A stretch of DNA of 64,000 bases from Candidatus Phocaeicola excrementigallinarum. Its GTDB lineage: Bacteria; Bacteroidota; Bacteroidia; Bacteroidales; Bacteroidaceae. A model generated the notes under the pieces. It ran no database searches. It was not told where the DNA came from and saw nothing but the letters and a program-made list of their open reading frames with translations. Shown here piece after piece: positions 1 to 64,000 of the stretch. Numbering within the stretch: the stretch's first letter is position 1; each line of letters starts with the position of its first letter. The stretch lies in assembly GCA_019120125.1 (NCBI GenBank), contig DWVR01000049.1:1-64000 (forward strand), written 5' to 3'. The position numbers and the translations under genes are program-made.

Positions 1-35
1 GTAAGTTTGTAGCCCGATAACTCAAAACAAGAATT

Positions 36-341
36 ATGCTGGTTTACAATACAACCTATCATGTGGAAATAGATGACGCGCGCAATTTCGTCATCTGGCT
101 GAACGAGTGCTATATCCCCGAAGCGGAAAAAAGCGGAGAATTGAAGAACCCACGTGTCCTCCGCATCCTGAGCCATAAGGAACAGGACAGCGAGTGTTTC
201 TCCCTCCAATGGGAAGTGGAGGACTCCGCCACCTTACACCGCTGGCTGGTGAATGGCGGTGAACACCTGAATGAGGAAATCAAAAAGATATTCAAGGACA
301 AGGTGGTAGGATTCCCGACATTGATGGAGGTCATCAGGTGA
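36..341 (+). CDS. DUF4286 family protein
   Basis: This is a short soluble protein of 101 residues with no signal peptide or membrane segment. It resembles the DUF4286 family of Bacteroidetes, whose function is unknown. The ATG start fits the family N-terminus ([11 protein letters not shown]). Its TGA stop overlaps the GTG start of ruvC by four bases, so the two are probably translationally coupled. It heads a run of plus-strand genes continuing through pullulanase and the ATPase. The family call is from memory of such proteins; no biochemical role can be given. Confidence 0.8.
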
Positions 342-907
342 TACATCCGGTCAAAGAGAAAATCATTCTGGGAATCGATCCCGGTACAAACCTTATGGGG
401 TATGGCGTGCTGAAGGTTACCGGAGTGAAACCGCAGGTGATGGCACTCGGCGTGGTGGATCTCCGGAAATGTGCGGACCCTTATCTCAAGCTGAAACGCA
501 TCTACGAGAGAGTGCAGGGGATTATCGCGTCTTATCTCCCGGACGAGCTGGCCATAGAGGCTCCTTTTTTCGGGAAAAACGTGCAGTCGATGCTGAAGCT
601 GGGACGGGCGCAAGGGGTTGCCATCGTGTCGGCACTCTGTCGCGACATACCCGTGACGGAATATGCTCCGCTGAAAATCAAGATGGCCATTACAGGCAAC
701 GGACAGGCCAGCAAGGAGCAGGTGGCCGACATGTTGAGGAGGATGCTTCACATACCGGAGTCGGAGATGGGACCTTTCCTCGACGCGACCGACGCGCTCG
801 GAGCGGCTTATTGCCATTATCTCCAGATGGGGCGTCCGGAAACGCCGAAAGCCTATTCCGACTGGAAAGACTTCATGGCCAAGAATCCGAACCGAGTAAA
901 AAAATAA
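338..907 (+). CDS. ruvC: Crossover junction endodeoxyribonuclease RuvC
   Basis: Holliday-junction resolvase of 189 aa, the usual length, acting with RuvAB to cut four-way junctions in recombinational repair. The RNase H-like acidic residues are visible: Asp in LGIDPGT near residue 13, Glu in LAIEAPFF near residue 70, and the paired Asp of [12 protein letters not shown] near the C-terminus. The start is GTG at 338, overlapping the upstream stop (GTGA), which favours coupled translation. The stop is followed after six bases by the pullulanase gene. RuvA and RuvB are not in this window. Confidence 0.95.
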
Positions 908-913
908 ACTGTC

Positions 914-2914
914 ATGATGAGACTGAGACATGTGATTCTGATGTCTGTGCTCACGGCCGCAGGATGCAGCCCGTCGCAGCACGGTCCTTACTCTTCCTAC
1001 GGGAATTATCCAGTGTATAAGGGCGAATGGGAAGAAATGGTTTATTCGCCATCGTCCACACAATTCTCTCTCTGGGCCCCTACCGCACAAGAGGTACGGG
1101 TGATGCTCTACGAGGAGGGACAGGGAGGGTCGGCCTTCCGGATGCTTCCGATGGAGGAGGCAGAGAACGGAATGTGGAAAGCGGAGGCCGGCGGAGACCT
1201 GAACGGGAAATTTTATACCTTTAATGTCAAGATCAACGACACGTGGCTGGGCGACACGCCCGGGCTGCTGGCCAAGGCTGTCGGCGTGAACGGTGACCGT
1301 GCGGCCATCATCGACCTCGACACGACGGACCCGCAGGGATGGGACACCGACAAACGTCCCCCGATGAAAGGCTTTTCAGACATGGTAATCTATGAGATGC
1401 ACCACCGTGACTTCTCCATTGATACGGTCTCGGGCATCCGGCACCGCGGAAAATTCCTTGCGCTGACGGAACAGGGAACCGCCACTTATCTGGGCGACAA
1501 GACTGGCATCGACCATCTGAAGGAACTGGGCATCACCCACGTCCAGATTCTTCCGTCGTTCGACTACGCCACTGTTGACGAGACACGCCTCGACCGTCCC
1601 CAATACAATTGGGGGTACGACCCGAAAAACTATAATGTGCCGGAGGGTTCTTATTCAACCGACCCCTACAAGCCGGACGTGCGCATCCGTGAATTCAAGC
1701 AGATGGTGATGGCGCTTCATCAGGCGGGAATCCGCGTTATCATGGATGTGGTCTATAACCATACGGCAACGGCAAGAGGAAGCAATTTCGAGCGGACTGT
1801 TCCGGGCTATTTCTACCGGCATACCGATGACGGAAAACTGGCTGATGCCTCCGGGTGCGGCAATGAGACGGCAAGTGAACGCGCCATGATGCGCCGCTTC
1901 ATGGTAGAGTCCGTATGTTACTGGGTGAATGAATACCACATCGACGGGTTCCGTTTCGACCTCATGGCCATCCACGACATTGAGACCATGAATGAAATCC
2001 GTGCCGCGCTTGACAAGATTGATCCTACCATTTACATCGGTGGAGAAGGTTGGGCAGCAAAGGCTCCTCAACTTCCGGAAGATCAAATCGCGCTGAAAAA
2101 GAATATCAGCCGGATGCCGGGAATCGCGGCGTTCAGCGACGAGTTCCGCGACAGTCTGCGTGGGGCATGGGGCGATGACTCGAAAGGCGCTTTCCTCATC
2201 GGTAAGCGGGGATTCTCCAAAGGCTTGCGTTTCGGACTGGCCGGCGGCGTGTCTCACCCTCAGGTCCCCACGGATTCCGTAGACGGTCCGCTGAGGAACT
2301 GGGCGGACGAGCCGACACAACTCATCAGCTACATGAGCTGTCATGACGACCTCTGTATTACCGACCGCCTGCGCGCCACGATGCCGAACGCCTCTCCATT
2401 GGAGATCGCCGCCCTGATGAAACTGGGAATGACGGCTGTGCTCACCTCACAAGGAGTGCCGTTCATCTATGCCGGCGATGAAATCATGCGCAGCAAATAC
2501 GGGGTGGGCAACTCATACGCGAGTCCCGACAGCATCAATGCCATTGACTGGCGGAACAAAGCGACCCACCGTGATCTGTTTGACTATACGAAGGGACTGA
2601 TCGCCATGCGCAAGGCCCATCCCGGATTCCGTCTGGAAAAGGCGGAACTGGTAAGGAAACATCTGGAATTCCTTCCGACTCCCTCAGACAATGTGGTGGC
2701 CTACCGCATCAACGGAAACCCTGGCGGGGACAGTTGGCTGAATACCATTGTGGTGCTGAATGCGGACACGGCTCCGGCACAGATTGACATACCGGAAGGC
2801 AAATACTGGATTGTCTGCAGCGAAGGAAGGATAGATACGGTCATGGGACTGGGCACTCTGACAGGTGACAAGCTCACGGTGGCCCCCCGAAGCGCGATGA
2901 TCGTACATCAGTAA
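914..2914 (+). CDS. pulA: Type I pullulanase (GH13) lipoprotein
   Basis: Alpha-1,6-debranching enzyme of 666 aa acting on pullulan, glycogen or starch fragments. The N-terminus is a short signal peptide with a lipobox-like LTAAGC, so it is probably a lipoprotein. A CBM48-like beta domain (about residues 40-130) precedes the GH13 barrel. YNWGYDP near residue 231 is the type I pullulanase signature. The nucleophile Asp is in DGFRFDL (about 349) and the acid/base Glu in GGEGW (about 378); the third region reads SCHDD rather than the common HDN form. It sits six bases after ruvC, so probably shares its transcript. Confidence 0.92.
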   Translation: MMRLRHVILMSVLTAAGCSPSQHGPYSSYGNYPVYKGEWEEMVYSPSSTQFSLWAPTAQEVRVMLYEEGQGGSAFRMLPMEEAENGMWKAEAGGDLNGKFYTFNVKINDTWLGDTPGLLAKAVGVNGDRAAIIDLDTTDPQGWDTDKRPPMKGFSDMVIYEMHHRDFSIDTVSGIRHRGKFLALTEQGTATYLGDKTGIDHLKELGITHVQILPSFDYATVDETRLDRPQYNWGYDPKNYNVPEGSYSTDPYKPDVRIREFKQMVMALHQAGIRVIMDVVYNHTATARGSNFERTVPGYFYRHTDDGKLADASGCGNETASERAMMRRFMVESVCYWVNEYHIDGFRFDLMAIHDIETMNEIRAALDKIDPTIYIGGEGWAAKAPQLPEDQIALKKNISRMPGIAAFSDEFRDSLRGAWGDDSKGAFLIGKRGFSKGLRFGLAGGVSHPQVPTDSVDGPLRNWADEPTQLISYMSCHDDLCITDRLRATMPNASPLEIAALMKLGMTAVLTSQGVPFIYAGDEIMRSKYGVGNSYASPDSINAIDWRNKATHRDLFDYTKGLIAMRKAHPGFRLEKAELVRKHLEFLPTPSDNVVAYRINGNPGGDSWLNTIVVLNADTAPAQIDIPEGKYWIVCSEGRIDTVMGLGTLTGDKLTVAPRSAMIVHQ

Positions 2915-2974
2915 AGACGGAAAACCAATTAGTTGAAAATCAGCCGTTCCGATATGACTGGGACGAGACTGGAA

Positions 2975-3055
2975 AAACGTCCTTACGTTTTTTAAAAACG
3001 CTTCGACGTTTTGACCAAAACGCCTAGGCGTTTTAATGAAAACGTCTAGACGTTT
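2975..3055. repeat. Four-unit palindrome array A
   Basis: Four 16-bp palindromic units at 2975-2990, 2996-3011, 3018-3033 and 3040-3055. Their centres are 21, 22 and 22 bp apart. The third and fourth, AAACGCCTAGGCGTTT and AAACGTCTAGACGTTT, are perfect palindromes, flanked by further A/T pairs. The array lies between pullulanase and the ATPase gene, within what looks like one operon. It is the same element as at 22382, 46295 and 60697. Its function is unknown. Confidence 0.9.
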
Positions 3056-3105
3056 TTCCGGCAGTCGGAAAGGCTGCGGAACGGCAATCATTTTTATCAT
3101 ACAAG

Positions 3106-4554
3106 ATGCAGAATATAATTACAATTACGGACGGAGTGACCCGTAACCCTGCGTACAGAATGCGGGAACCGATCAACCTGCGGATTGCGGCAGGCGAACA
3201 CGTAGCCATAGTGGGACCGAACGGTGGAGGAAAGAGTCTGCTGGTGGACACCATCACAGGACGCTATCCGCTGCTGATGAACGAGGTAGTCTACGATTTT
3301 TCTCCCTCGGAATCGAAAATGGTGTGCGACAACATCAGGTACATCACATTCCGTGACTCGTACGGTGACTCAGATGCCACCTATTATTATCAACAGCGTT
3401 GGAACACGCACGACATCGACGACACGCCGGTGGTGCGCGACCTGCTCCCGGAGTGCAGGAACGAGGAATTGCGGAAAACGTTGTACGACCTGTTTGGAGT
3501 GGAGGCGATGCTCGACAAGCATATCATCCTGCTGTCAAGCGGAGAATTGCGCAAGTTCCAACTGACCAAGACCTTGTTGGGCGGTCCGAGGGTGCTCATC
3601 ATGGACAACCCCTTCATCGGGCTCGACGCCAAGACCCGCGACCTGTTGCAGGCGCTGTTGCGGAAACTGACCGCACTGACCAATCTGCAAGTGATTCTGG
3701 TACTCTCGAAGACGGACGACATACCCGATTTCATCACCCATGTGATTCCGGTGGAGAACCGTCATTGCGGCGGGAAGATCACCTTGCAGGAATATCTGGA
3801 ACGGCGTCCGGAAGTGCCCTCACATATTCTTTCCGAGGAGAAACGGCAACGGATTCTCAATCTGCCCTATTCCGGCAGCCTGTATCACACGGAGCATATT
3901 GTGGACCTGAACAAAGTGAGCATCCGATATGGAGAACGGACCATCCTGAAAGACCTGGACTGGAATGTGAGATGCGGAGAGAAATGGGCGCTGGGCGGCG
4001 ATAACGGGTCGGGCAAGTCCACCCTGTTGAGTCTTGTCTGCGCCGACAATCCGCAGAGTTATGCCTGCGACATCACCCTGTTCGGCAAGAAAAGAGGAAG
4101 CGGCGAAAGCATCTGGGAAATAAAGAAGCACATCGGATACGTGAGTCCCGAAATGCATCGTGCCTACCTGAAGAACCTGCCCGCCATTGATATAGTCGCG
4201 AGCGGTCTCCACGATTCCATCGGACTGTACAGGAAGATGAAGGAGGACGACCGTGCCGTGTGTGGGTGGTGGATGGACATATTCGGAATTGCCGGACTGA
4301 AGGAACGTAACTTCCTCCAGCTTTCCAGCGGAGAGCAGCGCATGGTGCTTCTGGCCCGCGCGTTCGTGAAAGACCCCGAACTGCTGATTCTTGACGAGCC
4401 GCTGCACGGGCTCGACATGCTTAACCGCCGTCTGGTGAAGGACATCATCGAGACCTTCTGCGAGCGAAAGGACAAGACCATGATCATGGTGACGCACTAC
4501 AAGGAAGAGCTTCCATCGAACATCACGCACTCCCTTTATCTGAAACGGAACTGA
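3106..4554 (+). CDS. Two-domain ABC ATPase, ModF-like
   Basis: Soluble 482-aa protein with two ABC nucleotide-binding domains in tandem and no membrane segment, the layout of ModF-like ATPases. NBD1 has Walker A GPNGGGKS (about 37-44) and signature LSSGELRKF, but its Walker B reads LIMDNP (about 166), with Asn where the catalytic Glu normally sits. NBD2 is intact: GDNGSGKST (about 298-305), LSSGEQRM and LILDEP (about 430). NBD1 may therefore bind ATP without efficient hydrolysis. No permease is adjacent, so the partner and substrate are unknown; molybdate is only a family-name association. Confidence 0.8.
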   Translation: MQNIITITDGVTRNPAYRMREPINLRIAAGEHVAIVGPNGGGKSLLVDTITGRYPLLMNEVVYDFSPSESKMVCDNIRYITFRDSYGDSDATYYYQQRWNTHDIDDTPVVRDLLPECRNEELRKTLYDLFGVEAMLDKHIILLSSGELRKFQLTKTLLGGPRVLIMDNPFIGLDAKTRDLLQALLRKLTALTNLQVILVLSKTDDIPDFITHVIPVENRHCGGKITLQEYLERRPEVPSHILSEEKRQRILNLPYSGSLYHTEHIVDLNKVSIRYGERTILKDLDWNVRCGEKWALGGDNGSGKSTLLSLVCADNPQSYACDITLFGKKRGSGESIWEIKKHIGYVSPEMHRAYLKNLPAIDIVASGLHDSIGLYRKMKEDDRAVCGWWMDIFGIAGLKERNFLQLSSGEQRMVLLARAFVKDPELLILDEPLHGLDMLNRRLVKDIIETFCERKDKTMIMVTHYKEELPSNITHSLYLKRN

Positions 4555-4615
4555 CATACGGAGCCAAGGAAGTGAAGGCCGTTTCAGGATTTCTTCACAT
4601 CCTTGGCTCCGTATG
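4555..4615. terminator. Bidirectional terminator between ATPase and engB
   Basis: A perfect 16-bp inverted repeat (4555-4570 with 4600-4615) starts at the base after the ATPase stop codon. It is extended by six further pairs (4572-4577 with 4593-4598) after one mismatch. It lies between convergent genes, so it could stop transcription from both sides. No long T run follows, so it may act as a stability or rho-assisted element. Confidence 0.7.
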
Positions 4616-4646
4616 CCAACAGGTTACGGTTCGGACGCTCTTCCTG

Positions 4647-5252
4647 TCATTGCTCTTTCAGCGAGACATTGATTTTTCCGATATAGTCGAGTATCTCTTC
4701 CCGTCCCGTCTTGTCCTCGGCCGAGGAAACGAAGTAGGGGGGGAGTTCCTCCCATTGCTCCTCCAGTTTATGCAGATAATTGTCAATGTTCATTTTCAGC
4801 TTTCCTTTGGTCATCTTGTCAGCTTTGGTGAATATGATGGCAAAAGGGATCCCGTTCTCTCCCAGCCATTCGATGAATTTCAGGTCTATTTTCTGAGGTT
4901 CCAGACGGCTGTCCACCAACACGAAAAGACAGGTCATTTCCTCACGCTTCAGCACATAGTCCTCAATGAGTTTCTTGATTTTTTCCATCATCGCCTTCCC
5001 TCTCTGGGCATAGCCGTAGCCCGGCAGGTCGACAAGATACCATTCCTTGTTGATCAGGAAATGGTTGACAAGCAATGTCTTTCCCGGAGTGGAGGAAGTC
5101 ATCGCAAGTTTGGAACGGTTGGTCAGCATGTTGATCAGGCTGGATTTTCCTACATTCGAACGTCCGATAAACGCATATTCGGGCAATCCGGTTTTGGGAC
5201 ACATGTCTACCCGCGAGTTGCTTATCACGAATTCAGCACTGGTTATTTTCAT
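4647..5252 (-). CDS. engB: Ribosome biogenesis GTPase EngB/YsxC
   Basis: GTPase of 201 aa that assists large ribosomal subunit assembly. The G motifs are clear: G1 [10 protein letters not shown] (about 30-39), G3 DLPGYGYA (about 75-82) and G4 TKAD (about 141). Length and motif order fit the family. The gene is alone on its strand, convergent with the ATPase gene, with its own -7 box at 5293-5300. Confidence 0.95.
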
Positions 5253-5292
5253 AAGTTCAAGAACAATTTGTTTTTAATAATGAATCAGACCG

Positions 5293-5300
5293 CAAAGATA
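5293..5300 (-). promoter_or_regulatory. -7 box of engB promoter
   Basis: On the minus strand this reads TATCTTTG, matching the Bacteroidetes -7 consensus TAnnTTTG, about 40 bp before the engB ATG. A -33 TTTG at standard spacing is not obvious. Confidence 0.6.
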
Positions 5301-5330
5301 GCGAATTTCCCGGATAGATTGGAAATCCAA

Positions 5331-6779
5331 TCATCTATATCGCCATCCTAAGACTGTCAGGCCGCAGAAAGTGAGCAGTCCGTTAACCATCAGCATCTCG
5401 TAGCCGAACTGATAGCCGGTGGCCGAGGAAACAAGGCGGTCGGTGAGGTAGCAGATGACAGGCGAGGCAATGGCGACATATGGGACAAGACGGTCGCGGA
5501 CACGGCGGCGGGTAAACAGGCCGAAGGCGAACAGGCCCAGCAAGGGGCCGTAAGTATACGACGCCAACACATAAATCGTGTCAATCACATTCCGGCTTCC
5601 TATGGCTTCGATAATCAGAATGCAGCCGATGAACACGGCCGAGATGAAAAAATGCGAATATTTCCGGATCTGTCGCGCCTTCTTTTCCGGATAACGCTCT
5701 ATTCCGAGGATGTCGATGCAGAAGCTGGTGGTCAGTGCGGCCAGTGCGGAATCGGCGCTTGAGAAGGCGGCGGCGATGATACCGATGGTGAAAAGCACGA
5801 GCACCGTATATCCCAAATGCCCCCCGGCCGCAAAGAGAGGCAGGATGTCGTCACCTTTCTCAGGCAATGGAATCCCCAAGTGTGCCGATGCGATCAGGAG
5901 CAGCACTCCCAACACAAGGAAAAGCAGGTTGACCGGAACGAACGAGAATCCATAGCAGTACATGTTTTTCTGAGCCTCTTTCAGGTTGCGGCACGACAGG
6001 TTCTTCTGCATCATGTCCTGGTCAAGTCCCGTCATGACAATGGTGATGAAGATGCCGCTGAAGAACTGTTTGAAGAAATTCTGTTTTGAATGCCAGTCAT
6101 CGAACACGAATATCCGGCTGTGCTCATTGGCCGAGACCGCCTCCACGACTCCTTTCGCGTCGAGCTGGAGCAGGGAAGCCACCTGGCAGAGTATCAGTCC
6201 GAGCGCCAGCAGCAGGCAAAGGGTCTGGAAGCTGTCAGTCCATACAATGGTGCGTATGCCGCTTTTCCGGGTATAAAGCCAGATGAGTACCACGGTCCCT
6301 ATTACGGTGGCCGCAAACGGAATGTGGTAGGCGTCGAACACGAAATGCTGGAGAATGACGCACACCAGATACAGACGTGCCGCCGCTCCCAACATTTTTG
6401 AGAGAAGAAAGAACGAGGCCCCTGTCTTGTAGGCACAATTGCCGAAACGTTTTCCCAAATAAGTATATATGGAGGTCAGGTTGAGACGGTAATAAAGAGG
6501 CAACAGCACGTGGGCGATGAGGAGATAGCCCACAAAAAAGCCGAGGCAGGTCTGCATATAAGTCATGTCGATGCTGCCTGCCATCCCGGGCACTGACACG
6601 AATGTGACTCCAGAGAGTGACGCTCCGATCATACCGAAAGAAACGATGTACCACGGCGACTGCCGGTTGCCGCGGAAAAAGGCAGCGTTGTCAGTATGAT
6701 GGGCGGCCGTGATACGGGCCACCAGCAACAGCAGTCCGAAATAAACCGCAATGGTGAGAAGAATGAAAGTTCCGTTCAT
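5331..6779 (-). CDS. Sodium:solute symporter family transporter
   Basis: Integral membrane protein of 482 aa with about 13 hydrophobic segments, of the sodium:solute symporter (SSS, LeuT-fold) family. Supporting features are the N-terminal SPWYIVSFGMIGASLSG region and the later AAFSSADSALAALTT segment typical of SSS proteins. The substrate cannot be read from sequence; sugar, organic acid or amino-acid family members are all possible. It is monocistronic and divergent from recR, with a well-formed promoter at 6799-6830. Confidence 0.88.
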   Translation of the reverse strand: MNGTFILLTIAVYFGLLLLVARITAAHHTDNAAFFRGNRQSPWYIVSFGMIGASLSGVTFVSVPGMAGSIDMTYMQTCLGFFVGYLLIAHVLLPLYYRLNLTSIYTYLGKRFGNCAYKTGASFFLLSKMLGAAARLYLVCVILQHFVFDAYHIPFAATVIGTVVLIWLYTRKSGIRTIVWTDSFQTLCLLLALGLILCQVASLLQLDAKGVVEAVSANEHSRIFVFDDWHSKQNFFKQFFSGIFITIVMTGLDQDMMQKNLSCRNLKEAQKNMYCYGFSFVPVNLLFLVLGVLLLIASAHLGIPLPEKGDDILPLFAAGGHLGYTVLVLFTIGIIAAAFSSADSALAALTTSFCIDILGIERYPEKKARQIRKYSHFFISAVFIGCILIIEAIGSRNVIDTIYVLASYTYGPLLGLFAFGLFTRRRVRDRLVPYVAIASPVICYLTDRLVSSATGYQFGYEMLMVNGLLTFCGLTVLGWRYR

Positions 6780-6798
6780 GCCAATTGTTTTTTATGTG

Positions 6799-6830
6799 CA
6801 AATGTAAAGGAATGTTTTCAATTTACCAAA
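6799..6830 (-). promoter_or_regulatory. Bacteroidetes promoter of the SSS transporter
   Basis: On the minus strand a TTTG -33 box (6827-6830) is separated by 20 bp from TACATTTG (6799-6806). This matches the TTTG-N19-21-TAnnTTTG consensus, just upstream of the transporter ATG. Confidence 0.75.
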
Positions 6831-6905
6831 GACGGTGACAGACCGCGCCACATCACACTCCGCAAAGTTTTTGGCGGCAAAAAAGAGATGAACACAGATT
6901 TTTCT

Positions 6906-6913
6906 TATTTTTG
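6906..6913 (+). promoter_or_regulatory. -7 box of recR promoter
   Basis: TATTTTTG fits TAnnTTTG and lies 30 bp before the recR ATG. No TTTG at ideal distance was found upstream. Confidence 0.55.
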
Positions 6914-6942
6914 CGGTTCAGAAAACTGAAACTGGAGTATAT

Positions 6943-7560
6943 ATGAGCCAACAATATCCGTCCGTTCTGCTGGAGAAAGCGGTGGGGGAGTTCGCCAAAC
7001 TTCCCGGCATAGGCAGAAAGACAGCCATGAGGCTTGTCCTGCATCTGCTCAAGCAGGAAACGTCGGCCGTGGAAGCGTTCAGCAGCGCCATGACCACACT
7101 GAAGCATGAGGTGAAATACTGTAAGATATGCCATAACATATCCGATACTGACGTATGTGGAATTTGTTCCAATCCGTCACGTGACTCCTCGACCGTGTGT
7201 GTCGTGGAGAACATACGCGACGTGATGGCCATTGAGAACACCCAGCAGTACCGGGGACTTTATCATGTGTTGGGAGGTGTGATCTCGCCCATGGACGGCA
7301 TCGGTCCGTCGGACTTGGAGATAGACAGTCTGGTGGAACGTGTGAAAGAAGGGGGAGTGAAGGAAGTGATCTTCGCGCTCAGCTCCACCATGGAGGGAGA
7401 CACGACCAACTTCTACATTTTCCGGAAACTGGCGGGACTGGACGTGAGGCTGAGTGTCATAGCCCGCGGCATCTCGGTGGGTGATGAACTGGAATATACG
7501 GACGAAGTGACCCTGGGACGTTCGATTCTGAACCGGACTGTCTTTACGGGAGTCATGTAA
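6943..7560 (+). CDS. recR: Recombination protein RecR
   Basis: DNA-repair mediator of 205 aa, working with RecF/RecO to load RecA at gaps. It shows an N-terminal helix-hairpin-helix ([13 protein letters not shown]), a four-Cys zinc motif [16 protein letters not shown] (about 57-72), and a Toprim domain starting [14 protein letters not shown]. Length is standard. It begins a plus-strand cluster with a membrane protein and a GNAT acetyltransferase. Confidence 0.95.
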
Positions 7561-7580
7561 ACGAAAAAATAACTGTCACA

Positions 7581-8048
7581 ATGAAAGAAGGAATCAAGAG
7601 ATTGTTGAGAATCCTGCAGGTGGAGTTCGCCATGCTATGGATGTTGGTCGTATTGCTGGTCGTGCTCTATGAGTACGATGTACTTCCGCAAGGGGTGTTT
7701 GCCGATGACGCGCAGGCCTGCTATGTGATGCAGGCAACGGGAATTCTGCTTACGGTGGGAATGATTCCGCTCTCCCTCCGCATGTTCAGTCTTTCACTTA
7801 CACGCTATGTCAGGCGATTGTCTCTGCCGGATGCCCTGGTAAGCTACCGGCGGTGGAGTGAGGTCCGCCTGGGCATGCTGCTCGCTCCGGCCTTGTTTGA
7901 CATGACTGTCTATTATACCACGCTCGACACGACCGGTCTGTTGTGTGCCGGTATGGTGCTGCTGGTCTCGCTTTTCTGCGTGCCTGGCCGCACTCGCCTG
8001 CTGAAGGAACTGGACCTGGAACAGAACAGGCCCTCCAATCTGGACTGA
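7581..8048 (+). CDS. Conserved membrane protein of unknown function
   Basis: A 155-aa protein with about four hydrophobic segments (roughly residues 15-35, 50-70, 97-115 and 118-135) and a charged C-terminal tail. I do not recognise a named family. It lies 20 bp after recR and six bases before the GNAT gene, so all three probably share a transcript. Nothing in the sequence shows catalysis. Confidence 0.75.
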   Translation: MKEGIKRLLRILQVEFAMLWMLVVLLVVLYEYDVLPQGVFADDAQACYVMQATGILLTVGMIPLSLRMFSLSLTRYVRRLSLPDALVSYRRWSEVRLGMLLAPALFDMTVYYTTLDTTGLLCAGMVLLVSLFCVPGRTRLLKELDLEQNRPSNLD

Positions 8049-8054
8049 CTGAAG

Positions 8055-8579
8055 ATGAAAATAAAAGGACATATTACATTGCGTGCTCCGGAACCGGAAG
8101 ATCTTGAGGTTCTGCTGGCCATAGAGAACGATGACCGCCTGTGGAGGGTGGGGACGGCGACCGGTCCTTATTCGCGCTTCCAGATGAGACAATATCTGAC
8201 TGAAGTCCAGAACGACCTCTACGCCGACCGGCAGTTGCGGCTGATGATCCAACATGATACGGAAGGAGTTGTCGGCATCGTTGACCTTTGCTATTTCGAC
8301 CCCCGCCACAACCGGGCGGAAGTAGGACTGATTGTACGGGATGACATGCGCGGCTGTGGTATCGCCCGCCAGACGCTACACCTGCTTGAGGACCATTGCT
8401 TCGGATTGTTGGGCATCCATCAGCTTTATGCCTATGTGCCGGCCGACAATCTCCCTTCACTGAATCTTTTCGGTTCATCAGGATATGAAAAAACGGCCCG
8501 GCTGAAAGATTGGATCAGGACCGGAACCGTTTATCAGGATGTATGTCTGTTTCAGAAAATGAATCCGCACATCAGTTGA
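8055..8579 (+). CDS. GNAT family N-acetyltransferase
   Basis: A 174-aa acetyltransferase of the RimJ/SpeG-like GNAT type. It starts with ITLRAPEPEDLEVLLAIEND, typical of the fold's first strand-helix. RDDMRGCGIARQTLHLLEDH corresponds to the acetyl-CoA-binding motif, and ADNLPSLNLFGSSGYEK to the C-terminal conserved helix. The acceptor could be a polyamine, peptide N-terminus or small molecule. Its stop overlaps the stop of the convergent yqgE-like gene by eight bases. Confidence 0.88.
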   Translation: MKIKGHITLRAPEPEDLEVLLAIENDDRLWRVGTATGPYSRFQMRQYLTEVQNDLYADRQLRLMIQHDTEGVVGIVDLCYFDPRHNRAEVGLIVRDDMRGCGIARQTLHLLEDHCFGLLGIHQLYAYVPADNLPSLNLFGSSGYEKTARLKDWIRTGTVYQDVCLFQKMNPHIS

Positions 8580-9165
8580 AAGACGGATATACCGGATATT
8601 TCGACCATAACTTGTAGGGTTGTCCCAAATCACAGAGACTGTTGCTCCACAGGTTACGTTGGTACCGGTCGGCAAGAAGATGTTGCGCGTCACTATACCC
8701 TATCATCCATGAGTTTTCCTTGATTTCCCTCTCCAACTGTCCGTTTTCCCAACCGGCATAGCCCGAGAAGAAGCGGATGTGGCCTTCCACGGGATTCCCT
8801 TCAAGCAGATACTTCTTCAGCTCGTTGAAATCACCGTTCAGATAAAGCCCGTCACTGATTTCCAAAGAGTCCTTGAGAGAACGGATTGTGTGAAGAAAAA
8901 AGATTGTGTCCCTCCCGACTGGACCACCTTTGAATACCGGAATCACAGGAATGGACTCCAGTCCCGGAACAAGTTGCCCCAACGTCACACGATAACTGAA
9001 TCTCTTGTTCATTACAATGCCCATACTTCCCTCTTCATTGTTGGTAACCATCAAAATAACCGTACGGGTAAACTGATAATCAGACAATAACGGGGAAGCG
9101 ATAAGAATACTTCCCATCACTGGAAGCGCCTTATTTGCCTTTACTTGAAAAATGCGCATGTCCAT
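8572..9165 (-). CDS. YqgE/AlgH family protein (DUF179)
   Basis: A 197-aa protein of the YqgE/AlgH family, widespread and of unclear function. Family features are the N-terminal ASPLLSDYQFTRTVILM and EGSMGIVMNKR, then FKGGPVGRDTIFFLH and FFSGYAGWENGQLE. I chose the ATG at 9163-9165 because alignable sequence begins there. The frame stays open to 9291, but that extension contains a hairpin (9249-9286) and no family similarity. Convergent eight-base overlap with the GNAT gene. Confidence 0.88.
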   Translation of the reverse strand: MDMRIFQVKANKALPVMGSILIASPLLSDYQFTRTVILMVTNNEEGSMGIVMNKRFSYRVTLGQLVPGLESIPVIPVFKGGPVGRDTIFFLHTIRSLKDSLEISDGLYLNGDFNELKKYLLEGNPVEGHIRFFSGYAGWENGQLEREIKENSWMIGYSDAQHLLADRYQRNLWSNSLCDLGQPYKLWSKYPVYPSFN

Positions 9166-9248
9166 AGATAATTGTTTTAATCTACTAAAGTAACTCATTT
9201 CATTGAAATATGAAAGAATATACATGTCTTTTTTCAAAGATTTTTCTG

Positions 9249-9286
9249 TACGACCCTGAAATTGTGACAAATCATTCGGGGTCGTA
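9249..9286. terminator. Hairpin downstream of membrane-protein operon
   Basis: Inverted repeat of 12 pairs (9249-9260 with 9275-9286, one G-T pair) around a 14-base loop. It lies after the 83-aa gene and before yqgE on the minus strand, so it may end the upstream operon. No clear T run follows. Confidence 0.4.
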
Positions 9287-9335
9287 TTCAAATTATCTCA
9301 CCGGACCGGCAGTCAGACTCCTTGCAAATGGCTTC

Positions 9336-9587
9336 CTATGCGGACTTGTCATTTTCGTTCTCCAGCTTTTTCCACCATTTGGTGTAGCGGCGTGTCAACT
9401 TATAGTATATATACACTCCGGCATAGAGCCAGATGATGTTGCTGAATATTTGCAGGGTCTTATGACCTTCCAGCATCGGGTAGAAAGTAAGGAAACAGAT
9501 GATTTCCTGTATGAACATGGTGGCGAGATAGCCTATAATAAGGTAGAGAGCCGCCATCGGTTTCGAATAGTTGCTTTTCGGTTTCAT
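9336..9587 (-). CDS. Small membrane protein, unknown function
   Basis: An 83-aa protein with two hydrophobic segments (about residues 12-38 and 46-62) and a basic, charged tail (RRYTKWWKKLENENDK). No family recognised. It is the last gene of the minus-strand operon after the DUF2975 protein, 13 bp downstream of it, so it may work with that protein in the membrane. It is also possible that it is simply co-transcribed. Confidence 0.65.
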   Translation of the reverse strand: MKPKSNYSKPMAALYLIIGYLATMFIQEIICFLTFYPMLEGHKTLQIFSNIIWLYAGVYIYYKLTRRYTKWWKKLENENDKSA

Positions 9588-9600
9588 AGGTTTCAGGGTT

Positions 9601-10257
9601 TTATATGGTCAGATCTTGTTCTTCCTTGATTTTCACAGCCGCGGCATAAATTTCAGTAAACAGAATGATGGAAAGAAGTATGCTCCATTCGCAATCTGTC
9701 TTTTCGATTCCGGTTACCTGGTAGCCATGAAGCACTATTTGGCTCATCGCATCCCTTTCCAGCAGCCATTGGTAGATGGCTATAAAAATGTTGATACCTA
9801 CATTTACATAAGCAAACCAGCGGATCCACTTCACATTCTGTCTGGAAAAGATGTCACTTTTCGAGACCCGGAGAGACAGACGGACCAGACAATAAATGGC
9901 ATATATCCCAAGACCCGCGAATATGAAAGCTCCTCCAATCATGAATATAAGCGTGGACAGTCTCATCGATACTTTGCATGCAATTCCTGAAGTTGCATAA
10001 GGCACTGTAATGGTCCTATCGGGTGCTTGCAGCGTTGCCTGGCCGTGTATCTTTTCCGGAATGACATTGAAAATTACCGGTACAAGGGAGCCTGACGGAA
10101 GTCCTTCTGTTTCTCCGGCCTTATATTCTTCGTATCCTTCTCCTTCCTGCAGATAATCGAACAACTTGTGCGAATCATCGTGAAAGAAAAGACTGGATGT
10201 AAGCTCTATGCATGATCCGATGATGGTAAGTATAGCTAACAGACTTATATACTTCAT
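9601..10257 (-). CDS. DUF2975 family membrane protein
   Basis: A 218-aa membrane protein. Four hydrophobic segments are visible (about 3-20, 98-120, 142-160 and 188-208) with an extracytoplasmic region between the first and second. DIFSRQNVKWIRWFAY and the C-terminal KIKEEQDLTI are typical of DUF2975. Members often precede a small HTH regulator, but none is present here. It sits 11 bp after the CPBP protease gene. Confidence 0.78.
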   Translation of the reverse strand: MKYISLLAILTIIGSCIELTSSLFFHDDSHKLFDYLQEGEGYEEYKAGETEGLPSGSLVPVIFNVIPEKIHGQATLQAPDRTITVPYATSGIACKVSMRLSTLIFMIGGAFIFAGLGIYAIYCLVRLSLRVSKSDIFSRQNVKWIRWFAYVNVGINIFIAIYQWLLERDAMSQIVLHGYQVTGIEKTDCEWSILLSIILFTEIYAAAVKIKEEQDLTI

Positions 10258-10268
10258 GGCAAAAATGT

Positions 10269-11081
10269 TTAGATGGTTAGATTGTCATTGTTTCTCCATA
10301 CGGGCAGTTGTGGCAGCAGCCTGCTTTTCAGATACCATACGCATGCCACTGTGATCGCGGCCCCTGCAAGTGCCAACCCTGCGGCTCCGCTCGCGCCCAG
10401 CATTTCCACCATGGTCGCGTCGGGGTCCTCCACCAGATGATAAAGCAATACCGAGGTGCCGTTATTGACAAAATGCATCAACATGCCTGGCAGCAGGCTG
10501 CCTGTGCGGTAATACACCCATCCGAGTGCCAGTCCCGTCACGAAAGCAAACGGAATCTGAATTGGATTGCCGTGGCCTATTCCGAAGAGCAGGGCGGGAA
10601 CCACAATCGCCCACACCGGATTCTTCCATCTGCTCAGAAGATAACCCTGCATGGCTCCACGGAACAGCAGCTCTTCCATCAGAGGAGCCATGATGACGAT
10701 GGCAATGACTCCCAGCGGATTATTCATCATTCTGTCGAATGCCGCTTCCATTGTGTTGGGAAGTCCGGCAAGCTCGTTCAGGTAGTTGGTCCACATACCC
10801 ATGCCCACAATGAGGACAATGGATGTGAGAAGTACTTTTCCGGTATGGGGGAAATTGAATTTCAAGTCGGAACCTTTCACGTATTTGGCCAGCAGCACGT
10901 GGGCGGCTACCGCTATGGAAAATATAAGCTGCGCCCAGAGAATAACCGTCATGTAGGTCGGGTCGTTTTGGTCAGGAATCTCGAAAGTGCCGCTGAAAAT
11001 CATATATCCGCCGGCCATTACACCGAAAACGGCAATCTGATACAAAAAGAAGTAGATGAAAAGTTTGATTATTCGTTTCAT
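10269..11081 (-). CDS. CPBP family intramembrane metalloprotease
   Basis: A 270-aa protein with about eight hydrophobic segments and the Abi/CPBP (Rce1-like) motifs: EELLFRGAMQGYL (about 139-151; the Glu-Glu and Arg are the conserved residues), FGIGHGN (about 175) and MLMHFVNN (about 215), the His residues contributing to the metal site. Family members cleave membrane-anchored or prenylated substrates or process small peptides; the substrate here is unknown. In bacteria some act in bacteriocin self-immunity, but no bacteriocin gene is adjacent. Operon with DUF2975 downstream and DUF3836 upstream. Confidence 0.85.
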   Translation of the reverse strand: MKRIIKLFIYFFLYQIAVFGVMAGGYMIFSGTFEIPDQNDPTYMTVILWAQLIFSIAVAAHVLLAKYVKGSDLKFNFPHTGKVLLTSIVLIVGMGMWTNYLNELAGLPNTMEAAFDRMMNNPLGVIAIVIMAPLMEELLFRGAMQGYLLSRWKNPVWAIVVPALLFGIGHGNPIQIPFAFVTGLALGWVYYRTGSLLPGMLMHFVNNGTSVLLYHLVEDPDATMVEMLGASGAAGLALAGAAITVACVWYLKSRLLPQLPVWRNNDNLTI

Positions 11082-11122
11082 GATAATTGTCTGTTTTGTT
11101 ATGAATGGGTAAATATAGTGAT

Positions 11123-11530
11123 TTATTTTTTATTCTCAGTAAGCAGGAATCCATTTTCGATGTCCTGAAAATAAATGCTCTGCTGGCAGTTCTGGCTGAA
11201 TGTCTCTGAATCCTTGTTCCATTCGGCGTATTCAATCAGGCAGACACTGCCGTCAGAGATATAAGTAAGCATATATGTCGGATTCCATGTGAGGTCTGAA
11301 GCGTTCCAGCGGTAAGCTTTTTTCTCCGTCAGATTTCCATCGGCACTGTATTGATATTCGTATTTCAGTTTCGGAGTGATTGAAATGCCGTCAGCGTTCA
11401 GTGTGGACACAATCATCGAGTTGTCGCCTTCGCCGTATATAAAGGTCTCTTGTGCGTCGGCAGTAGTGAAACTCATCAGTGTGGCTGCAAAAAGGGTGGC
11501 CAGGACTGTTTTTACGGATGTCTTTTTCAT
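11123..11530 (-). CDS. DUF3836-like secreted protein
   Basis: A 135-aa protein with a clear signal peptide (basic start, hydrophobic core, cleavage near TADAQE about residue 26). The mature part has YEYQYSADGNLTEKKAY-type segments reminiscent of Bacteroidales DUF3836 proteins and RHS-like beta-strand repeats. No active site is seen. It is 41 bp upstream of the CPBP protease gene and has a -7 box at 11597-11604, so it may lead the operon. Confidence 0.7.
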   Translation of the reverse strand: MKKTSVKTVLATLFAATLMSFTTADAQETFIYGEGDNSMIVSTLNADGISITPKLKYEYQYSADGNLTEKKAYRWNASDLTWNPTYMLTYISDGSVCLIEYAEWNKDSETFSQNCQQSIYFQDIENGFLLTENKK

Positions 11531-11596
11531 AATGGTAGTTTTTTGATTTGTTATTGTTTTTCTAATCTCAATAATTATTTATTGTTTTTCGATATG

Positions 11597-11604
11597 CAAA
11601 TATA
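11597..11604 (-). promoter_or_regulatory. -7 box upstream of DUF3836 gene
   Basis: Minus-strand TATATTTG fits TAnnTTTG, 66 bp before the ATG, in a very A/T-rich stretch (11540-11690). Confidence 0.55.
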
Positions 11605-11739
11605 TATACTATTTTTGAATCTAAAAAAGAAAATCGAGAAAAATTTATCGAAAAACAGTAATTTATTCTTGAAAATCACAAATCATCCCTTTTGAAGTCT
11701 CAGGAAAAGACATCCGGAGACATGTCAAAATGATCTGAA

Positions 11740-11820
11740 ACACACAGAGGCACAGAGACATAGAGTTTATTTATTGCTTCACAAGCATGTTCTCTCCGTG
11801 TCTTTGTGCCTCCGTGTGTC
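11740..11820 (-). terminator. ACACAGAG-type hairpin after efflux operon
   Basis: Imperfect inverted repeat of about 25 bp: 11740-11765 (ACACACAGAGGCACAGAG start) pairs with 11791-11820 (ends CCTCCGTGTGTC). It follows the last gene of the TolC-HlyD-MFS operon. Related hairpins end two other minus-strand units at 34677-34728 and 52401-52466. The rest of the 356-bp gap 11531-11886 is A/T-rich with no gene seen. Confidence 0.55.
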
Positions 11821-11886
11821 GTTTTTTAATTACGGTACACTTTCTTTCTTGATAGTCGTACAGTTGAATGCCAGGCAATGACGGAT

Positions 11887-13491
11887 TCAGACCATATCTT
11901 CGCCCGTCCGAACTACAGGAACCCGAATGGTCTTGTGGAAAGGGACGAAGCGGGAAACTACGGTTACCACTATAGTAATCGCCAGCATCCATCCCAGAAT
12001 ATGTTTCAGAGCAAGCAGCAGGCTTTGTTGTTGCAATACAGTGTAAAGACTGTTGGTGGCAAGCTGCATGGCTTCGTCAATACCGTGTCCCTGTGCCAGA
12101 TTGTTGCTGAGCGATGAGGAATAGCGCGATGCGGCAAGCTGGTCGACCAAGGTGATGTTTTCCGAAAGCTGTACCATATACTTTTGCTGCAGCCGGTAGA
12201 GGACATTGCTGTAGATGGCCGATGCCATGACGGGGGCCAGCACCGCACGGAACGTTATCAGAAAGAATGCGTTGAATATAAGAAGTTTGGGCTTGAGGTC
12301 TTCCACAACAAACAGTCCGAAGGCGATAAGCAATATCATCATGCCCAGTCCGCGGAAGAAAAGGGGGACGAAAAGAGCCTCATAGGTGCTGTCGGGTGAG
12401 ATAGTGAAATAGAGCATCCCGAAAAAGATGACGAAACAGGCCATGCCGCCGGCGATGAGAAAACGGAAACGCCATCTCTGCCAGCGGAACCACCAGAAGC
12501 AGATGAAGGCTCCCAATATATATCCCGGAATGAGGTATATATATAAGGTGTAGTTATGCACGTTGTCCACTCTCAGGATAGTGGTCATGTAGTTGCTCAG
12601 CAGGGTGGTCGACGTGCTGAAGAACATGACGAGTATCATGTAGAAATAGCCCAGAATGGCTTTCCACTGGAAAAGGGGCTTCAGACTGACGTAGGGACTT
12701 GGCGAATGAAACTGCTCCCACAGGAAAAGGGCGATGAGCAACGGAGCTATCACGATGTAGGTGCAGATTTTGGGTGAAGCCATCCAGTCGGATATCTTTC
12801 CGTAGGTGATGACGTAGACCAGCATCAGCAGTCCGGTGGAGATGATGACCATTTCTCTCGGATGAAGCTCTTTCAGAGGGATGCCTTTCGACGGACGGTC
12901 GTGACGCAGGAAAATGATGACAAACAGGATGGCCAGAATGAGGAGCATCATCATGAAATAGTACATGTATTTCCAGTCGTAGTGATAGGCCAGCAGGGCG
13001 GTGACTATCATCGAGAGTTGTCCGCCGCTGAACACCAGCGGATAGAAATAGGCGTAGAACTCGCTTCTCACATCTGTGGGGCTGAACACGAACTTGATGC
13101 GGCGGATGAGCCAGAGCATGAGAAAGCCTTTCAGGAATCCGATGATGAAGCTGAAGATGATGAGCAGGTCGATGTTGGCGGAACGCGCGCATATCCAGCT
13201 CAAAAGGAACTGCAGGGTGAGATCGACCAGCAGCAACGACTTGCTGGAAAAAGAGTTCAGCACCTTCGGTACGATCGGGTAGGCGATGGCCATGCCCGCC
13301 GAAGCCGCGTAATAGCCGATAGTGATGTCCTCGGTATAGGCGCCGAGTGTGTTCGACACCTCCACCATGCTGCCCGTGTATGTTCCGTTGAGCATGGTGA
13401 CAGGCAGGATGATGAAGAATATCAGCCCTACGGACAGCCAGTCGGGTACCCACCGGCGTACGGGAATGTCAAGTTCTTGTGCGGTCATCAT
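11887..13491 (-). CDS. MFS efflux permease (EmrB/DHA2-like)
   Basis: A 534-aa membrane protein with about 14 hydrophobic segments, matching the DHA2 drug:proton antiporter layout. It has a large aqueous loop before the last segment (about 440-495), as seen in EmrB-type pumps. Its start overlaps the stop of the HlyD-like adaptor by four bases (ATGA-type), and a TolC-like channel is first in the operon. Together they form a tripartite exporter. The substrate (drug, bile acid, fatty acid) is not evident. Confidence 0.85.
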   Translation of the reverse strand: MMTAQELDIPVRRWVPDWLSVGLIFFIILPVTMLNGTYTGSMVEVSNTLGAYTEDITIGYYAASAGMAIAYPIVPKVLNSFSSKSLLLVDLTLQFLLSWICARSANIDLLIIFSFIIGFLKGFLMLWLIRRIKFVFSPTDVRSEFYAYFYPLVFSGGQLSMIVTALLAYHYDWKYMYYFMMMLLILAILFVIIFLRHDRPSKGIPLKELHPREMVIISTGLLMLVYVITYGKISDWMASPKICTYIVIAPLLIALFLWEQFHSPSPYVSLKPLFQWKAILGYFYMILVMFFSTSTTLLSNYMTTILRVDNVHNYTLYIYLIPGYILGAFICFWWFRWQRWRFRFLIAGGMACFVIFFGMLYFTISPDSTYEALFVPLFFRGLGMMILLIAFGLFVVEDLKPKLLIFNAFFLITFRAVLAPVMASAIYSNVLYRLQQKYMVQLSENITLVDQLAASRYSSSLSNNLAQGHGIDEAMQLATNSLYTVLQQQSLLLALKHILGWMLAITIVVTVVSRFVPFHKTIRVPVVRTGEDMV

Positions 13492-14558
13492 TTTCTTCTG
13501 AATGCTTCGGTTTCTACCATCATTCCGGCACGCAACTGTGCCATGTCGTCCGGCGTCACATTGTCGAAATCGATGCGTACGGGAATACGTTGCTGCACTT
13601 TCACGAAGTTTCCGGCCGAATTGTCAGTAGGCACCAGTGAATATTTCGAGCCGGTGGCTTCCGATATGGCGGTGACGTGCCCCTGAAATACCTTGTGGGG
13701 GATACCGTCCACTTTGATGCGTACGGGTTGTCCGATGTAGATGTTGCTGATCTGGGTCTCTCGATAATTGGCAGTGACCCATTTGTCCGACTGACGTACC
13801 AGATAGGAGAGGGTCTGTCCGGCCGACACATATTGGCCCGGTTCCAAGGTACGGCGTCCCATGTATCCGTCGTAAGGAGCGGTGACCACAGTATACGACA
13901 AGTTCAGGTTAGCCATGTCCAGTGCCGCCTCCGCACGCAGGATTCCGGCCTCCACGTTTACTTTCCGCTTGTTGGTTTCCGTGTATTGCGAACGTGCGGC
14001 GTCCTTTTGTCTGAGCAGTGCCTCATAGCGGGCCCGTGCCGCATCATAGTCGGCCTTGGCCTGGTCATATTGCTGTTCGGGTACCGATTCCTGCCGGAGC
14101 AGGCGTTCATAACGGTGGAAATCCTGCTCGGCTTTCCAGAGCCGTGCCTTGGCTTCTTCCAGACTGGCATTCTGTTCGGCGATACGGGTTTCTGAAGTCT
14201 CGATGTTCGAATGGAGCACACCGCGTGAACCTTGCGCGTCCATCAGTGCCGCTTCGGCTTCCTTCTGGCGGATCAGATACTCCCGGTTGTCGAGGACAAC
14301 GAGCGTGTCACCCTTGTGTACGAACTGGTGCTCTCGGAACCTAACCTCCTGGATGTAGCCCGAAACCCGGATGTTGACCGGTGCGATATATTGGTCGACA
14401 AAAGCATCGTTCGTGATTTCGTAACTGAAGTAACGCCAGAAGTAATTGACGGTCCAGAGCAGTCCGGAGCTAGCAATCAGCAGGCACACGGTGTTCAATA
14501 TGATATTACGGCGCTTGCGTTTCTTGAGCCGTTGGTATTTTGATTCGAGTGTACTCAT
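13488..14558 (-). CDS. HlyD/EmrA family membrane-fusion adaptor
   Basis: A 356-aa periplasmic adaptor. A single N-terminal membrane anchor (about residues 18-38) is followed by the biotinyl-lipoyl half motif (VNIRVSGYIQEVRFREHQFVH), a long alpha-hairpin (about 85-215, coiled coil) and the second lipoyl half plus beta barrel (VTAPYDGYMGRRTLEPGQYV). This is the bridge between the MFS permease and the TolC channel. It lies 30 bp after the TolC-like gene and overlaps the MFS gene by four bases. Confidence 0.9.
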   Translation of the reverse strand: MSTLESKYQRLKKRKRRNIILNTVCLLIASSGLLWTVNYFWRYFSYEITNDAFVDQYIAPVNIRVSGYIQEVRFREHQFVHKGDTLVVLDNREYLIRQKEAEAALMDAQGSRGVLHSNIETSETRIAEQNASLEEAKARLWKAEQDFHRYERLLRQESVPEQQYDQAKADYDAARARYEALLRQKDAARSQYTETNKRKVNVEAGILRAEAALDMANLNLSYTVVTAPYDGYMGRRTLEPGQYVSAGQTLSYLVRQSDKWVTANYRETQISNIYIGQPVRIKVDGIPHKVFQGHVTAISEATGSKYSLVPTDNSAGNFVKVQQRIPVRIDFDNVTPDDMAQLRAGMMVETEAFRRK

Positions 14559-14588
14559 AATGTTTCTTTATTTTGATTTAGACATGTC

Positions 14589-15908
14589 CTACAGTTTTCC
14601 AGCAGCCCGCTGCAGCTCGTAATACGTATAAACAACCTGCGCACGTGCCGTGGTCAGTTGCAGTTCGGCATCGAGCCGCAGATTGTCGGCATCAAGCAAG
14701 TCGGTCAGTATGGCCAGCTGGTTCAAGTAGCGGTTCCGCATGATGCGGAAGTTCTCTTCCGCCTGTTTTACCGAAAGTTTCAGGGCATCCACCCGCGCAA
14801 GTGCCTCGCTATGTTTCAGGTAGGCATTCCGCACTGTCATCCGGATTTGCTGACGGTGCTGTTCCTCCGCATTCCGGTACACGTCCACCTGTCGGCGTGC
14901 CTCACGGATGCGGTGCTTGCTCCGGTAAAGTGCCGAGAGCGGATAAGAGAAAGAAAGCCCGATGTTCCAGGCGTTGTTATACATGTCGGCCAATGTGCGT
15001 GAGACAGGGCGTGCGAGCGTGTTGGCCGCATAGAGCGACAACTGTGGCATCCGTTCTGCCTTTACTGCCTGAATGTTGTTTCTGGCCAGGTCGGTCTGGC
15101 GCATCCTCAGTGACATGGCAGGGTCGTTGGAATAAGCCTGGCTGATATAGTTCTCATATTCGTCCAGGCGGAGCACTTCGTCGAGCAAAGTCGTGTCAGG
15201 ACGGAGCAGCAGCGATTCGTCAAGTCCCAGCAGTATGTCCAGTTGCTGAGAGGTAAGCCGGATGTTGTTTTCCGTTTCCAGCAGTGACAGCCGGTTGTTG
15301 GTGAGTTGCATCTCGCTCCGCAGCACATCGTTGTTCGTGATCAATCCTTCCTCTTTCATCTGCCGGATGTCTTTCAGTCTCCGTTCCGATTCGTTGATGT
15401 TGCGTGTCAGCACCACGTGTTGCTTGTAAAGGCTGAAAAGAGTCAGATATTGTCTCAGAAGCGAAAGCTTGATGTCCGCGCGGTCGGTGGCCGTCTGCAG
15501 CACGGCGATTTCTTTTTCGATGTCAGCCTGGCGGATGGCATATCTGATACGTCCTCCATGATAGAGAGGCTGACTGACATTGACTGCATAATTCTGTGAC
15601 CAGTCGGGCGAGTCGGGACAGGTGGGGTCGGAGAGACCGTGTTCAAAAACTACAGGTTGTCCTACAAAACCTCCATTGAGGCCGATATTGATTTCCGGAA
15701 GACGGCTGGCGCGTGCCGTGCGGGCGCGGTCATCAGCAATCTGTTCTTTCAGCCGGTCGGCTGCCAGTTGCAGGTTCTGTTCCATTCCCCTGTCGAACAA
15801 CTGGCCAATACTAAGATAGAGCGAATCCTCGTCAATGGAAGCTTTCAGTGGGGCAATACCAAAAAGTCCGATTACTCCCGATACAAGAATCTGTTTGAGT
15901 TTGTACAT
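14589..15908 (-). CDS. TolC family outer-membrane efflux channel
   Basis: A 439-aa outer membrane factor with an N-terminal signal peptide (cleavage after about residue 24) and long heptad-rich helices in two related halves, typical of TolC. GLNGGFVGQ and the WNIGLSFSYPL segment correspond to beta-barrel strands. It is the first gene of the efflux operon, transcribed from a -7 box at 15957-15964, followed by the HlyD-like and MFS genes. The gene order supports a dedicated export system. Confidence 0.9.
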   Translation of the reverse strand: MYKLKQILVSGVIGLFGIAPLKASIDEDSLYLSIGQLFDRGMEQNLQLAADRLKEQIADDRARTARASRLPEINIGLNGGFVGQPVVFEHGLSDPTCPDSPDWSQNYAVNVSQPLYHGGRIRYAIRQADIEKEIAVLQTATDRADIKLSLLRQYLTLFSLYKQHVVLTRNINESERRLKDIRQMKEEGLITNNDVLRSEMQLTNNRLSLLETENNIRLTSQQLDILLGLDESLLLRPDTTLLDEVLRLDEYENYISQAYSNDPAMSLRMRQTDLARNNIQAVKAERMPQLSLYAANTLARPVSRTLADMYNNAWNIGLSFSYPLSALYRSKHRIREARRQVDVYRNAEEQHRQQIRMTVRNAYLKHSEALARVDALKLSVKQAEENFRIMRNRYLNQLAILTDLLDADNLRLDAELQLTTARAQVVYTYYELQRAAGKL

Positions 15909-15956
15909 AAAGAAAGCTTTTTAGTTAAGCGTGAAGCGGATTGTGGCTTCCGGTTG

Positions 15957-15964
15957 CAAAGATA
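15957..15964 (-). promoter_or_regulatory. -7 box of the efflux operon
   Basis: Minus-strand TATCTTTG matches TAnnTTTG, about 48 bp before the TolC-like ATG. The 320-bp gap 15909-16228 otherwise holds only this and the plus-strand promoter; no gene is seen. Confidence 0.6.
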
Positions 15965-16100
15965 CGGATTTTGTCGCAGAAAAAACGGGATTCTCCGGCA
16001 ATTATCGTCCGGACTTCTTTCCAGAATACCCTCAGAAAGGCAAGAATCGCGGCTCTGGCCCCTTATTTTTTCTTTCTGAACAAAAGATTCAAGCATTTTA

Positions 16101-16132
16101 TTTCGGGATTTAAATTTATAGTCTTACCTTTA
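16101..16132 (+). promoter_or_regulatory. Candidate promoter of the GHL10/GH29 operon
   Basis: TTTC (16101-16104), a 20-bp spacer and TACCTTTA (16125-16132). Each box has one mismatch to TTTG/TAnnTTTG but the spacing is right. It would leave a leader of about 90 nt before the ATG at 16229. Confidence 0.45.
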
Positions 16133-16228
16133 CACAATCATATAAAAAACATTCTTTAAACAGACAGATTAGAAACAATAAGGGGAATAGTCTCCGCAGC
16201 AATGTAAAATAATTAAATATTTATTTGT

Positions 16229-17368
16229 ATGAAAGTAAAATTCTTGTTGTCTGCCATGATGGCATGCGCATTGGGCTTGGGCTCTTGTGCGGACAAACCG
16301 AGTGTGGAAATCCCGCTTTACGGCTGGGAAGGTGAGAATCAGGAATCTACGGAAGCTACCATCCGTACGGATTTCAAGAAATGGAAAGATCATGGACTGA
16401 AGGGTATCTGCTACAACACAGGCGGATTCAATGCGGAAAAGCATGCGCTCGCTTCCAAAATCGCCCATGAAAACGGACTTGAATATCATGCGTGGATTCC
16501 GGCCATGCTGAAGGGCGATGCTGATTCTACTTGGTATGCCGTGAACCGTAAAGGAGAGTCTGCCTATACAGTACAAGCATACGTGCCTTATTATAAGGCA
16601 ATGTGTCCGAACAATCCGGATGTCATCAATTATCTGGTGACTGAATACGGCAAGATTGCCGACATTCCTGAAGTGGACTATATCCATCTGGACTATATCC
16701 GTTATGTGGATGTGATTCTGGCCCGCGGATTGTGGGACAAATACGGACTGGTGATGAACGAGGAATATCCTACCGCCGACTATTGCTATTGTGACAAGTG
16801 TGTGGCTGACTTCAAGGAAGCCTCAGGCATCGACATCAAGTCCATCGAAGACCCGTCCACTTGCGAGGAATGGAAACAGTTCCGTTGTGATGTCATCACG
16901 AGTCTGGTGAACAAGATTGCGGATGCCGTACATGCGAAAGGCAAGAAGATAAGTGCCGCTGTGTTCCCGGGACCGGAAGGCTATGCCAAGAAGATGGTCC
17001 GTCAGGAATGGAACAAATGGAATCTTGACGCGGTGTTCCCGATGAACTATAATGACTTCTATCTGGAACCGGCCGCATGGGTGGGCAAGATCACCAAGCA
17101 GGAAGTGGACGCCGTGGAAGGCAAGATGCCTGTATATAGCGGACTGTTCATCTGCAACGACTGGAAGAACAAGGCCAGCATCAAGGATCCGGAAGGTCAT
17201 GGACTGATTCCGTCTGAAATCTCCGAAGCTGTGCACGGTGCGATGGAGGCTGGAGCAGCCGGTCTTTCCCTGTTCACTCCTTCAAGAATGACCGATGAAC
17301 ATTGGGCAGAGCTCGACAAGGCACTGAAAGCCGTAGGCGAGGAGATGGCCGCCTCACAGAACAAGTAA
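16229..17368 (+). CDS. Glycosyl-hydrolase-like (GHL10-type) lipoprotein
   Basis: A 379-aa predicted lipoprotein (lipobox GLGSC about residue 20). The mature part looks like a TIM barrel of the glycosyl-hydrolase-like 10 type: GLEYHAWIPAM, VDYIHLDYIRYVD (about 150-163) and AVFPMNYNDFYLEPAAWVG resemble strands carrying active-site acids. The substrate is unknown. It starts an operon with a GH29 fucosidase 35 bp downstream and a CBM9-like protein, so a role on fucosylated glycans is a context inference. A small Cys pair (YCYCDKC) is unusual and might bind metal. Confidence 0.65.
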   Translation: MKVKFLLSAMMACALGLGSCADKPSVEIPLYGWEGENQESTEATIRTDFKKWKDHGLKGICYNTGGFNAEKHALASKIAHENGLEYHAWIPAMLKGDADSTWYAVNRKGESAYTVQAYVPYYKAMCPNNPDVINYLVTEYGKIADIPEVDYIHLDYIRYVDVILARGLWDKYGLVMNEEYPTADYCYCDKCVADFKEASGIDIKSIEDPSTCEEWKQFRCDVITSLVNKIADAVHAKGKKISAAVFPGPEGYAKKMVRQEWNKWNLDAVFPMNYNDFYLEPAAWVGKITKQEVDAVEGKMPVYSGLFICNDWKNKASIKDPEGHGLIPSEISEAVHGAMEAGAAGLSLFTPSRMTDEHWAELDKALKAVGEEMAASQNK

Positions 17369-17403
17369 TAGACATATTTTAATTAACTCAATATCTAAAA
17401 CAC

Positions 17404-18759
17404 ATGAAACTCAAAAGTACACTTCTGATCGCGCTGTCTCTTATGGCATCCGCAATCGTGCCGGCACAGGCTGAAACGCCTGAGCAGAAGGCTGAACGCA
17501 TGGAATGGTTCTCGAGAGCGAAACTCGGTATCTTCATCCATTGGGGAATCTATTCCACCGGACGGACTTCCGAAAGCTGGGCGTTCCACAACAAGATTGT
17601 TCCCATTGATGAATACATGGACCAGAAAAACGAGTTTACCGCTGCAAACTACGATCCGGCCTATTGGGCAAAGCTCATCAAGGAAAGTGGAGCGCAATAT
17701 ACGGTCATCACGACAAAACATCACGACGGATTCGCGTTGTGGGACACAAAAGCCGGCGATTTCAGTGCCGTGAAGTCCTCGCCTGCCAAAAGGGACGTAA
17801 TCGCGCCGTTTGTGGAGGAAGTCAGAAAACAGGGCATCAAGCTGGGATTCTACTACTCGCTCATCGACTGGCCGAGAGAAGACTATCCGAACATCTACCG
17901 GGAAGGTCCTGCTAAATATGACATCCACAAGGAACCGAAAAGATGGCAGCATTTCGTGGACTTCAACTTCGCGCAGTTGAGAGAGCTGAACGAGACTTGG
18001 AAACCTGACCTCTATTGGTTTGACGGCGACTGGGAACAGACAGCCGAGGACTGGAGAGCCAAGGAAATCGTGGAAATGCTCCGCAAGACCACTCCGGGCG
18101 TGATCGTCAACTCCCGTATCCAGGGTCATGGCGACTATGACACACCGGAACTGGGCGTGCCCGTTACCCGTCCGGAATCAAAATGGTGGGAAACTTGTAT
18201 GACCATGAACGACTCATGGGGCTACCAGTTGGATGACCACAACTACAAGAGCCCGATGACGTTGCTGCGAATGCTTGTGGACTGTATCAGTCTGGGCGGT
18301 AATCTGTTGCTGGACATCGGCCCGAAAGCGGACGGAACCATTCCCGAAGAACAGGTGGCCATCCTGAAGGAGTTCGGCCGTTGGACATCCAAACATAAGG
18401 AAGCGATCTACGACACCAAGCCGGGCATTCCTGACGGACATGTACAGGCTTACACTTCATTGAGTCTGGACGGAAAGACACTCTATCTGTATGTTCCCTA
18501 TACTCCGAATGAAAGCATCGAGATCAAGGGCCTCAAGAGCAAGATCAAGGGCGTACGCGTAGTTGGCAACGGCACAGAGCTGAAGTGGATCCGTTATAAC
18601 GACATCTCCTGGAGCCAGGTTCCGGGCGTATGCTACGTGCAGGTCCCGAAAGATGTGCTTGACGAAAGGATTACCGTAATCGCGGTCGACCTGGAAGCGC
18701 CGATCGAACTTTATCGCGGAGCCGGACAAGTGCTCAGTTTCAATGATTATGACAAATAA
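17404..18759 (+). CDS. Alpha-L-fucosidase, GH29
   Basis: A 451-aa secreted retaining fucosidase. It has an SPI signal peptide (cleavage near AQAE, residue 23), the GH29 N-terminal block RAKLGIFIHWGIYS, TTKHHDGFALWDT, and the nucleophile Asp in DLYWFDGDW (about 206). The C-terminal 100 residues form the beta-sandwich. It removes terminal alpha-fucose from glycans or glycoconjugates, presumably in the periplasm. Second gene of the operon; a second GH29 gene lies at 60834. Linkage preference cannot be told from sequence. Confidence 0.93.
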   Translation: MKLKSTLLIALSLMASAIVPAQAETPEQKAERMEWFSRAKLGIFIHWGIYSTGRTSESWAFHNKIVPIDEYMDQKNEFTAANYDPAYWAKLIKESGAQYTVITTKHHDGFALWDTKAGDFSAVKSSPAKRDVIAPFVEEVRKQGIKLGFYYSLIDWPREDYPNIYREGPAKYDIHKEPKRWQHFVDFNFAQLRELNETWKPDLYWFDGDWEQTAEDWRAKEIVEMLRKTTPGVIVNSRIQGHGDYDTPELGVPVTRPESKWWETCMTMNDSWGYQLDDHNYKSPMTLLRMLVDCISLGGNLLLDIGPKADGTIPEEQVAILKEFGRWTSKHKEAIYDTKPGIPDGHVQAYTSLSLDGKTLYLYVPYTPNESIEIKGLKSKIKGVRVVGNGTELKWIRYNDISWSQVPGVCYVQVPKDVLDERITVIAVDLEAPIELYRGAGQVLSFNDYDK

Positions 18760-18775
18760 TTCAGTCAAAAATGCC

Positions 18776-19834
18776 ATGAAGAAGTTATGTTTATTTGCCG
18801 CGCTGGCCTGCATTGCTACTGCCGCGTCCAGCCAATCACTGTTTGAACGTTATAAGGCGGTGCTCACCACACCGAGAAGCTACGACTGTTTCCGGGCTGT
18901 CGACCAGATCCGGGTGGACGGAATCCTTGACGAAGCGTCGTGGACACGTGCCCAGTCATCCGAACCTTTTGTAGACATCCGCGGTGAGGGTTATCCCACA
19001 CCGACAAAGGAGACTACCGTAAAGATGGTGTGGGACTACGATCATCTTTATATCGCCGCCACGTTGACGGAGGACAATATTGTGGCCCATCTGACCCAGC
19101 GTGACACCATCATCTATCACGACAATGATTTCGAGGTGTTCCTTGATCCGGACGGAGACGCGGTACAGTATTTTGAGATAGAGAACAACGCCCGTGGCGT
19201 GGTGTTCGACCTTATGCTCGACAAGTCATACCGCAGCAACGGTTCGTTCTTTATCCCCTGGAACTGCGAAGGTCTGCAACTGGCAATCGGACTGAACGGC
19301 ACCCTCAACAAGGAGGATGATACCGACAAGTCGTGGGTGGTGGAAATGGCCATTCCTTTCAAGGCGCTGACATTCAACTTCACCAATCCGAGAAACTACT
19401 CTACGTGGAGAATCAACTTCTCGCGCGTGCAGCATCTCGTAAAGGGACAGCCGGAAGAGAACTGGGTATGGTCGCCGACCGGTAAGGTGGACATGCACAT
19501 GGCCGACCGTTGGGGATTCCTCAACTTTGTGGACGCGCCTGTAGGCTCACGCATAAAGGGAGGACACGACCTTGACATGAACGCTTACAAGCTGCTTTGG
19601 GCCATGTTCTACGCGCAGCTGGACAATTACAGTGCGAAAGGCAGCTATATCAGCGATGTGGACGGGTTCAAACTGACAGGCACAGAGCTTGCGGGCATCA
19701 GCAAGAAAGATAAGATCACTGTGGAGACAACCTCTTCGCAGTTCATTATCAGAATTGCCCTCGACGGCAAGAAGAAAACCTACTCAGTGGACCAGGACGG
19801 AAGATTCACCATCACGGATATGACCAAGAAATGA
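18776..19834 (+). CDS. CBM9-like carbohydrate-binding protein
   Basis: A 352-aa exported protein. The start at 18776 (MKKLCLFAALACIATAA) gives a proper signal peptide and a 16-bp gap to the fucosidase; an ATG at 18743 in the same frame overlaps the fucosidase end. The core (about 30-240) is a CBM9-like sandwich: DGILDEASWTRA, MVWDYDHLYIAATLTEDN and DNDFEVFLDPDG are typical. Such modules bind sugar ends. No catalytic module is visible. It closes the operon before the terminator at 19868. Confidence 0.8.
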   Translation: MKKLCLFAALACIATAASSQSLFERYKAVLTTPRSYDCFRAVDQIRVDGILDEASWTRAQSSEPFVDIRGEGYPTPTKETTVKMVWDYDHLYIAATLTEDNIVAHLTQRDTIIYHDNDFEVFLDPDGDAVQYFEIENNARGVVFDLMLDKSYRSNGSFFIPWNCEGLQLAIGLNGTLNKEDDTDKSWVVEMAIPFKALTFNFTNPRNYSTWRINFSRVQHLVKGQPEENWVWSPTGKVDMHMADRWGFLNFVDAPVGSRIKGGHDLDMNAYKLLWAMFYAQLDNYSAKGSYISDVDGFKLTGTELAGISKKDKITVETTSSQFIIRIALDGKKKTYSVDQDGRFTITDMTKK

Positions 19835-19867
19835 TATTCCGGTCTGAATGACCTGATTTCAAATGGG

Positions 19868-19924
19868 GTGCCGGAATCCGGGAGCCTTGATCCAAGGCTC
19901 AGGATTCTGGCACTTCTTTTTTTA
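19868..19924 (+). terminator. Rho-independent terminator of the GH29 operon
   Basis: Near-complete inverted repeat (19868-19889 with 19892-19913), with a very small loop, followed by a T-rich run (19914-19924). It lies 33 bp after the CBM9-like gene. Confidence 0.85.
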
Positions 19925-19934
19925 TTCTCCCGGA

Positions 19935-19969
19935 TTTGCCTGCATACAGATTGTTTTTGAGTATATTTG
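19935..19969 (+). promoter_or_regulatory. Promoter of GH20 gene
   Basis: TTTG (19935-19938), 23-bp spacer, TATATTTG (19962-19969), 23 bp before the GH20 ATG. It directly follows the upstream terminator, so the hexosaminidase is a separate unit. Confidence 0.6.
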
Positions 19970-19992
19970 CAGGCGAATAAAAAATCAATATC

Positions 19993-22293
19993 ATGAAAAA
20001 GAAACTATTGTGGATATGTGCCGTGTCCGGTGTATTGTGGACTGCAAGTTCCTGCACAAATACGTCACAACAGACAACTGTCGACATCATCCCCCAACCC
20101 CAGTCCGTTGAAGTGTCGGGTGGGGAGTTCACGCTGAAGGATGGCATGACCATCGCCTATTCGGACGCTTCGCTGAAGCCTGCGGCCGAATATCTGGCAT
20201 CCATGCTGGGGAGGTCTACGGGCTACAAGTTCCAGCTTGAGGAAGGCGATGGCGGAGACATACGGCTCCAACTGTCGGGCGAGGCTTCCGCCAAGGAAGG
20301 AAGCTACTCGCTGGAGGTAAACCGGGGAAAGGCCGTGGTCTCGGCAGCCGGTTATCCGGGAGTGATAGCGGGTGTGGAAACCATACGCCAGCTGCTTCCT
20401 GCCGAAATAGAGTCTCCGGCCGTAGTGGACGGAAAGACGTGGACAATGCCTGCCGTCTCCATCGCAGACGGGCCACGCTTTCAATGGCGCGGACTGATGC
20501 TCGATGTATCGCGGCATTTCTATTCAAAAGAGGAGGTAATGGAACTGCTGGACCTGATGGCTCTCTACAAAATGAACAAGTTTCACTGGCATCTGACCGA
20601 TGATCAGGGATGGCGCATCGAAATCAAGAAATATCCTCTGCTCACGGAAAAAGGGGCATGGCGCACGTTCAATTCTCAGGACCGCGTATGCATGCGCCGC
20701 GCAAAGGCAGAACACAACTCCGATTTTGAGATTCCGGAAAGCAAGCTGAGAATCGTGGAAGGCGATACGCTCTATGGAGGATATTACACTCAGGAGGACA
20801 TTAGGGAAGTGGTGAAGTATGCGGCGGTGCGCGGCATCGACATCATTCCAGAAGTGGACATGCCGGGCCACATGCTCGCCGCGGTGAGCAATTACGACGG
20901 AGTGTCATGCTTCCGTCAGACTGGATGGGGAAAAATGTTCTCCTCGCCCGTTTGCCCGGGAAAGGAAAGCGCGTTGGAGTTCTGCAAGAACGTGTATGCG
21001 GAGATTTTCCCGCTGTTCCCATACAAGTATGTCCACCTGGGGGCGGACGAGGTGGAAAAGGATAACTGGAAGAAGTGTCCGGACTGCCAGAAGCGGATGC
21101 GCGACAACGGGCTGAAAACGGAAGAAGAGTTGCAGTCGTGGTTCGTGCACCAAATGGAACATTTCTTCAACGAAAACGGCAAGGAGCTGATAGGATGGGA
21201 TGAGATCATCGAAGGCGGACTGTCGGAAACGGCTACCGTGATGTGGTGGCGCAACTGGAACCCTCAGGCGGTTCCAACAGCCACGGCCCACGGAAACCAT
21301 GTCATCTACTGCCCGAACGCGAACTTCTATCTGGACTATCTGCAAGACAAGTATTCCGTACAAAACATCTACACCTACGGACTGGCTCCGGACTCGCTGA
21401 GTGAGGCACAGCGGTCGTTGGTGCTGGGCGTGCAGGGAAACATCTGGTGCGAATGGATCCCTTCACGCGAGAGGATGCAGTATATGGCATTCCCACGCAT
21501 GATGGCCATCGCGGAAATCGGATGGAGTGAACCGGAAAATCAGGACTGGGACGGTTTCGAGCGCCGCATGATCGGCCAGTTCCCCCGTCTGGGAATCCTG
21601 AACGTGAACTACAGAATGCCCGACCTGACCGGATTCCACAAAACAAACGCTTTTGTGGGAGAGACAGAAGTGAAGGTGGTATCACCGGATCCCAGCGTCG
21701 CCATCCATTACACTACCGACGGAAGCATCCCGACGCTGGAGTCTCCGGTATACTCATCGCCTGTCAGGATTACGGAATCCACCGATTTCATCTTCCGCTC
21801 TTTCCGCGCGAACGGAAAAGCCGGCGATCTGTTCCACACATCCTTCATCAAACAGGAATACGCTCCCGCAACTGACGCGGCTCCCACAAAGACCGGCCTG
21901 CAGGCCGTATGGCATGAAGGGAAAACGAACTCGTGCGCATTCATCGACCGCAATCCGGTGAAAGGCACGTATGAAATTGCGGACGTGTCGATTCCGGGTG
22001 CGGTGAAAGGAGATATCGGACTGGTCATCACGGGATATTTCAATGCCCCGTCCGACGGAGTATATACTTTCGCCCTGCTCTCCGACGACGGCAGCACCCT
22101 GAAAGTGGACGGTGCGATGGTGGTCGACAACGACGGTCCGCACTCTCCTCAGGAGGTGACAGGACAGCGCGCGCTGGCAAAGGGGATGCATCCGATTGAA
22201 GTCCGCTACTTCGACAGCAACGGCGGTACACTGAAGCTGGAGGTCCTCGATCCGGAAGGCAAGCCGATGAAAGAAGGCATCTATATGCATTGA
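19993..22293 (+). CDS. Beta-N-acetylhexosaminidase, GH20 lipoprotein
   Basis: A 766-aa exo-hexosaminidase releasing terminal GlcNAc/GalNAc. It has a lipobox (TASSC about residue 19), an N-terminal GH20b domain, and the GH20 barrel with HWHLTDDQGWRIEIKKYP (about 198-215) and the catalytic pair in HLGADEVEKDNW (Asp-Glu about 352-353). A C-terminal chitobiase-like beta domain (PDPSVAIHYTTDGS) and a PA14-like module (VYTFALLSDDGSTLKVDG, about 690-750) follow, the latter likely for carbohydrate binding. With the fucosidase upstream this suits mucin or other host glycan trimming. Confidence 0.93.
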   Translation: MKKKLLWICAVSGVLWTASSCTNTSQQTTVDIIPQPQSVEVSGGEFTLKDGMTIAYSDASLKPAAEYLASMLGRSTGYKFQLEEGDGGDIRLQLSGEASAKEGSYSLEVNRGKAVVSAAGYPGVIAGVETIRQLLPAEIESPAVVDGKTWTMPAVSIADGPRFQWRGLMLDVSRHFYSKEEVMELLDLMALYKMNKFHWHLTDDQGWRIEIKKYPLLTEKGAWRTFNSQDRVCMRRAKAEHNSDFEIPESKLRIVEGDTLYGGYYTQEDIREVVKYAAVRGIDIIPEVDMPGHMLAAVSNYDGVSCFRQTGWGKMFSSPVCPGKESALEFCKNVYAEIFPLFPYKYVHLGADEVEKDNWKKCPDCQKRMRDNGLKTEEELQSWFVHQMEHFFNENGKELIGWDEIIEGGLSETATVMWWRNWNPQAVPTATAHGNHVIYCPNANFYLDYLQDKYSVQNIYTYGLAPDSLSEAQRSLVLGVQGNIWCEWIPSRERMQYMAFPRMMAIAEIGWSEPENQDWDGFERRMIGQFPRLGILNVNYRMPDLTGFHKTNAFVGETEVKVVSPDPSVAIHYTTDGSIPTLESPVYSSPVRITESTDFIFRSFRANGKAGDLFHTSFIKQEYAPATDAAPTKTGLQAVWHEGKTNSCAFIDRNPVKGTYEIADVSIPGAVKGDIGLVITGYFNAPSDGVYTFALLSDDGSTLKVDGAMVVDNDGPHSPQEVTGQRALAKGMHPIEVRYFDSNGGTLKLEVLDPEGKPMKEGIYMH

Positions 22294-22330
22294 ACGCATG
22301 AATATGCGTACCGTTGAATAGATATACAGC

Positions 22331-22381
22331 CCTGCCACACCTGACCAGCACTCATTTTCAGACGGTTACAGGTGAGGCAGG
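22331..22381. other. Stem-loop abutting palindrome array B
   Basis: A 13-pair stem with one mismatch (22331-22343 with 22369-22381) ends on the base before the first palindrome unit. It could be the terminator or mRNA-end hairpin of the GH20 gene. No T run follows; the array follows instead. Confidence 0.5.
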
Positions 22382-22463
22382 AAACGCCTGGACGTTTGGC
22401 TTAAAACATCAGGACATTTTACATGAAACGTCTTGATGTTTTGCCTGAAACGTCCAGGCGTTT
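22382..22463. repeat. Four-unit palindrome array B
   Basis: Units of 16 bp at 22382-22397, 22404-22419, 22426-22441 and 22448-22463, centres exactly 22 bp apart. Sequences include AAACGTCTTGATGTTT and AAACGTCCAGGCGTTT. Some positions are mispaired or wobble, so this copy is more diverged than arrays A and C. It lies in the 347-bp gap between GH20 and the MATE gene. Confidence 0.88.
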
Positions 22464-22602
22464 TTGTGTGGACAAACTTGCGTATCTTTATTCACAGACA
22501 GACTGCTTCAACTGCCTTGAGTTATCTTCCGTGAATGTTATAATCTGTGAAAAGGATGGGATTGCCTGTAATCCGTATACCGGATAATTCACGTTTTCCC
22601 CG

Positions 22603-22610
22603 TATTTTTG
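22603..22610 (+). promoter_or_regulatory. -7 box of MATE gene
   Basis: TATTTTTG matches TAnnTTTG, 30 bp before the GTG start of the MATE transporter. Confidence 0.5.
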
Positions 22611-22640
22611 CACACGGATCAGAATTAAAAGACAGACAAC

Positions 22641-24080
22641 GTGAGTAAGATAAAGAACGAGACAAACGCCCTGCTGACCATGATACGCGAGGGGAAGCCC
22701 ATGACAAGAAGGCAACAGCTGTGGCTGACCATACAGCTGAGTATTCCCGCCATCGTGGCACAGCTTTCATCCATCCTCATGCAGTATATCGACGCGTCGA
22801 TGGTCGGTACTCTGGGAGCGGGCGCTTCCGCCTCCATCGGACTGGTATCCACCACCACCTGGCTGTTCTGGGGAGTATGCGCGGCGGCGGCCACGGGATT
22901 CTCGGTACAGGTGGCGCATCTTATCGGTGCGGGCGACCTGAAAGGCGCGCGCGCCGTACTCCGTCAGTCCATCATTTCCGTATTCGTGTTCAGCCTGGCG
23001 CTGGGGCTGGCAGGAGCCCTCATCAGCGGTCCCCTGCCTTTCTGGCTGGGAGGCGATCCGGCCATCCGGCACGACTCGTCACGGTATTTTCTCATCTTCT
23101 CGCTTTTCCTTCCCATGCTCCAGCTGAATTTCCTGGCGGGAGGGATGCTCAGGTGCAGCGGCAACATGCGTGTACCGAGCATGCTGAACGTGCTGATGTG
23201 CGTACTTGACGTGATCTTCAACTTTTTCCTCATATTCCCCACACGCGAGATGGAACTTTTCGGACGGACAGTACGGATGCCTGGCGCAGGACTTGGAGTG
23301 GAAGGGGCCGCCCTCGGTACGGTATTTGCCGAAGTAGTGGTTGCCGTGCTCATGATGGGCTATCTCGTGACCCGTTCGCCCGAGCTGAAGCTGACAGGCG
23401 AGAAGGGACATTTCCTGCCGCGGATTCCCATTCTGAGACAAGCTGCCAGGATCAGTCTCCCGATGGGACTGGAGCATGTGGTGATTTGTGGAGCGCAGAT
23501 CATGACCACGGTCATCGTGGCCCCATTGGGAATCATCGCCATCGCCGCCAACTCGTTTGCCATCACGGCCGAAAGTCTCTGCTATATGCCCGGCTACGGT
23601 ATATCCGACGCCGCCACCACACTGATCGGCCAGAGTCTGGGAGCGGGACGCCGTGAGCTGACCCGGACCTTCTCGCGCATCACCGTCTACATGGGTATGC
23701 TGGTCATGGCATTCATGGGAGTGCTGATGTACGTGTTCGCCCCGGAAATCATCGGTATCATGACTCCTGTGGAGGAAATCCGTACGCTGGGAGTCACTGT
23801 GCTTCGCATTGAGGCTTTCGCCGAGCCGATGTTCGCCGCCTCGATTGTGGCCTACGGCGTATTTGTAGGAGCGGGCGGCACTCTGGTGCCCAGTCTCATG
23901 AATTTCTTCAGTATCTGGGCCGTACGGCTGACACTGGCTTTCTGGCTCGCGCCGACCATGGGACTGAAGGGAGTATGGCTGGCCATGTGTATCGAGCTGT
24001 GTTTCCGTGGAGCCATCTTCCTGATCCGTCTGGAACGGGGAAAATGGATGGGAAAATCACATATTGCGAAACATTCTTAA
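22641..24080 (+). CDS. MATE family efflux transporter
   Basis: A 479-aa protein with 12 hydrophobic segments in two homologous halves, the MATE multidrug/sodium antiporter fold. The N-half has QLSSILMQYIDASMVGTLGA, the C-half GISDAATTLIGQSLGAG, both family hallmarks. I use the GTG at 22641 because the upstream -7 box gives a sensible leader; an ATG at 22680 (MIREGKP) is the alternative. The patB-like gene follows after 18 bp, so both may be co-transcribed. Confidence 0.9.
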   Translation: MSKIKNETNALLTMIREGKPMTRRQQLWLTIQLSIPAIVAQLSSILMQYIDASMVGTLGAGASASIGLVSTTTWLFWGVCAAAATGFSVQVAHLIGAGDLKGARAVLRQSIISVFVFSLALGLAGALISGPLPFWLGGDPAIRHDSSRYFLIFSLFLPMLQLNFLAGGMLRCSGNMRVPSMLNVLMCVLDVIFNFFLIFPTREMELFGRTVRMPGAGLGVEGAALGTVFAEVVVAVLMMGYLVTRSPELKLTGEKGHFLPRIPILRQAARISLPMGLEHVVICGAQIMTTVIVAPLGIIAIAANSFAITAESLCYMPGYGISDAATTLIGQSLGAGRRELTRTFSRITVYMGMLVMAFMGVLMYVFAPEIIGIMTPVEEIRTLGVTVLRIEAFAEPMFAASIVAYGVFVGAGGTLVPSLMNFFSIWAVRLTLAFWLAPTMGLKGVWLAMCIELCFRGAIFLIRLERGKWMGKSHIAKHS

Positions 24081-24098
24081 AACAATATCTATAACAAT

Positions 24099-25268
24099 AT
24101 GAAATTCAATTTTGACGAAATCATTCCGCGACGCAACACGAACTGCGTCAAATGGGACGGCTCTTCCGACCCTGACATGCTGCCCATGTGGGTGGCCGAT
24201 ATGGACTTCCGCACCGCTCCTGCCATTGTGGAGACGCTGCGGAAACGTGTGGAACACGGCATCTTCGGTTATACGCATGTGCCTGACGAGTATTATGAAG
24301 CTGTCATCGACTGGCAAAGCCGTCGTCATGGACTGCATGTGGAGAAAGAATGGTTTATCTACACTTCCGGAGTGGTGCCTGCCATTTCCGCCATCATCAA
24401 GGCCATGACAGAGCCGGGAGACAAAGTGATTATACAGACCCCGGTATACAACTGCTTCTTTTCGTCTATCCGCAACAATAGCTGCGAGATTGTAAGCAAT
24501 CCGTTGGTCTACGCCAACCATACTTACCGGATGGATTTTGAGGACCTGGAGCGGAAAGCTTCCGATCCTCGTGCCAAGGTGTTGATTCTCTGCAATCCTC
24601 ATAATCCTGCCGGACGCGTGTGGAAACGGGAGGAGCTGGAGCGTCTGGGCGAGATCTGTATCCGTCATGGGGTGTTTGTCATCTCTGACGAGATTCATTG
24701 CGAGCTGGTATATCCGGGACACAGGCATATTCCTTTCGCCTCGCTTTCCGAAGAATTTCTTATGCATTCTTCCACCTGCATCTCTGCCACCAAGGCATTC
24801 AACATTGCAGGACTGCAGCTGGCCAACATCCTCACAGCCGATAAGGAAATCCGCCGCCGTATCGACCGTGCCATCAATATAAATGAGGTGTGCGACGTGA
24901 ATCCTTTTGGCGTGATCGGTACAATCGCTGCCTACAACGAAGGAGAGGAGTGGCTGGAACAGCTTATATCTTACCTTGAAGGGAATTACCGCTTTATGCA
25001 GCAGTTCTGCAAGGAGAACCTGCCGGAATTCCCGTTGAATGTGCTTGAAGGAACCTATCTGGTGTGGATGGACTGCACTCCTCTCCATATCCCTTCGGAG
25101 GAGTTGGAGGAAAAGCTGAAAGAAGAAGCGAAATTGTGGCTGAACGCCGGGGCCATGTATGGAAAGGACGGGGACAATTTCATGCGCTGGAACATCGCCT
25201 GTCCGCGCGCGAGACTTGAGGACGGACTGAACCGTTTCCTGAGTTTCGTGAAGAGACACAAGGCCTGA
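24099..25268 (+). CDS. PatB/MalY family PLP-dependent C-S lyase
   Basis: A 389-aa cytosolic class I/II aminotransferase-fold enzyme. The N-terminal LPMWVADMDFRTAPAIVE is the MalY/PatB signature. The PLP-binding Lys is in SATKAFNIAGLQ (Lys about 232), and the cofactor-holding NPHNPAGRVW and DEIHCELVYPG are present. Members cleave cystathionine or cysteine conjugates to a thiol, pyruvate and ammonia. Its stop is eight bases from the stop of the convergent serine hydrolase. Confidence 0.9.
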   Translation: MKFNFDEIIPRRNTNCVKWDGSSDPDMLPMWVADMDFRTAPAIVETLRKRVEHGIFGYTHVPDEYYEAVIDWQSRRHGLHVEKEWFIYTSGVVPAISAIIKAMTEPGDKVIIQTPVYNCFFSSIRNNSCEIVSNPLVYANHTYRMDFEDLERKASDPRAKVLILCNPHNPAGRVWKREELERLGEICIRHGVFVISDEIHCELVYPGHRHIPFASLSEEFLMHSSTCISATKAFNIAGLQLANILTADKEIRRRIDRAININEVCDVNPFGVIGTIAAYNEGEEWLEQLISYLEGNYRFMQQFCKENLPEFPLNVLEGTYLVWMDCTPLHIPSEELEEKLKEEAKLWLNAGAMYGKDGDNFMRWNIACPRARLEDGLNRFLSFVKRHKA

Positions 25269-25276
25269 GGCTGTAC

Positions 25277-26434
25277 TCACTCGCCGAGTATCTTCATGGC
25301 GATGTCCATGTAGCGGATGATGTCAGTGGTCAGTTCACGGCGGTAGATGTCGCTGCGTTTCCTGCCCAGACGGACCACGATGGCATCCTTTTCCGGAACG
25401 ACGAACACATATTGTCCCAACATGCCTCTCATGTAAGGGTTCACCTGGCCGTGATAGCGCATGATCCAGGTCTGGAAACCATAATAGTCGAGCGTATCCT
25501 TGCCCCACTGGTCTTTCAGATAGCCGGCCGGCCGCATGGCTTCGCCGATATATTTCTCCGACACGAGCCGTCTGCCGTTCCAGTCTCCGCGACGGAGCAT
25601 CAGACGGCCAAAACGGGCCACATCACGGGCGGTGGTGTGAAAGCAGCAGAACGCTTTCTCATCGCCGCCTTCCTTGTCCAGCAACCAGTAGGCGTCGCGT
25701 TCCGCCTGCATGGGTCGCCAAAGCTTTTCCTCCGCATACTGGCTGAGAGTCTTTCCCACGGCCGCCTCGATGACGAAAGCCAGAAGCTGGGTCTCTCCGC
25801 TGCGGTAAGAATACTGCACGCCAGGTTCCTCGTTGACTTCCAGCCGAGTGACAAGCTCATACAGGTCGTTGCCGTAATATCCGTGTGTGGTGACAGAGAA
25901 CAATGAGGCATACGACTCATCCCAGTCCATACCGCCGCTCATGGTCAGCAGGTCACGGATGGTCACATCCGCCTGTTTTCCCTTCACGTATTCCGGAATG
26001 TATTCACTCACCGGGTCGTCGATGCTGTGGATGTATCCTTCGTCGGCCGCTATTCCCGCCAGCAGTCCCACGATGGTTTTCGTAGCCGAATAGATGTTCG
26101 ATGTCAGTGTGTCGTTCCATCCGTTGCGGTAGTCTTCAAACAGGATGCTGTCGTGCCGGATGACGAGGAATGACACGGTTTCCAGTTCGTCCAGATAGGC
26201 GGAATCCTCCGGAGAAAGCCGGTAACGGTTATAGTTTCCGGCCAGCGGCCAATGCCATGTGTCGGCCGGGTCACAGCGCACCGTGTCACGGTGGAATATC
26301 TCCGCGTCGTCAATGACCGGCATCCAGTGAATCAGTGCCTGACGCGCATAATAGGGAAGGGAAAGACAGACGGTTGCCGCCAGCAGCACAAGCACGGAAC
26401 CGATACGGAACAGTCTTTTATGTTTTGTCTTCAT
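25277..26434 (-). CDS. Beta-lactamase-fold serine hydrolase (class C family)
   Basis: A 385-aa protein with one N-terminal membrane anchor (about 10-30), so likely periplasmic and membrane-tethered. It carries the class C / PBP4* motifs: SATK (Ser about 116, Lys 119) and a Tyr motif YSYRSGE (about 206). It may act as an esterase, DD-peptidase or amidase; true beta-lactamase activity is unproven. The start at 26432-26434 (MKTKHKRLFRI) is chosen because the frame is open back to 26584 but would then run through the -7 box and a tRNA gene. Confidence 0.85.
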   Translation of the reverse strand: MKTKHKRLFRIGSVLVLLAATVCLSLPYYARQALIHWMPVIDDAEIFHRDTVRCDPADTWHWPLAGNYNRYRLSPEDSAYLDELETVSFLVIRHDSILFEDYRNGWNDTLTSNIYSATKTIVGLLAGIAADEGYIHSIDDPVSEYIPEYVKGKQADVTIRDLLTMSGGMDWDESYASLFSVTTHGYYGNDLYELVTRLEVNEEPGVQYSYRSGETQLLAFVIEAAVGKTLSQYAEEKLWRPMQAERDAYWLLDKEGGDEKAFCCFHTTARDVARFGRLMLRRGDWNGRRLVSEKYIGEAMRPAGYLKDQWGKDTLDYYGFQTWIMRYHGQVNPYMRGMLGQYVFVVPEKDAIVVRLGRKRSDIYRRELTTDIIRYMDIAMKILGE

Positions 26435-26458
26435 GGTTCGGAAATCAATAAGGTCAGA

Positions 26459-26466
26459 CAAATATA
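26459..26466 (-). promoter_or_regulatory. -7 box of serine hydrolase gene
   Basis: Minus-strand TATATTTG, 24 bp before the chosen ATG, matching TAnnTTTG. It supports the start at 26434 over the longer frame. Confidence 0.55.
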
Positions 26467-26552
26467 CTGTTTTTATTCTGTTCCGCTGACAGACAGGGCA
26501 ATAAAAAAATGAGAACATATCCTTACGGGGACACATTCTCATCCTGAAAGAG

Positions 26553-26626
26553 TGATTCCGCCGCGATTCGAACGCGGGACCCACAGCTTAGAAGGCTGTT
26601 GCTCTATCCAGCTGAGCTACGGAACC
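26553..26626 (-). tRNA. tRNA-Arg (anticodon TCT), copy 1
   Basis: A 74-nt cloverleaf on the minus strand: 7-bp acceptor stem, D stem GCTC/GAGC, anticodon stem ACAGC/GCTGT with loop CTTCTAA (anticodon TCT), T stem CCGCG/CGCGG with TTCGAAT, discriminator A. CCA is not encoded. It is the downstream member of a tandem pair. Confidence 0.95.
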
Positions 26627-26654
26627 ATCCTTATGTGAATTGTAAAGCCTTAAG

Positions 26655-26728
<74 letters not shown>

Positions 26729-26745
26729 ATCCTTAATTGCGGATG

Positions 26746-26777
26746 CAAAGGTAGACTTTTCCTCCGAAATATACAAA
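26746..26777 (-). promoter_or_regulatory. Promoter of the tRNA-Arg pair
   Basis: Minus-strand TTTG (26774-26777), 20-bp spacer, TACCTTTG (26746-26753): a full match to the Bacteroidetes consensus, 18 bp before the first tRNA. Confidence 0.8.
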
Positions 26778-26808
26778 TTATCGGTTATATTTTTTCCCTG
26801 CGCAGGAA

Positions 26809-28113
26809 TTATGAGTACCGTTTCGGATAACGCAACATGATGCTGGCCAAGGCCACCACACCCAATGCCATAGGATAATAAAGATATTGCATGATGCTGA
26901 GCGGAGATTGTCGGGTAAGTCCGGCGGCGATGAGCATCTGCGCGCCATAAGGGATAATCCCCTGCACCACGCATGAAAAAGTGTCGAGTATACTCGCGCT
27001 TTTCCGTTTGTCCACCTTATATTGCTCTGCGATCTCATTGGCCAGAGGCCCTACCGTAATGATGGCTATGGTGTTGTTTGCCGTACAAATATTTGCCAGG
27101 CTGACAAGGGCGGCGATGCTCAGCTCGGCTCCTCTTTTGTTGCTGACATGCCGGGTCAGCCGGTGGAGAATGTAATCAATCCCGCCGTTGAAACGTATCA
27201 GCTCAAGCATTCCTCCGGCCATCAGGGTGATGATGATAAGCTCGCCCATCCCGGTGATGCCTTTGCCCATACCGCCGAGCCAGCCGAACACATCGAAACT
27301 GCCGCATGCCATGCCGATGACGCCTGTCGACAGAATACCGAGAATCAGCACCAGCATCACGTTCATTCCGGCAATGGCCGTACCCAACACCATGATATAA
27401 GGAATCACCTTCATCCATTCTATATGGCCGGCCTCTTGGGTGACCTCGATATGGCTGCCATAGAAGATATAGTAGACAAACACGAGCAGGGCGGCAGGAA
27501 TGGCTATCATGAAGTTGGCACGGAACTTGTCCCGCATCACGCAACCCTGCGTACGGGTGGCGGCAATGGTGGTGTCAGAGATAAAGGAAAGGTTGTCGCC
27601 GAAGAAAGCACCGCCCACGACGATGGCTGTCATGAACACCACGCTGACATCCGTCCTGGCGGCAATTCCGGCCGCCACCGGAACAAGGGCGACAATGGTC
27701 CCGACCGAAGTGCCGATGGACAGGGAAATGAAGCATGAGGCAAGAAAGATGCCGGCCAGCAGCAGATTGCCGGGCAACAGATGCATGGTGAGATTCACCG
27801 TCGCGTCGATGGCGCCCATCTCTTTGGCCGATTCCGCAAAGGCTCCCGCCATGATGAAGATCCATATCATCAGCATGATGTTCTTGTTGGACGCTCCCAC
27901 GGAATATTGTATGAGGCGGTCGTTCAGCCCCAACCCCTTGGTGATGGCCACCGCATAGACGGACGATACCATGAAAGCCACCGTAATGGGCACTTTATAG
28001 AAATCACCGATAATCAGTGAGGTGATAAGATACATGCAAAGAAATACCGCCAGCGGACTTAATGCCCACGCGTTGGGCTTGTTGACGATAGGAGTCAGTT
28101 TGTCATGATTCAT
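26809..28113 (-). CDS. NhaC family Na+/H+ antiporter
   Basis: A 434-aa membrane protein with about 11-12 hydrophobic segments. Conserved NhaC-type stretches are SIGTSVGTIVALVPVAAG, GGAFFGDNLSFISDTTIAATRTQGC and the C-terminal GIIPYGAQMLIAAGL. It likely exchanges Na+ for protons, or organic substrates as in malate/lactate variants. It stands alone, with a -7 box at 28129-28136, between the tRNA pair and the LacI-type gene. Confidence 0.9.
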   Translation of the reverse strand: MNHDKLTPIVNKPNAWALSPLAVFLCMYLITSLIIGDFYKVPITVAFMVSSVYAVAITKGLGLNDRLIQYSVGASNKNIMLMIWIFIMAGAFAESAKEMGAIDATVNLTMHLLPGNLLLAGIFLASCFISLSIGTSVGTIVALVPVAAGIAARTDVSVVFMTAIVVGGAFFGDNLSFISDTTIAATRTQGCVMRDKFRANFMIAIPAALLVFVYYIFYGSHIEVTQEAGHIEWMKVIPYIMVLGTAIAGMNVMLVLILGILSTGVIGMACGSFDVFGWLGGMGKGITGMGELIIITLMAGGMLELIRFNGGIDYILHRLTRHVSNKRGAELSIAALVSLANICTANNTIAIITVGPLANEIAEQYKVDKRKSASILDTFSCVVQGIIPYGAQMLIAAGLTRQSPLSIMQYLYYPMALGVVALASIMLRYPKRYS

Positions 28114-28128
28114 GTCTTGTCTGTAAGT

Positions 28129-28136
28129 TCAAATGT
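28129..28136 (-). promoter_or_regulatory. -7 box of NhaC gene
   Basis: Minus-strand TACATTTG matches TAnnTTTG, 15 bp before the ATG, giving a very short leader. Confidence 0.5.
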
Positions 28137-28172
28137 AATACATTATGGTTACCCGTGCTATCCAGATAGTTT

Positions 28173-29243
28173 TCAGATATCGGCATCGAGATAAAAGTCG
28201 ATATTCTCAACAGAGATAAGTTGGATGGGCATGTAGTTGCAGTCTCTCACTTCCTTTTTCAGGATCAGGCTGTCGCACAAGCATTCAATGCTGTTATACC
28301 CTTGCATGGTAGGCTGCTGCGCGATGATGAAATCAATGGTGCCTTCTTTCAGGCAGGCCACATTCCGGGACAACATGTCATATCCCATCAGGTGGAAGTC
28401 TTTCCGTCCTTGTTCCAGCATATATTCACCTATCAGATATGCCTTCGAGTTGAAGGTAATGCCACAGGTGACATCCGGATGTTTCCGGAAGAAGTCATCA
28501 AAAAGCTGTTTGTCTTGTCCGGGCCGTTTCGCATGAAGGTTCAATTCCAGAATCTGCAGTCGGGGACAATGCTCCTTCATATACTCATAAAATCCCTCCT
28601 CACGGTACAGCTGTTGGTTGGATCCGAGCTTTCCGTCGTTGATCAGACGGAAAACCACGATGTCCTTCGAGTCCTGTGCCAGCAGGCGGAGTATACGTGC
28701 GGCGAAATATCCGCTTTTCCGCGCGTGTTGCCCGAAGAAGGAAAGAGGGGAAAGACGTGGGATGTTTGAGTCTATAAATATATAAGGTATGCCGTGCAGG
28801 CGGAACCATTCCACCAGCCGCTCCGTTTCTTTCTCGACGGTAGGGGAGATGACCACCCCGTCGTATACAGAATCCAACAGTTCCTTGCCCGCCTCAAAGA
28901 AAGCCCCGAGCTCATACTGGTCGTAATGGAAGATGTCGAGCGAGACATGGAAATCAGAAAACGCTTTCACAGCCTTGAACATGCCGTTCTCTACATCCGT
29001 CCAATAATCTCCATCCTGATGCGTCGGAAGGAGACAGGCAAAACGGTATCTCTTATTCGAAGCCAACGCACTGGCATACATGTTGGGACGGTAATTCAGC
29101 TGACAGAGTATCTCCTCCACTTTTTTCCGGCTGGACTCTGAGACACCCGCCCTTCCGTGCAGCACACGGTCTACTGTACCTACCGAGACACCTGCCTTGA
29201 GCGCGATGTCCTTTATTCTGATTCGTTCTTGCTGTTTCTCCAT
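28173..29243 (-). CDS. LacI family transcriptional regulator
   Basis: A 356-aa regulator. The N-terminal helix-turn-helix is IKDIALKAGVSVGTVDRVLHGRAGVSESSRKKV (hinge region following, about 9-45), then a periplasmic-binding-protein-like sensor domain (about 65-350). It is divergent from kdgK-kdgA. A 14-bp palindrome with a central CG, as LacI-family operators have, overlaps the kdgK promoter (29394-29407). The simplest reading is a repressor of KDG catabolism responding to KDG or a related uronate metabolite; the ligand is an inference. Confidence 0.88.
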   Translation of the reverse strand: MEKQQERIRIKDIALKAGVSVGTVDRVLHGRAGVSESSRKKVEEILCQLNYRPNMYASALASNKRYRFACLLPTHQDGDYWTDVENGMFKAVKAFSDFHVSLDIFHYDQYELGAFFEAGKELLDSVYDGVVISPTVEKETERLVEWFRLHGIPYIFIDSNIPRLSPLSFFGQHARKSGYFAARILRLLAQDSKDIVVFRLINDGKLGSNQQLYREEGFYEYMKEHCPRLQILELNLHAKRPGQDKQLFDDFFRKHPDVTCGITFNSKAYLIGEYMLEQGRKDFHLMGYDMLSRNVACLKEGTIDFIIAQQPTMQGYNSIECLCDSLILKKEVRDCNYMPIQLISVENIDFYLDADI

Positions 29244-29364
29244 ACTTTTGCATTAATATTTTAACATGCGAGGGCTCCTGCCGCTCCGGAAACGGTAAAG
29301 AAAAGATGTATGCGCGTCCCGGACGGGGGAAAATGTCTTTTCCCGATACAAATATATCACTTTT

Positions 29365-29395
29365 TTTGGTATTTGAAAAATAAGCCGTATCTTTG
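29365..29395 (+). promoter_or_regulatory. kdgK-kdgA promoter
   Basis: TTTG (29365-29368), 19-bp spacer, TATCTTTG (29388-29395), a full consensus match. The leader to the ATG at 29479 is about 75 nt. Confidence 0.8.
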
Positions 29396-29407
29396 TGTGC
29401 GCACACA
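29394..29407. promoter_or_regulatory. Probable operator of the LacI-type regulator
   Basis: TGTGTGCGCACACA is a perfect 14-bp palindrome with a central CG. It overlaps the last two bases of the -7 box and covers the expected transcription start, so bound repressor would block initiation. It lies in the divergent region next to the LacI-type gene. Confidence 0.65.
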
Positions 29408-29478
29408 GAATGTGTATTTTACTTAAAACAGCTATTATGTACAAACAAAAGCACCATCAACCATAAAATATTAAAGCA

Positions 29479-30501
29479 ATGGGAAAAATCGTAACATTAG
29501 GCGAAATCATGCTGAGGTTGTCCACGCCAGGCAATACCCGCTTTGTCCAGTCAGACAGTTTTGACGTTGTTTATGGAGGAGGCGAAGCAAACGTGGCCGT
29601 CAGTTGTGCCAACTATGGACACGACGCGTATTTCGTGACCAAACTGCCGAAACATGAGATCGGCCAGTCCGCGCTCAACGCATTGCGCAGATATGGAGTG
29701 AATACAGACTACATTTGTCGTGGCGGTGACCGTCTGGGCATCTATTATCTGGAAACAGGCGCGTCAATGCGCCCCAGCAAGGTGATTTACGACCGCGCTC
29801 ACTCTGCCATCGCAGAAGCTGACCCGTCAGACTTCGATTTCGACACCATTATGGAAGGAGCCGACTGGTTCCACTGGTCAGGTATCACTCCTGCCATCTC
29901 TGACAAGGCCGCGGAACTCACCAGACTGGCCTGCGAGGCAGCAAAACGCCACGGAGTGACCGTCTCGGTCGACTTGAACTTCCGCAAGAAACTATGGACC
30001 AAGGAAAAGGCACAGTCCGTCATGCGTCCACTGATGAAATACGTGGATGTATGCATCGGCAACGAAGAGGATGCGGAACTCTGCCTGGGTTTCAAGCCGG
30101 ATGCTGACGTGAAAGGAGGAAAGACTGATGCGGAAGGTTATAAGGAAATATTCACAGCCATGGCGGAAAAATTCGGATTCAAATACGTGATATCCACTCT
30201 CCGTGAATCTTATTCAGCCACGCACAACGGCTGGAAAGCCATGATTTACAACGGAAGCGAATTTTACGTCTCAAAACATTACGACATCAACCCGATCATC
30301 GACCGTGTAGGTGGAGGTGACTCGTTCTCCGGAGGTATCATCCACGGACTGCTGACAAAAAAGACACAAGGTGAGGCGCTGGAATTCGCCGTGGCCGCAT
30401 CAGCATTGAAACACACCGTCAACGGCGACTTCAACATGGTTTCTGCCGAAGAAGTGGAAGCCCTTGCCGGAGGCGACGCGAGCGGCCGCGTACAGCGCTG
30501 A
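29479..30501 (+). CDS. kdgK: 2-dehydro-3-deoxygluconokinase (PfkB family)
   Basis: A 340-aa sugar kinase phosphorylating KDG to KDPG. PfkB signatures are YGGGEANVAVSCANYG (about 32-47) and the C-terminal DRVGGGDSFSGGIIHGL (catalytic Asp about 281). The pairing with the KDPG aldolase gene 88 bp downstream strongly supports KDG over other sugars. KDG would come from uronic acids such as those freed by lyases, which fits the PUL 5 kb away. Controlled by the promoter and palindrome at 29365-29407. Confidence 0.9.
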   Translation: MGKIVTLGEIMLRLSTPGNTRFVQSDSFDVVYGGGEANVAVSCANYGHDAYFVTKLPKHEIGQSALNALRRYGVNTDYICRGGDRLGIYYLETGASMRPSKVIYDRAHSAIAEADPSDFDFDTIMEGADWFHWSGITPAISDKAAELTRLACEAAKRHGVTVSVDLNFRKKLWTKEKAQSVMRPLMKYVDVCIGNEEDAELCLGFKPDADVKGGKTDAEGYKEIFTAMAEKFGFKYVISTLRESYSATHNGWKAMIYNGSEFYVSKHYDINPIIDRVGGGDSFSGGIIHGLLTKKTQGEALEFAVAASALKHTVNGDFNMVSAEEVEALAGGDASGRVQR

Positions 30502-30523
30502 AGAGCCAAGAGGCCGTTTCAAG

Positions 30524-30539
30524 AAACACTCTGACGTTT
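30524..30539. repeat. Single relic of the palindrome unit
   Basis: AAACACTCTGACGTTT resembles one unit of the four-unit arrays at its ends but is mismatched in the middle. It lies in the 88-bp kdgK-kdgA gap. It may be chance. Confidence 0.4.
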
Positions 30540-30589
30540 TTCCGATATAAGATAAGAAATATAAGAAACAGAATAGCATATAATCAGAA

Positions 30590-31258
30590 ATGGCAAGATT
30601 CGATAAGATAGCCGTGTTGGACAAGATCGGTTCAACCGGCATGGTTCCTGTATTCTACCATGAAGATGCAGAAGTGGCAAAGAAAGTGGTCAAGGCTTGT
30701 TACGACGGAGGTGTCCGTGCGTTCGAGTTCACTAACCGTGGTGATTTCGCACACGAAGTGTTTGCCAAGGTCATAAAGTTCTCGGCAAAAGAATGTCCCG
30801 AAATGGCGGTGGGAGTAGGCTCTGTGGTAGACCCCGCCACAGCAGCGCTTTACCTTCAGCTGGGAGCCAACTTCGTGGTCGGTCCGTTGTTCAACCCCGA
30901 AATCGCAAAGGTATGCAACCGCCGTCTCGTGCCTTACACTCCGGGATGCGGAAGTGTTTCAGAAGTGGGCTACGCGCAAGAGGCAGGCTGCGACCTCTGC
31001 AAGATATTTCCGGGTGATGTGCTGGGCCCGAAACTGGTGAAAGGCCTGCTGGCACCGATGCCATGGTCAAAGCTGATGGTTACAGGTGGGGTAGAACCGA
31101 CACAGGAAAATCTGACCGCATGGATCAAGGCCGGTGTGTTCTGTGTAGGAATGGGCTCCAAGCTCTTCCCCAAAGACAAAGTAGACACCGAAGAATGGAA
31201 TTATATCACAGAAAAGTGTAAGGAAGCTCTTGGTTACATTGCGGAAGCCCGCAAATAA
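30590..31258 (+). CDS. eda: KDPG/KHG aldolase
   Basis: A 222-aa class I aldolase splitting KDPG into pyruvate and glyceraldehyde 3-phosphate. The Schiff-base Lys is in [14 protein letters not shown] (about 138) and the active-site Glu in RAFEFTNRG (about 45). GVGSVVDP and [12 protein letters not shown] are family motifs. It is slightly longer than the E. coli enzyme, as is usual in Bacteroides. Second gene of the kdg operon, followed by a strong terminator. Confidence 0.93.
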
Positions 31259-31298
31259 GAAAAGACAGTAATTCTTTTTGTTTAAAGGTGTAATAATG

Positions 31299-31344
31299 GA
31301 AGTTCCGCCTGCAGGACACGCTGCAGGTGGGGCTTCTTGTTTTG
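31299..31344 (+). terminator. Rho-independent terminator of kdg operon
   Basis: A 16-bp stem (31299-31314 with 31321-31336, including a few G-T pairs), six-base loop, then a T-rich tail to 31344. Confidence 0.88.
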
Positions 31345-31444
31345 TTTCAACGCATTAGACGGTTGGATATGGCATCTGAAACGACTGTAAACAGCTTCAG
31401 GGAATACTCATGAACGTTTTTTCTTGAAATTATCGGCTAAAACA

Positions 31445-31476
31445 TTTGGCAGTTTCAAATGAAAAGACTACCTTTG
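31445..31476 (+). promoter_or_regulatory. Promoter of tRNA-Lys
   Basis: TTTG (31445-31448), 20-bp spacer, TACCTTTG (31469-31476), full consensus match, 18 bp before the tRNA. Confidence 0.8.
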
Positions 31477-31494
31477 CACTCGCAATAAGAAAAA

Positions 31495-31570
31495 GCACTC
31501 TTAGCTCAGTTGGTAGAGCAACTGACTCTTAATCAGTGGGTCCAGGGTTCGAGTCCCTGAGGGTGTACCA
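31495..31570 (+). tRNA. tRNA-Lys (anticodon CTT)
   Basis: A 76-nt cloverleaf with encoded CCA. Acceptor GCACTCT/AGGGTGT, D stem GCTC/GAGC, anticodon stem ACTGA/TCAGT with loop CTCTTAA (anticodon CTT), T stem CAGGG/CCCTG. Unlike the two tRNA-Arg genes here, its CCA end is in the DNA. Confidence 0.95.
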
Positions 31571-31611
31571 GTGAGCTCAGCCGTGAGGTGAAAAGAAGCT
31601 CCGAAGAAATG

Positions 31612-31648
31612 AAACTCTTCAAGTCGTGCAGACATGAAGAGTTTTTTT
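31612..31648 (+). terminator. Terminator after tRNA-Lys
   Basis: AAACTCTTCA (31612-31621) pairs with TGAAGAGTTT (31635-31644), followed by a run of seven Ts. Confidence 0.8.
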
Positions 31649-31781
31649 ATGTCTTATGCATTTCCCGTATCTCCCGCTTCCTGTACGGTTTCTTAATTAA
31701 GCTTAAAGCCTGCGAAAACAGACAACCAAAGTACCGGTATTTTGTTCTAGACATTACAGAAACGCTAAAACTAGACAGAAT

Positions 31782-31988
31782 ATGAAGAAGAAAGTACTGA
31801 GACAGACTGCAGAAAAAGAACCTTATGCAAGTCCCCGCATCAAAGTCATTGAAATTGAAACAATCCAGGTGATGTGTGCGTCGGTTCCTTCAGCCACAGG
31901 CGACCGTTTCGGCGGTTCATTTGGAGAATCTTTCCGTACAGACAACTGGAGAAGTGGGAAAAGCTCTATGGACAGGGACATGGAGTGA
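31782..31988 (+). CDS. Short peptide of the Bacteroidales YxSPRIxVIEIE type
   Basis: A 68-aa protein, basic at the start, then YASPRIKVIEIETIQVMCAS and a Gly/Ser-rich tail (DRFGGSFGESFR). Similar short proteins with a Y-x-SP-x-I-x-V-x-E block and a single Cys often sit just before fimbrillin-like or other secreted Bacteroidales proteins; their role is not known. No signal peptide. It precedes the fimbrillin-like lipoprotein gene by 31 bp. Because short, its expression is not certain. Confidence 0.6.
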   Translation: MKKKVLRQTAEKEPYASPRIKVIEIETIQVMCASVPSATGDRFGGSFGESFRTDNWRSGKSSMDRDME

Positions 31989-32019
31989 ACCGAAACAGAA
32001 TCTGAAAAACAATGAAGTC

Positions 32020-33078
32020 ATGAAGAATTCGAAAAATACCGCTCTTTTCTGTATAAGTGCGGCAATAGGCTCGGCTGTGTTTGCCGCATGCTCGTCTGAT
32101 ATTCCTCAGAGTCCGGGACAATCGGACAATGTGGAAGATACACCGGGCCCCGATTCCATTCCGGTCCCAAATGGCGGGACATTCAGGCTCACTTTGCTCG
32201 CATCAGCAAAAGACAAAGGACCGCGTGTCTCAATTGACGAGGGCTCTGTAGAAAACTCACAGAATGTCATCCGATGGGATGCGGGAGATGAGATCATGGT
32301 ATGGACGGGTAACGGACCGGAAAATCTCACTCCTTGCCGTTTCCACACTGAAAAAGGAGGCAATACATCCGCCACGTTTACCGCTACTACGGACCAGCCT
32401 GTGGAATCCACTTTCTACTTGGGATATTATCCATACCACAGCACATTATCATTGGAACAATCTGTTTCGGTCATGGTTCCTACGGACGGAAGCATCGTAC
32501 AGACAAAAGCGGATGATTCACACCATCTGTCTCCTTACCGTCCCATGTACACTCTTCCGGTCACACGGGCGGAAAGCGATACCGTATTGACCGGACTACA
32601 ATTCAGACAATTGACCTCTCTTTTTGTATTCCATATCATGAACGGCAGCGGAAAGACGGCTGAAATGGAATCGGTAACAGTAAAGGCCGACAAGCCCGTG
32701 TTCCATCCCGAAGGCTTGTTTCATATTCCGTTGCATGCCAATGAGGATGAGTCCCCACAAGTAATTCCGACCGTCTCCACCAGCCATACCGCCCTGACAT
32801 TCCAGGGAGAGACTTTCTCGGTAAGCGACAAAGGTAACGTTTCCGGCTATCTGCCGATACTTCCGTCGGCCGATCTGGATGGAGTCAGTCTTTCCGTGGA
32901 ACTGGAATCCGGCGGAAAGACGTTCGAGTCGCTTCAGATCGACGGCACCCAAGTGGGACAGTTCAGACAAGGCTATTTCTATGTATTCAATCTGCGCCTG
33001 AACCCGGACAATACCCTTGCTCTCGACCCGATTCTCGAGGAATGGGAGAAAGGCGATGTCACCGATATTCCCATTTGA
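32020..33078 (+). CDS. Fimbrillin-like lipoprotein
   Basis: A 352-aa exported protein. Start at 32020 (MKNSKNTALF) gives a signal peptide with lipobox FAAC (about residue 24); the frame is open back to 31876 but that overlaps the small gene in another frame. The mature protein looks like the fimbrillin (Mfa-like) family: VIRWDAGDEIMVWTG, YLGYYPYHSTLS and a second beta domain ending in a conserved YVFNLRL segment. It could be a fimbrial subunit, anchor or adhesin. No Mfa2-type anchor or usher gene is adjacent. Confidence 0.7.
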   Translation: MKNSKNTALFCISAAIGSAVFAACSSDIPQSPGQSDNVEDTPGPDSIPVPNGGTFRLTLLASAKDKGPRVSIDEGSVENSQNVIRWDAGDEIMVWTGNGPENLTPCRFHTEKGGNTSATFTATTDQPVESTFYLGYYPYHSTLSLEQSVSVMVPTDGSIVQTKADDSHHLSPYRPMYTLPVTRAESDTVLTGLQFRQLTSLFVFHIMNGSGKTAEMESVTVKADKPVFHPEGLFHIPLHANEDESPQVIPTVSTSHTALTFQGETFSVSDKGNVSGYLPILPSADLDGVSLSVELESGGKTFESLQIDGTQVGQFRQGYFYVFNLRLNPDNTLALDPILEEWEKGDVTDIPI

Positions 33079-33121
33079 ACCGTTTCCTCTCTGTTTTCAT
33101 CCTTTTTTCGGATAAAACCCG

Positions 33122-33129
33122 TATCTTTG
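33122..33129 (+). promoter_or_regulatory. -7 box of M23 peptidase gene
   Basis: TATCTTTG matches TAnnTTTG, 22 bp before the ATG. Confidence 0.55.
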
Positions 33130-33151
33130 CCGGACAAAAACAGAGAAGGTC

Positions 33152-34444
33152 ATGATTATTAAAATAGGAAAAAGACAGCGGATTCTAGCCGCTATGATAA
33201 TAGGAGTGATAGCCTTGGGATTCATCTTCTGGCCGAAACCGAAGGCGGGCGACGAGCCTGACGAGGTGGAAGTGACGGACTCGGCTGAAGTGGAACAGCT
33301 GATACTGGAATACGGCATACCCGTGGACCGGTATAAAGTGGACTACGGGATAGTGGAACGTAACCAGAACCTGTCGGCCATATTGGCCAATCACGGTCTG
33401 ACGACAAGAAATGTCCATGATCTGAACGAAAAGGCCAAAGGAGCGTTCGATGTGCGGAAAATACGCGACGGACAGGCATACGCGGTATTCAAGACAAAAG
33501 ACAGTATTCCACAGACAGTATTCTTTGTGTATGAGGAAAGTCCGAAATCGTATGTCGTATTCGATCTGCGAAGTGAATACAAAGTATATCGGGGAGAAAA
33601 CCCGTCAGAGTGGAAAGAGAAAGAAATCCGGGGTGAGGTGGAATCCTCGCTTTGGCTGGCCATGCAGAAAAAAGACGCTTCGCCTCTCCTGGCACTGGTA
33701 CTCTCAAACATTTACGGATGGTCGATCGACTTCTTCAGTCTCCAGAAAGAAGACGAGTTCCGTGTCATCTACGAGCAGGAATACGTGAACGGAAAAGAGC
33801 TCGACAACTTTCATGTACTTGCCGCCTCATTCCGTCATTCCGACAGCATCTACTATGCGATTCCGTTCGAGCAGGACGGGGAGGAACTTTATTACGGAGT
33901 GACCGGAAACAGTCTGGAAGGGGCTTTCCTGAAAGCGCCGCTTGATTTCTACCGCATCACTTCCCGCTTCTCAAACAGCCGTTTCCATCCGGTGCTCCGC
34001 CGCTACCGGGCACATCACGGAGTGGATTATGCCGCGCCGAAGGGCACACCGGTCTATGCCATTGGAAACGGAAAGGTGATAGCCAAGGCCTATCAGCCGA
34101 ACGGAGCGGGCAATTACCTGAAAATCCGTCATAACAGCGTCTATGTGACCACTTACATGCATCTTTCGCGTTTTGCGAAGGGAATCAAGGTGGGTTCGGA
34201 AGTGAAACAGAAAGAGGTGATAGGCTATGTCGGTTCCACCGGACTGTCCACCGGACCGCATCTTGACTTCCGTGTATTCGAGAACGGTAAGCCCATCAAT
34301 CCGCTGCTTATCAAGTCGCAGCCGAAAAAACCTGTCAAGCCTGAGCTGATGCCTCAATTCATTCTTTTACGTGACTCGCTCGTAAAACGGCTGGACGGCA
34401 TGGCCGACAGCGTAGGGCAACAGAAACAAATCATGACTTATTGA
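33152..34444 (+). CDS. M23 family peptidase-like protein
   Basis: A 430-aa envelope protein with one N-terminal membrane anchor (about 10-28), a LysM/OapA-like middle region and a C-terminal LytM domain (about 280-400). The first zinc motif HxxxD is present (HHGVD, about 288-292). The second, normally HxH in GPHLHF, reads GPHLDF here (about 368-373). It may be a variant zinc site or a non-catalytic LytM activator of amidases, like EnvC/NlpD. Its 3' end overlaps the convergent YqaE gene by 14 bp. Confidence 0.85.
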   Translation: MIIKIGKRQRILAAMIIGVIALGFIFWPKPKAGDEPDEVEVTDSAEVEQLILEYGIPVDRYKVDYGIVERNQNLSAILANHGLTTRNVHDLNEKAKGAFDVRKIRDGQAYAVFKTKDSIPQTVFFVYEESPKSYVVFDLRSEYKVYRGENPSEWKEKEIRGEVESSLWLAMQKKDASPLLALVLSNIYGWSIDFFSLQKEDEFRVIYEQEYVNGKELDNFHVLAASFRHSDSIYYAIPFEQDGEELYYGVTGNSLEGAFLKAPLDFYRITSRFSNSRFHPVLRRYRAHHGVDYAAPKGTPVYAIGNGKVIAKAYQPNGAGNYLKIRHNSVYVTTYMHLSRFAKGIKVGSEVKQKEVIGYVGSTGLSTGPHLDFRVFENGKPINPLLIKSQPKKPVKPELMPQFILLRDSLVKRLDGMADSVGQQKQIMTY

Positions 34445-34583
34445 GTATCACCAAGGCACCGATAACTCCCGGAATCCATCCGCAAAGAGTCAGCAACAAG
34501 ACAATCAATATGGATCCGCAACCTTTGTCGAATACGGCAAGCGGTGGAAAAATAACGGAGAGTATCACTCTGAAGATTGACAT
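34431..34583 (-). CDS. YqaE/Pmp3 family membrane protein
   Basis: A 50-aa hydrophobic protein with two membrane segments, of the YqaE/Pmp3 proteolipid family (FPPLAVFDKGCGSILIVLLLTLCGWIPGVIGAL). Family members are linked to stress and membrane potential. The start at 34581-34583 (MSIFRV) fits the family length; the frame is open further upstream without similarity. It has its own -7 box (34616-34623). Confidence 0.9.
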   Translation of the reverse strand: MSIFRVILSVIFPPLAVFDKGCGSILIVLLLTLCGWIPGVIGALVILNKS

Positions 34584-34615
34584 AATATAATTCTGTTTTA
34601 TTAGATTGACGGAGC

Positions 34616-34623
34616 AAAGATAG
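34616..34623 (-). promoter_or_regulatory. -7 box of YqaE gene
   Basis: Minus-strand TATCTTTG, 32 bp before the ATG. Confidence 0.55.
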
Positions 34624-34676
34624 AGATTTTTATCTGAAAACCGAAAAGAGAAAGTATAATTCAAAGATTGGAAACA

Positions 34677-34728
34677 AAGACACGGAGTTGTAGGACAAAA
34701 GATGTTTTCCTGCAACTCCGTGTCTTTT
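34677..34728 (-). terminator. ACACGGAG-type terminator of the lyase operon
   Basis: A 20-pair stem (34677-34696 with 34709-34728), 15 of them in an unbroken perfect run. It lies 18 bp after the DUF2264 stop on the minus strand. Sequence is shared in part with hairpins at 11740 and 52401. Confidence 0.75.
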
Positions 34729-34745
34729 CATTTATAAGGACAGCT

Positions 34746-36014
34746 TTATTCCGTACGTAACGATTGATGGCCGTCAATCGGGAACGGCTGTCCGCTCCAG
34801 GCTTTCTGCGAGGTCCACGGCTGTGGCGCGTCTGTCCAGAATGGATGGCCGGCAGGCAATGCCAGAGGCATGAAAACGAGCGAAGTCATGTAAAGGCTGC
34901 CGTTGTTGGTGTAGTAGTTGGCCAGTCCGGGCTGGTGTCCCGCGAATCCCAGCTGCAGGAAGCCGGCTTCGTTGAAGTTTTCTTCCACTTTGAACATATT
35001 ACGCATCACGGCGGTCAGTGCACTGCGCACCTGTCCGTTGGTCAGCCCTTCCGGCAATCCGTACTTCCATGCCGCCATGGCCAGTGTCTGGAAAGCTCCC
35101 ATACGATAGACTACCGAGCGTCCGAAAGCCGGATAAGTGCCCTCGGGCGAGATAAGGCGTTCCATGAACACGTTGAACCGCTGCATGCGCTTGACAGCAA
35201 GATCCACACTGACAGGAGTCCAGAAATGATGGTCTCTCAGCACTTCCAGCATCTCAACGTACATGGGATGAATGACGTATGCATTGTAATAATCCAATGC
35301 CATCTCAGGCCCATCCGAATACCATCCGTCGCTCAGATACCATTCGTTGATTTTGTTTGCAGCCACTGTCAGCACATATTGGTCGGCATCCTCGTCCGCA
35401 TACATCAGAAACGCTTCAATCAGTCCGCGGAACAGCAGCCAGTTGTTGTAGGCCGGACGCACGGTGCGCAGTTTCTTGAAATGTTCGATATAGCTTTTCC
35501 GGGTCGCCTCGTCAAGCTGGTACCAGGTGGCCTCCGGAGCGCGGAGAAAACTCTCGGCAATGTAGGCGGCATCCACCAGTCTCTGGGTGAAGGGAGTCTC
35601 CCACAGCAGATAATCCGGGCTTTCCGGATCCACCGCATTCTTGTAGGAGAGCAGGGCCCATTCCTTCAGCTGGCGGCGCAGCTTGCCTTCTTCCGTATTG
35701 TCATCGGGAAGAGACAGCCAGGGCGATATGCCGGCCATCAACCGGCCGAAAGTCTCCATGTAAGCCACACGCTTGTCGCGTCCGTCCCATGTAGGACTTA
35801 ACTCCAGCTGCATGTTCTTCTGCAGCTCCCCCTTGCTCATGTTTTCAAGCACCGGAGCGGCGATGCGATAACAGAGTTCCACCCATTGCTGCCGGTCGCT
35901 GACCGGTTCAGCCTTCTTCCTGGCAGAGACTCCAGACTGGAAACAGAACATCAGCACAATCAGAGCAATCAAAAACTTTTTCATAGGATTCATATTCTTC
36001 TTGCTTGTTGTCAT
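34746..36014 (-). CDS. DUF2264 domain protein, exported
   Basis: A 422-aa protein with a signal peptide (MKKFLIALIVLMFCF preceded by ten residues) and a DUF2264 domain: PVLENMSKGELQKNM, WDGRDKRVAYMETFGRLMAGI. The fold is predicted alpha/alpha toroid-like, as in several glycosidases and lyases; the activity is not established. The first ATG (36014) overlaps the stop of the upstream gene as ATGA, suggesting coupling; ATGs at 35993 and 35984 give tighter signal peptides. Last gene of the lyase operon. Confidence 0.8.
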   Translation of the reverse strand: MTTSKKNMNPMKKFLIALIVLMFCFQSGVSARKKAEPVSDRQQWVELCYRIAAPVLENMSKGELQKNMQLELSPTWDGRDKRVAYMETFGRLMAGISPWLSLPDDNTEEGKLRRQLKEWALLSYKNAVDPESPDYLLWETPFTQRLVDAAYIAESFLRAPEATWYQLDEATRKSYIEHFKKLRTVRPAYNNWLLFRGLIEAFLMYADEDADQYVLTVAANKINEWYLSDGWYSDGPEMALDYYNAYVIHPMYVEMLEVLRDHHFWTPVSVDLAVKRMQRFNVFMERLISPEGTYPAFGRSVVYRMGAFQTLAMAAWKYGLPEGLTNGQVRSALTAVMRNMFKVEENFNEAGFLQLGFAGHQPGLANYYTNNGSLYMTSLVFMPLALPAGHPFWTDAPQPWTSQKAWSGQPFPIDGHQSLRTE

Positions 36015-36913
36015 TCAAATACCTGTGTCATCGGACGCCCGGTCCATACTTGCGGCTGTTGCAGACCGAAAATATAGGCGATGGTAGCAGCCACGTCATA
36101 TTGTACCATGCTTTCCTGAAACTCGCCACCCTGTCTGATGCCCTTTCCGGCGATGATGAAAGGAGTCTCCATCTCCAGCATGGTCTTTCCGCCATGTCCC
36201 TTATTGATTCCGCCATGGTCGGAAGTGATGATGAAAATCGTCTCGTCCAGCATACCGGCTTCCTCTACGGCTTTTACGATACGGGCAATATAGCCGTCAA
36301 TCTCATGCAACTTGGCATAGTACTCGGGAGTGTCGTGGCCGATGACGTGGCCTACATGGTCGGGATTGTCGAACACGACAGCCGCCAATGCGGGCTTCTT
36401 TTCCTTGATATACTTTTCGGCCATCTCACACAAGGCTGTCGGATATTTGTTGTAGTCCGGCGCTACCGCGTGATGGCTGGTGGAAAGCGTATCAACCAAG
36501 AACTGGATTCCTCCCCATTCGCTCAGCACGCCAATTTCCGCATCCGGATTGGCGTCACGATAAATCTGGAAGATAGTCGGAAAGATGTTATGCTTCAGGA
36601 TGACACGCGAAGGCAGTTCCGGAGTCTGTGAGCCCCATTCCGTGTATCCATGAAGTTCCGGACCGGCCCCCATGAACATGGATGCCCAGTTAACCGCACT
36701 CGATGAAGGCAATACCGTACGTTTTTTCAGCGTATAGCAACCTTTCTCCATCAATTCTTTCACGGCAGGCATGTCCGCCTTGGAAACACTGTAGGCTCCC
36801 CAGCCGTCAAGTCCGATATAAATTACATGTTTGGCTTTCGGAGAAGCCGCACCTGCGGTTGCGGCAATCATGCAACCGGCTACAAGACAAATAAAAAACA
36901 AGATTCTACGCAT
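36011..36913 (-). CDS. Alkaline phosphatase-superfamily phosphodiesterase
   Basis: A 300-aa exported protein (signal peptide to about residue 23). It has the metal-binding layout of the nucleotide pyrophosphatase/phosphodiesterase branch: YIGLDGWGAYS (first Asp), a possible nucleophile Ser/Thr in LPSSSAVNWASM, and TSDHGG (Asp-His) near residue 215. It is not a sulfatase: the C-x-P-x-R maturation motif is absent. In a glycan operon it may remove phosphate or phosphodiester decorations; this is a guess. It lies 45 bp after GH88 and overlaps DUF2264. Confidence 0.78.
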   Translation of the reverse strand: MRRILFFICLVAGCMIAATAGAASPKAKHVIYIGLDGWGAYSVSKADMPAVKELMEKGCYTLKKRTVLPSSSAVNWASMFMGAGPELHGYTEWGSQTPELPSRVILKHNIFPTIFQIYRDANPDAEIGVLSEWGGIQFLVDTLSTSHHAVAPDYNKYPTALCEMAEKYIKEKKPALAAVVFDNPDHVGHVIGHDTPEYYAKLHEIDGYIARIVKAVEEAGMLDETIFIITSDHGGINKGHGGKTMLEMETPFIIAGKGIRQGGEFQESMVQYDVAATIAYIFGLQQPQVWTGRPMTQVFE

Positions 36914-36958
36914 AATTCTTTATGTTAAGGTTAATAATGTGAACAAAGAGTCGGACTG

Positions 36959-38179
36959 TCATTTGTTTTCCAAGTCGCGCTTGCGCTTCAACGCTTCCAG
37001 ATAATAATAATCCGCATAGTTCAGCGGCACGTCAATCTCGCTGTTGTGAGGCACGCTGCCCGTGGAGTGCATCAGCAGGAAACGGCCGTTTTCTCCGACG
37101 GGAGCCGTGTAGGCAGGCGAGGAGAGAGACACCATGATGCTGTCGGCATAATCCCTGTAGACCTGCGGGCTGTCCACCGGACAGGTGCTTATCTCATAGA
37201 GCGCCGAAGCCATTACGGATGCCGATGACGCGTCGCGCGGTTCGTCGGGAATCTTGGGAGCGTCCATGTCCCAGTAGGGCACAAGGTCGGCCGGCATGTT
37301 CTTATGGTTCTTCATGAAGCGGAAAGTCTTGAGGGCCTGGTCCAGATATTTCTGTTCCTTTGTTTCCCGATAGCAGACCGTGTATCCGTAGATGGCCCAG
37401 GCCTGTCCTCTCGACCATGCGGACGAGTCGGCATAACCCTGCGCCGTCTGGCGGTGGCGTACGGTACCGTCACTGATGCTGTAGTCGATCACATGGAAAC
37501 AGCTTCCATCGGGACGGAAATGCTCTTTCAGTGTACGGTCGGCATGAGCCACTGCCACCTTATAGTAAGTGGAGTCGCCCGAGAGCTTGGTCGCCTCGAA
37601 GAGCAGTTCCAGATTCATCATGTTGTCGATGATGACGGGACATTCCCAGCCCCGTTCCGACTGCCAGCTGTTGCCTTTCACGTCCCAGCTCTGGATGACC
37701 TGAGGCTTCTCGTGGAAACGTGTGCAGAGCGACTTGGCCGCCTGGATCATCACGTCCTTATATTCTTCCTTATGGCTCAGGCGGAGACCGTTGCCGTAGC
37801 TGCAGTTGATGATGAAGCCGATGTCATGGTGCCAGGTGAGATTACGGGCCTCATAAAGAGCCTCGGTGTACTTCTGTGCCAGCGGCAACAGCGTGGAATC
37901 GCCGGTCAGTTCATACAGATACCACACGCTGCCGGGGAAGAATCCGCTCCGCCAGTCGGCATAGCCGCAGTAATATACTTCACCCTTGTTGTTCAGAGTA
38001 ACCGGATTGAGGCATTTTCCGCTTGCCTCAATCGTGTCAATCTCCAGTCCGATCTGTGTCCGTGCGTTTTCAACGGCTTTCTGCTGCCAGTCAGCTTTCG
38101 GTCCGGCAGTCTTTTGCGTGCAGGATGCCACGGTCAATAACGCGGCACATCCAGCCAAAATAGATGTTCTCAGTCTCAT
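36959..38179 (-). CDS. GH88 unsaturated glucuronyl hydrolase
   Basis: A 406-aa lipoprotein (lipobox VASC about residue 20) that removes the delta-4,5-unsaturated uronic acid left by polysaccharide lyases. The two GH88 Asp residues are visible in HHDIGFIINCSYG (about 118) and VIIDNMMNLELLFE (about 180). SAWSRGQAWAIYGY is also typical. It follows the lyase gene by three bases, so its product acts directly on that enzyme's oligosaccharides. Confidence 0.92.
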   Translation of the reverse strand: MRLRTSILAGCAALLTVASCTQKTAGPKADWQQKAVENARTQIGLEIDTIEASGKCLNPVTLNNKGEVYYCGYADWRSGFFPGSVWYLYELTGDSTLLPLAQKYTEALYEARNLTWHHDIGFIINCSYGNGLRLSHKEEYKDVMIQAAKSLCTRFHEKPQVIQSWDVKGNSWQSERGWECPVIIDNMMNLELLFEATKLSGDSTYYKVAVAHADRTLKEHFRPDGSCFHVIDYSISDGTVRHRQTAQGYADSSAWSRGQAWAIYGYTVCYRETKEQKYLDQALKTFRFMKNHKNMPADLVPYWDMDAPKIPDEPRDASSASVMASALYEISTCPVDSPQVYRDYADSIMVSLSSPAYTAPVGENGRFLLMHSTGSVPHNSEIDVPLNYADYYYLEALKRKRDLENK

Positions 38180-38182
38180 GTC

Positions 38183-40087
38183 TTATAGTTTCTTGATTGT
38201 GAATGAATAATTTCCTTTTTCTGTCATTTGTCTTGCCTTGAACGACAGACGGTAAATCTGTTTGCCCCACACCTTCGACAGTCTGGGGTCGGTCAGTTCT
38301 TTTGTTTCCACGGACAGGTCGAAACGGCCGGAATCATACGTCAGTTCCGCCTTGACTCCCTGCACGTCTATTCTGACTTTTCCCGGCATCGAGGCGTCCA
38401 CATCTCCCCAAGTCATGAAATTGACGATGTTCGGAGCGACAGCCTCGTCCAGTTCGAACGAGTCCTCCACTTTCACCTGACGGCCCTTCAGCCGATAGGA
38501 GCGGATCCAGCTTCTCACCTTCGCCTCTTCCGGGTATGCGCCGGCTATCTCTGCCTCAAAATGATTCTTTTCCGCTTTTACTCCGGAAGCCTTGTATTGC
38601 TTTCCATACCGTTCAGGAACTCCGTTTATCATCGGAAGATTATGGTAGTTGCCCTGCATGGTCCAGATGGTGTAGCGTTCGCTACTGAAAGTCTGGCGGG
38701 TGTAAGTCCCCACTCCGGCATCAATCATCACAGGAGTCCGGTCTATCCAGAGCGAAAAGGTTCCCACATCATTGTGGTTGTGGCTTTCGTCGTTATATCC
38801 TCCTTTCGCCGCAAGGAAAAGTCCGTCCTTGCCGCTCAGATAGTAGAATTCCGTTTCCGGATACCAGGTGAAAGGCGGTATCTCATGTCCGGGAGTTTCC
38901 TGCTGCAATTCCTTGTCGATGGTGAGAGAAGCCAAAGTACGGTAAATGTCACGTCCGTTGGCAGGCACCTGGCCGGGCTTGCGCATCAGCGCGGCAAAAC
39001 CTTTCAGTTCGTCACTGCCGACCGCCTTACCGAAACGGTAAATCAAGGGAGCGTCACCGTCGCCTTTTGCCGAAGCGTCGGCAAAGTTCACTACCCATCC
39101 GTCGCCCACGTACGAACGGGAGATGTATTCCCCCATGTTCCGTATCATCGGCTCATCGAAGATGCTGACTTTCCCATCGGTGGCATCGTACAGCAGGCTC
39201 AGATAGTCCAATGTCTTTCCCGAAGCGTGTCCCCAGTAAGAAGGCCCTTCCTCGCATCCTCCGTCAGCCTTGATGTAGTTCAGAAACTTGTCGACCGACT
39301 CCATGGTCAGATGCACGGCTTCTGCCAGGCGGTCACGGTTGTCCTCCATCAGCAGGAAGCACATCAATACGTTGCTGTTGCACCAGGGATTCCAGTTGTT
39401 CAGCATACGCCCGTCGTAATTGCGTCCCATCCACCAGAAAGAATCGTTCGTGAGATAGGGATCCATCACACGTGTCTTTATCTCATGGCGCAGCCGGCGT
39501 GAGATTTCAGGGTCTACCTTGTCGAATGAGTCGTGCATGAAATAATACGTCCACGAGAGTAGTCCCCCCATGTCGCCCGATACAAGGTCGATGACCGGAT
39601 AATCATACGAGGGCAGTGAACGATGGGAAGGCTGCACGATGAGATGCGCCGCAAGTGCCCATGAGGTCATCTCGCACGCATGGAACACTCCGTTGATGAG
39701 CGGGTCGGTGAACCGCCTCTTTCCTTCGGCCAGTTCCGCCATCAGCAGGTCCGCGATAGCCCGGTTGTTGGCATCCAGCGGATTCTCCATTACCGTCCGG
39801 TTTCCGCTCCGTTCGAACTCCAGATAGTCGGTGGCCTTCACCACCTGCCACTGGTAGCCGAGCAGCTTCTCGCCGCGCCGGATATACGTTTCCTTGTAGT
39901 TTCCCAAAAGAGAGTCCCATCCCGCACGGTCCGCATAGTCGGGATAGTCCACCCATTGCCGGTCCATGACGAGCACTTCCTTCAGCCGGTCCACGTCAGC
40001 CTGCTTCTGAAGCAGATTGCGCTCCGTATAGCCGAACGCCAGTGTCGTACAGGACAGCAGTCCGATTAACACATACAGTTTTTTCAT
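38183..40087 (-). CDS. Heparinase II/III-type polysaccharide lyase
   Basis: A 634-aa exported lyase. The start at 40085-40087 (MKKLYVLIGLLS) gives a signal peptide; the frame is open to 40180 but that would cross the promoter. An N-terminal alpha/alpha toroid (about 50-360; NWNPWCNSNVLMC, GGCEEGPSYWG) is followed by the heparinase II/III beta domain with SHNHNDVGTFSLWID (about 445). It cuts uronic-acid polysaccharides by beta-elimination. Substrate could be heparin/heparan or another glycuronan. First gene of the operon with GH88, phosphodiesterase and DUF2264. Confidence 0.88.
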   Translation of the reverse strand: MKKLYVLIGLLSCTTLAFGYTERNLLQKQADVDRLKEVLVMDRQWVDYPDYADRAGWDSLLGNYKETYIRRGEKLLGYQWQVVKATDYLEFERSGNRTVMENPLDANNRAIADLLMAELAEGKRRFTDPLINGVFHACEMTSWALAAHLIVQPSHRSLPSYDYPVIDLVSGDMGGLLSWTYYFMHDSFDKVDPEISRRLRHEIKTRVMDPYLTNDSFWWMGRNYDGRMLNNWNPWCNSNVLMCFLLMEDNRDRLAEAVHLTMESVDKFLNYIKADGGCEEGPSYWGHASGKTLDYLSLLYDATDGKVSIFDEPMIRNMGEYISRSYVGDGWVVNFADASAKGDGDAPLIYRFGKAVGSDELKGFAALMRKPGQVPANGRDIYRTLASLTIDKELQQETPGHEIPPFTWYPETEFYYLSGKDGLFLAAKGGYNDESHNHNDVGTFSLWIDRTPVMIDAGVGTYTRQTFSSERYTIWTMQGNYHNLPMINGVPERYGKQYKASGVKAEKNHFEAEIAGAYPEEAKVRSWIRSYRLKGRQVKVEDSFELDEAVAPNIVNFMTWGDVDASMPGKVRIDVQGVKAELTYDSGRFDLSVETKELTDPRLSKVWGKQIYRLSFKARQMTEKGNYSFTIKKL

Positions 40088-40114
40088 GGTATAATGCATT
40101 TTGTTTTCGCAAAG

Positions 40115-40182
40115 CAAATTTGGCGGAATTAATTGAATCCGTTTATTAAAATCGTCTTGAATATATAGAAAATTGTCCAATT
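40115..40182 (-). promoter_or_regulatory. HTCS-type direct-repeat promoter of the lyase operon
   Basis: -7 box (minus strand CAAATTTG, one mismatch) at 40115-40122. From 40145, two half-sites related to AAAATYKTCC lie 21 bp apart (AAAATCGTCT at 40148, AAAATTGTCC at 40169). The repeat starts 23 bp from the -7 box, exactly as at the susC and GH16 promoters. Confidence 0.75.
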
Positions 40183-40256
40183 CCGAGCTTTCTCATTAAA
40201 AATATTGGGACAAGATCCGTCGGGACAGATGTTTTTCCGCTTCTTGGCCACATAAA

Positions 40257-40291
40257 AATCCCCCGAAAAACTTCACGTCTTCCAGGGGATT
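40257..40291 (-). terminator. Terminator after susD
   Basis: On the minus strand AATCCCC (40285-40291) pairs with GGGGATT (40257-40263), followed by a T-rich run toward 40250. It is the second hairpin after the susD-like gene. Confidence 0.6.
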
Positions 40292-40324
40292 AAAAACAGA
40301 TTTTTGAAAACAACAGAACCTTAA

Positions 40325-40373
40325 GAGCCTGTTTGAATCCTCCAATAAACCTGAGCAGGATTTAAACAGGCTC
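40325..40373 (-). other. 16-bp stem-loop after susD
   Basis: GAGCCTGTTTGAATCC (40325-40340) pairs with GGATTTAAACAGGCTC (40358-40373), complete with one G-T pair, loop of 17 bases. It starts 12 bases after the susD-like stop and probably protects or ends the susCD transcript. Confidence 0.7.
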
Positions 40374-40384
40374 CAAGAGGAAAT

Positions 40385-42295
40385 TTAGTATTCCCAACCA
40401 GGGGTAGGAGTCATGTCAGGATTCAGTTCAATCTCGCTCTTCGGCACAGGCCATGTGTACCATTGGTCACCTATCCATTGATAGGTGGTTCTGCCTGTGT
40501 TTTCAGTACCTCCCCACGCATGTTGTGCACATACCTGGTCGAACTTGGTTTCCTTCAATGTACGCCAGCGCATCTCATCGAAGAAGTTGATGCCTTCGTT
40601 TACGAACTCGCGACGGCGTTCGTCACGCACGTAGTTGCGGGCAGATGTCTGGTCATTGAACTTGGAAGCCGGAGTCTGTATGCCTACACGGTCGCGCACT
40701 TGTTTTACCTTGTCCATCGCTCCGCTCAGGTCGCCTGTCTCCACCAGTGCTTCTGCCCACATCAGCAACACATCGGCATAGCGGATAATCGGCTCGTCCA
40801 CCGGATTCTGCTCACGGCGCATGTATTCCAGTCCCTCACCGATAAACTTGCGATGGATGTACTTGAACTCATTCTGTGCGTTGCATGAACCGGATGTATA
40901 GTAGTCGTCCGGCAGATTCGGATTTTCGTTGGGTTCCGCGTCCACCTGGTCGGCATACGGCTTTCCGGTCACGGGCCAGCGGTAGGTGTACCAGGCCTCT
41001 TCCGTAGAATTACTGTTCACTCCAAGGAAATTGGAGTAGGGAGTCACCACATTGTAGGCAAGGCGCGGGTCGCGGTTGGCGTATGCCTTCTTCAGACGGG
41101 CCTCATTGCCTTCCGGCAGATAGATGGCACGAATGTCTTCCGGCATTGCGTTCAGTTCCTCGTCAATCTTGGACGTAATTGTCGGATGGATTTCCATGCC
41201 ATTCACGTACTTGTCACGGATGAAGAACACCTTGCGGTAGCGTGTATGCCCTTCCGAAGACTCGCGCTGAGTCACGTATTCCCAGTCGTCCAGATAATCT
41301 TCCCAGGCAAAGTCCTTTACAGTTCCGTCCGGGTTGATTTCCTCATAAAGGTTCACCAATGCGGGGGTTACCTGCAAGTCGGTCCAGCAGCCGCGGCTGT
41401 CCTGTGCACCCTGCGTGAAGGCCGCGCAATATTTCTGGATAGCAGTACCGTATCCTGAAGGATCTTCAATGTATTGCAGACTGAGAATCATCTCCTCGCA
41501 ACGTTCGTTCTCTTCCTTGAAAAGCTGCTTGTAGTCGCCGAACAGACCATAACCGCATTTGCCTACCTGCTCGAAGTCCTGAGCGGCTTTTTCGTAATCT
41601 TTCATCAGCAGATAAGCCTCTCCGCGCAACGCGTAGGCCGCGCCCTTGCTCACACGTCCTTCTCCGTTAATCTGGTTGTCCGGCAGGTTAGACTCATTGA
41701 TTGCGTCGGTCAAGTCCTGGACAACCTGTGCCCACACTTCCGATTCCGGACTCTGGGGCTTGTTGCACTCATCCGGATTGTCCACAGGTTCCGTATAAAG
41801 AGGTACTCCCAGTCCGTTGTTACCGTAAAGAAGGTTCAGACGGGTATAAAAGAATGCGCGCAACACCTTACATTCAGCCACCAGACGGGCTTTCTTGGCA
41901 TCGTCTATCGGTGCTCCCGGTATGCCGGCAATAGCCGCATTGGCACGGTGCACTCCATCATACAGCCACTGCCAGATTTTCAGGAAAACCGTATTGCTGG
42001 GATTCACGGAACGTGTGAAAAGGTCCAGCATGCCATATTCTCCCTGTCCTGTCATACCGTAGGCATCAAAACCGTAATATCCGATAGCGACATCCACACC
42101 GACGACCTTGTTTCCCGGAAAAGGATTCTTCAACGAATAGTACACGCCGATGACACCTTGATCGACACTGCTTTCCGTTGTCCACATGGTGGAACTTGAC
42201 AGTTTGTCATTCGGAGCCGTATCCAGAATATCCGTACATGATGTCGCCGCACCGAACACAGCTGCCATAGCCATTAAATTGAATATCTTTTTCAT
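40385..42295 (-). CDS. SusD/RagB family glycan-binding lipoprotein
   Basis: A 636-aa surface lipoprotein (lipobox AATSC about residue 20, then TDILDTAPNDKLSS). The TPR-rich body and the C-terminal RDERRREFVNEGINFFDEMRWRTL are diagnostic of RagB/SusD. It sits as a lid on the SusC partner and binds the oligosaccharide for import. It lies 16 bp after susC and completes the SusCD pair. Confidence 0.95.
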   Translation of the reverse strand: MKKIFNLMAMAAVFGAATSCTDILDTAPNDKLSSSTMWTTESSVDQGVIGVYYSLKNPFPGNKVVGVDVAIGYYGFDAYGMTGQGEYGMLDLFTRSVNPSNTVFLKIWQWLYDGVHRANAAIAGIPGAPIDDAKKARLVAECKVLRAFFYTRLNLLYGNNGLGVPLYTEPVDNPDECNKPQSPESEVWAQVVQDLTDAINESNLPDNQINGEGRVSKGAAYALRGEAYLLMKDYEKAAQDFEQVGKCGYGLFGDYKQLFKEENERCEEMILSLQYIEDPSGYGTAIQKYCAAFTQGAQDSRGCWTDLQVTPALVNLYEEINPDGTVKDFAWEDYLDDWEYVTQRESSEGHTRYRKVFFIRDKYVNGMEIHPTITSKIDEELNAMPEDIRAIYLPEGNEARLKKAYANRDPRLAYNVVTPYSNFLGVNSNSTEEAWYTYRWPVTGKPYADQVDAEPNENPNLPDDYYTSGSCNAQNEFKYIHRKFIGEGLEYMRREQNPVDEPIIRYADVLLMWAEALVETGDLSGAMDKVKQVRDRVGIQTPASKFNDQTSARNYVRDERRREFVNEGINFFDEMRWRTLKETKFDQVCAQHAWGGTENTGRTTYQWIGDQWYTWPVPKSEIELNPDMTPTPGWEY

Positions 42296-42311
42296 ATCTG
42301 TTGTCGTTTAA

Positions 42312-45300
42312 TTAAAAGGTTACTGAAATACCGCCCGAGAACATACGCGGCAGCGGATAAACAATCAGTGAGCTTCCAAGTTCAGGATCCACTCCTTCAA
42401 AACCCTTGTGCTTGATGGTCAGCAGGTTTTCACCTGTGAAGAAAATGCGCAGATTGCTGATGTGAGCTGACTTCAGCCATTTCTGGGGCAGTGTGTAGCC
42501 GATCTGGAGCGACTGCAGTTTCACGTATGAGGTGTTCTGCAGATACCAGGTGCTGCTGGGGGCCGTACCGCCGGAAGTCAGCAGACGGGGATATTTCCCG
42601 TTGATACGGGCATCGGGGTCGGAAGCCGGATCGTATGACGAACCGATTATGTTTCCTTCCGCATCGGTGATGACTCCTTCATAAGCCGCTTCTGCATCGT
42701 AGAAATAATATTTGTCCCATGCGTCGCTGGGCAGACCGTCGAACTGGGTCGTGAGAACGGATTCATTCACGCCTCTTCCCTTGACGTAATGGTAGCTTCC
42801 GAAACGTCCGGACCAGGTCATGCTGAGGTCGATGCCTTTCCATTCCGCATAGAGGTTCAGACCGAAAGTGACTTTCGGAGTGGCACTCTTTCCGGTAAAC
42901 TCACGGTCATCATCGTTGCCGTATTTTCCGTCACCGTTCACATCGTCCATAATCAGGTCACCATACCACAGGTTGGAACCTTCCGGACCGATGGTCTTCA
43001 GGTTGTTGTTGAAAGTATAGCCTGCTGCCATCATGGCTGCCACCCAGTCGAGGTCAGCTTTCGTGCGTATCATACCGTCTTTAGGACCTCCTTTAGGATT
43101 CACGCTTCCGTCGGCCAGATAGTATGAACCGTCACCGCTATACGGACGGCGGAGGAACCATTCGTCAATCATGTGACCTTCCACACGGCGGGTATCAGTG
43201 CCTGTGCTCACGTCAGCCAGATTGGTATAACGCCAGGTAGGATTACCCCAGATGTCCAATGTGTTGGGGTCTTGCTCATAAATCAGTCCGCCTTGGAAAT
43301 CCGTCACCTCATTCTTGTTGAATCCCATATTGAGGCTGACTCCGTAGCTGAAATCCTTGATCCGGTCGTTCCATCCGAGTGTGAACTCGAAACCTCTGTT
43401 GCGTACGCTCGCCGTATTCGACATGGGAGCAGTGATGGTTCCCATTGTCTTGTAGATGACAGAGTTGGTCAGGATGTCGGAGGTATTGCGCACATAGAAG
43501 TCAAGTTCCGCCGTCAACCGGTTGTTCAGGAAGCCCGCGTCAAGACCGATGTTGTAAGAGGTCACCTTTTCCCAGGAAAGTCCCAGGTTCTGGATGGACG
43601 ACTGGATCAGACCGTTCTGTACGGACTCATTGAACACGTGGTTCACTTTCTTGTAGAGTGCCTGCCAGTCGTAGTTGCCGCTCACCGTATTACCCAGAGA
43701 ACCGTAGGAAGCACGGAGCTTCAGGTTGCTGACCGCATTTCTGAGGGGCTCGAAGAAAGACTCCTCACTGATGCGCCATGCGGCAGACCCTGAGGGAAAG
43801 AAGCCGCGGCGATGGTCGGGAGCGAATTTGGACGAAGCGTCTGAACGGAAACTGAACTCAAACAGATACCGGTTGTCGTATGCGTAGTTCACACGGCCAA
43901 GATAAGAGATACGTGCGTTGACTGATTTAGCGTCTCCGTCGATAGAGCTCATTTCGGCTGCAGAAGTGATGTCGGTGATACCCCAGTCAATCAGTCCTTG
44001 TTTCTGGGCCTTGAAGCCGGTGGTCTCCGCACGGTATTGCTCATAACCGAACACACCTGCCACATCGTGTTTGCCGAACGTATGGTTGTAGCGCAGCAAC
44101 AGGTCGGCAGTGTAGCTGGTCGACTCGTAATAGTAACGGTAAGTGGTGGCCTGGTCGAGTGTGCCGCCGTCTTCTTTCGGTATGTCGAAGCTCTGGCGGA
44201 AACTGTAGCGCGGAAGATAGCGCGAATAGTGCTCGTCATAGCGGTTATACTGGCTCCAGTTGAACTTGGCTTCCGCCACCAGTCCTTCCAGAGGAAGTTC
44301 CACATTGGCATACCAGGTGGTATTGATACGGGTGTACGTGTTCTGTCCGCCCTGTGAGGCCACATCTCTCAGGATATTGGTGTTGTTGGCCACATCCGGA
44401 TTCTCGTTCGCTCCGTATTTTCCGTCATACATCGGGGTCACGCCCGGCCATGCCTGTTGCAGGTAGGTCATGGAAGTGTTGCCCGGTTCCTTGAACTCTT
44501 TCGTGCCGTAAGTCTGCGTACCGATGGTAATGATGTCCGCAATCTTGGTTTCTATGTTGGCACGGATGTTGAAACGTTCCATGGCCGTGTTGTCCAGCGT
44601 ACCGGGGTTGTTCTGGTAACCCACAGAAAGCAGATAAGTGGTGTTCTGGCTGCCGCCCGACACGCTCACTCCGTAACGCTGGTAGAAAGACGGCTGGAAG
44701 ATATATTGCGCCCAGTCGGTATTCGGATAGGCCAGCCAGTTGGGAATCTGCTGTCCGGTAACCGGATTGGTGTAGATGCCGTTCGGGTCGGCGTCGGCCG
44801 CGCGCCATTCGTCGATACTTTCATAACTGAAGTCAGGTGTGTTCGAGTTGGGCACCGCATTCTTCTTGGCGATGTTGTGCAGTTCCATGAAATCGGCCGT
44901 GCTTGACAGGAACGACATGTCCGTCACCGGCTTTTCGGATGCGAACATGGCATTCAGTGTCACTCTCGGCTTTTCGTTGGCCTTACCTTTTTTGGTCGTG
45001 ATCAGGATGACACCGTTGGCGGCACGCGCACCGTAGATGGCGGCTGAGCTGGCATCCTTCAACACGGAGATGCTCTCGATATCGTCCGAGTTCAGCGGAC
45101 CCATATCAGCTTCAACCCCGTCCACCAGAATCAGCGGACTGCTGTTGTTGAATGAGCCTTGTCCACGTACCTGGATATTGATGTTCTCGTTGCCCGGAGC
45201 ACCGCTTCCTTGAGTGACACGCACACCGGGTGCAGCGCCGGCCAAAGCCTGTCCTACGTTCATCACCGGACGGTTGGCAATCTTTTCGGCATCGATAGAG

Positions 45301-45677
45301 GCTACGGAACCGGTCAGGTTCACTTTCTTCTGTACACCGTAACCTACCACAACCACCTCGTCCAGAATTTCCGTATCTTCCTGCAAGGTGGTGACAAGTC
45401 CCTCCTTGGCTTTCACTTCCACCTTTTTATATCCCATATAGGTAATTTCCAATGTGGTGCCCGGCGTGGTTTTCACCGTATAATTGCCGTCAAGGTCCGT
45501 AATACTTCCGTTTGTGGTCCCTTTCACCACTACATTCGCTCCGATAATCGGCTCACCCTGCATGTCTACCACTCTACCGGAGATGGAAGCAGCCTGTTGC
45601 GCAAGCAACAAAGAAGGTATGCAGAATGCAAATAAAAATAAGATGCTGAGATGCATTCGGATTCTCATCTTCTTCAT
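42312..45677 (-). CDS. SusC/RagA TonB-dependent glycan transporter
   Basis: A 1121-aa outer-membrane transporter. Signal peptide, a carboxypeptidase-regulatory-like domain (SGRVVDMQGEPIIGANV, about 33-110), a TonB-box region EVVVVGYGVQKKVNLTGS, the plug domain (IQVRGQGSFNNSSPLILVDG) and a 22-strand barrel ending in ISVTF with terminal aromatic Phe. It imports glycan fragments with the SusD partner. It has a 230-bp upstream region with the promoter and direct repeat at 45881-45950. Confidence 0.96.
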   Translation of the reverse strand: MKKMRIRMHLSILFLFAFCIPSLLLAQQAASISGRVVDMQGEPIIGANVVVKGTTNGSITDLDGNYTVKTTPGTTLEITYMGYKKVEVKAKEGLVTTLQEDTEILDEVVVVGYGVQKKVNLTGSVASIDAEKIANRPVMNVGQALAGAAPGVRVTQGSGAPGNENINIQVRGQGSFNNSSPLILVDGVEADMGPLNSDDIESISVLKDASSAAIYGARAANGVILITTKKGKANEKPRVTLNAMFASEKPVTDMSFLSSTADFMELHNIAKKNAVPNSNTPDFSYESIDEWRAADADPNGIYTNPVTGQQIPNWLAYPNTDWAQYIFQPSFYQRYGVSVSGGSQNTTYLLSVGYQNNPGTLDNTAMERFNIRANIETKIADIITIGTQTYGTKEFKEPGNTSMTYLQQAWPGVTPMYDGKYGANENPDVANNTNILRDVASQGGQNTYTRINTTWYANVELPLEGLVAEAKFNWSQYNRYDEHYSRYLPRYSFRQSFDIPKEDGGTLDQATTYRYYYESTSYTADLLLRYNHTFGKHDVAGVFGYEQYRAETTGFKAQKQGLIDWGITDITSAAEMSSIDGDAKSVNARISYLGRVNYAYDNRYLFEFSFRSDASSKFAPDHRRGFFPSGSAAWRISEESFFEPLRNAVSNLKLRASYGSLGNTVSGNYDWQALYKKVNHVFNESVQNGLIQSSIQNLGLSWEKVTSYNIGLDAGFLNNRLTAELDFYVRNTSDILTNSVIYKTMGTITAPMSNTASVRNRGFEFTLGWNDRIKDFSYGVSLNMGFNKNEVTDFQGGLIYEQDPNTLDIWGNPTWRYTNLADVSTGTDTRRVEGHMIDEWFLRRPYSGDGSYYLADGSVNPKGGPKDGMIRTKADLDWVAAMMAAGYTFNNNLKTIGPEGSNLWYGDLIMDDVNGDGKYGNDDDREFTGKSATPKVTFGLNLYAEWKGIDLSMTWSGRFGSYHYVKGRGVNESVLTTQFDGLPSDAWDKYYFYDAEAAYEGVITDAEGNIIGSSYDPASDPDARINGKYPRLLTSGGTAPSSTWYLQNTSYVKLQSLQIGYTLPQKWLKSAHISNLRIFFTGENLLTIKHKGFEGVDPELGSSLIVYPLPRMFSGGISVTF

Positions 45678-45880
45678 ACAAGTTGTTTTTACATAGTTTG
45701 TAATCTTTTTAAATTAAGTCGGTCATCCTTTCCGGACAACAGGTTCGTAAGGATGTTCCTGTGGAGAACATAATCATGAAAAGCGGAGGGAGTTCCCCGG
45801 ATTCTCATTTGGGGAAAACTGCGGTGTCTTGTAGTCTTCATTTTTTGTAAGGATTTTAAAGGTTCGTTTTTTAAACACCA

Positions 45881-45950
45881 CAAAAATATTTCAATATACA
45901 CGGTTGTTCTGGCAATTTTATCCGAACAATCTGGCAAAATTGTCCAAATC
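45881..45950 (-). promoter_or_regulatory. susC promoter with HTCS-type direct repeat
   Basis: -7 box TATTTTTG (minus strand) at 45881-45888. Upstream, two half-sites 22 bp apart start at 45911 (GGCAATTTTATCC) and 45933 (GGCAAAATTGTCC), 23 bp from the -7 box. Position next to the core promoter fits an activator contacting RNA polymerase. Confidence 0.8.
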
Positions 45951-46294
45951 CGTTTTTCCGGCTGGCAGAAGGGGGAGGTCTTATGTGTTCGGGACTGAAC
46001 ATAGAAGTGCGGACACTTGCTTCAGCAAGAAAGTATCCGCACCCAAACCGCTTCTCCGTGCTTCCGCATCCCCGCGTTCAACGGGAAATGCCAATTGTCA
46101 TTTTATACACACTAATATTACTTCAACTTTCTTTTTGTTCAAAATTAACCCATACCGATGACAGACACTTGCGAAAATTTTCTTCATCTGTACGGAATCC
46201 TTAACGAATGCTAACGGTATACCCCCTTCAGAAGTACCTGCAGAAGGGGTAGGCAACGGACTTTTCGTAGAAAAAAACAGAATTTTCCCTCGAA

Positions 46295-46376
46295 AAACAT
46301 CCCGGGATTTCAAGGAAAACATCGAAACATTCTTGAACAAACGCCGAAACGTTCCAGGCGAAACGCTTCGGCGTTT
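46295..46376. repeat. Four-unit palindrome array D
   Basis: Units at 46295-46310, 46317-46332, 46339-46354 and 46361-46376, all at exactly 22-bp spacing. The last (AAACGCTTCGGCGTTT) is near perfect; the first two are diverged (AAACATCCCGGGATTT, AAACATCGAAACATTC). This is the most decayed of the four arrays, but the period is intact. Confidence 0.8.
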
Positions 46377-46561
46377 GATTCCGGAGAGAAAAACACCCTG
46401 ATTCTCTTCCAGACGGACCGTTTCTCAGAATATTTCCGCCATGGCATATAGACAAAACAGCAGACAGAATCATGACATAATAAAACATTTACCCTGCATA
46501 CCCCGCCATCCGAAGCCATACTTCACATATATCCTGCCAAAATGAATTCCGGCAAAAGCGC

Positions 46562-46615
46562 GAGAATCCATCATTCCCGACAAGCCTTTCCCGAAGCCGG
46601 AAATGATGGATTCTC
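46562..46615. other. 14-bp perfect inverted repeat
   Basis: GAGAATCCATCATT (46562-46575) pairs exactly with AATGATGGATTCTC (46602-46615). An 8-bp hairpin GATTGTCA/TGACAATC follows at 46625-46643. They lie beyond the operon terminator, with unknown role. Confidence 0.6.
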
Positions 46616-46667
46616 ATGCATCGGGATTGTCATTTTGACAATCAGACAACTCCTGACATCCTTGCAT

Positions 46668-46718
46668 AAAAAAACAGATTCATGGGAGTCGCCGTCCGGC
46701 AAGCTCCACATGAATCTG
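46668..46718 (-). terminator. Terminator of GH16-GH89-GH95 operon
   Basis: Stem 46675-46688 with 46704-46718 (14 pairs, one bulge); on the minus strand it is followed by seven Ts (46668-46674). It lies 48 bp after the GH95-like stop. Confidence 0.85.
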
Positions 46719-46766
46719 CACACTAAATTTAAATCAGTAATTATATATATAGTAGATGCCCTTCCT

Positions 46767-49013
46767 TTATTCTTCGGCCAGCGGCCAGTCCATCTGTCTG
46801 GACAGCCCCTTGCCTTCTTTCACACCATAGAAATTCCATTCTCCCGTGTCGGGCAGGCAATACGTGTTGTCTGTCGCGGTACGGACATTTTCCGCCAGCA
46901 CCACATCGGTTCCCCGGGGAATCTCCAGCCGGTAATAACCGTTGCCCTCCGCCGTGACCTTCACCTTGCCCTCCTGCAGCTGACAGACCTTCTTCCAGCC
47001 CGGCAAATATATCCGGCAGGGCCGTCCGGCATCGCTATGTATGCGTACCCACTCCGTTTTGCCACCTTTTCGGGAAGCGGAGACCACAAATCCCCCTTCA
47101 GCGCGCAACGTACGGAAAGAGCAGTCCTTCCAATCCTGCGGCACGGCCGGAAACACGCGCAAGGTCTCGCCCCAGCCTTGCAGAAGGAACTCGGTGACGG
47201 CGGTAGCCGCACTGAGCGGAGTCTCTATCACGGGATTCTTGCCGCCGCTTTCCACATACATCGTGTTGGGAAGCAGGATGGCCAGTCCGATGGGCTTGTT
47301 GAGGAAATGATGCAGCTGGGCATACGCCTTGTCGCCGTTGCCTTGATAGGCATACAGGGAGGCGGCTCCGGTATAGGAATATCCGGCCAGCGCGTTGCCG
47401 TGGTCGATGCCCAGCCAATGGTCGATGGACTTTTCAAGCACAGCGCTCACTTCCGGACGGGTCGTGTCCTGCAACCTTAACGGATAGAACGAGAGCAGGT
47501 GCGAATAATGACGGTGAGATTTCGCCAAAGGCTTGTCTGAACCGATCATATATCCGTTCTCGTCCACCGGAGCCGGATGGAGCTTTTCAAGGATGTGCTT
47601 CCATTCATCATACTTCGCCGGTCTGTGTCCGGTGCGGTCTCCCAGCTCCGTCATGGTCTGAAGCAGCCATCGGAGCGCGGCCAGATTGTAGTTGCTGTTG
47701 TCGTAGGTCTTGAAGCCCTCGTATTCGGGCGACTCGGTATCCAGCAGATTGATTACGTTGTCCTTTTCCTGCAGATGGGGCAGATACATGGCATAGATGG
47801 CCTCCGCCTTGGGCATGAACTTTTCCTGAATCTCCTGCCAGGAAAGTCCGGCATAGCGCATGTAGGAATAATAGGTGTGGAGTGCCCAGGCGGAATCGCC
47901 CACCTTCGCGGCACCGCGCGACCGGATGATGTCCACAAACAGCGTATCCAACAGGTTCTGATAATTCACGCCCTGTTCCAGACGATTGGTGGCGTGGGTG
48001 GACATATAGGTCAGCTGCACGTTCAGGTTCCACCAGATTCCGGGCCACTGGCTGGTCTTGTAGAATGTGCCGAACGTATCCATCACCGGCCCTTGCGGAT
48101 GCGAGCAGGTGGCCAGCTTGTAAAGCTGCAGATGGTAGAAGTTCTCCATCTTCTTGTCAGGAATGCAGACCGTTCCCGTTTCATAATAGGCATGCCACCA
48201 GTCGCGTGTCTCTTCCCTGAGCGCGTCAGCGCCTTTGCGTACAGCCGCCTCCACTTCGGCCATGGCCTTGGGCAACGAAAGGCTGGAAGCGGGCACCTCG
48301 TTCATGGTGGAAAGATACAGGACAGACCGGCGTTTGCCGCACGTCTCTTTCCAGTATGTGGCATAATCACCTCCGGCCAGAAGCGGATGCACGCTCCAGC
48401 CTTCATGCTCCCTGGCCACACATTGAGGAGCAGGGTTGTCCACGTAGTTCATTTCCTCCTTCAGATTGGGGAACACGATGATACGGGGGGAGCGGGGACT
48501 TCCGGGAAGTTGCTTCCACGAACAGGGGACCCTGCTTTCCACTTCCACCACATTCAGTTCACGGCCGTATGGAGTGAACGCACGGAAAGCGATGTCGCCC
48601 GCATCGGTGTGCAGCACACCGGTCAGCTCGGCATCATAAATGTCAAGCTCCATCGTTCCGGACTGGATGCGGGCCTGCGGAAACAGCTTCATCTTCCCGA
48701 TGTCCATCCGGCAGAAGTCGGTCAGGACAGATGCGCCCATCACTCCCATGGAGGTCTTCCGGTGGGGTGCCATCCGGTGGTCCGTCACATCCGGACGGCT
48801 CAGCCAGAACGTCAGCGAATTGTCCGTAGAGTCCACATAGACCATCATTCCGATACGTCCGTTACCCAAAAACGCCCCTTCGTTCCATTGCATGGGCAAT
48901 TGTTCCCATTTCATGGACTGGGTAGCCATATATTCTTCCAGACTTCCTGTCTCCTTCGCGCCGAGATTTCCGGCCGAAACAAGAAATGCAAGCAGCAATA
49001 AAAGTTGTTTCAT
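46767..49013 (-). CDS. GH95-like glycoside hydrolase
   Basis: A 748-aa exported enzyme with an alpha/alpha toroid fold similar to GH95 (inverting alpha-L-fucosidase / galactosidase). The start at 49011-49013 (MKQLLLLLAFLVSA) gives a clean signal peptide. Family-like stretches are MQWNEGAFLGNGRIGMMVY (about 43-61), WPGIWWNLNVQLTYM (about 330) and the C-terminal GGFVVSASRKGGKTEWVRI. The N-terminal part differs enough that a related clan GH-L family is possible. Last gene of the GH16-GH89-GH95 operon. Confidence 0.72.
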   Translation of the reverse strand: MKQLLLLLAFLVSAGNLGAKETGSLEEYMATQSMKWEQLPMQWNEGAFLGNGRIGMMVYVDSTDNSLTFWLSRPDVTDHRMAPHRKTSMGVMGASVLTDFCRMDIGKMKLFPQARIQSGTMELDIYDAELTGVLHTDAGDIAFRAFTPYGRELNVVEVESRVPCSWKQLPGSPRSPRIIVFPNLKEEMNYVDNPAPQCVAREHEGWSVHPLLAGGDYATYWKETCGKRRSVLYLSTMNEVPASSLSLPKAMAEVEAAVRKGADALREETRDWWHAYYETGTVCIPDKKMENFYHLQLYKLATCSHPQGPVMDTFGTFYKTSQWPGIWWNLNVQLTYMSTHATNRLEQGVNYQNLLDTLFVDIIRSRGAAKVGDSAWALHTYYSYMRYAGLSWQEIQEKFMPKAEAIYAMYLPHLQEKDNVINLLDTESPEYEGFKTYDNSNYNLAALRWLLQTMTELGDRTGHRPAKYDEWKHILEKLHPAPVDENGYMIGSDKPLAKSHRHYSHLLSFYPLRLQDTTRPEVSAVLEKSIDHWLGIDHGNALAGYSYTGAASLYAYQGNGDKAYAQLHHFLNKPIGLAILLPNTMYVESGGKNPVIETPLSAATAVTEFLLQGWGETLRVFPAVPQDWKDCSFRTLRAEGGFVVSASRKGGKTEWVRIHSDAGRPCRIYLPGWKKVCQLQEGKVKVTAEGNGYYRLEIPRGTDVVLAENVRTATDNTYCLPDTGEWNFYGVKEGKGLSRQMDWPLAEE

Positions 49014-49054
49014 GTCATATACATATTTATAGGATAAACACAGAGACTGCTTTC

Positions 49055-51325
49055 TCATTCTCCCAGATTCTCAAAAATGTTTCCTTCCTTGATTTCGTCC
49101 GCACGGACTCCCTCACCGTAATATTCGGCGGCAAGCGCACGGTATTTGCGGTACAACCGCTTGGCCGTCTCTACCTCATCTCCTTCCGAGACAGGGTTGC
49201 GCGCCTTGCCGTACGTGTTCACATACCGGAGTTCCCAGTCACCCAGACTGTCATAGAAAGCATTGGCGCGGAAAGCCTCGCGTCCGTGGGTCATCGGCAA
49301 TCCTTCTTCCTTGTATTCCACACCTTTGTCCAGGCAATCCTGAAGCATGGCATAGAACTTCTCCCACCGTTTCAGATAATAGCCGTCAATCAGTCCGGCC
49401 CATTCGCGCCAGGAATAATCGAATATCAGCGGGTCTCCGTCCGCTCCCCATACAGTGACCAGCGAAGTGGCGTCCTTCTCAAACAGATTCTTTTCCTGTT
49501 CGTTGTCTCCCCAGCTGCGCGCCTGCGTGAGCCATCGGTCGAAGTTGAATTCCGTACGTGTGCGCAACAGTTTGTCCGCGTCACGCAACATATCGAGGAA
49601 ACGCTGGCTGTGGAGCCGGAACGCCTCCTTGTCTTTGGCCCGGAACGCCTCGGCCGCCTTCTTGTGGATAGCCTGTCCGAGATTCGACATGAGCTGACGC
49701 TGGATGTCCGTCACATCAAAACGGTAACCTTCCGAAGCTTCCAGCACCTCCGCGTCTTCAAGCAGCAGTCCCTCGGCTTCCACCAGCAGCTGCGGCGGAT
49801 AGGGGATGCCCAGTCCGGCATTCGGTCCCGACTTCTTGACATCCAAGGCCGGGCGCGCGGCAATGATGGAACTGCGTTCCGTGCCGTTGGTTCCGGGCCG
49901 GTACGGTCCTTCGAGCAGAAGTTCCCATGCCCGGCATGCCTTTTCCGACGAATGTCCGTAACGGCGTTCCGCATATTGGCACAGCCATCCGGCAATGTCT
50001 ACAGAATCATCATGCAGCGGCATTTCGAACGCAAGGTCGTAATAGACCGGGTTCTGCTCGATACCTTCCATGAAAAGTCCCGATCCGCACACGTTCGGAC
50101 TTGTCTCTTTTGCTTTCCGGTATTGGTTGGAAGCCAGCAGACGGAGGTCACCGTGCAGATTGATGCGCGAACCGAAGTTGTGCAGGTTTCCCGCCACGAA
50201 AGGATATCCCCAGAATCCGTCCGTCCCCTGATATTTCGCCCCGTTCAAGTCCAGAATCAACAGATTCTCCTGCGGAACGGCCTTTACAATCGGTTCCCGG
50301 ATGCTCCATGCCTGCATGACCCACACCGATCCCGGATGGAAATCCTCGAACAGCCGGTGGATGGAGTTTCCTACCGCACCCAGATACTCAGGAGTATTGA
50401 CCGGCGGCTGGCTTTCATGGAAAGGATCGGCGGCATAGAATCCGTGGGCACCGTACAGCTTCTTTTCCTCTTCCAGAAAATCACGCCCGATGACCGCAAA
50501 CAGCGGGTCGGTCGGATCCAGCTGTGCGGCCCCCTTGAATCCGCACCATGAGTTCTGATATTTTATCTGCGCGTCCGGATATTTCTCTTTCAGCTCACGG
50601 GGCACATATCCCGAAAATCCCTGCTGGATGGGGTGCATGCCCAATTCCAGCTGGCGTGCGATGATCTGTCTGCCCAACGTGATATGCTTGTCTATCCACG
50701 ACTTGGGAAGAGGACCGCCATAACTCTGCAGGTTCTGCATCCATTGCCAGGCCGAATGTCCCGGACCGGCCAGAAAGCGGCGTGCCTCCTCATCGGTGAA
50801 CTTGTGTTTCAGCAGGGTGTTGTACCACACGGCCTCCAGACCGACTACGGAAAGAGGCATGTTGATGGAATTCATGGCCATATAGTCGATTTCGCGCTGC
50901 CAGCGTTCCCAATCCCACCAGGCGGCGGAATAGCTGACCGTACAATAGTTCATATACACACGGTATTTCCCCTGGATCGTATTCTTGACAGGCAAGGGCA
51001 TGGGCAGCCGTTCCGGCAGATCCAGCTGGTCGCCCAGCCAGGACACATGCGCATGGCATGTATATTTCAGATAATGGTTGAACGCCGTAGCTATCGAGAC
51101 GGCATTGTTTCCCTTCAGGACGACTTTCCCGTCGCCGGGCATGATTTCGTAGGCGTCTTTCCCGTCCACCTGGCCGATGAGTTCCAGCTCAAACTGCGTC
51201 TCATATCCCGGAGTGACACGGGCTATCAGGTCATAAGCGGCCCGTAACTGACTGTCCTCTTTTCCACTGACTCCGGCAGGGAGAAAAAGGCAGAAGACGA
51301 ATAATAAAAATTGATAGGGTTTCAT
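49055..51325 (-). CDS. Alpha-N-acetylglucosaminidase, GH89
   Basis: A 756-aa secreted enzyme of the NAGLU family that removes terminal alpha-GlcNAc, as in heparan sulfate breakdown or alpha-GlcNAc-capped mucin glycans. The N-terminal mixed domain is followed by YRVYMNYCTVSYSAAWWDWERWQREIDYMAMN (in two blocks, about 120-152), then SGYVPRELKEKYP and DPFHESQPP, NAGLU hallmarks. Signal peptide cleaved near residue 21. It lies 23 bp after GH16 and 41 bp before the GH95-like gene. Confidence 0.93.
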   Translation of the reverse strand: MKPYQFLLFVFCLFLPAGVSGKEDSQLRAAYDLIARVTPGYETQFELELIGQVDGKDAYEIMPGDGKVVLKGNNAVSIATAFNHYLKYTCHAHVSWLGDQLDLPERLPMPLPVKNTIQGKYRVYMNYCTVSYSAAWWDWERWQREIDYMAMNSINMPLSVVGLEAVWYNTLLKHKFTDEEARRFLAGPGHSAWQWMQNLQSYGGPLPKSWIDKHITLGRQIIARQLELGMHPIQQGFSGYVPRELKEKYPDAQIKYQNSWCGFKGAAQLDPTDPLFAVIGRDFLEEEKKLYGAHGFYAADPFHESQPPVNTPEYLGAVGNSIHRLFEDFHPGSVWVMQAWSIREPIVKAVPQENLLILDLNGAKYQGTDGFWGYPFVAGNLHNFGSRINLHGDLRLLASNQYRKAKETSPNVCGSGLFMEGIEQNPVYYDLAFEMPLHDDSVDIAGWLCQYAERRYGHSSEKACRAWELLLEGPYRPGTNGTERSSIIAARPALDVKKSGPNAGLGIPYPPQLLVEAEGLLLEDAEVLEASEGYRFDVTDIQRQLMSNLGQAIHKKAAEAFRAKDKEAFRLHSQRFLDMLRDADKLLRTRTEFNFDRWLTQARSWGDNEQEKNLFEKDATSLVTVWGADGDPLIFDYSWREWAGLIDGYYLKRWEKFYAMLQDCLDKGVEYKEEGLPMTHGREAFRANAFYDSLGDWELRYVNTYGKARNPVSEGDEVETAKRLYRKYRALAAEYYGEGVRADEIKEGNIFENLGE

Positions 51326-51348
51326 GATAATGATGTTAGGTTTTCATT

Positions 51349-52206
51349 TTATCTGCTTTTTGTCCATACTCTCACATAGTCGAAACAGACTTGTGTAAGA
51401 CTGCTGTCCGCAGGCTGGGAGACGAAATCCCCTTCACCGCTGAATGTAGCCACCGTCGAGAGATACAGATACTCGTCTATTTCCTTGCGGGGGACCCATA
51501 TACCATCAAATTCGGCTTTCAGTTCCCCGTCCAGAAAAATCCTGATTCCGTCATCGTCCCACCACATGCCCCATATATGATAGTCCTCGTGTATCCCGGG
51601 AGCGGCATACCGGAAATTCTTTTCCCGATGGGCCTCTTCGTAACCGTCGATATGTATGGTCGTGATGATTGTGTCCGATGTGTACGCCGATTCAAATATG
51701 TCAATCTCGGCACCGTCGTTTCCGGTTCCGTCTATGCTTCTCATCGTCAGACTTTGCAGCCAGAATGCGGTAAGGGCCGACATGCGGATATCCGCCAGCC
51801 TGATGCGCGCTTCCGCATAGCCATGGTGGATGTAATATTTCCCGTTCGAATAGACCGAACCGCAATACATCGTGTCTTTCCCTACTTTTCTCACGTCCAG
51901 AAAGAGGTTGCCGTCTCTTTCTTCCACTGCCTCCGGTTTGAAGAACCACCGTTCGATTCCCAGTTCCGGACGGGACCCCCTGTACTCATCCTTTACGACC
52001 CACTTTGTAGTGTCTATTCTGCCGTCATTGAATTCATCGCGGAACTCCAGTTTCCAGCCGGAACCGACAAATTTGTTACAAGGTTGCGCATCGACAGGTG
52101 TGGACTTGTCAATCCATCTGCCGGAAGAATCCATCTTCCCGCATACGGAGAACGTGACAGCCGCAATGCCAACGCAGATAACCAAAGAAAATGCGATGCC
52201 TTTCAT
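51349..52206 (-). CDS. GH16 family lipoprotein
   Basis: A 285-aa endo-glycanase with the GH16 beta-jelly roll: WKLEFRDEFNDGRID, then the catalytic motif ExDxxE in AEIDIFESAYT (about 170-180) and DDGIRIFLDGELKAEFDG. The start at 52204-52206 (MKGIAFSLVICVG) is preceded by an AAAAGGA ribosome-binding sequence and gives a lipobox-like FSVC; an ATG at 52224 is the alternative. Substrate may be beta-glucan, galactan or mucin O-glycan backbone. First gene of its operon, after the promoter at 52271-52338. Confidence 0.88.
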   Translation of the reverse strand: MKGIAFSLVICVGIAAVTFSVCGKMDSSGRWIDKSTPVDAQPCNKFVGSGWKLEFRDEFNDGRIDTTKWVVKDEYRGSRPELGIERWFFKPEAVEERDGNLFLDVRKVGKDTMYCGSVYSNGKYYIHHGYAEARIRLADIRMSALTAFWLQSLTMRSIDGTGNDGAEIDIFESAYTSDTIITTIHIDGYEEAHREKNFRYAAPGIHEDYHIWGMWWDDDGIRIFLDGELKAEFDGIWVPRKEIDEYLYLSTVATFSGEGDFVSQPADSSLTQVCFDYVRVWTKSR

Positions 52207-52270
52207 ACTATATTCCTTTTCCATTTTAACGTTTCCCGACTCCGGATTCCGTACTTCGGAGGAGTCTACG

Positions 52271-52338
52271 CAAATGTCAGGCTTTACGGCAAACAAATAC
52301 AGCAAAATTTTCCGAATATACCGGTAAAATCGTCCATG
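52271..52338 (-). promoter_or_regulatory. HTCS-type direct-repeat promoter of GH16 operon
   Basis: -7 box (minus strand GACATTTG, one mismatch) at 52271-52278; half-sites from 52301 (GCAAAATTTTCCG) and 52323 (GGTAAAATCGTCC), 22 bp apart, starting 23 bp from the -7 box, as at the two other PUL promoters. Confidence 0.75.
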
Positions 52339-52400
52339 AGGCACTGTCTCCCGAAAACAAACGGCACTTTCAAGGATGAAAATGTGTCATGACTGGAAAA

Positions 52401-52466
52401 TAAAAACACAAAGACACAGAGAGAGCATATTTGCGAATCAGATAAAATAACTCTGTGTCTTTGTGT
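52401..52466 (-). terminator. ACACAGAG-type terminator of HTCS gene
   Basis: Perfect 16-bp stem (52406-52421 with 52451-52466), followed on the minus strand by a T-rich run to about 52401. It starts ten bases after the HTCS stop. Confidence 0.85.
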
Positions 52467-52475
52467 CTCTATGTT

Positions 52476-55400
52476 CTAGACCTGACTGGCCGTTTCCTCC
52501 GAAACAGGTCCGCTCTTCCGCTTTTCCTTCCGGTATGCCTGCGGCGTACAGCCGTACTGGTTTTTGAAGCAACGGCTGAAATAGACAGAAGTACTGAAAC
52601 CGCACCGGTCGCTGACTTCCGCAATGGGTATGTCCGGATATTTCTGCAGCATCGAGGCAGCGTACTTCAGACGGTAGTTCAGAATGAAGTTGTTGGGAGT
52701 CATCCCGGTCAGTGCCTTGAACTTGGAATAAAGCAGCGAACGTCCGATAGCGGCTTCCTTGCAAAGGACGGGCACATCGAACTCCGTATCATCGATATGC
52801 TTCTCGATAATCTCCGTCACCCGTTTCAGCAGATCCTTGTCCAGAGGATTGATGCCGGTAAGGTCTATTTCCGACATCGGTTTCTTGTGGAACTGATGCT
52901 GGATCAGCAGGCGGTTGCGTATCAGATTGTTGGCACGCGCCAGCAACAGCTGCGCATGGAAAGGCTTGGTGATATAATCGTCCGCCCCACGGTTCAGTCC
53001 CTCCAGATTCTGTTCGGGCGAATTGAGTGCCGTCAGCAGAATGACAGGAATATGACAGAAATCCAGGTTGTTTTTCACCTGCAGGCACATTTCCGTACCT
53101 GTCATTTCCGGCATCATGACATCGCTGACCACCAGATCGGGCTTCTGGGCATAAATCTGTTCCAGCCCTTCCTTGCCGTTATGCGCACAGATCACTTTGT
53201 AGAGAGGGGAGAACAAGTCTTTCAGCACCTGAAGCAACTCTTCGTTGTCCTCCACCAGAAGCACCGTGCGCGACTGGTCGGTCACACCTTCCTCGACGGC
53301 CGGAGCTTCCGCCCCGTCACTGCTGTCAGTCGGCAGGTACTGCGAATTTTCTATGATGGACGGCTCGGCTTTTCCGTATGATATCTCTACATTCTCGTCA
53401 CCACGATACACATCTTCGCGGCGTGTCAACCTGACGGTGAAAGTGCTTCCTTCTCCCAGCACACTTTCCACGCCAATATTTCCATGGTGCTTTTCTATGA
53501 TGTTCTTTGTCAGAGCCAGCCCGATGCCCGTACCCTTGAATATATCCTGTTTCTTCTCCGACTGGTTATTTCCTTGATAGAAACGTGTAAAGATCAGCGA
53601 GGAGTCCTGTCGGGAGATACCCACGCCGGTATCCGATATGCGGATATACACATCATCATCGGTTACCGTGCCCGATATACAGATCTTTCCACCGTCGTGC
53701 GTGAACTTAAAGGCGTTCGACAGGAGGTTGAAAAACACTTTCTCCATCAGCCGTGCATCGAACCAGCAAAGTACCTCCGCCTCGGGCAGCTGGAATGTGT
53801 AAGTGATGTTCCGCTTCTGGGCATAGTCCGCAAACGAGAGATAGATTTCTTTCAGGAAAGCCACGATGTCCTGCCGCATCAGATGAAGGGTCTCGTGGTT
53901 CTGCTCCAGTTTGCGGAACTCCAGCAGTTCGGATATCAGGTTACTCAGATATTGTGCGTTTTTCCGGATTTTCAGGATAGGATTGTAGACCACCGGTGAC
54001 AACGAATGACGTTGCAGCAACATGTCGATATGGCTGATGATCAGCGTGAGCGGTGTACGGAACTCATGGCTGACATTGGTGAAGAACACCAGTTTCTCAT
54101 GGTTCAGCCGCTCAATCTGCTGTTTCTCGAAACGCTCTTTTTCAAGCGAAAGCGCCAGCGTGCGTTTCGCTATGCGGCTTGAAATGAAATAAGAGACACA
54201 TCCGATGAAAATCATCACATAGGCGCTCCATGCCCACCAGGTGGCATACCAGGGCGTGGCAATGACAAGCTGCAGTGAAATTTCATCCGAAGGCGTGTCC
54301 GACCCATTCCTTTCTATGGCTGCAACCCGTAATGTATATTCACCCGGATCGAGGTTGGTATAATAAAGAGTGGTCTGCTGGGTCTCGACCCACTGCGGGT
54401 CGAATCCTTCCAGTTTATACCGGTACCATTTCTCCGACAGCTGCTGTCGGTAATCCGAATGCGCGAAGCGGATAACGAGATTGTTTTCGTAGTGTTTCAG
54501 CTTCAGCTCCTTCACGAAAGGAAGTGACTCGCTCAGGATACCGTCCGCGTCTCCCGGCGATACGGAACGATTGTTGACCCATAATTTCGAGAAATAAAAA
54601 TGAGCGGCGCTGTCCCTGCCGCCTGTCCTTTCGAACTCGTTTTCGGAGAATACAGTGACTCCTTCCGTATCGCCTATGTATATACGCCCGTCGGATGAAG
54701 CATAAACACCACATCCGTTGATGATGTGAGCCGACGGAAAATTCCTCATGAAATCAATGGTCGTGAAACCGGTGCCGCCCGGCTTGAAGCTGGTAACCCC
54801 TTTTTCGCTGGTGACAAGTATGTTCCCGTTCGGCGTTTCACATAAGTTATAGCAGAAATTGCTGGGCAACTGGCCGTTTTCTGCTGTAAAGCGGGTAAGC
54901 TCCCGTGTATTCCTGTTGCAAAAGAATACGCCGCTTCCCAATGAGCTGATACAGGTGCCTTGCGAAGTACACAACACTTGGGTAAAGGCAGGCACATGAC
55001 CTTCAATGGTCAGCGGTATCCGGGTAACCGAGTCAGGCAGTTCCAAATCGGCCAGCAGAATCTCGCCCCATTTGGCCAGACAGATATGTCCTTCTTCATC
55101 AATGTCAAAATGCTCGTAATATACCGGCGGCACGGGGACTTCCTGAAAGGTCTGCGTACGCGTGTCCAGGCAGAACAGTCCGTTACGGGCGGACACATAA
55201 AGCCGGTCTTTCCACATCTCCACATGGAAAATCACATCGTTGGGCATTTTCTCTCCGCCCTTGGTTTCTTTCAGATAATTATGGAAACGGCCGGTGGAAA
55301 TGTCATAACGCGACAAGCCGCCCAGATAAGTGCCAATATAGAGGCAGTCGTTTTTCCGGTCGTAGCAAAGGCTCTTGATGTTGTTGTGGGGGAGGGAATT

Positions 55401-56548
55401 GCCCGGACCTGCCGTAAGCCGCTTCTGTATCTCCCAGTCCCGGTTCAAACAGCAGACTCCTCCACCGTCCGTGCCAATCCACAGATTACCGTTCTTGTCG
55501 CGGGCAATATCACCGATATACGAATAATACAAGTCGGATGAAACATTTTCCGCATAGTTATAATGAACGAAATCATCGTGCTGGGGATTGAAATAGTTTA
55601 CACCCCGTAATAACTGCCTACCCAAAGAGTGCCCTGCTTGTCCTTGTACAGCGAAAAGATGGAGGAATGGCTCAAGCCTCCCATATAGTGAGGTATCTGT
55701 ATCAGGCAGTATTGTCCGGTGGATGCATGCCATTCATACAGGCCGTCGAACGTGCCGAACCAGACGTTGCCCTGATCGTCTTCCACAAAGTCGCGTATCT
55801 GTTCGCTGCTGATCCCTTCCGGAGAGTTTTGCAGATGAGGTACTTTGGAGATTTTTCCACGGCTGTCCATCCGGTAAAGGCCATGCATGCGGGTTCCGAT
55901 CCACAACTCACCCTCCGAACTTTCAAAGATACTGTAGATGTCCGTACCCTCCAGCAGATGCTTCTGCCCGAACGGCATGCGCCTGTCAATGACAAGCAGT
56001 CCATTCCTTGTACCTACGTAAATATGATTTCTTTTAACGGTAAGGCATGTGACCACAGGCTTTCCTTTCAGGCTGAAAGCCATTTCCGCTTTCTCGCTTC
56101 CGTTCTTCAAATGGAATAGAGAATCGTATCTGATGTACCAGATGTCCCCTTCGAACGAAGCAAGTACAGAAACGTCTGACGATGAAAGCGGCTGGAAACG
56201 TCCGCTGCGCAGAAAATACTTGAACAGGGTGTCGTCTATCAGGAAATAGACGTCTCCGTTCCGGTCGCCCGTTATGGCCGACACCTCATTCCCCAGCCAG
56301 ACAGAAGCTGTATCCTGCTCCGACACACGCATCCATCCTTTGAAAACGGTTATCTGTCCGCCGTCGTACAAGTTGATGCCTTCGCGTGTACCGAACCACA
56401 TCCTTCCCAGCTGGTCCTGATAGATGGCCATGACGGAAGGACTGCTCATCCCTTCAGCCAGTCCGATGCGTCTGAAATACTCCGCATAGGCCTGTGAGAT
56501 TCCCAACCATAAGTAAAAAAACAAGATAATCAGCCGTGTCGTTTTCAT
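52476..56548 (-). pseudogene. Hybrid two-component regulator (HTCS), frameshifted
   Basis: About 1357 aa if one base is restored: signal peptide, two-blade-type propeller repeats (sensor, about 25-690), Y_Y_Y domain, one membrane segment, histidine kinase (SHEFRTPLTL, His about 827; NLLSNAFKFT; DTGVGI), receiver (DLVVSDVMMP, Asp about 1144) and an AraC-type DNA-binding domain (GFSTSVYFSRCFKNQYG). The frame breaks at 55603-55606: the run GGGG (coding strand) gives a stop after GSYYGV, whereas GGGGG would continue YGGVNYF. All motifs downstream are intact, so the break is recent, variable or a sequencing error. It should control the PUL. Confidence 0.9.
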
Positions 56549-56577
56549 CAGTTGTCATTTGATTGCGGTTAGCAGGA

Positions 56578-56585
56578 CAAAGGTA
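56578..56585 (-). promoter_or_regulatory. -7 box of HTCS gene
   Basis: Minus-strand TACCTTTG, 29 bp before the ATG. No direct-repeat site of the PUL type is seen here, so the HTCS gene seems not to be under its own control. Confidence 0.6.
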
Positions 56586-56662
56586 CGCAAAAAACAAGAA
56601 CCGAGTCATGCACCCTATACAAAAAATCGCTATCTTTAGGCTCATCCAAACATCCAATCCGA

Positions 56663-58174
56663 ATGAACAACCGATTCAAATTACTATTCGCAATATTCAT
56701 TATGGCAACTCATGTTATCTCCTCATCTCCGCAAGGCAGGGATGAGATTCGCAGGCCGGCCGTTGCGGGACGTTTCTACCCGGCTGCTTCCGATACGCTT
56801 GAAACGGACGTGAAAAGCTTGCTGGAAAAGGCCGGAACCGGAAGTTCCGCCAATGTGCAGGCGGTCATCGTGCCCCATGCGGGATACGTGTTCTCCGGCG
56901 CCACCGCGGCCAAGGCATTCGCGCGTATCGCTCCGTCCGCAAACTACAAGCGTGTTTTTCTTCTGGGGCCCAGTCATCAGGCGGCATTCGACGGTGCCTC
57001 GGTCAATATCTCCGCACACCGTTATGCCACTCCGCTGGGAGAGATAGAGGTGGACGATGAGACATGCGACCGACTGCTCCAGGCAGACGGTGTGTTCACC
57101 TGCCTGCCTGAGGCCCATCTGAGAGAGCACTGTCTGGAAGTGGAACTACCTTTCCTTCAGACACGGCTGGAGACGATGCCTCCCATTGTGCCGATAGTTA
57201 TCGGCACACACCGTTACGGCAAGCTGGAACGCATCGCGGAAGCACTCCGCCCGTATTTCACTCCGGACAATCTGTTTGTCGTCAGTAGCGACTTCTCGCA
57301 CTATCCTCCGTATGAAGATGCCTGCCGGATAGACAAAGCGACAGCGGAAGCGATTCTGTCCGCTTCGCCGGAGAAATTCCTGGAAACGCTTGCCGACAAT
57401 TCCCGGCAGCCTGTCCATAATCTGCTGACCAGTGCCTGCGGACAGGCTCCCATCACTGTATTGCTGATGCTGATGCAGCAGACAGGCAACCTGAAAATGG
57501 AGCATCTGGCTTACTGCAACTCCGGCGACTCTCCCTATGGCGGACGTGACGAGGTGGTAGGTTACCATGCGTTCGCCGTGACCAGAGAAGGGAAGAGCAA
57601 CACTTCCGGGCAGACGTTCTCGCTGACTGAAGAGGAAAAAGCCCTCCTGCTCGGCATTGCACGGAAAAGCATCGAGACCGCGCTGGAGGGAGATGACGGA
57701 CTGCCCTATGACTCTGCCCGTCTGACCGGCACCCTCCGGATGAATTGCGGAGCGTTCGTCACCCTCCGGACAGGCGGCAGGCTGCGCGGATGCATCGGTT
57801 CGCTGACAGGACGGCAACCACTCTATCTCACTGTCATGTCGATGGCCCGGGCGGCGGCTTTCGAGGACCCGCGGTTCAGCCCGGTCACTCAAGACGAGAT
57901 GGCCGGCATCCATATCGACATATCCGTACTTTCTCCACTGAAACGGATTTCTTCCATCGATGAGTTTCAACTGGGAAAGCATGGGATCCTTATCGTGAAA
58001 GGTCCATACCGGGGCACTTTCCTGCCTCAGGTAGCTGAAGAGACTCATTGGACAAAAGAGGAATTTCTGGGACACTGCGCCCGCGACAAAGCCGGAATCG
58101 GATGGAACGGATGGCGCGATGCGGAACTGTATGTATATGAAGCGGAGGTGTTCGATGAATGTTCAGACCAATAA
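56663..58174 (+). CDS. Fused Memo-AMMECR1 protein (AmmeMemoRadiSam B/A)
   Basis: A 503-aa fusion. Residues about 30-310 form the Memo domain, with its active-site-like His/Cys residues: VPHAGYVFSG, GPSHQ, SSDFSHYPPY and YCNSGDSPYGG. Residues about 315-500 form the AMMECR1 domain (LTGTLRMNCGAFVTLRTGGRLRGCIGSL). The N-terminus (MNNRFKLLFAIFIMATHVISSS) looks like a signal peptide or anchor, so it may act outside the cytoplasm. The enzyme reaction is unknown. It overlaps the radical SAM partner gene by 20 bp. Confidence 0.9.
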   Translation: MNNRFKLLFAIFIMATHVISSSPQGRDEIRRPAVAGRFYPAASDTLETDVKSLLEKAGTGSSANVQAVIVPHAGYVFSGATAAKAFARIAPSANYKRVFLLGPSHQAAFDGASVNISAHRYATPLGEIEVDDETCDRLLQADGVFTCLPEAHLREHCLEVELPFLQTRLETMPPIVPIVIGTHRYGKLERIAEALRPYFTPDNLFVVSSDFSHYPPYEDACRIDKATAEAILSASPEKFLETLADNSRQPVHNLLTSACGQAPITVLLMLMQQTGNLKMEHLAYCNSGDSPYGGRDEVVGYHAFAVTREGKSNTSGQTFSLTEEEKALLLGIARKSIETALEGDDGLPYDSARLTGTLRMNCGAFVTLRTGGRLRGCIGSLTGRQPLYLTVMSMARAAAFEDPRFSPVTQDEMAGIHIDISVLSPLKRISSIDEFQLGKHGILIVKGPYRGTFLPQVAEETHWTKEEFLGHCARDKAGIGWNGWRDAELYVYEAEVFDECSDQ

Positions 58175-59054
58175 TGCCGTTCCGGCCTCACGCGAGGCGG
58201 AATACTACGACCGTATGGCGGACGGCACAGTGACATGCCGCCTCTGTCCCCACGAGTGCCGCATACGGGAGGGAGGGCATGGCCGTTGCCGCAGCCGGGC
58301 CAACCGGGGAGGACGCTTGTGGACTGACGTATACGGAAGGGTCTGCGCCCTGCATGTCGACCCGGTGGAAAAGAAGCCGCTGCTGCATTTCCATCCGGGG
58401 GAGGAATGCCTCTCGCTCGCGGCCACGGGATGTAACCTCTCGTGCCTGAACTGCCAGAACTGGAGCATCTCGCAGGCTGCCCCCGATGATGCGGACTACC
58501 GTCTGCTGTCACCTGACGGAGTGGTACAACTCGCTCGGAATACCTCCTGCCGGCTGGTGGCCTATACATATACCGAACCTCTCACGTATCTGGAATACAC
58601 GCGCGACTGTGCCCGGGCTTGCCGGGAGGCCGGAATGCGGAACATCCTGGTTACGGCAGGCTATGTCAACGAACAGCCGCTCCGTGACCTGTTGCCATAT
58701 CTCGATGCGGCCAATGTGGACCTGAAATCCTTTTCTGACGAGATTTACCGTTCGGTAAGCGGCGCACGCCTTTCCCCGGTGCTCCGCACGCTCGAAATGA
58801 TGGGTGAGGCTGGGGTATGGGTGGAAATCACCAACCTGCTCATTCCGGGCGTGAACGACGACATGGAGATGATCCGCCGGATGTGCCTTTGGCTGGCCGG
58901 GCATGGGTTTGCGGACAACCCCCTGCATTTCTCGCGGTTCTTCCCCCGTTATCGTATGCGCGACCTGCCTCCGACTCCTGTGGACACGCTGGTACAGGCC
59001 CGCCAAACCGCTTTGGACTGCGGCATCCGATATGTATACCTCGGAAATGTTTGA
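58155..59054 (+). CDS. amrS: AmmeMemoRadiSam radical SAM enzyme
   Basis: A 299-aa radical SAM protein related to pyruvate formate-lyase activases. The 4Fe-4S motif CNLSCLNC (CxxxCxxC, Cys 93, 97, 100) is intact, and an N-terminal Cys-rich segment CRLCPHECRIREGGHGRC (about 25-42) is present, as usual in this family. The start at 58155 lies inside the 3' end of the fusion gene, so the pair is translationally coupled. The substrate of this system has not been established. No signal peptide: it is cytosolic. Confidence 0.92.
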   Translation: MNVQTNNAVPASREAEYYDRMADGTVTCRLCPHECRIREGGHGRCRSRANRGGRLWTDVYGRVCALHVDPVEKKPLLHFHPGEECLSLAATGCNLSCLNCQNWSISQAAPDDADYRLLSPDGVVQLARNTSCRLVAYTYTEPLTYLEYTRDCARACREAGMRNILVTAGYVNEQPLRDLLPYLDAANVDLKSFSDEIYRSVSGARLSPVLRTLEMMGEAGVWVEITNLLIPGVNDDMEMIRRMCLWLAGHGFADNPLHFSRFFPRYRMRDLPPTPVDTLVQARQTALDCGIRYVYLGNV

Positions 59055-59103
59055 AAACATGTTAAATATCTTTATGTCAGGCTTGTGGTCCTGCTTTTTT
59101 ACG

Positions 59104-59111
59104 TAACTTTG
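59104..59111 (+). promoter_or_regulatory. -7 box of SPASM gene
   Basis: TAACTTTG, matching TAnnTTTG, 28 bp before the ATG at 59140; a CTTG lies at near-correct distance (59082-59085). The SPASM gene can thus be transcribed apart from the AmmeMemoRadiSam genes. Confidence 0.6.
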
Positions 59112-59139
59112 AAGTTAAAGGATAAAAAAACTACCACTG

Positions 59140-60216
59140 ATGAACGATACATTGTCGCTACGGAAACGGCTGGGGCTGGAAATCGCACGCAAGCTTACGG
59201 ACCTGACAATTGCGGAGCATCCGCTCAGGCATCTCTTTTGGGAATGCACGTTGCGTTGCAACCTGCATTGCCGTCACTGTGGAAGCGACTGTAAGAAACA
59301 GTCCGGCTACAAGGACATGCCGAAAGAAGATTTCCTGAAAGTGCTCGATGAGGTGGCGGCACGGACCGACCCACATAAGGTGTTTGTCATCCTGACAGGT
59401 GGGGAGCCGCTGGTACGTGAGGACCTAGAGGAATGCGGACGCGCCATCTATGAGAAAGGATTCCCATGGGGCATGGTCACCAACGGCCTGTATCTCACGC
59501 CCCGCCGTCTGGAAGGACTGCTCCGTGCGGGCATGCACTCGGCTACGGTCAGTCTGGACGGATTTTCCGACGACCATAACTGGATGCGCGGCCATCCGGA
59601 AAGTTTCGACAGGGCAGTGGCCGCTATCCGCATGATGGCTTCCGTACCCGACCTGGTCTCCGATGTGGTGACCTGCGTCAACAGGCGCAATTATCCCCGT
59701 CTGGAAGAATTCAAGCAGTTCCTTATCAATATAGGGTTGAAACGATGGCGGCTTTTCACCGTGTTTCCGGTAGGACGGGCCGCCCGTGACACCGAACTGC
59801 AGCTTTCCCCCGACGAGTTCCGCGGACTGATGGAATTCATCAAGGACACCCGCCGGAAGAAAAAGATAAGGGTCAGTTACGGCTGCGAGGGCTTTCTTGG
59901 AAATTACGAAGGAGAAGTGCGTGACCAGCTTTTCACCTGCCAGGCAGGCATCGTGGTCGGCTCAGTACTGATTGACGGCTCCATCTCCGCCTGCCCGAGC
60001 ATCCGCGCGGACTACCATCAGGGAAACATCTACCGGGACAATTTCATGGACGTGTGGGAAAACCGCTTCCAACCCTATCGGGACCGGGAATGGATGCGGA
60101 CGGGAGAATGCGCCTCATGCAAGTTCTTCCGTTACTGCCGCGGAAACGGAATGCACCTGCGCGACGGGGACGGAAAACTGCTGTTCTGCCATTTGCATAA
60201 ACTGAACCAAAAATAA
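59140..60216 (+). CDS. Radical SAM/SPASM protein (lipoprotein-associated type)
   Basis: A 358-aa radical SAM enzyme with CNLHCRHC (Cys 40, 44, 47), the GGEPLVREDL motif (about 88) and a C-terminal SPASM domain with auxiliary-cluster Cys residues (FTCQAGIVV, SACPSIRAD, GECASCKFFRYCRGN, LLFCH). This resembles the Bacteroidales family found next to a small lipoprotein (TIGR04133 type, by memory). SPASM proteins usually modify peptides or proteins, so the lipoprotein gene ten bases downstream is the obvious substrate candidate. Confidence 0.88.
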   Translation: MNDTLSLRKRLGLEIARKLTDLTIAEHPLRHLFWECTLRCNLHCRHCGSDCKKQSGYKDMPKEDFLKVLDEVAARTDPHKVFVILTGGEPLVREDLEECGRAIYEKGFPWGMVTNGLYLTPRRLEGLLRAGMHSATVSLDGFSDDHNWMRGHPESFDRAVAAIRMMASVPDLVSDVVTCVNRRNYPRLEEFKQFLINIGLKRWRLFTVFPVGRAARDTELQLSPDEFRGLMEFIKDTRRKKKIRVSYGCEGFLGNYEGEVRDQLFTCQAGIVVGSVLIDGSISACPSIRADYHQGNIYRDNFMDVWENRFQPYRDREWMRTGECASCKFFRYCRGNGMHLRDGDGKLLFCHLHKLNQK

Positions 60217-60226
60217 AGACAAAGTC

Positions 60227-60685
60227 ATGAAAACGAACAGAATCTTATCACGCGTACTGTCGGGACTGCTGGTCGCACTGGGATTCACCGGCTGCGACGG
60301 TTCGGACACTCCAGAGGAATACGGGACTCCTTCCGTCAAGTTCCAGGTGAAAGGCACCGTGACGGATGAAGCCGGAAATCCGATCGAGAACATCCGTGTC
60401 ATCGTACGCGGCAATTACGACAATGAACCGAATCCGTGGATGGACGACACAATCTACACGGACCGGGACGGAAACTTCGCGAGCAAGGAGATGGACAGCT
60501 TCGGACTGGGACAGCAGAGAGCCTATTTCGATGACGTGGACGGAGAGGAGAACGGAGGAAAGTTCCGCTCCCAAAGTGTATGGCTGAAAGATATGGAAAG
60601 CAAGCAAGTGGAAAAAGAGGACGGATGGTATGACGGGAAGTATGAGTTTACGGCCCGTGAGGCCCTGAAAAAAGAGACCCAATAA
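60227..60685 (+). CDS. Radical SAM-associated lipoprotein
   Basis: A 152-aa lipoprotein (lipobox GFTGC about residue 22). The mature part has a carboxypeptidase-regulatory-like beta domain (VKGTVTDEAGNPIENIRVIVRG) and an acidic, Trp/Tyr-containing C-terminus (EDGWYDGKYEF). It matches the partner type of the upstream radical SAM enzyme (TIGR04134 type, by memory). It lies ten bases after that gene. The modified residue, if any, is unknown. Confidence 0.8.
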   Translation: MKTNRILSRVLSGLLVALGFTGCDGSDTPEEYGTPSVKFQVKGTVTDEAGNPIENIRVIVRGNYDNEPNPWMDDTIYTDRDGNFASKEMDSFGLGQQRAYFDDVDGEENGGKFRSQSVWLKDMESKQVEKEDGWYDGKYEFTAREALKKETQ

Positions 60686-60696
60686 TGACCTCTCAA

Positions 60697-60777
60697 AAAC
60701 GCCTTGACGTTTTGCCTCAAACGCCGAAGCGTTTTGAAAAAACGTCTAGGCGTTTTATCCGAAACGTCTAGACGTTT
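60697..60777. repeat. Four-unit palindrome array C
   Basis: Units at 60697-60712, 60719-60734, 60740-60755 and 60762-60777, spacings 22, 21 and 22 bp. The last, AAACGTCTAGACGTTT, is identical to unit 4 of array A. It lies between the lipoprotein gene and the convergent GH29 gene. Confidence 0.9.
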
Positions 60778-60833
60778 TTCTGTGCCGTTTTCCGGAACTC
60801 TTCCCGGTTGAGCGACAGATGATTACAAATCCG

Positions 60834-62135
60834 TCATTTCATGGTCAGCTCTACGATGTAGTCCACTTCGCCGGGCACTTTCCCCAAATGCAGCAGCACG
60901 CCGTCCTTGTCCTGCTCGAAACGGACCTTCTCGCCTGTGGCGAACACCGTGGCTTTGGAGACTTTCTCCGTGACAGGGAGGAACAAGGTCCGGTCGGCCA
61001 ACGACAGGATATGCACATACTGCTTGTCGCCTTTACGGGTGGTCACTCCCCACGGACGCTCCGCCACATCGCCCGCTGTCGTACCATAAACCGTTTCCCC
61101 ATATTGCGCCAACCATTCACCCATACCTTTCAGGCGTTCCAACGCCAGGGCCGGAAGCTCTCCGTCGGCCTGGGGACCGATATTGAGCAACAGATTGGCT
61201 CCTTTCCCTGCCGCACGGACCAAGTATCGGATCAGTGCGTCCGTCGACTTGTAGTTCTGGTCGGCCACCATATACCCCCATGCTCCGTTCATCGTCTGAC
61301 AAGTCTCAAGAGGAAGCCGGCTTACCTCCTGTCCTGATAGTCCAGCCGTGTTCTGTCCCGGCAGGTCACGCTCGAACATCTGGAAATCCTCGCCGGGGAA
61401 AGGAGACTTGTGGTGGTTGTTCCCAATCAGACAGGCCGGACTGAGACGGTGAATCATTCCGTACTGTTCACCCAACTGCCAGTCGAACGAAGCGGGCTGG
61501 TCCCACATCCCGTCGAACCAAATGGCATCCGGGCCATATTTCGTAATAAGCTCGGTCAGCTGATTGTTCATAAACCGATAGTAAGCGTTCCAGTCCGCCT
61601 TCTTGGGGTCCTTGCCGGTTTTCGTGCCCGTCCATCCGGCAGGATAATCCTCCCGTGTCCAGTCGATATGGGAATAATAGAAATGCACCTTCAGTCCCTG
61701 ACGCCTGCAAGCCTCTGTCAGCTCACGCACGATGTCCCTTTTGAAGGGAGTGGCATCCATGATGTCATAATCGGAGTATTCCGTGTCGAACATCGAGAAT
61801 CCATCGTGATGGCGTGTCGTGAAACAGATGTACTTGGCCCCTGAGTCCCTGAAGGCCTTCGCCCACGCATCCGCGTCAAACTGTGCGGGATAGAACCCGG
61901 ACGCGGCTTTGGCATATTCCTCACGGTTCAGGTTCCCGTTGTTCAGATACCACTCTCCCTGGGCGAACATGCTGTAGATACCCCAATGAAGGAAAATCCC
62001 GAACTTGCTGTCCGCAAACTCCTGACGGGCTTTCACATTTGAATCGGAAGGCACGTATCCTTCCTGCGCGCCCACCGGAAACAGATTCAATGACGCGCAA
62101 AGCACACTTGCCGCCAGCCAATTTTTCTTTCTCAT
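60834..62135 (-). CDS. Alpha-L-fucosidase, GH29 (second copy)
   Basis: A 433-aa secreted fucosidase with signal peptide (cleavage near residue 23), the block DSKFGIFLHWGIYSMF, TTRHHDGFSMFDT and the nucleophile Asp in DAIWFDGMWD (about 207). It differs substantially from the GH29 at 17404, so the two probably differ in linkage preference. It is monocistronic with a -7 box at 62232-62239. Confidence 0.92.
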   Translation of the reverse strand: MRKKNWLAASVLCASLNLFPVGAQEGYVPSDSNVKARQEFADSKFGIFLHWGIYSMFAQGEWYLNNGNLNREEYAKAASGFYPAQFDADAWAKAFRDSGAKYICFTTRHHDGFSMFDTEYSDYDIMDATPFKRDIVRELTEACRRQGLKVHFYYSHIDWTREDYPAGWTGTKTGKDPKKADWNAYYRFMNNQLTELITKYGPDAIWFDGMWDQPASFDWQLGEQYGMIHRLSPACLIGNNHHKSPFPGEDFQMFERDLPGQNTAGLSGQEVSRLPLETCQTMNGAWGYMVADQNYKSTDALIRYLVRAAGKGANLLLNIGPQADGELPALALERLKGMGEWLAQYGETVYGTTAGDVAERPWGVTTRKGDKQYVHILSLADRTLFLPVTEKVSKATVFATGEKVRFEQDKDGVLLHLGKVPGEVDYIVELTMK

Positions 62136-62231
62136 AATGATAAGATGTTTTTATGGGTTAAATGATTAAAAAAGGTACGTGTCAAAGCCTTACTGCCATG
62201 AACAGAAAACTTGGCACATCCGATATATGGG

Positions 62232-62239
62232 CAAATATA
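62232..62239 (-). promoter_or_regulatory. -7 box of second GH29 gene
   Basis: Minus-strand TATATTTG, 96 bp before the ATG, leaving a fairly long leader. Confidence 0.5.
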
Positions 62240-62258
62240 TACAAATCGGCAAAAAAAA

Positions 62259-62289
62259 TTGAATAAGTCGGCAAAAAATCTTATCTTTG
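62259..62289 (+). promoter_or_regulatory. Promoter of Nif3-family gene
   Basis: ATTG (62259-62262, one mismatch), 19-bp spacer, TATCTTTG (62282-62289), 19 bp before the ATG. Confidence 0.65.
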
Positions 62290-62308
62290 CACGAAAATTT
62301 TCGCGAAC

Positions 62309-63403
62309 ATGAAAATTAAGGAAATTCTGAACGCCCTTGAGACATTCGCGCCTCTGCCGTTGCAGGACGGATTCGACAACGCCGGACTGCAAGTAGGATT
62401 GACAGATGCGGAAGCTACAGGGGCTTTGTTGTGTCTGGACGTGACCGAAGCGGTAGTGGACGAAGCCATCGCCTTGGGATGCAACCTCATCGTGTCGCAC
62501 CATCCGCTGATATTCAAAGGATACAAGTCGCTCACTGGACGCGACTATGTGGAACGCTGCGTCATGAAGGCCGTCAGAAACGACCTCGTGATCTTCTCGA
62601 TGCACACCAATCTGGACAACGCGCCGCAAGGGGTGAACTACAAGATTGCGGAAAAAATCGGACTGAAGAACGTAAGGATTCTTGAACCGAAAGACCAGAT
62701 GCTGCTCAAGCTGGTTACCTTCGTCCCCACCGAAAAAGCCGCCGATGTCCGTCAAGCCCTGTTTGAGGCCGGATGCGGTTGTATCGGCAATTATGACGCG
62801 TGCAGCTATAACGGGGAAGGCAAGGGGACATTCCGCGCCCAGGAGGGCTGCCATCCTTATTGCGGCAAAATCGGAGAACTGCACGAGGAAAAAGAGACAC
62901 GCATCGAGACCGTGCTTCCGGCCTATCTGCAGAGCCGGGCAGTGAAAGCATTGCTGGCCGCGCATCCGTATGAGGAACCTGCCTACGACCTCTATCCTCT
63001 GCAGAACAAATGGAACCAGGTAGGGTCGGGAGTAATTGGTGAACTGAAAGAAGAGGAGACGGAAACCGACTTTCTCCGCCGCATCAAGAAGACCTTTGAG
63101 GTAGGGTGCGTGAAGCATTCGCGGATGAACGGACGCCTCATCCGGAAAGTGGCACTGTGCGGAGGCGCGGGAGCATTCCTGCTGCCCAAGGCCGTAGCCG
63201 CACATGCGGACGTGTTCATCACAGGCGAGGTGAAATACCACGATTATTTCAGCTACGAGAACGACATCCTGATAGCCGAAATCGGTCACTACGAAAGCGA
63301 ACAGTATACGAAAGAAATATTATATTCAATCATAAGGGAAATGTTCCCGGCACTTGAGGTCAGCATGACCCGTGTCAATACAAATCCCGTCAAATATCTA
63401 TAA
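62309..63403 (+). CDS. Nif3-like dinuclear metal-centre protein
   Basis: A 364-aa member of the Nif3/YbgI/YqfO family, which forms hexamers with a two-metal site and has no agreed function. Metal ligands are likely HHPLIFKG (about 65), HTNLDN (about 103) and the C-terminal GHYESEQ (about 330). The mid-protein insert of about 100 residues (CutA/PII-like) is the YqfO form. It lies six bases before a coiled-coil zinc-ribbon gene, an arrangement common in Bacteroidetes. Confidence 0.93.
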   Translation: MKIKEILNALETFAPLPLQDGFDNAGLQVGLTDAEATGALLCLDVTEAVVDEAIALGCNLIVSHHPLIFKGYKSLTGRDYVERCVMKAVRNDLVIFSMHTNLDNAPQGVNYKIAEKIGLKNVRILEPKDQMLLKLVTFVPTEKAADVRQALFEAGCGCIGNYDACSYNGEGKGTFRAQEGCHPYCGKIGELHEEKETRIETVLPAYLQSRAVKALLAAHPYEEPAYDLYPLQNKWNQVGSGVIGELKEEETETDFLRRIKKTFEVGCVKHSRMNGRLIRKVALCGGAGAFLLPKAVAAHADVFITGEVKYHDYFSYENDILIAEIGHYESEQYTKEILYSIIREMFPALEVSMTRVNTNPVKYL

Positions 63404-63409
63404 GGAATT

Positions 63410-64000
63410 ATGGCAAAAGAAGTAAAGAAAGACCCCAATGAAATGAGTGTGGAAGAAAAGCTGAGAGCACTTTACCAGTTGCAGACGCTGGTGTCTGAAA
63501 TCGACAAGATCAAGACACTGAGAGGTGAACTTCCGCTTGAAGTCCAGGATCTGGAAGATGAAGTGACTGGCCTGACCACCCGCATCGAGAATATCAAAAA
63601 AGAAATCGACGAGCTGAAATCGAGCATCGCGAACAAGAAAATCGAGATCGAGACCGCAAAGGCTTCCATCGAGAAATACAAGACACAGCAGGAAAACGTG
63701 CGCAACAACCGCGAGTTTGATGTATTGAGCAAGGAAATCGAGTTCCAGACACTGGAGGTGGAACTCTGCGAAAAGCGGATCCGTGAATACACGGCCGACA
63801 TGAAGTCGAAGGAGGAAGAGATCACAAAGAGCGAAGAGGCACTGGAAGAGAGAAAAAAAGATCTGGAAATGAAGAAGACCGAGCTCGACGACATCATCTC
63901 CGAAACGAAGCAGGAAGAGGAAAAACTGCGTGAAAAGGCCAAAGCCGTGGAGGCCACCATCGAGCCGCGTCTGCTTCAGGCTTTCAAACGTATCCGCAAG
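63410..64000 (+). CDS. C4-type zinc-ribbon coiled-coil protein, partial
   Basis: The gene starts at ATG 63410 with a TAAGGA sequence just before, and is cut by the window end (197 codons visible). The visible part is one long charged coiled coil (KIKTLRGELPLEVQDLEDEV onward) with REFDVLSKEIEFQTLE. This resembles the DUF164/CdsZ-like family, which ends in a four-Cys zinc ribbon; that ribbon would lie beyond the window. Probably co-transcribed with the Nif3-family gene. Confidence 0.85.
   Translation, partial: MAKEVKKDPNEMSVEEKLRALYQLQTLVSEIDKIKTLRGELPLEVQDLEDEVTGLTTRIENIKKEIDELKSSIANKKIEIETAKASIEKYKTQQENVRNNREFDVLSKEIEFQTLEVELCEKRIREYTADMKSKEEEITKSEEALEERKKDLEMKKTELDDIISETKQEEEKLREKAKAVEATIEPRLLQAFKRIRK

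Follow-up and report, generated by a model that had tools for sequence, protein, structure and literature searches.

Arrays of 16-bp units at a fixed two-turn step between genes of Phocaeicola and other Bacteroidales: possible helix-phased protein-binding rows with species-specific spelling

Introduction

A pullulanase-like gene that stops at 2914 and an ABC-transporter ATPase gene that starts at 3106 flank a row of four short units, with no assigned strand, in the window, by which we mean the whole 64-kb stretch of Candidatus Phocaeicola excrementigallinarum DNA analyzed here. This array A (2975..3055) consists of units at 2975-2990, 2996-3011, 3018-3033, and 3040-3055 with steps of 21, 22, and 22 bp, as a preliminary description had it: four 16-bp units, 21-22 bp apart. 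The locus raises the question of what such a row is for, and whether it is read as DNA or as RNA. Operator arrays and plasmid iterons are familiar examples of binding sites repeated in phase, at one or two helix turns. Other kinds of dispersed repeat are known between bacterial genes. REP/BIME elements and their RAYT (TnpA-REP) proteins, with GTAG- and CGTC-tagged REPs, are presented as dispersed, short, intergenic, and near gene ends (PMC3733652). The BrickBuilt MITE of Porphyromonas gingivalis is presented as tandem 23-nt repeats at dispersed intergenic sites, with a leader, a tail, and terminal inverted repeats (PMC4596501).

Results

The preliminary description placed the same design at three other intergenic sites in the window. 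All three sites, like array A, do lie between genes, and two of them carry the design; the third is decayed. Array B (22382..22463, unstranded) has four units, starting at 22382, 22404, 22426, and 22448, two of them with arm changes; a GH20-type gene stops 88 bp upstream, and a MatE-family gene follows downstream. Array D (60697..60777, unstranded) has four intact units, at 60697, 60719, 60740, and 60762 (steps of 22, 21, and 22 bp), between convergent genes whose stops are 11 and 56 bp away. The decayed array C (46295..46376, unstranded) lies between two minus-strand genes. Its four positions have 3, 3, 1, and 0 mismatches, so that it is near consensus only at 46339 and 46361, and the units at 46295 and 46317 are doubtful. 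The window holds five chains if array C and a chance pair at 30504 are counted; both were dropped from the set of 98 arrays used below, in which units with three arm mismatches were trimmed.

We then counted arrays with the AAACG spelling of array A. A two-unit pattern with at most 3 mismatches matches at 260 places in the window's own 2.75-Mb genome (G000; 88 contigs), and exact adjacent unit pairs number 118; the reversed control gives 0 for both. Of 35 chains, found in the window and in 30 sampled stretches of this genome, 30 have four units. The 30 chains of P. mediterraneensis run slightly longer (17 with 5 units, 8 with 4, 4 with 6, and 1 with 7). The two sets of chains contain 226 steps, of which 222 measure 22 bp (208) or 21 bp (14). 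Thus, the constancy of unit number, length, and period under varying bases, first seen in the window, extends genome-wide (16-bp units, about four of them, every 21-22 bp), and the outcome named as fatal to it, few copies or no fixed arrangement, did not occur. Half-sites switch orientation about every 11 bp along an array. Centre words are few, 20 forms among 135 units of G000, beside varied spacers. They are mostly nonpalindromic, and none of 201 units is fully palindromic in a P. mediterraneensis genome (G007).

AAACG pairs occur in 13 of 60 relatives, all of them Phocaeicola and with the own genome counted, and in 10 of 251 genomes (2 of 30 genera) of a family sample. In a 20-genome subset, the counts were 106 for P. 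mediterraneensis P2644, 145 for An793, 23 for P. plebeius, 14 for P. barnesiae, 2 for P. coprophilus, 100 and 94 for two uncultured members, and 0 for the other 13. The genes flanking arrays in low-copy genomes are unrelated. At the gap of array A itself, no AAACG-spelled counterpart was found in 80 relatives except a weak pair at one locus (L084), with 2 mismatches in each unit. In IMG/VR, two stretches carry arrays, and open reading frames near them, named from their translations, pointed to nothing. An array on an IMG/VR contig (L163, 11525-11782) has 12 units at 22-bp steps in blocks of alike units with differing arms, and is possibly a record of local unit duplication.

Does the same geometry occur in other spellings? 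We searched with a wider pattern of 16-bp AAAS-N8-STTT units and a 5-6-bp spacer. Because arrays are found by pattern, the counts are biased toward intact arms; the wide class presupposes AAA/TTT edges, and the genomes were sampled rather than read whole. This pattern matches in 39 of 60 Phocaeicola genomes. At least 8 forward matches were found in 24 of them, where the reversed control gives at most 5 on a strand. It also matches 10 of the 23 genus members that have no AAACG pair (e.g., 121 matches in G015 and 85 in G002). At the level of the order, 22 of 198 sampled genomes match, other Bacteroidales families included. Arrays read in G061, G091, G324, G336, and G046, from four families, have 3-7 mostly dissimilar units at 20-22-bp steps, and 16 of 17 are clear of called genes, with 1 overlapping one; those of G325, G376, and G052 were not among the arrays read. 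Of 296 genomes sampled across the phylum, 11 match. Three belong to the own family, and the remaining 8 have a single site each apart from G520, which has more.

When the gap was allowed to range over 0-20 bp, the step was still 21-22 bp in all 50 listed pairs of G061 (126 in all), 11 of 13 pairs of G091, 10 of 12 listed pairs of G046, and 47 of 50 listed pairs of P. vulgatus (58 in all). These four genomes have unrelated spellings, and the step is common to them. Positions were listed in this way for G061, G091, and G046 and not for G324, G336, G325, G376, and G352. The free-gap reversed control is high in several genomes (69 against 126 forward in G061, 10 against 13 in G091, 7 against 29 in G046, and 44 against 22 in G352), so there the distribution of steps, not the count, is the evidence. 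With the fixed gap, the reversed pattern also matches (paired counts of 37/40 in G061, 65/71 in G482, 10/10 in G047, 8/6 in G399, 10/8 in G401, and 6/6 in G446). Three candidate members were rejected: the matches of G439 fall within a coding repeat, and those of G401 and G446 are uniform minisatellites. The reversed-control matches of G482 (65/71) and G352 (44) hint at arrays of another unit design in these two genomes. The search across Bacteroidales genomes that the preliminary description called for thus turns up arrays of the same geometry in several families, with species-specific spelling. Since the wide lexicon is common only in its AAA/TTT edges, a single conserved reader is not required.

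P. vulgatus ATCC 8482 has a spelling of its own. Four units (11 sites) and five units (5 sites) are commonest among the 20 sites read; two sites have 3, one has 6, and one has 2. Of 63 steps, 55 are 21 bp. Convergent genes flank 9 of 17 classified sites; one site, probably a chance match, is inside a called gene. Many of its arrays share one flank, lying at one end of larger dispersed repeats. Repeat family 1 (L269, L273-L278, L285, and L287) has roughly 280-400 bp in common on one side at 68-80% identity, and family 2 (L272, L284, and L286) has about 310-440 bp. About 100 bp from one array lies the Bacteroides sRNA BTnc005 (RF04178; L274, 2756-2948).

We next placed the 98 sampled arrays relative to genes, which were called by a simple script rather than a standard annotator. 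Overlap with a called gene never exceeds 25 bp. By the orientation of their flanking genes, 45 are co-directional and 31 convergent; another 15 lie in divergent gaps, and 7 were left unclassified. The co-directional arrays lie a median of 50 bp from the upstream stop and 188 bp from the next start. Convergent gaps are enriched among arrays (31/91 versus 20/217 array-free gaps of at least 30 bp; p=4e-7) and divergent gaps are depleted (15/91 versus 60/217; p=0.04). Mapping against gene orientation, another proposed check, therefore gives a preference for convergent gene ends. At five divergent sites Pfam backs both flanking genes, so the arrays are not solely 3'-end features. On the scale of the chromosome, the GC skew of P. 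mediterraneensis G007 (L133-L162 and L225-L237) flips near 2.15 Mb, which suggests a terminus there; as raw counts, the 43 sites read, which are all below 2.99 Mb, include only 5 in the first 1.0 Mb.

The arrays might instead be bidirectional intrinsic terminators, with units that pair in the transcript and outer A/T runs that give a U-tract on both strands. This is the main rival explanation, and we consider it unlikely on balance. The arrays resemble such terminators in gene-end placement, predicted folding, and, in the AAACG species, outward T-runs. Predicted RNA folding is strong in 10 arrays (z of -3.3 to -10.1), and 8 of 17 arrays in other genomes fold more than 2 standard deviations better than scrambles. 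A simple terminator rule on the sense strand holds at 58 of 78 array-bearing 3' ends versus 18 of 51 without an array. In three genomes, T-runs that point outward measure 2.3-2.4 at array ends versus 0.5-0.9 inside; downstream runs slightly exceed upstream ones in length (p=0.054), and divergent sites have shorter runs than convergent sites (p=0.03).

However, unit hairpins, if important, should leave compensated changes, and none were seen. The preliminary description spoke of paired base changes. In 135 units of G000, 201 of G007, and 91 of G022, Watson-Crick pairs at positions 6-11 number 52, 101, and 44 against 68.8, 112.5, and 56.1 expected for independent halves, and at 8-9 they number 19, 4, and 3 against 46.0, 78.4, and 33.2; at 7-10 they are at or below the same expectation. 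P. vulgatus has 9 against 32.7 at 5-12 and 5 against 27.0 at 8-9. Slight excesses occur at 7-10 in P. vulgatus (53 against 49.8) and at 8-9 in G061 (24 against 19.0). The arms are nearly invariant, so their pairing is uninformative either way. Thus, changes in one half of a unit are independent of the other half or run against symmetry, and paired structure is not supported.

Pairing between units was no better than in shuffles across arrays (z of 0.1 to 1.3 and below); against shuffles of order, z reached up to 2.2, in one genome. In G000, the first unit is fully complementary to the last (counting G-U) in 10 of 33 arrays; random pairs reach this in about 15% of cases, and adjacent and inner pairs have no such excess. 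No advantage of the sense strand was seen: G-U is not preferred over A-C (80 versus 91; p=0.44), and sense and antisense fold alike, with sense more stable in 25 of 45 (p=0.76). Folding persists when units are dealt randomly among arrays and drops when words are scrambled, so its strength is a consequence of the shared word list. In G061, 1 of 6 arrays beats its scrambles by 2 standard deviations and 5 do not; in the other-genome set the unit register is off by one base in some G324, G336, and G046 units, whose pair counts were left unused. RNA structure as the conserved feature was set aside on these tests of covariation, between-unit pairing, strand, reshuffling, and folding in other genomes. 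They lend no support to the selection for paired structure once proposed, nor do the strand tests to an mRNA-stability element.

Other observations also weigh against terminators. T-runs in P. vulgatus are not longer at array ends (1.58 versus 2.03). An apparent scarcity of separate terminators at array ends (8/91 versus 29/150; p=0.03) vanished after equal masking (7/78 versus 7/51). The 15 of 91 arrays in divergent gaps are out of place for a terminator, which needs no fixed two-turn step either. Unlike intrinsic terminators, then, the arrays combine a fixed DNA step with absent covariation, no strand preference, and presence in divergent gaps. Two further RNA candidates were examined. An outer inverted repeat, GCCGTTCCG...CGGAACGGC, around array A was rejected as a general feature, as permuted flanks pair almost equally (-22.6 versus -21.5 in G000; standard deviation, 0.7). 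Rfam covariance models found three tRNAs in the window and no family over the arrays; at P. vulgatus L274, L277, L278, and L284 they found only BTnc005, beside one array.

Comparison of related genomes bears on another explanation, a selfish or mutation-driven repeat, in which tandem units spread, are exchanged among harmless gaps, and are homogenized within each genome with no host function. We judge this rival, the next in order, to be fairly improbable. Its patchy presence, the lineage-specific gain at the array A site, the small set of centre words in each genome (20 forms for 135 units), and the many P. vulgatus arrays at one end of larger repeats are in its favor. So is unit number: of 13 orthologous arrays compared between P. 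mediterraneensis P2644 and An793, 6 have a different number of units. In this comparison, however, change has been slower in the arms (22 of 610 sites differ) than in 19 well-aligned flanks (438 of 3447); of the centre sites, 57 of 366 differ. Spacer length is kept as well. The 45 orthologous spacers have 80 substitutions and 1 length change, where 7.7 length changes were expected from the flanks (P=0.004), a figure inflated by one badly aligned flank; without it, the expectation computed by hand is about 5.3. Unit number stays near four. G000 arrays have no common ends or flanks: 12-mers recur in at most 2 of 33 flank sets, and in G007 in at most 3 of 43. By eye, about 8 of 33 sampled G000 arrays are at gene sites common to the two P. 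mediterraneensis genomes, and in the seven of these compared no unit is identical at the same place. A weaker repeat type, CCTCAAAAGTCTTC, lies beside several P. mediterraneensis arrays (flanks of L137, L144, L149, L153, and L161) and seems to extend an 11-bp A/T wave outward from them.

Also against a selfish repeat, a search of 60 genomes found no Y1 transposase (PF01797) in any of the 13 with AAACG pairs; the wider-class genome G002 has one match together with paired array counts of 85/88. This TnpA-REP-type search had been suggested as a check on a REP/BIME-like origin. The arrays are like REP/BIME (PMC3733652) in being dispersed, short, intergenic, and grouped by gene ends and unlike them in having no unpaired terminal tag, halves that do not covary, a fixed two-turn step, and about 4 units. 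Because the AAACG genomes have no such transposase and the stems do not covary, membership in REP/BIME is not supported. Like BrickBuilt (PMC4596501), the arrays are short tandem repeats between Bacteroidales genes; unlike it, those of G000 share no flanks, and thus they do not belong to a MITE of this type. The larger repeats of P. vulgatus stand outside that comparison.

Two weaker explanations remain. The units could be core sites of a site-specific recombinase, with half-sites flanking a 6-bp centre that matches between partners as arrays exchange units. A centre that must match between partners would make words few and not symmetric, and the few, mostly nonpalindromic centres beside varied spacers (0/201 fully palindromic in G007) agree with this, as do the unit replacement and insertion seen between sister species. 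The half-site, however, is only 5 bp, which is short for site-specific recombinases, and most of the 13 orthologous stretches keep their collinearity through the array; we regard this explanation as very unlikely. On our reading, a homology break or an indel of more than 1 kb starts close to the array in 4 of the 13 pairs (L225/L213, L155/L218, L227/L215, and L159/L208), and these breaks could mark rearrangement at arrays. Least probable of all is a shape element whose phased A/T tracts curve DNA with no specific reader: differing lexicons do have AAA/TTT edges at fixed phase, though the search pattern demanded them, and a wedge model shows no consistent excess of curvature over scrambled arrays (56 versus 45 degrees in G000, 42 versus 50 in G007, and 49 versus 40 in P. 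vulgatus).

Discussion

What is conserved in these arrays, over spacer sequence, is the arms and the length of the spacer, mostly with 4-6 units per array in the most-sampled species. The positions of half-sites, the step, and the low number of units are kept while spacer sequence and species spelling are free, a pattern that a protein reading one helix face would impose. Of the possibilities raised in the preliminary description, protein binding on one face of the helix thus appears, judged from the sequences, to be the best reading. Like operator arrays and iterons, the arrays are phased repeated sites, with half-sites in helical phase at a constrained step. They differ from those systems in having tens of dispersed gene-end copies, genome-wide respelling between species, and no known protein.

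We therefore propose, tentatively and at less than even confidence, that the arrays are helix-phased binding rows for a putative species-tuned DNA-binding protein and act as gene-end boundaries. The putative protein would bind inverted half-sites, about one helix turn apart, as double-stranded DNA, and would oligomerize along the array on one helix face. The bound array would be a roadblock to transcription from either side, preventing read-through, and array spelling would follow the changing specificity of the reader. We infer each of these steps: binding, oligomerization, the block to read-through, and the tracking of specificity by spelling. The boundary and roadblock role comes solely from placement.

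Several observations favor binding arrays: the 21-22-bp step in 222 of 226 cases and again with the gap left free, conserved spacer length, independent halves, no strand bias, and convergent enrichment. Against this reading count the strong RNA folding that is lost on word scrambling, the T-runs at array ends in AAACG species, a wide lexicon united by its AAA/TTT edges only, the bias of pattern searches toward intact arms, and the cognate binding protein, for which no candidate was found. Also against it count the 15 of 91 divergent arrays, the co-directional arrays of P. vulgatus, which lie 12 to 2383 bp from the stop, more than 200 bp in 6 of 7, and the many P. vulgatus arrays that are part of larger repeats. 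A broader claim, which we put forward as doubtful, is that the arrays are a Bacteroidales-wide boundary element at gene ends whose code is geometry rather than sequence (inverted half-sites in about four units, spaced by exactly two helix turns), with all units of a genome respelled together from one species to the next as they coevolve with a fast-changing DNA-binding partner.

We found no description of these arrays in the open-licence literature. Species-specific spelling lets them escape ordinary repeat searches, which may explain this. If the proposal is true, it would point to a new DNA-binding system in dominant gut bacteria, P. vulgatus included, and would make testable how Bacteroidales insulate gene ends and convergent transcription. 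It would also be a bacterial case of genome-wide coevolution of dispersed sites with their reader.
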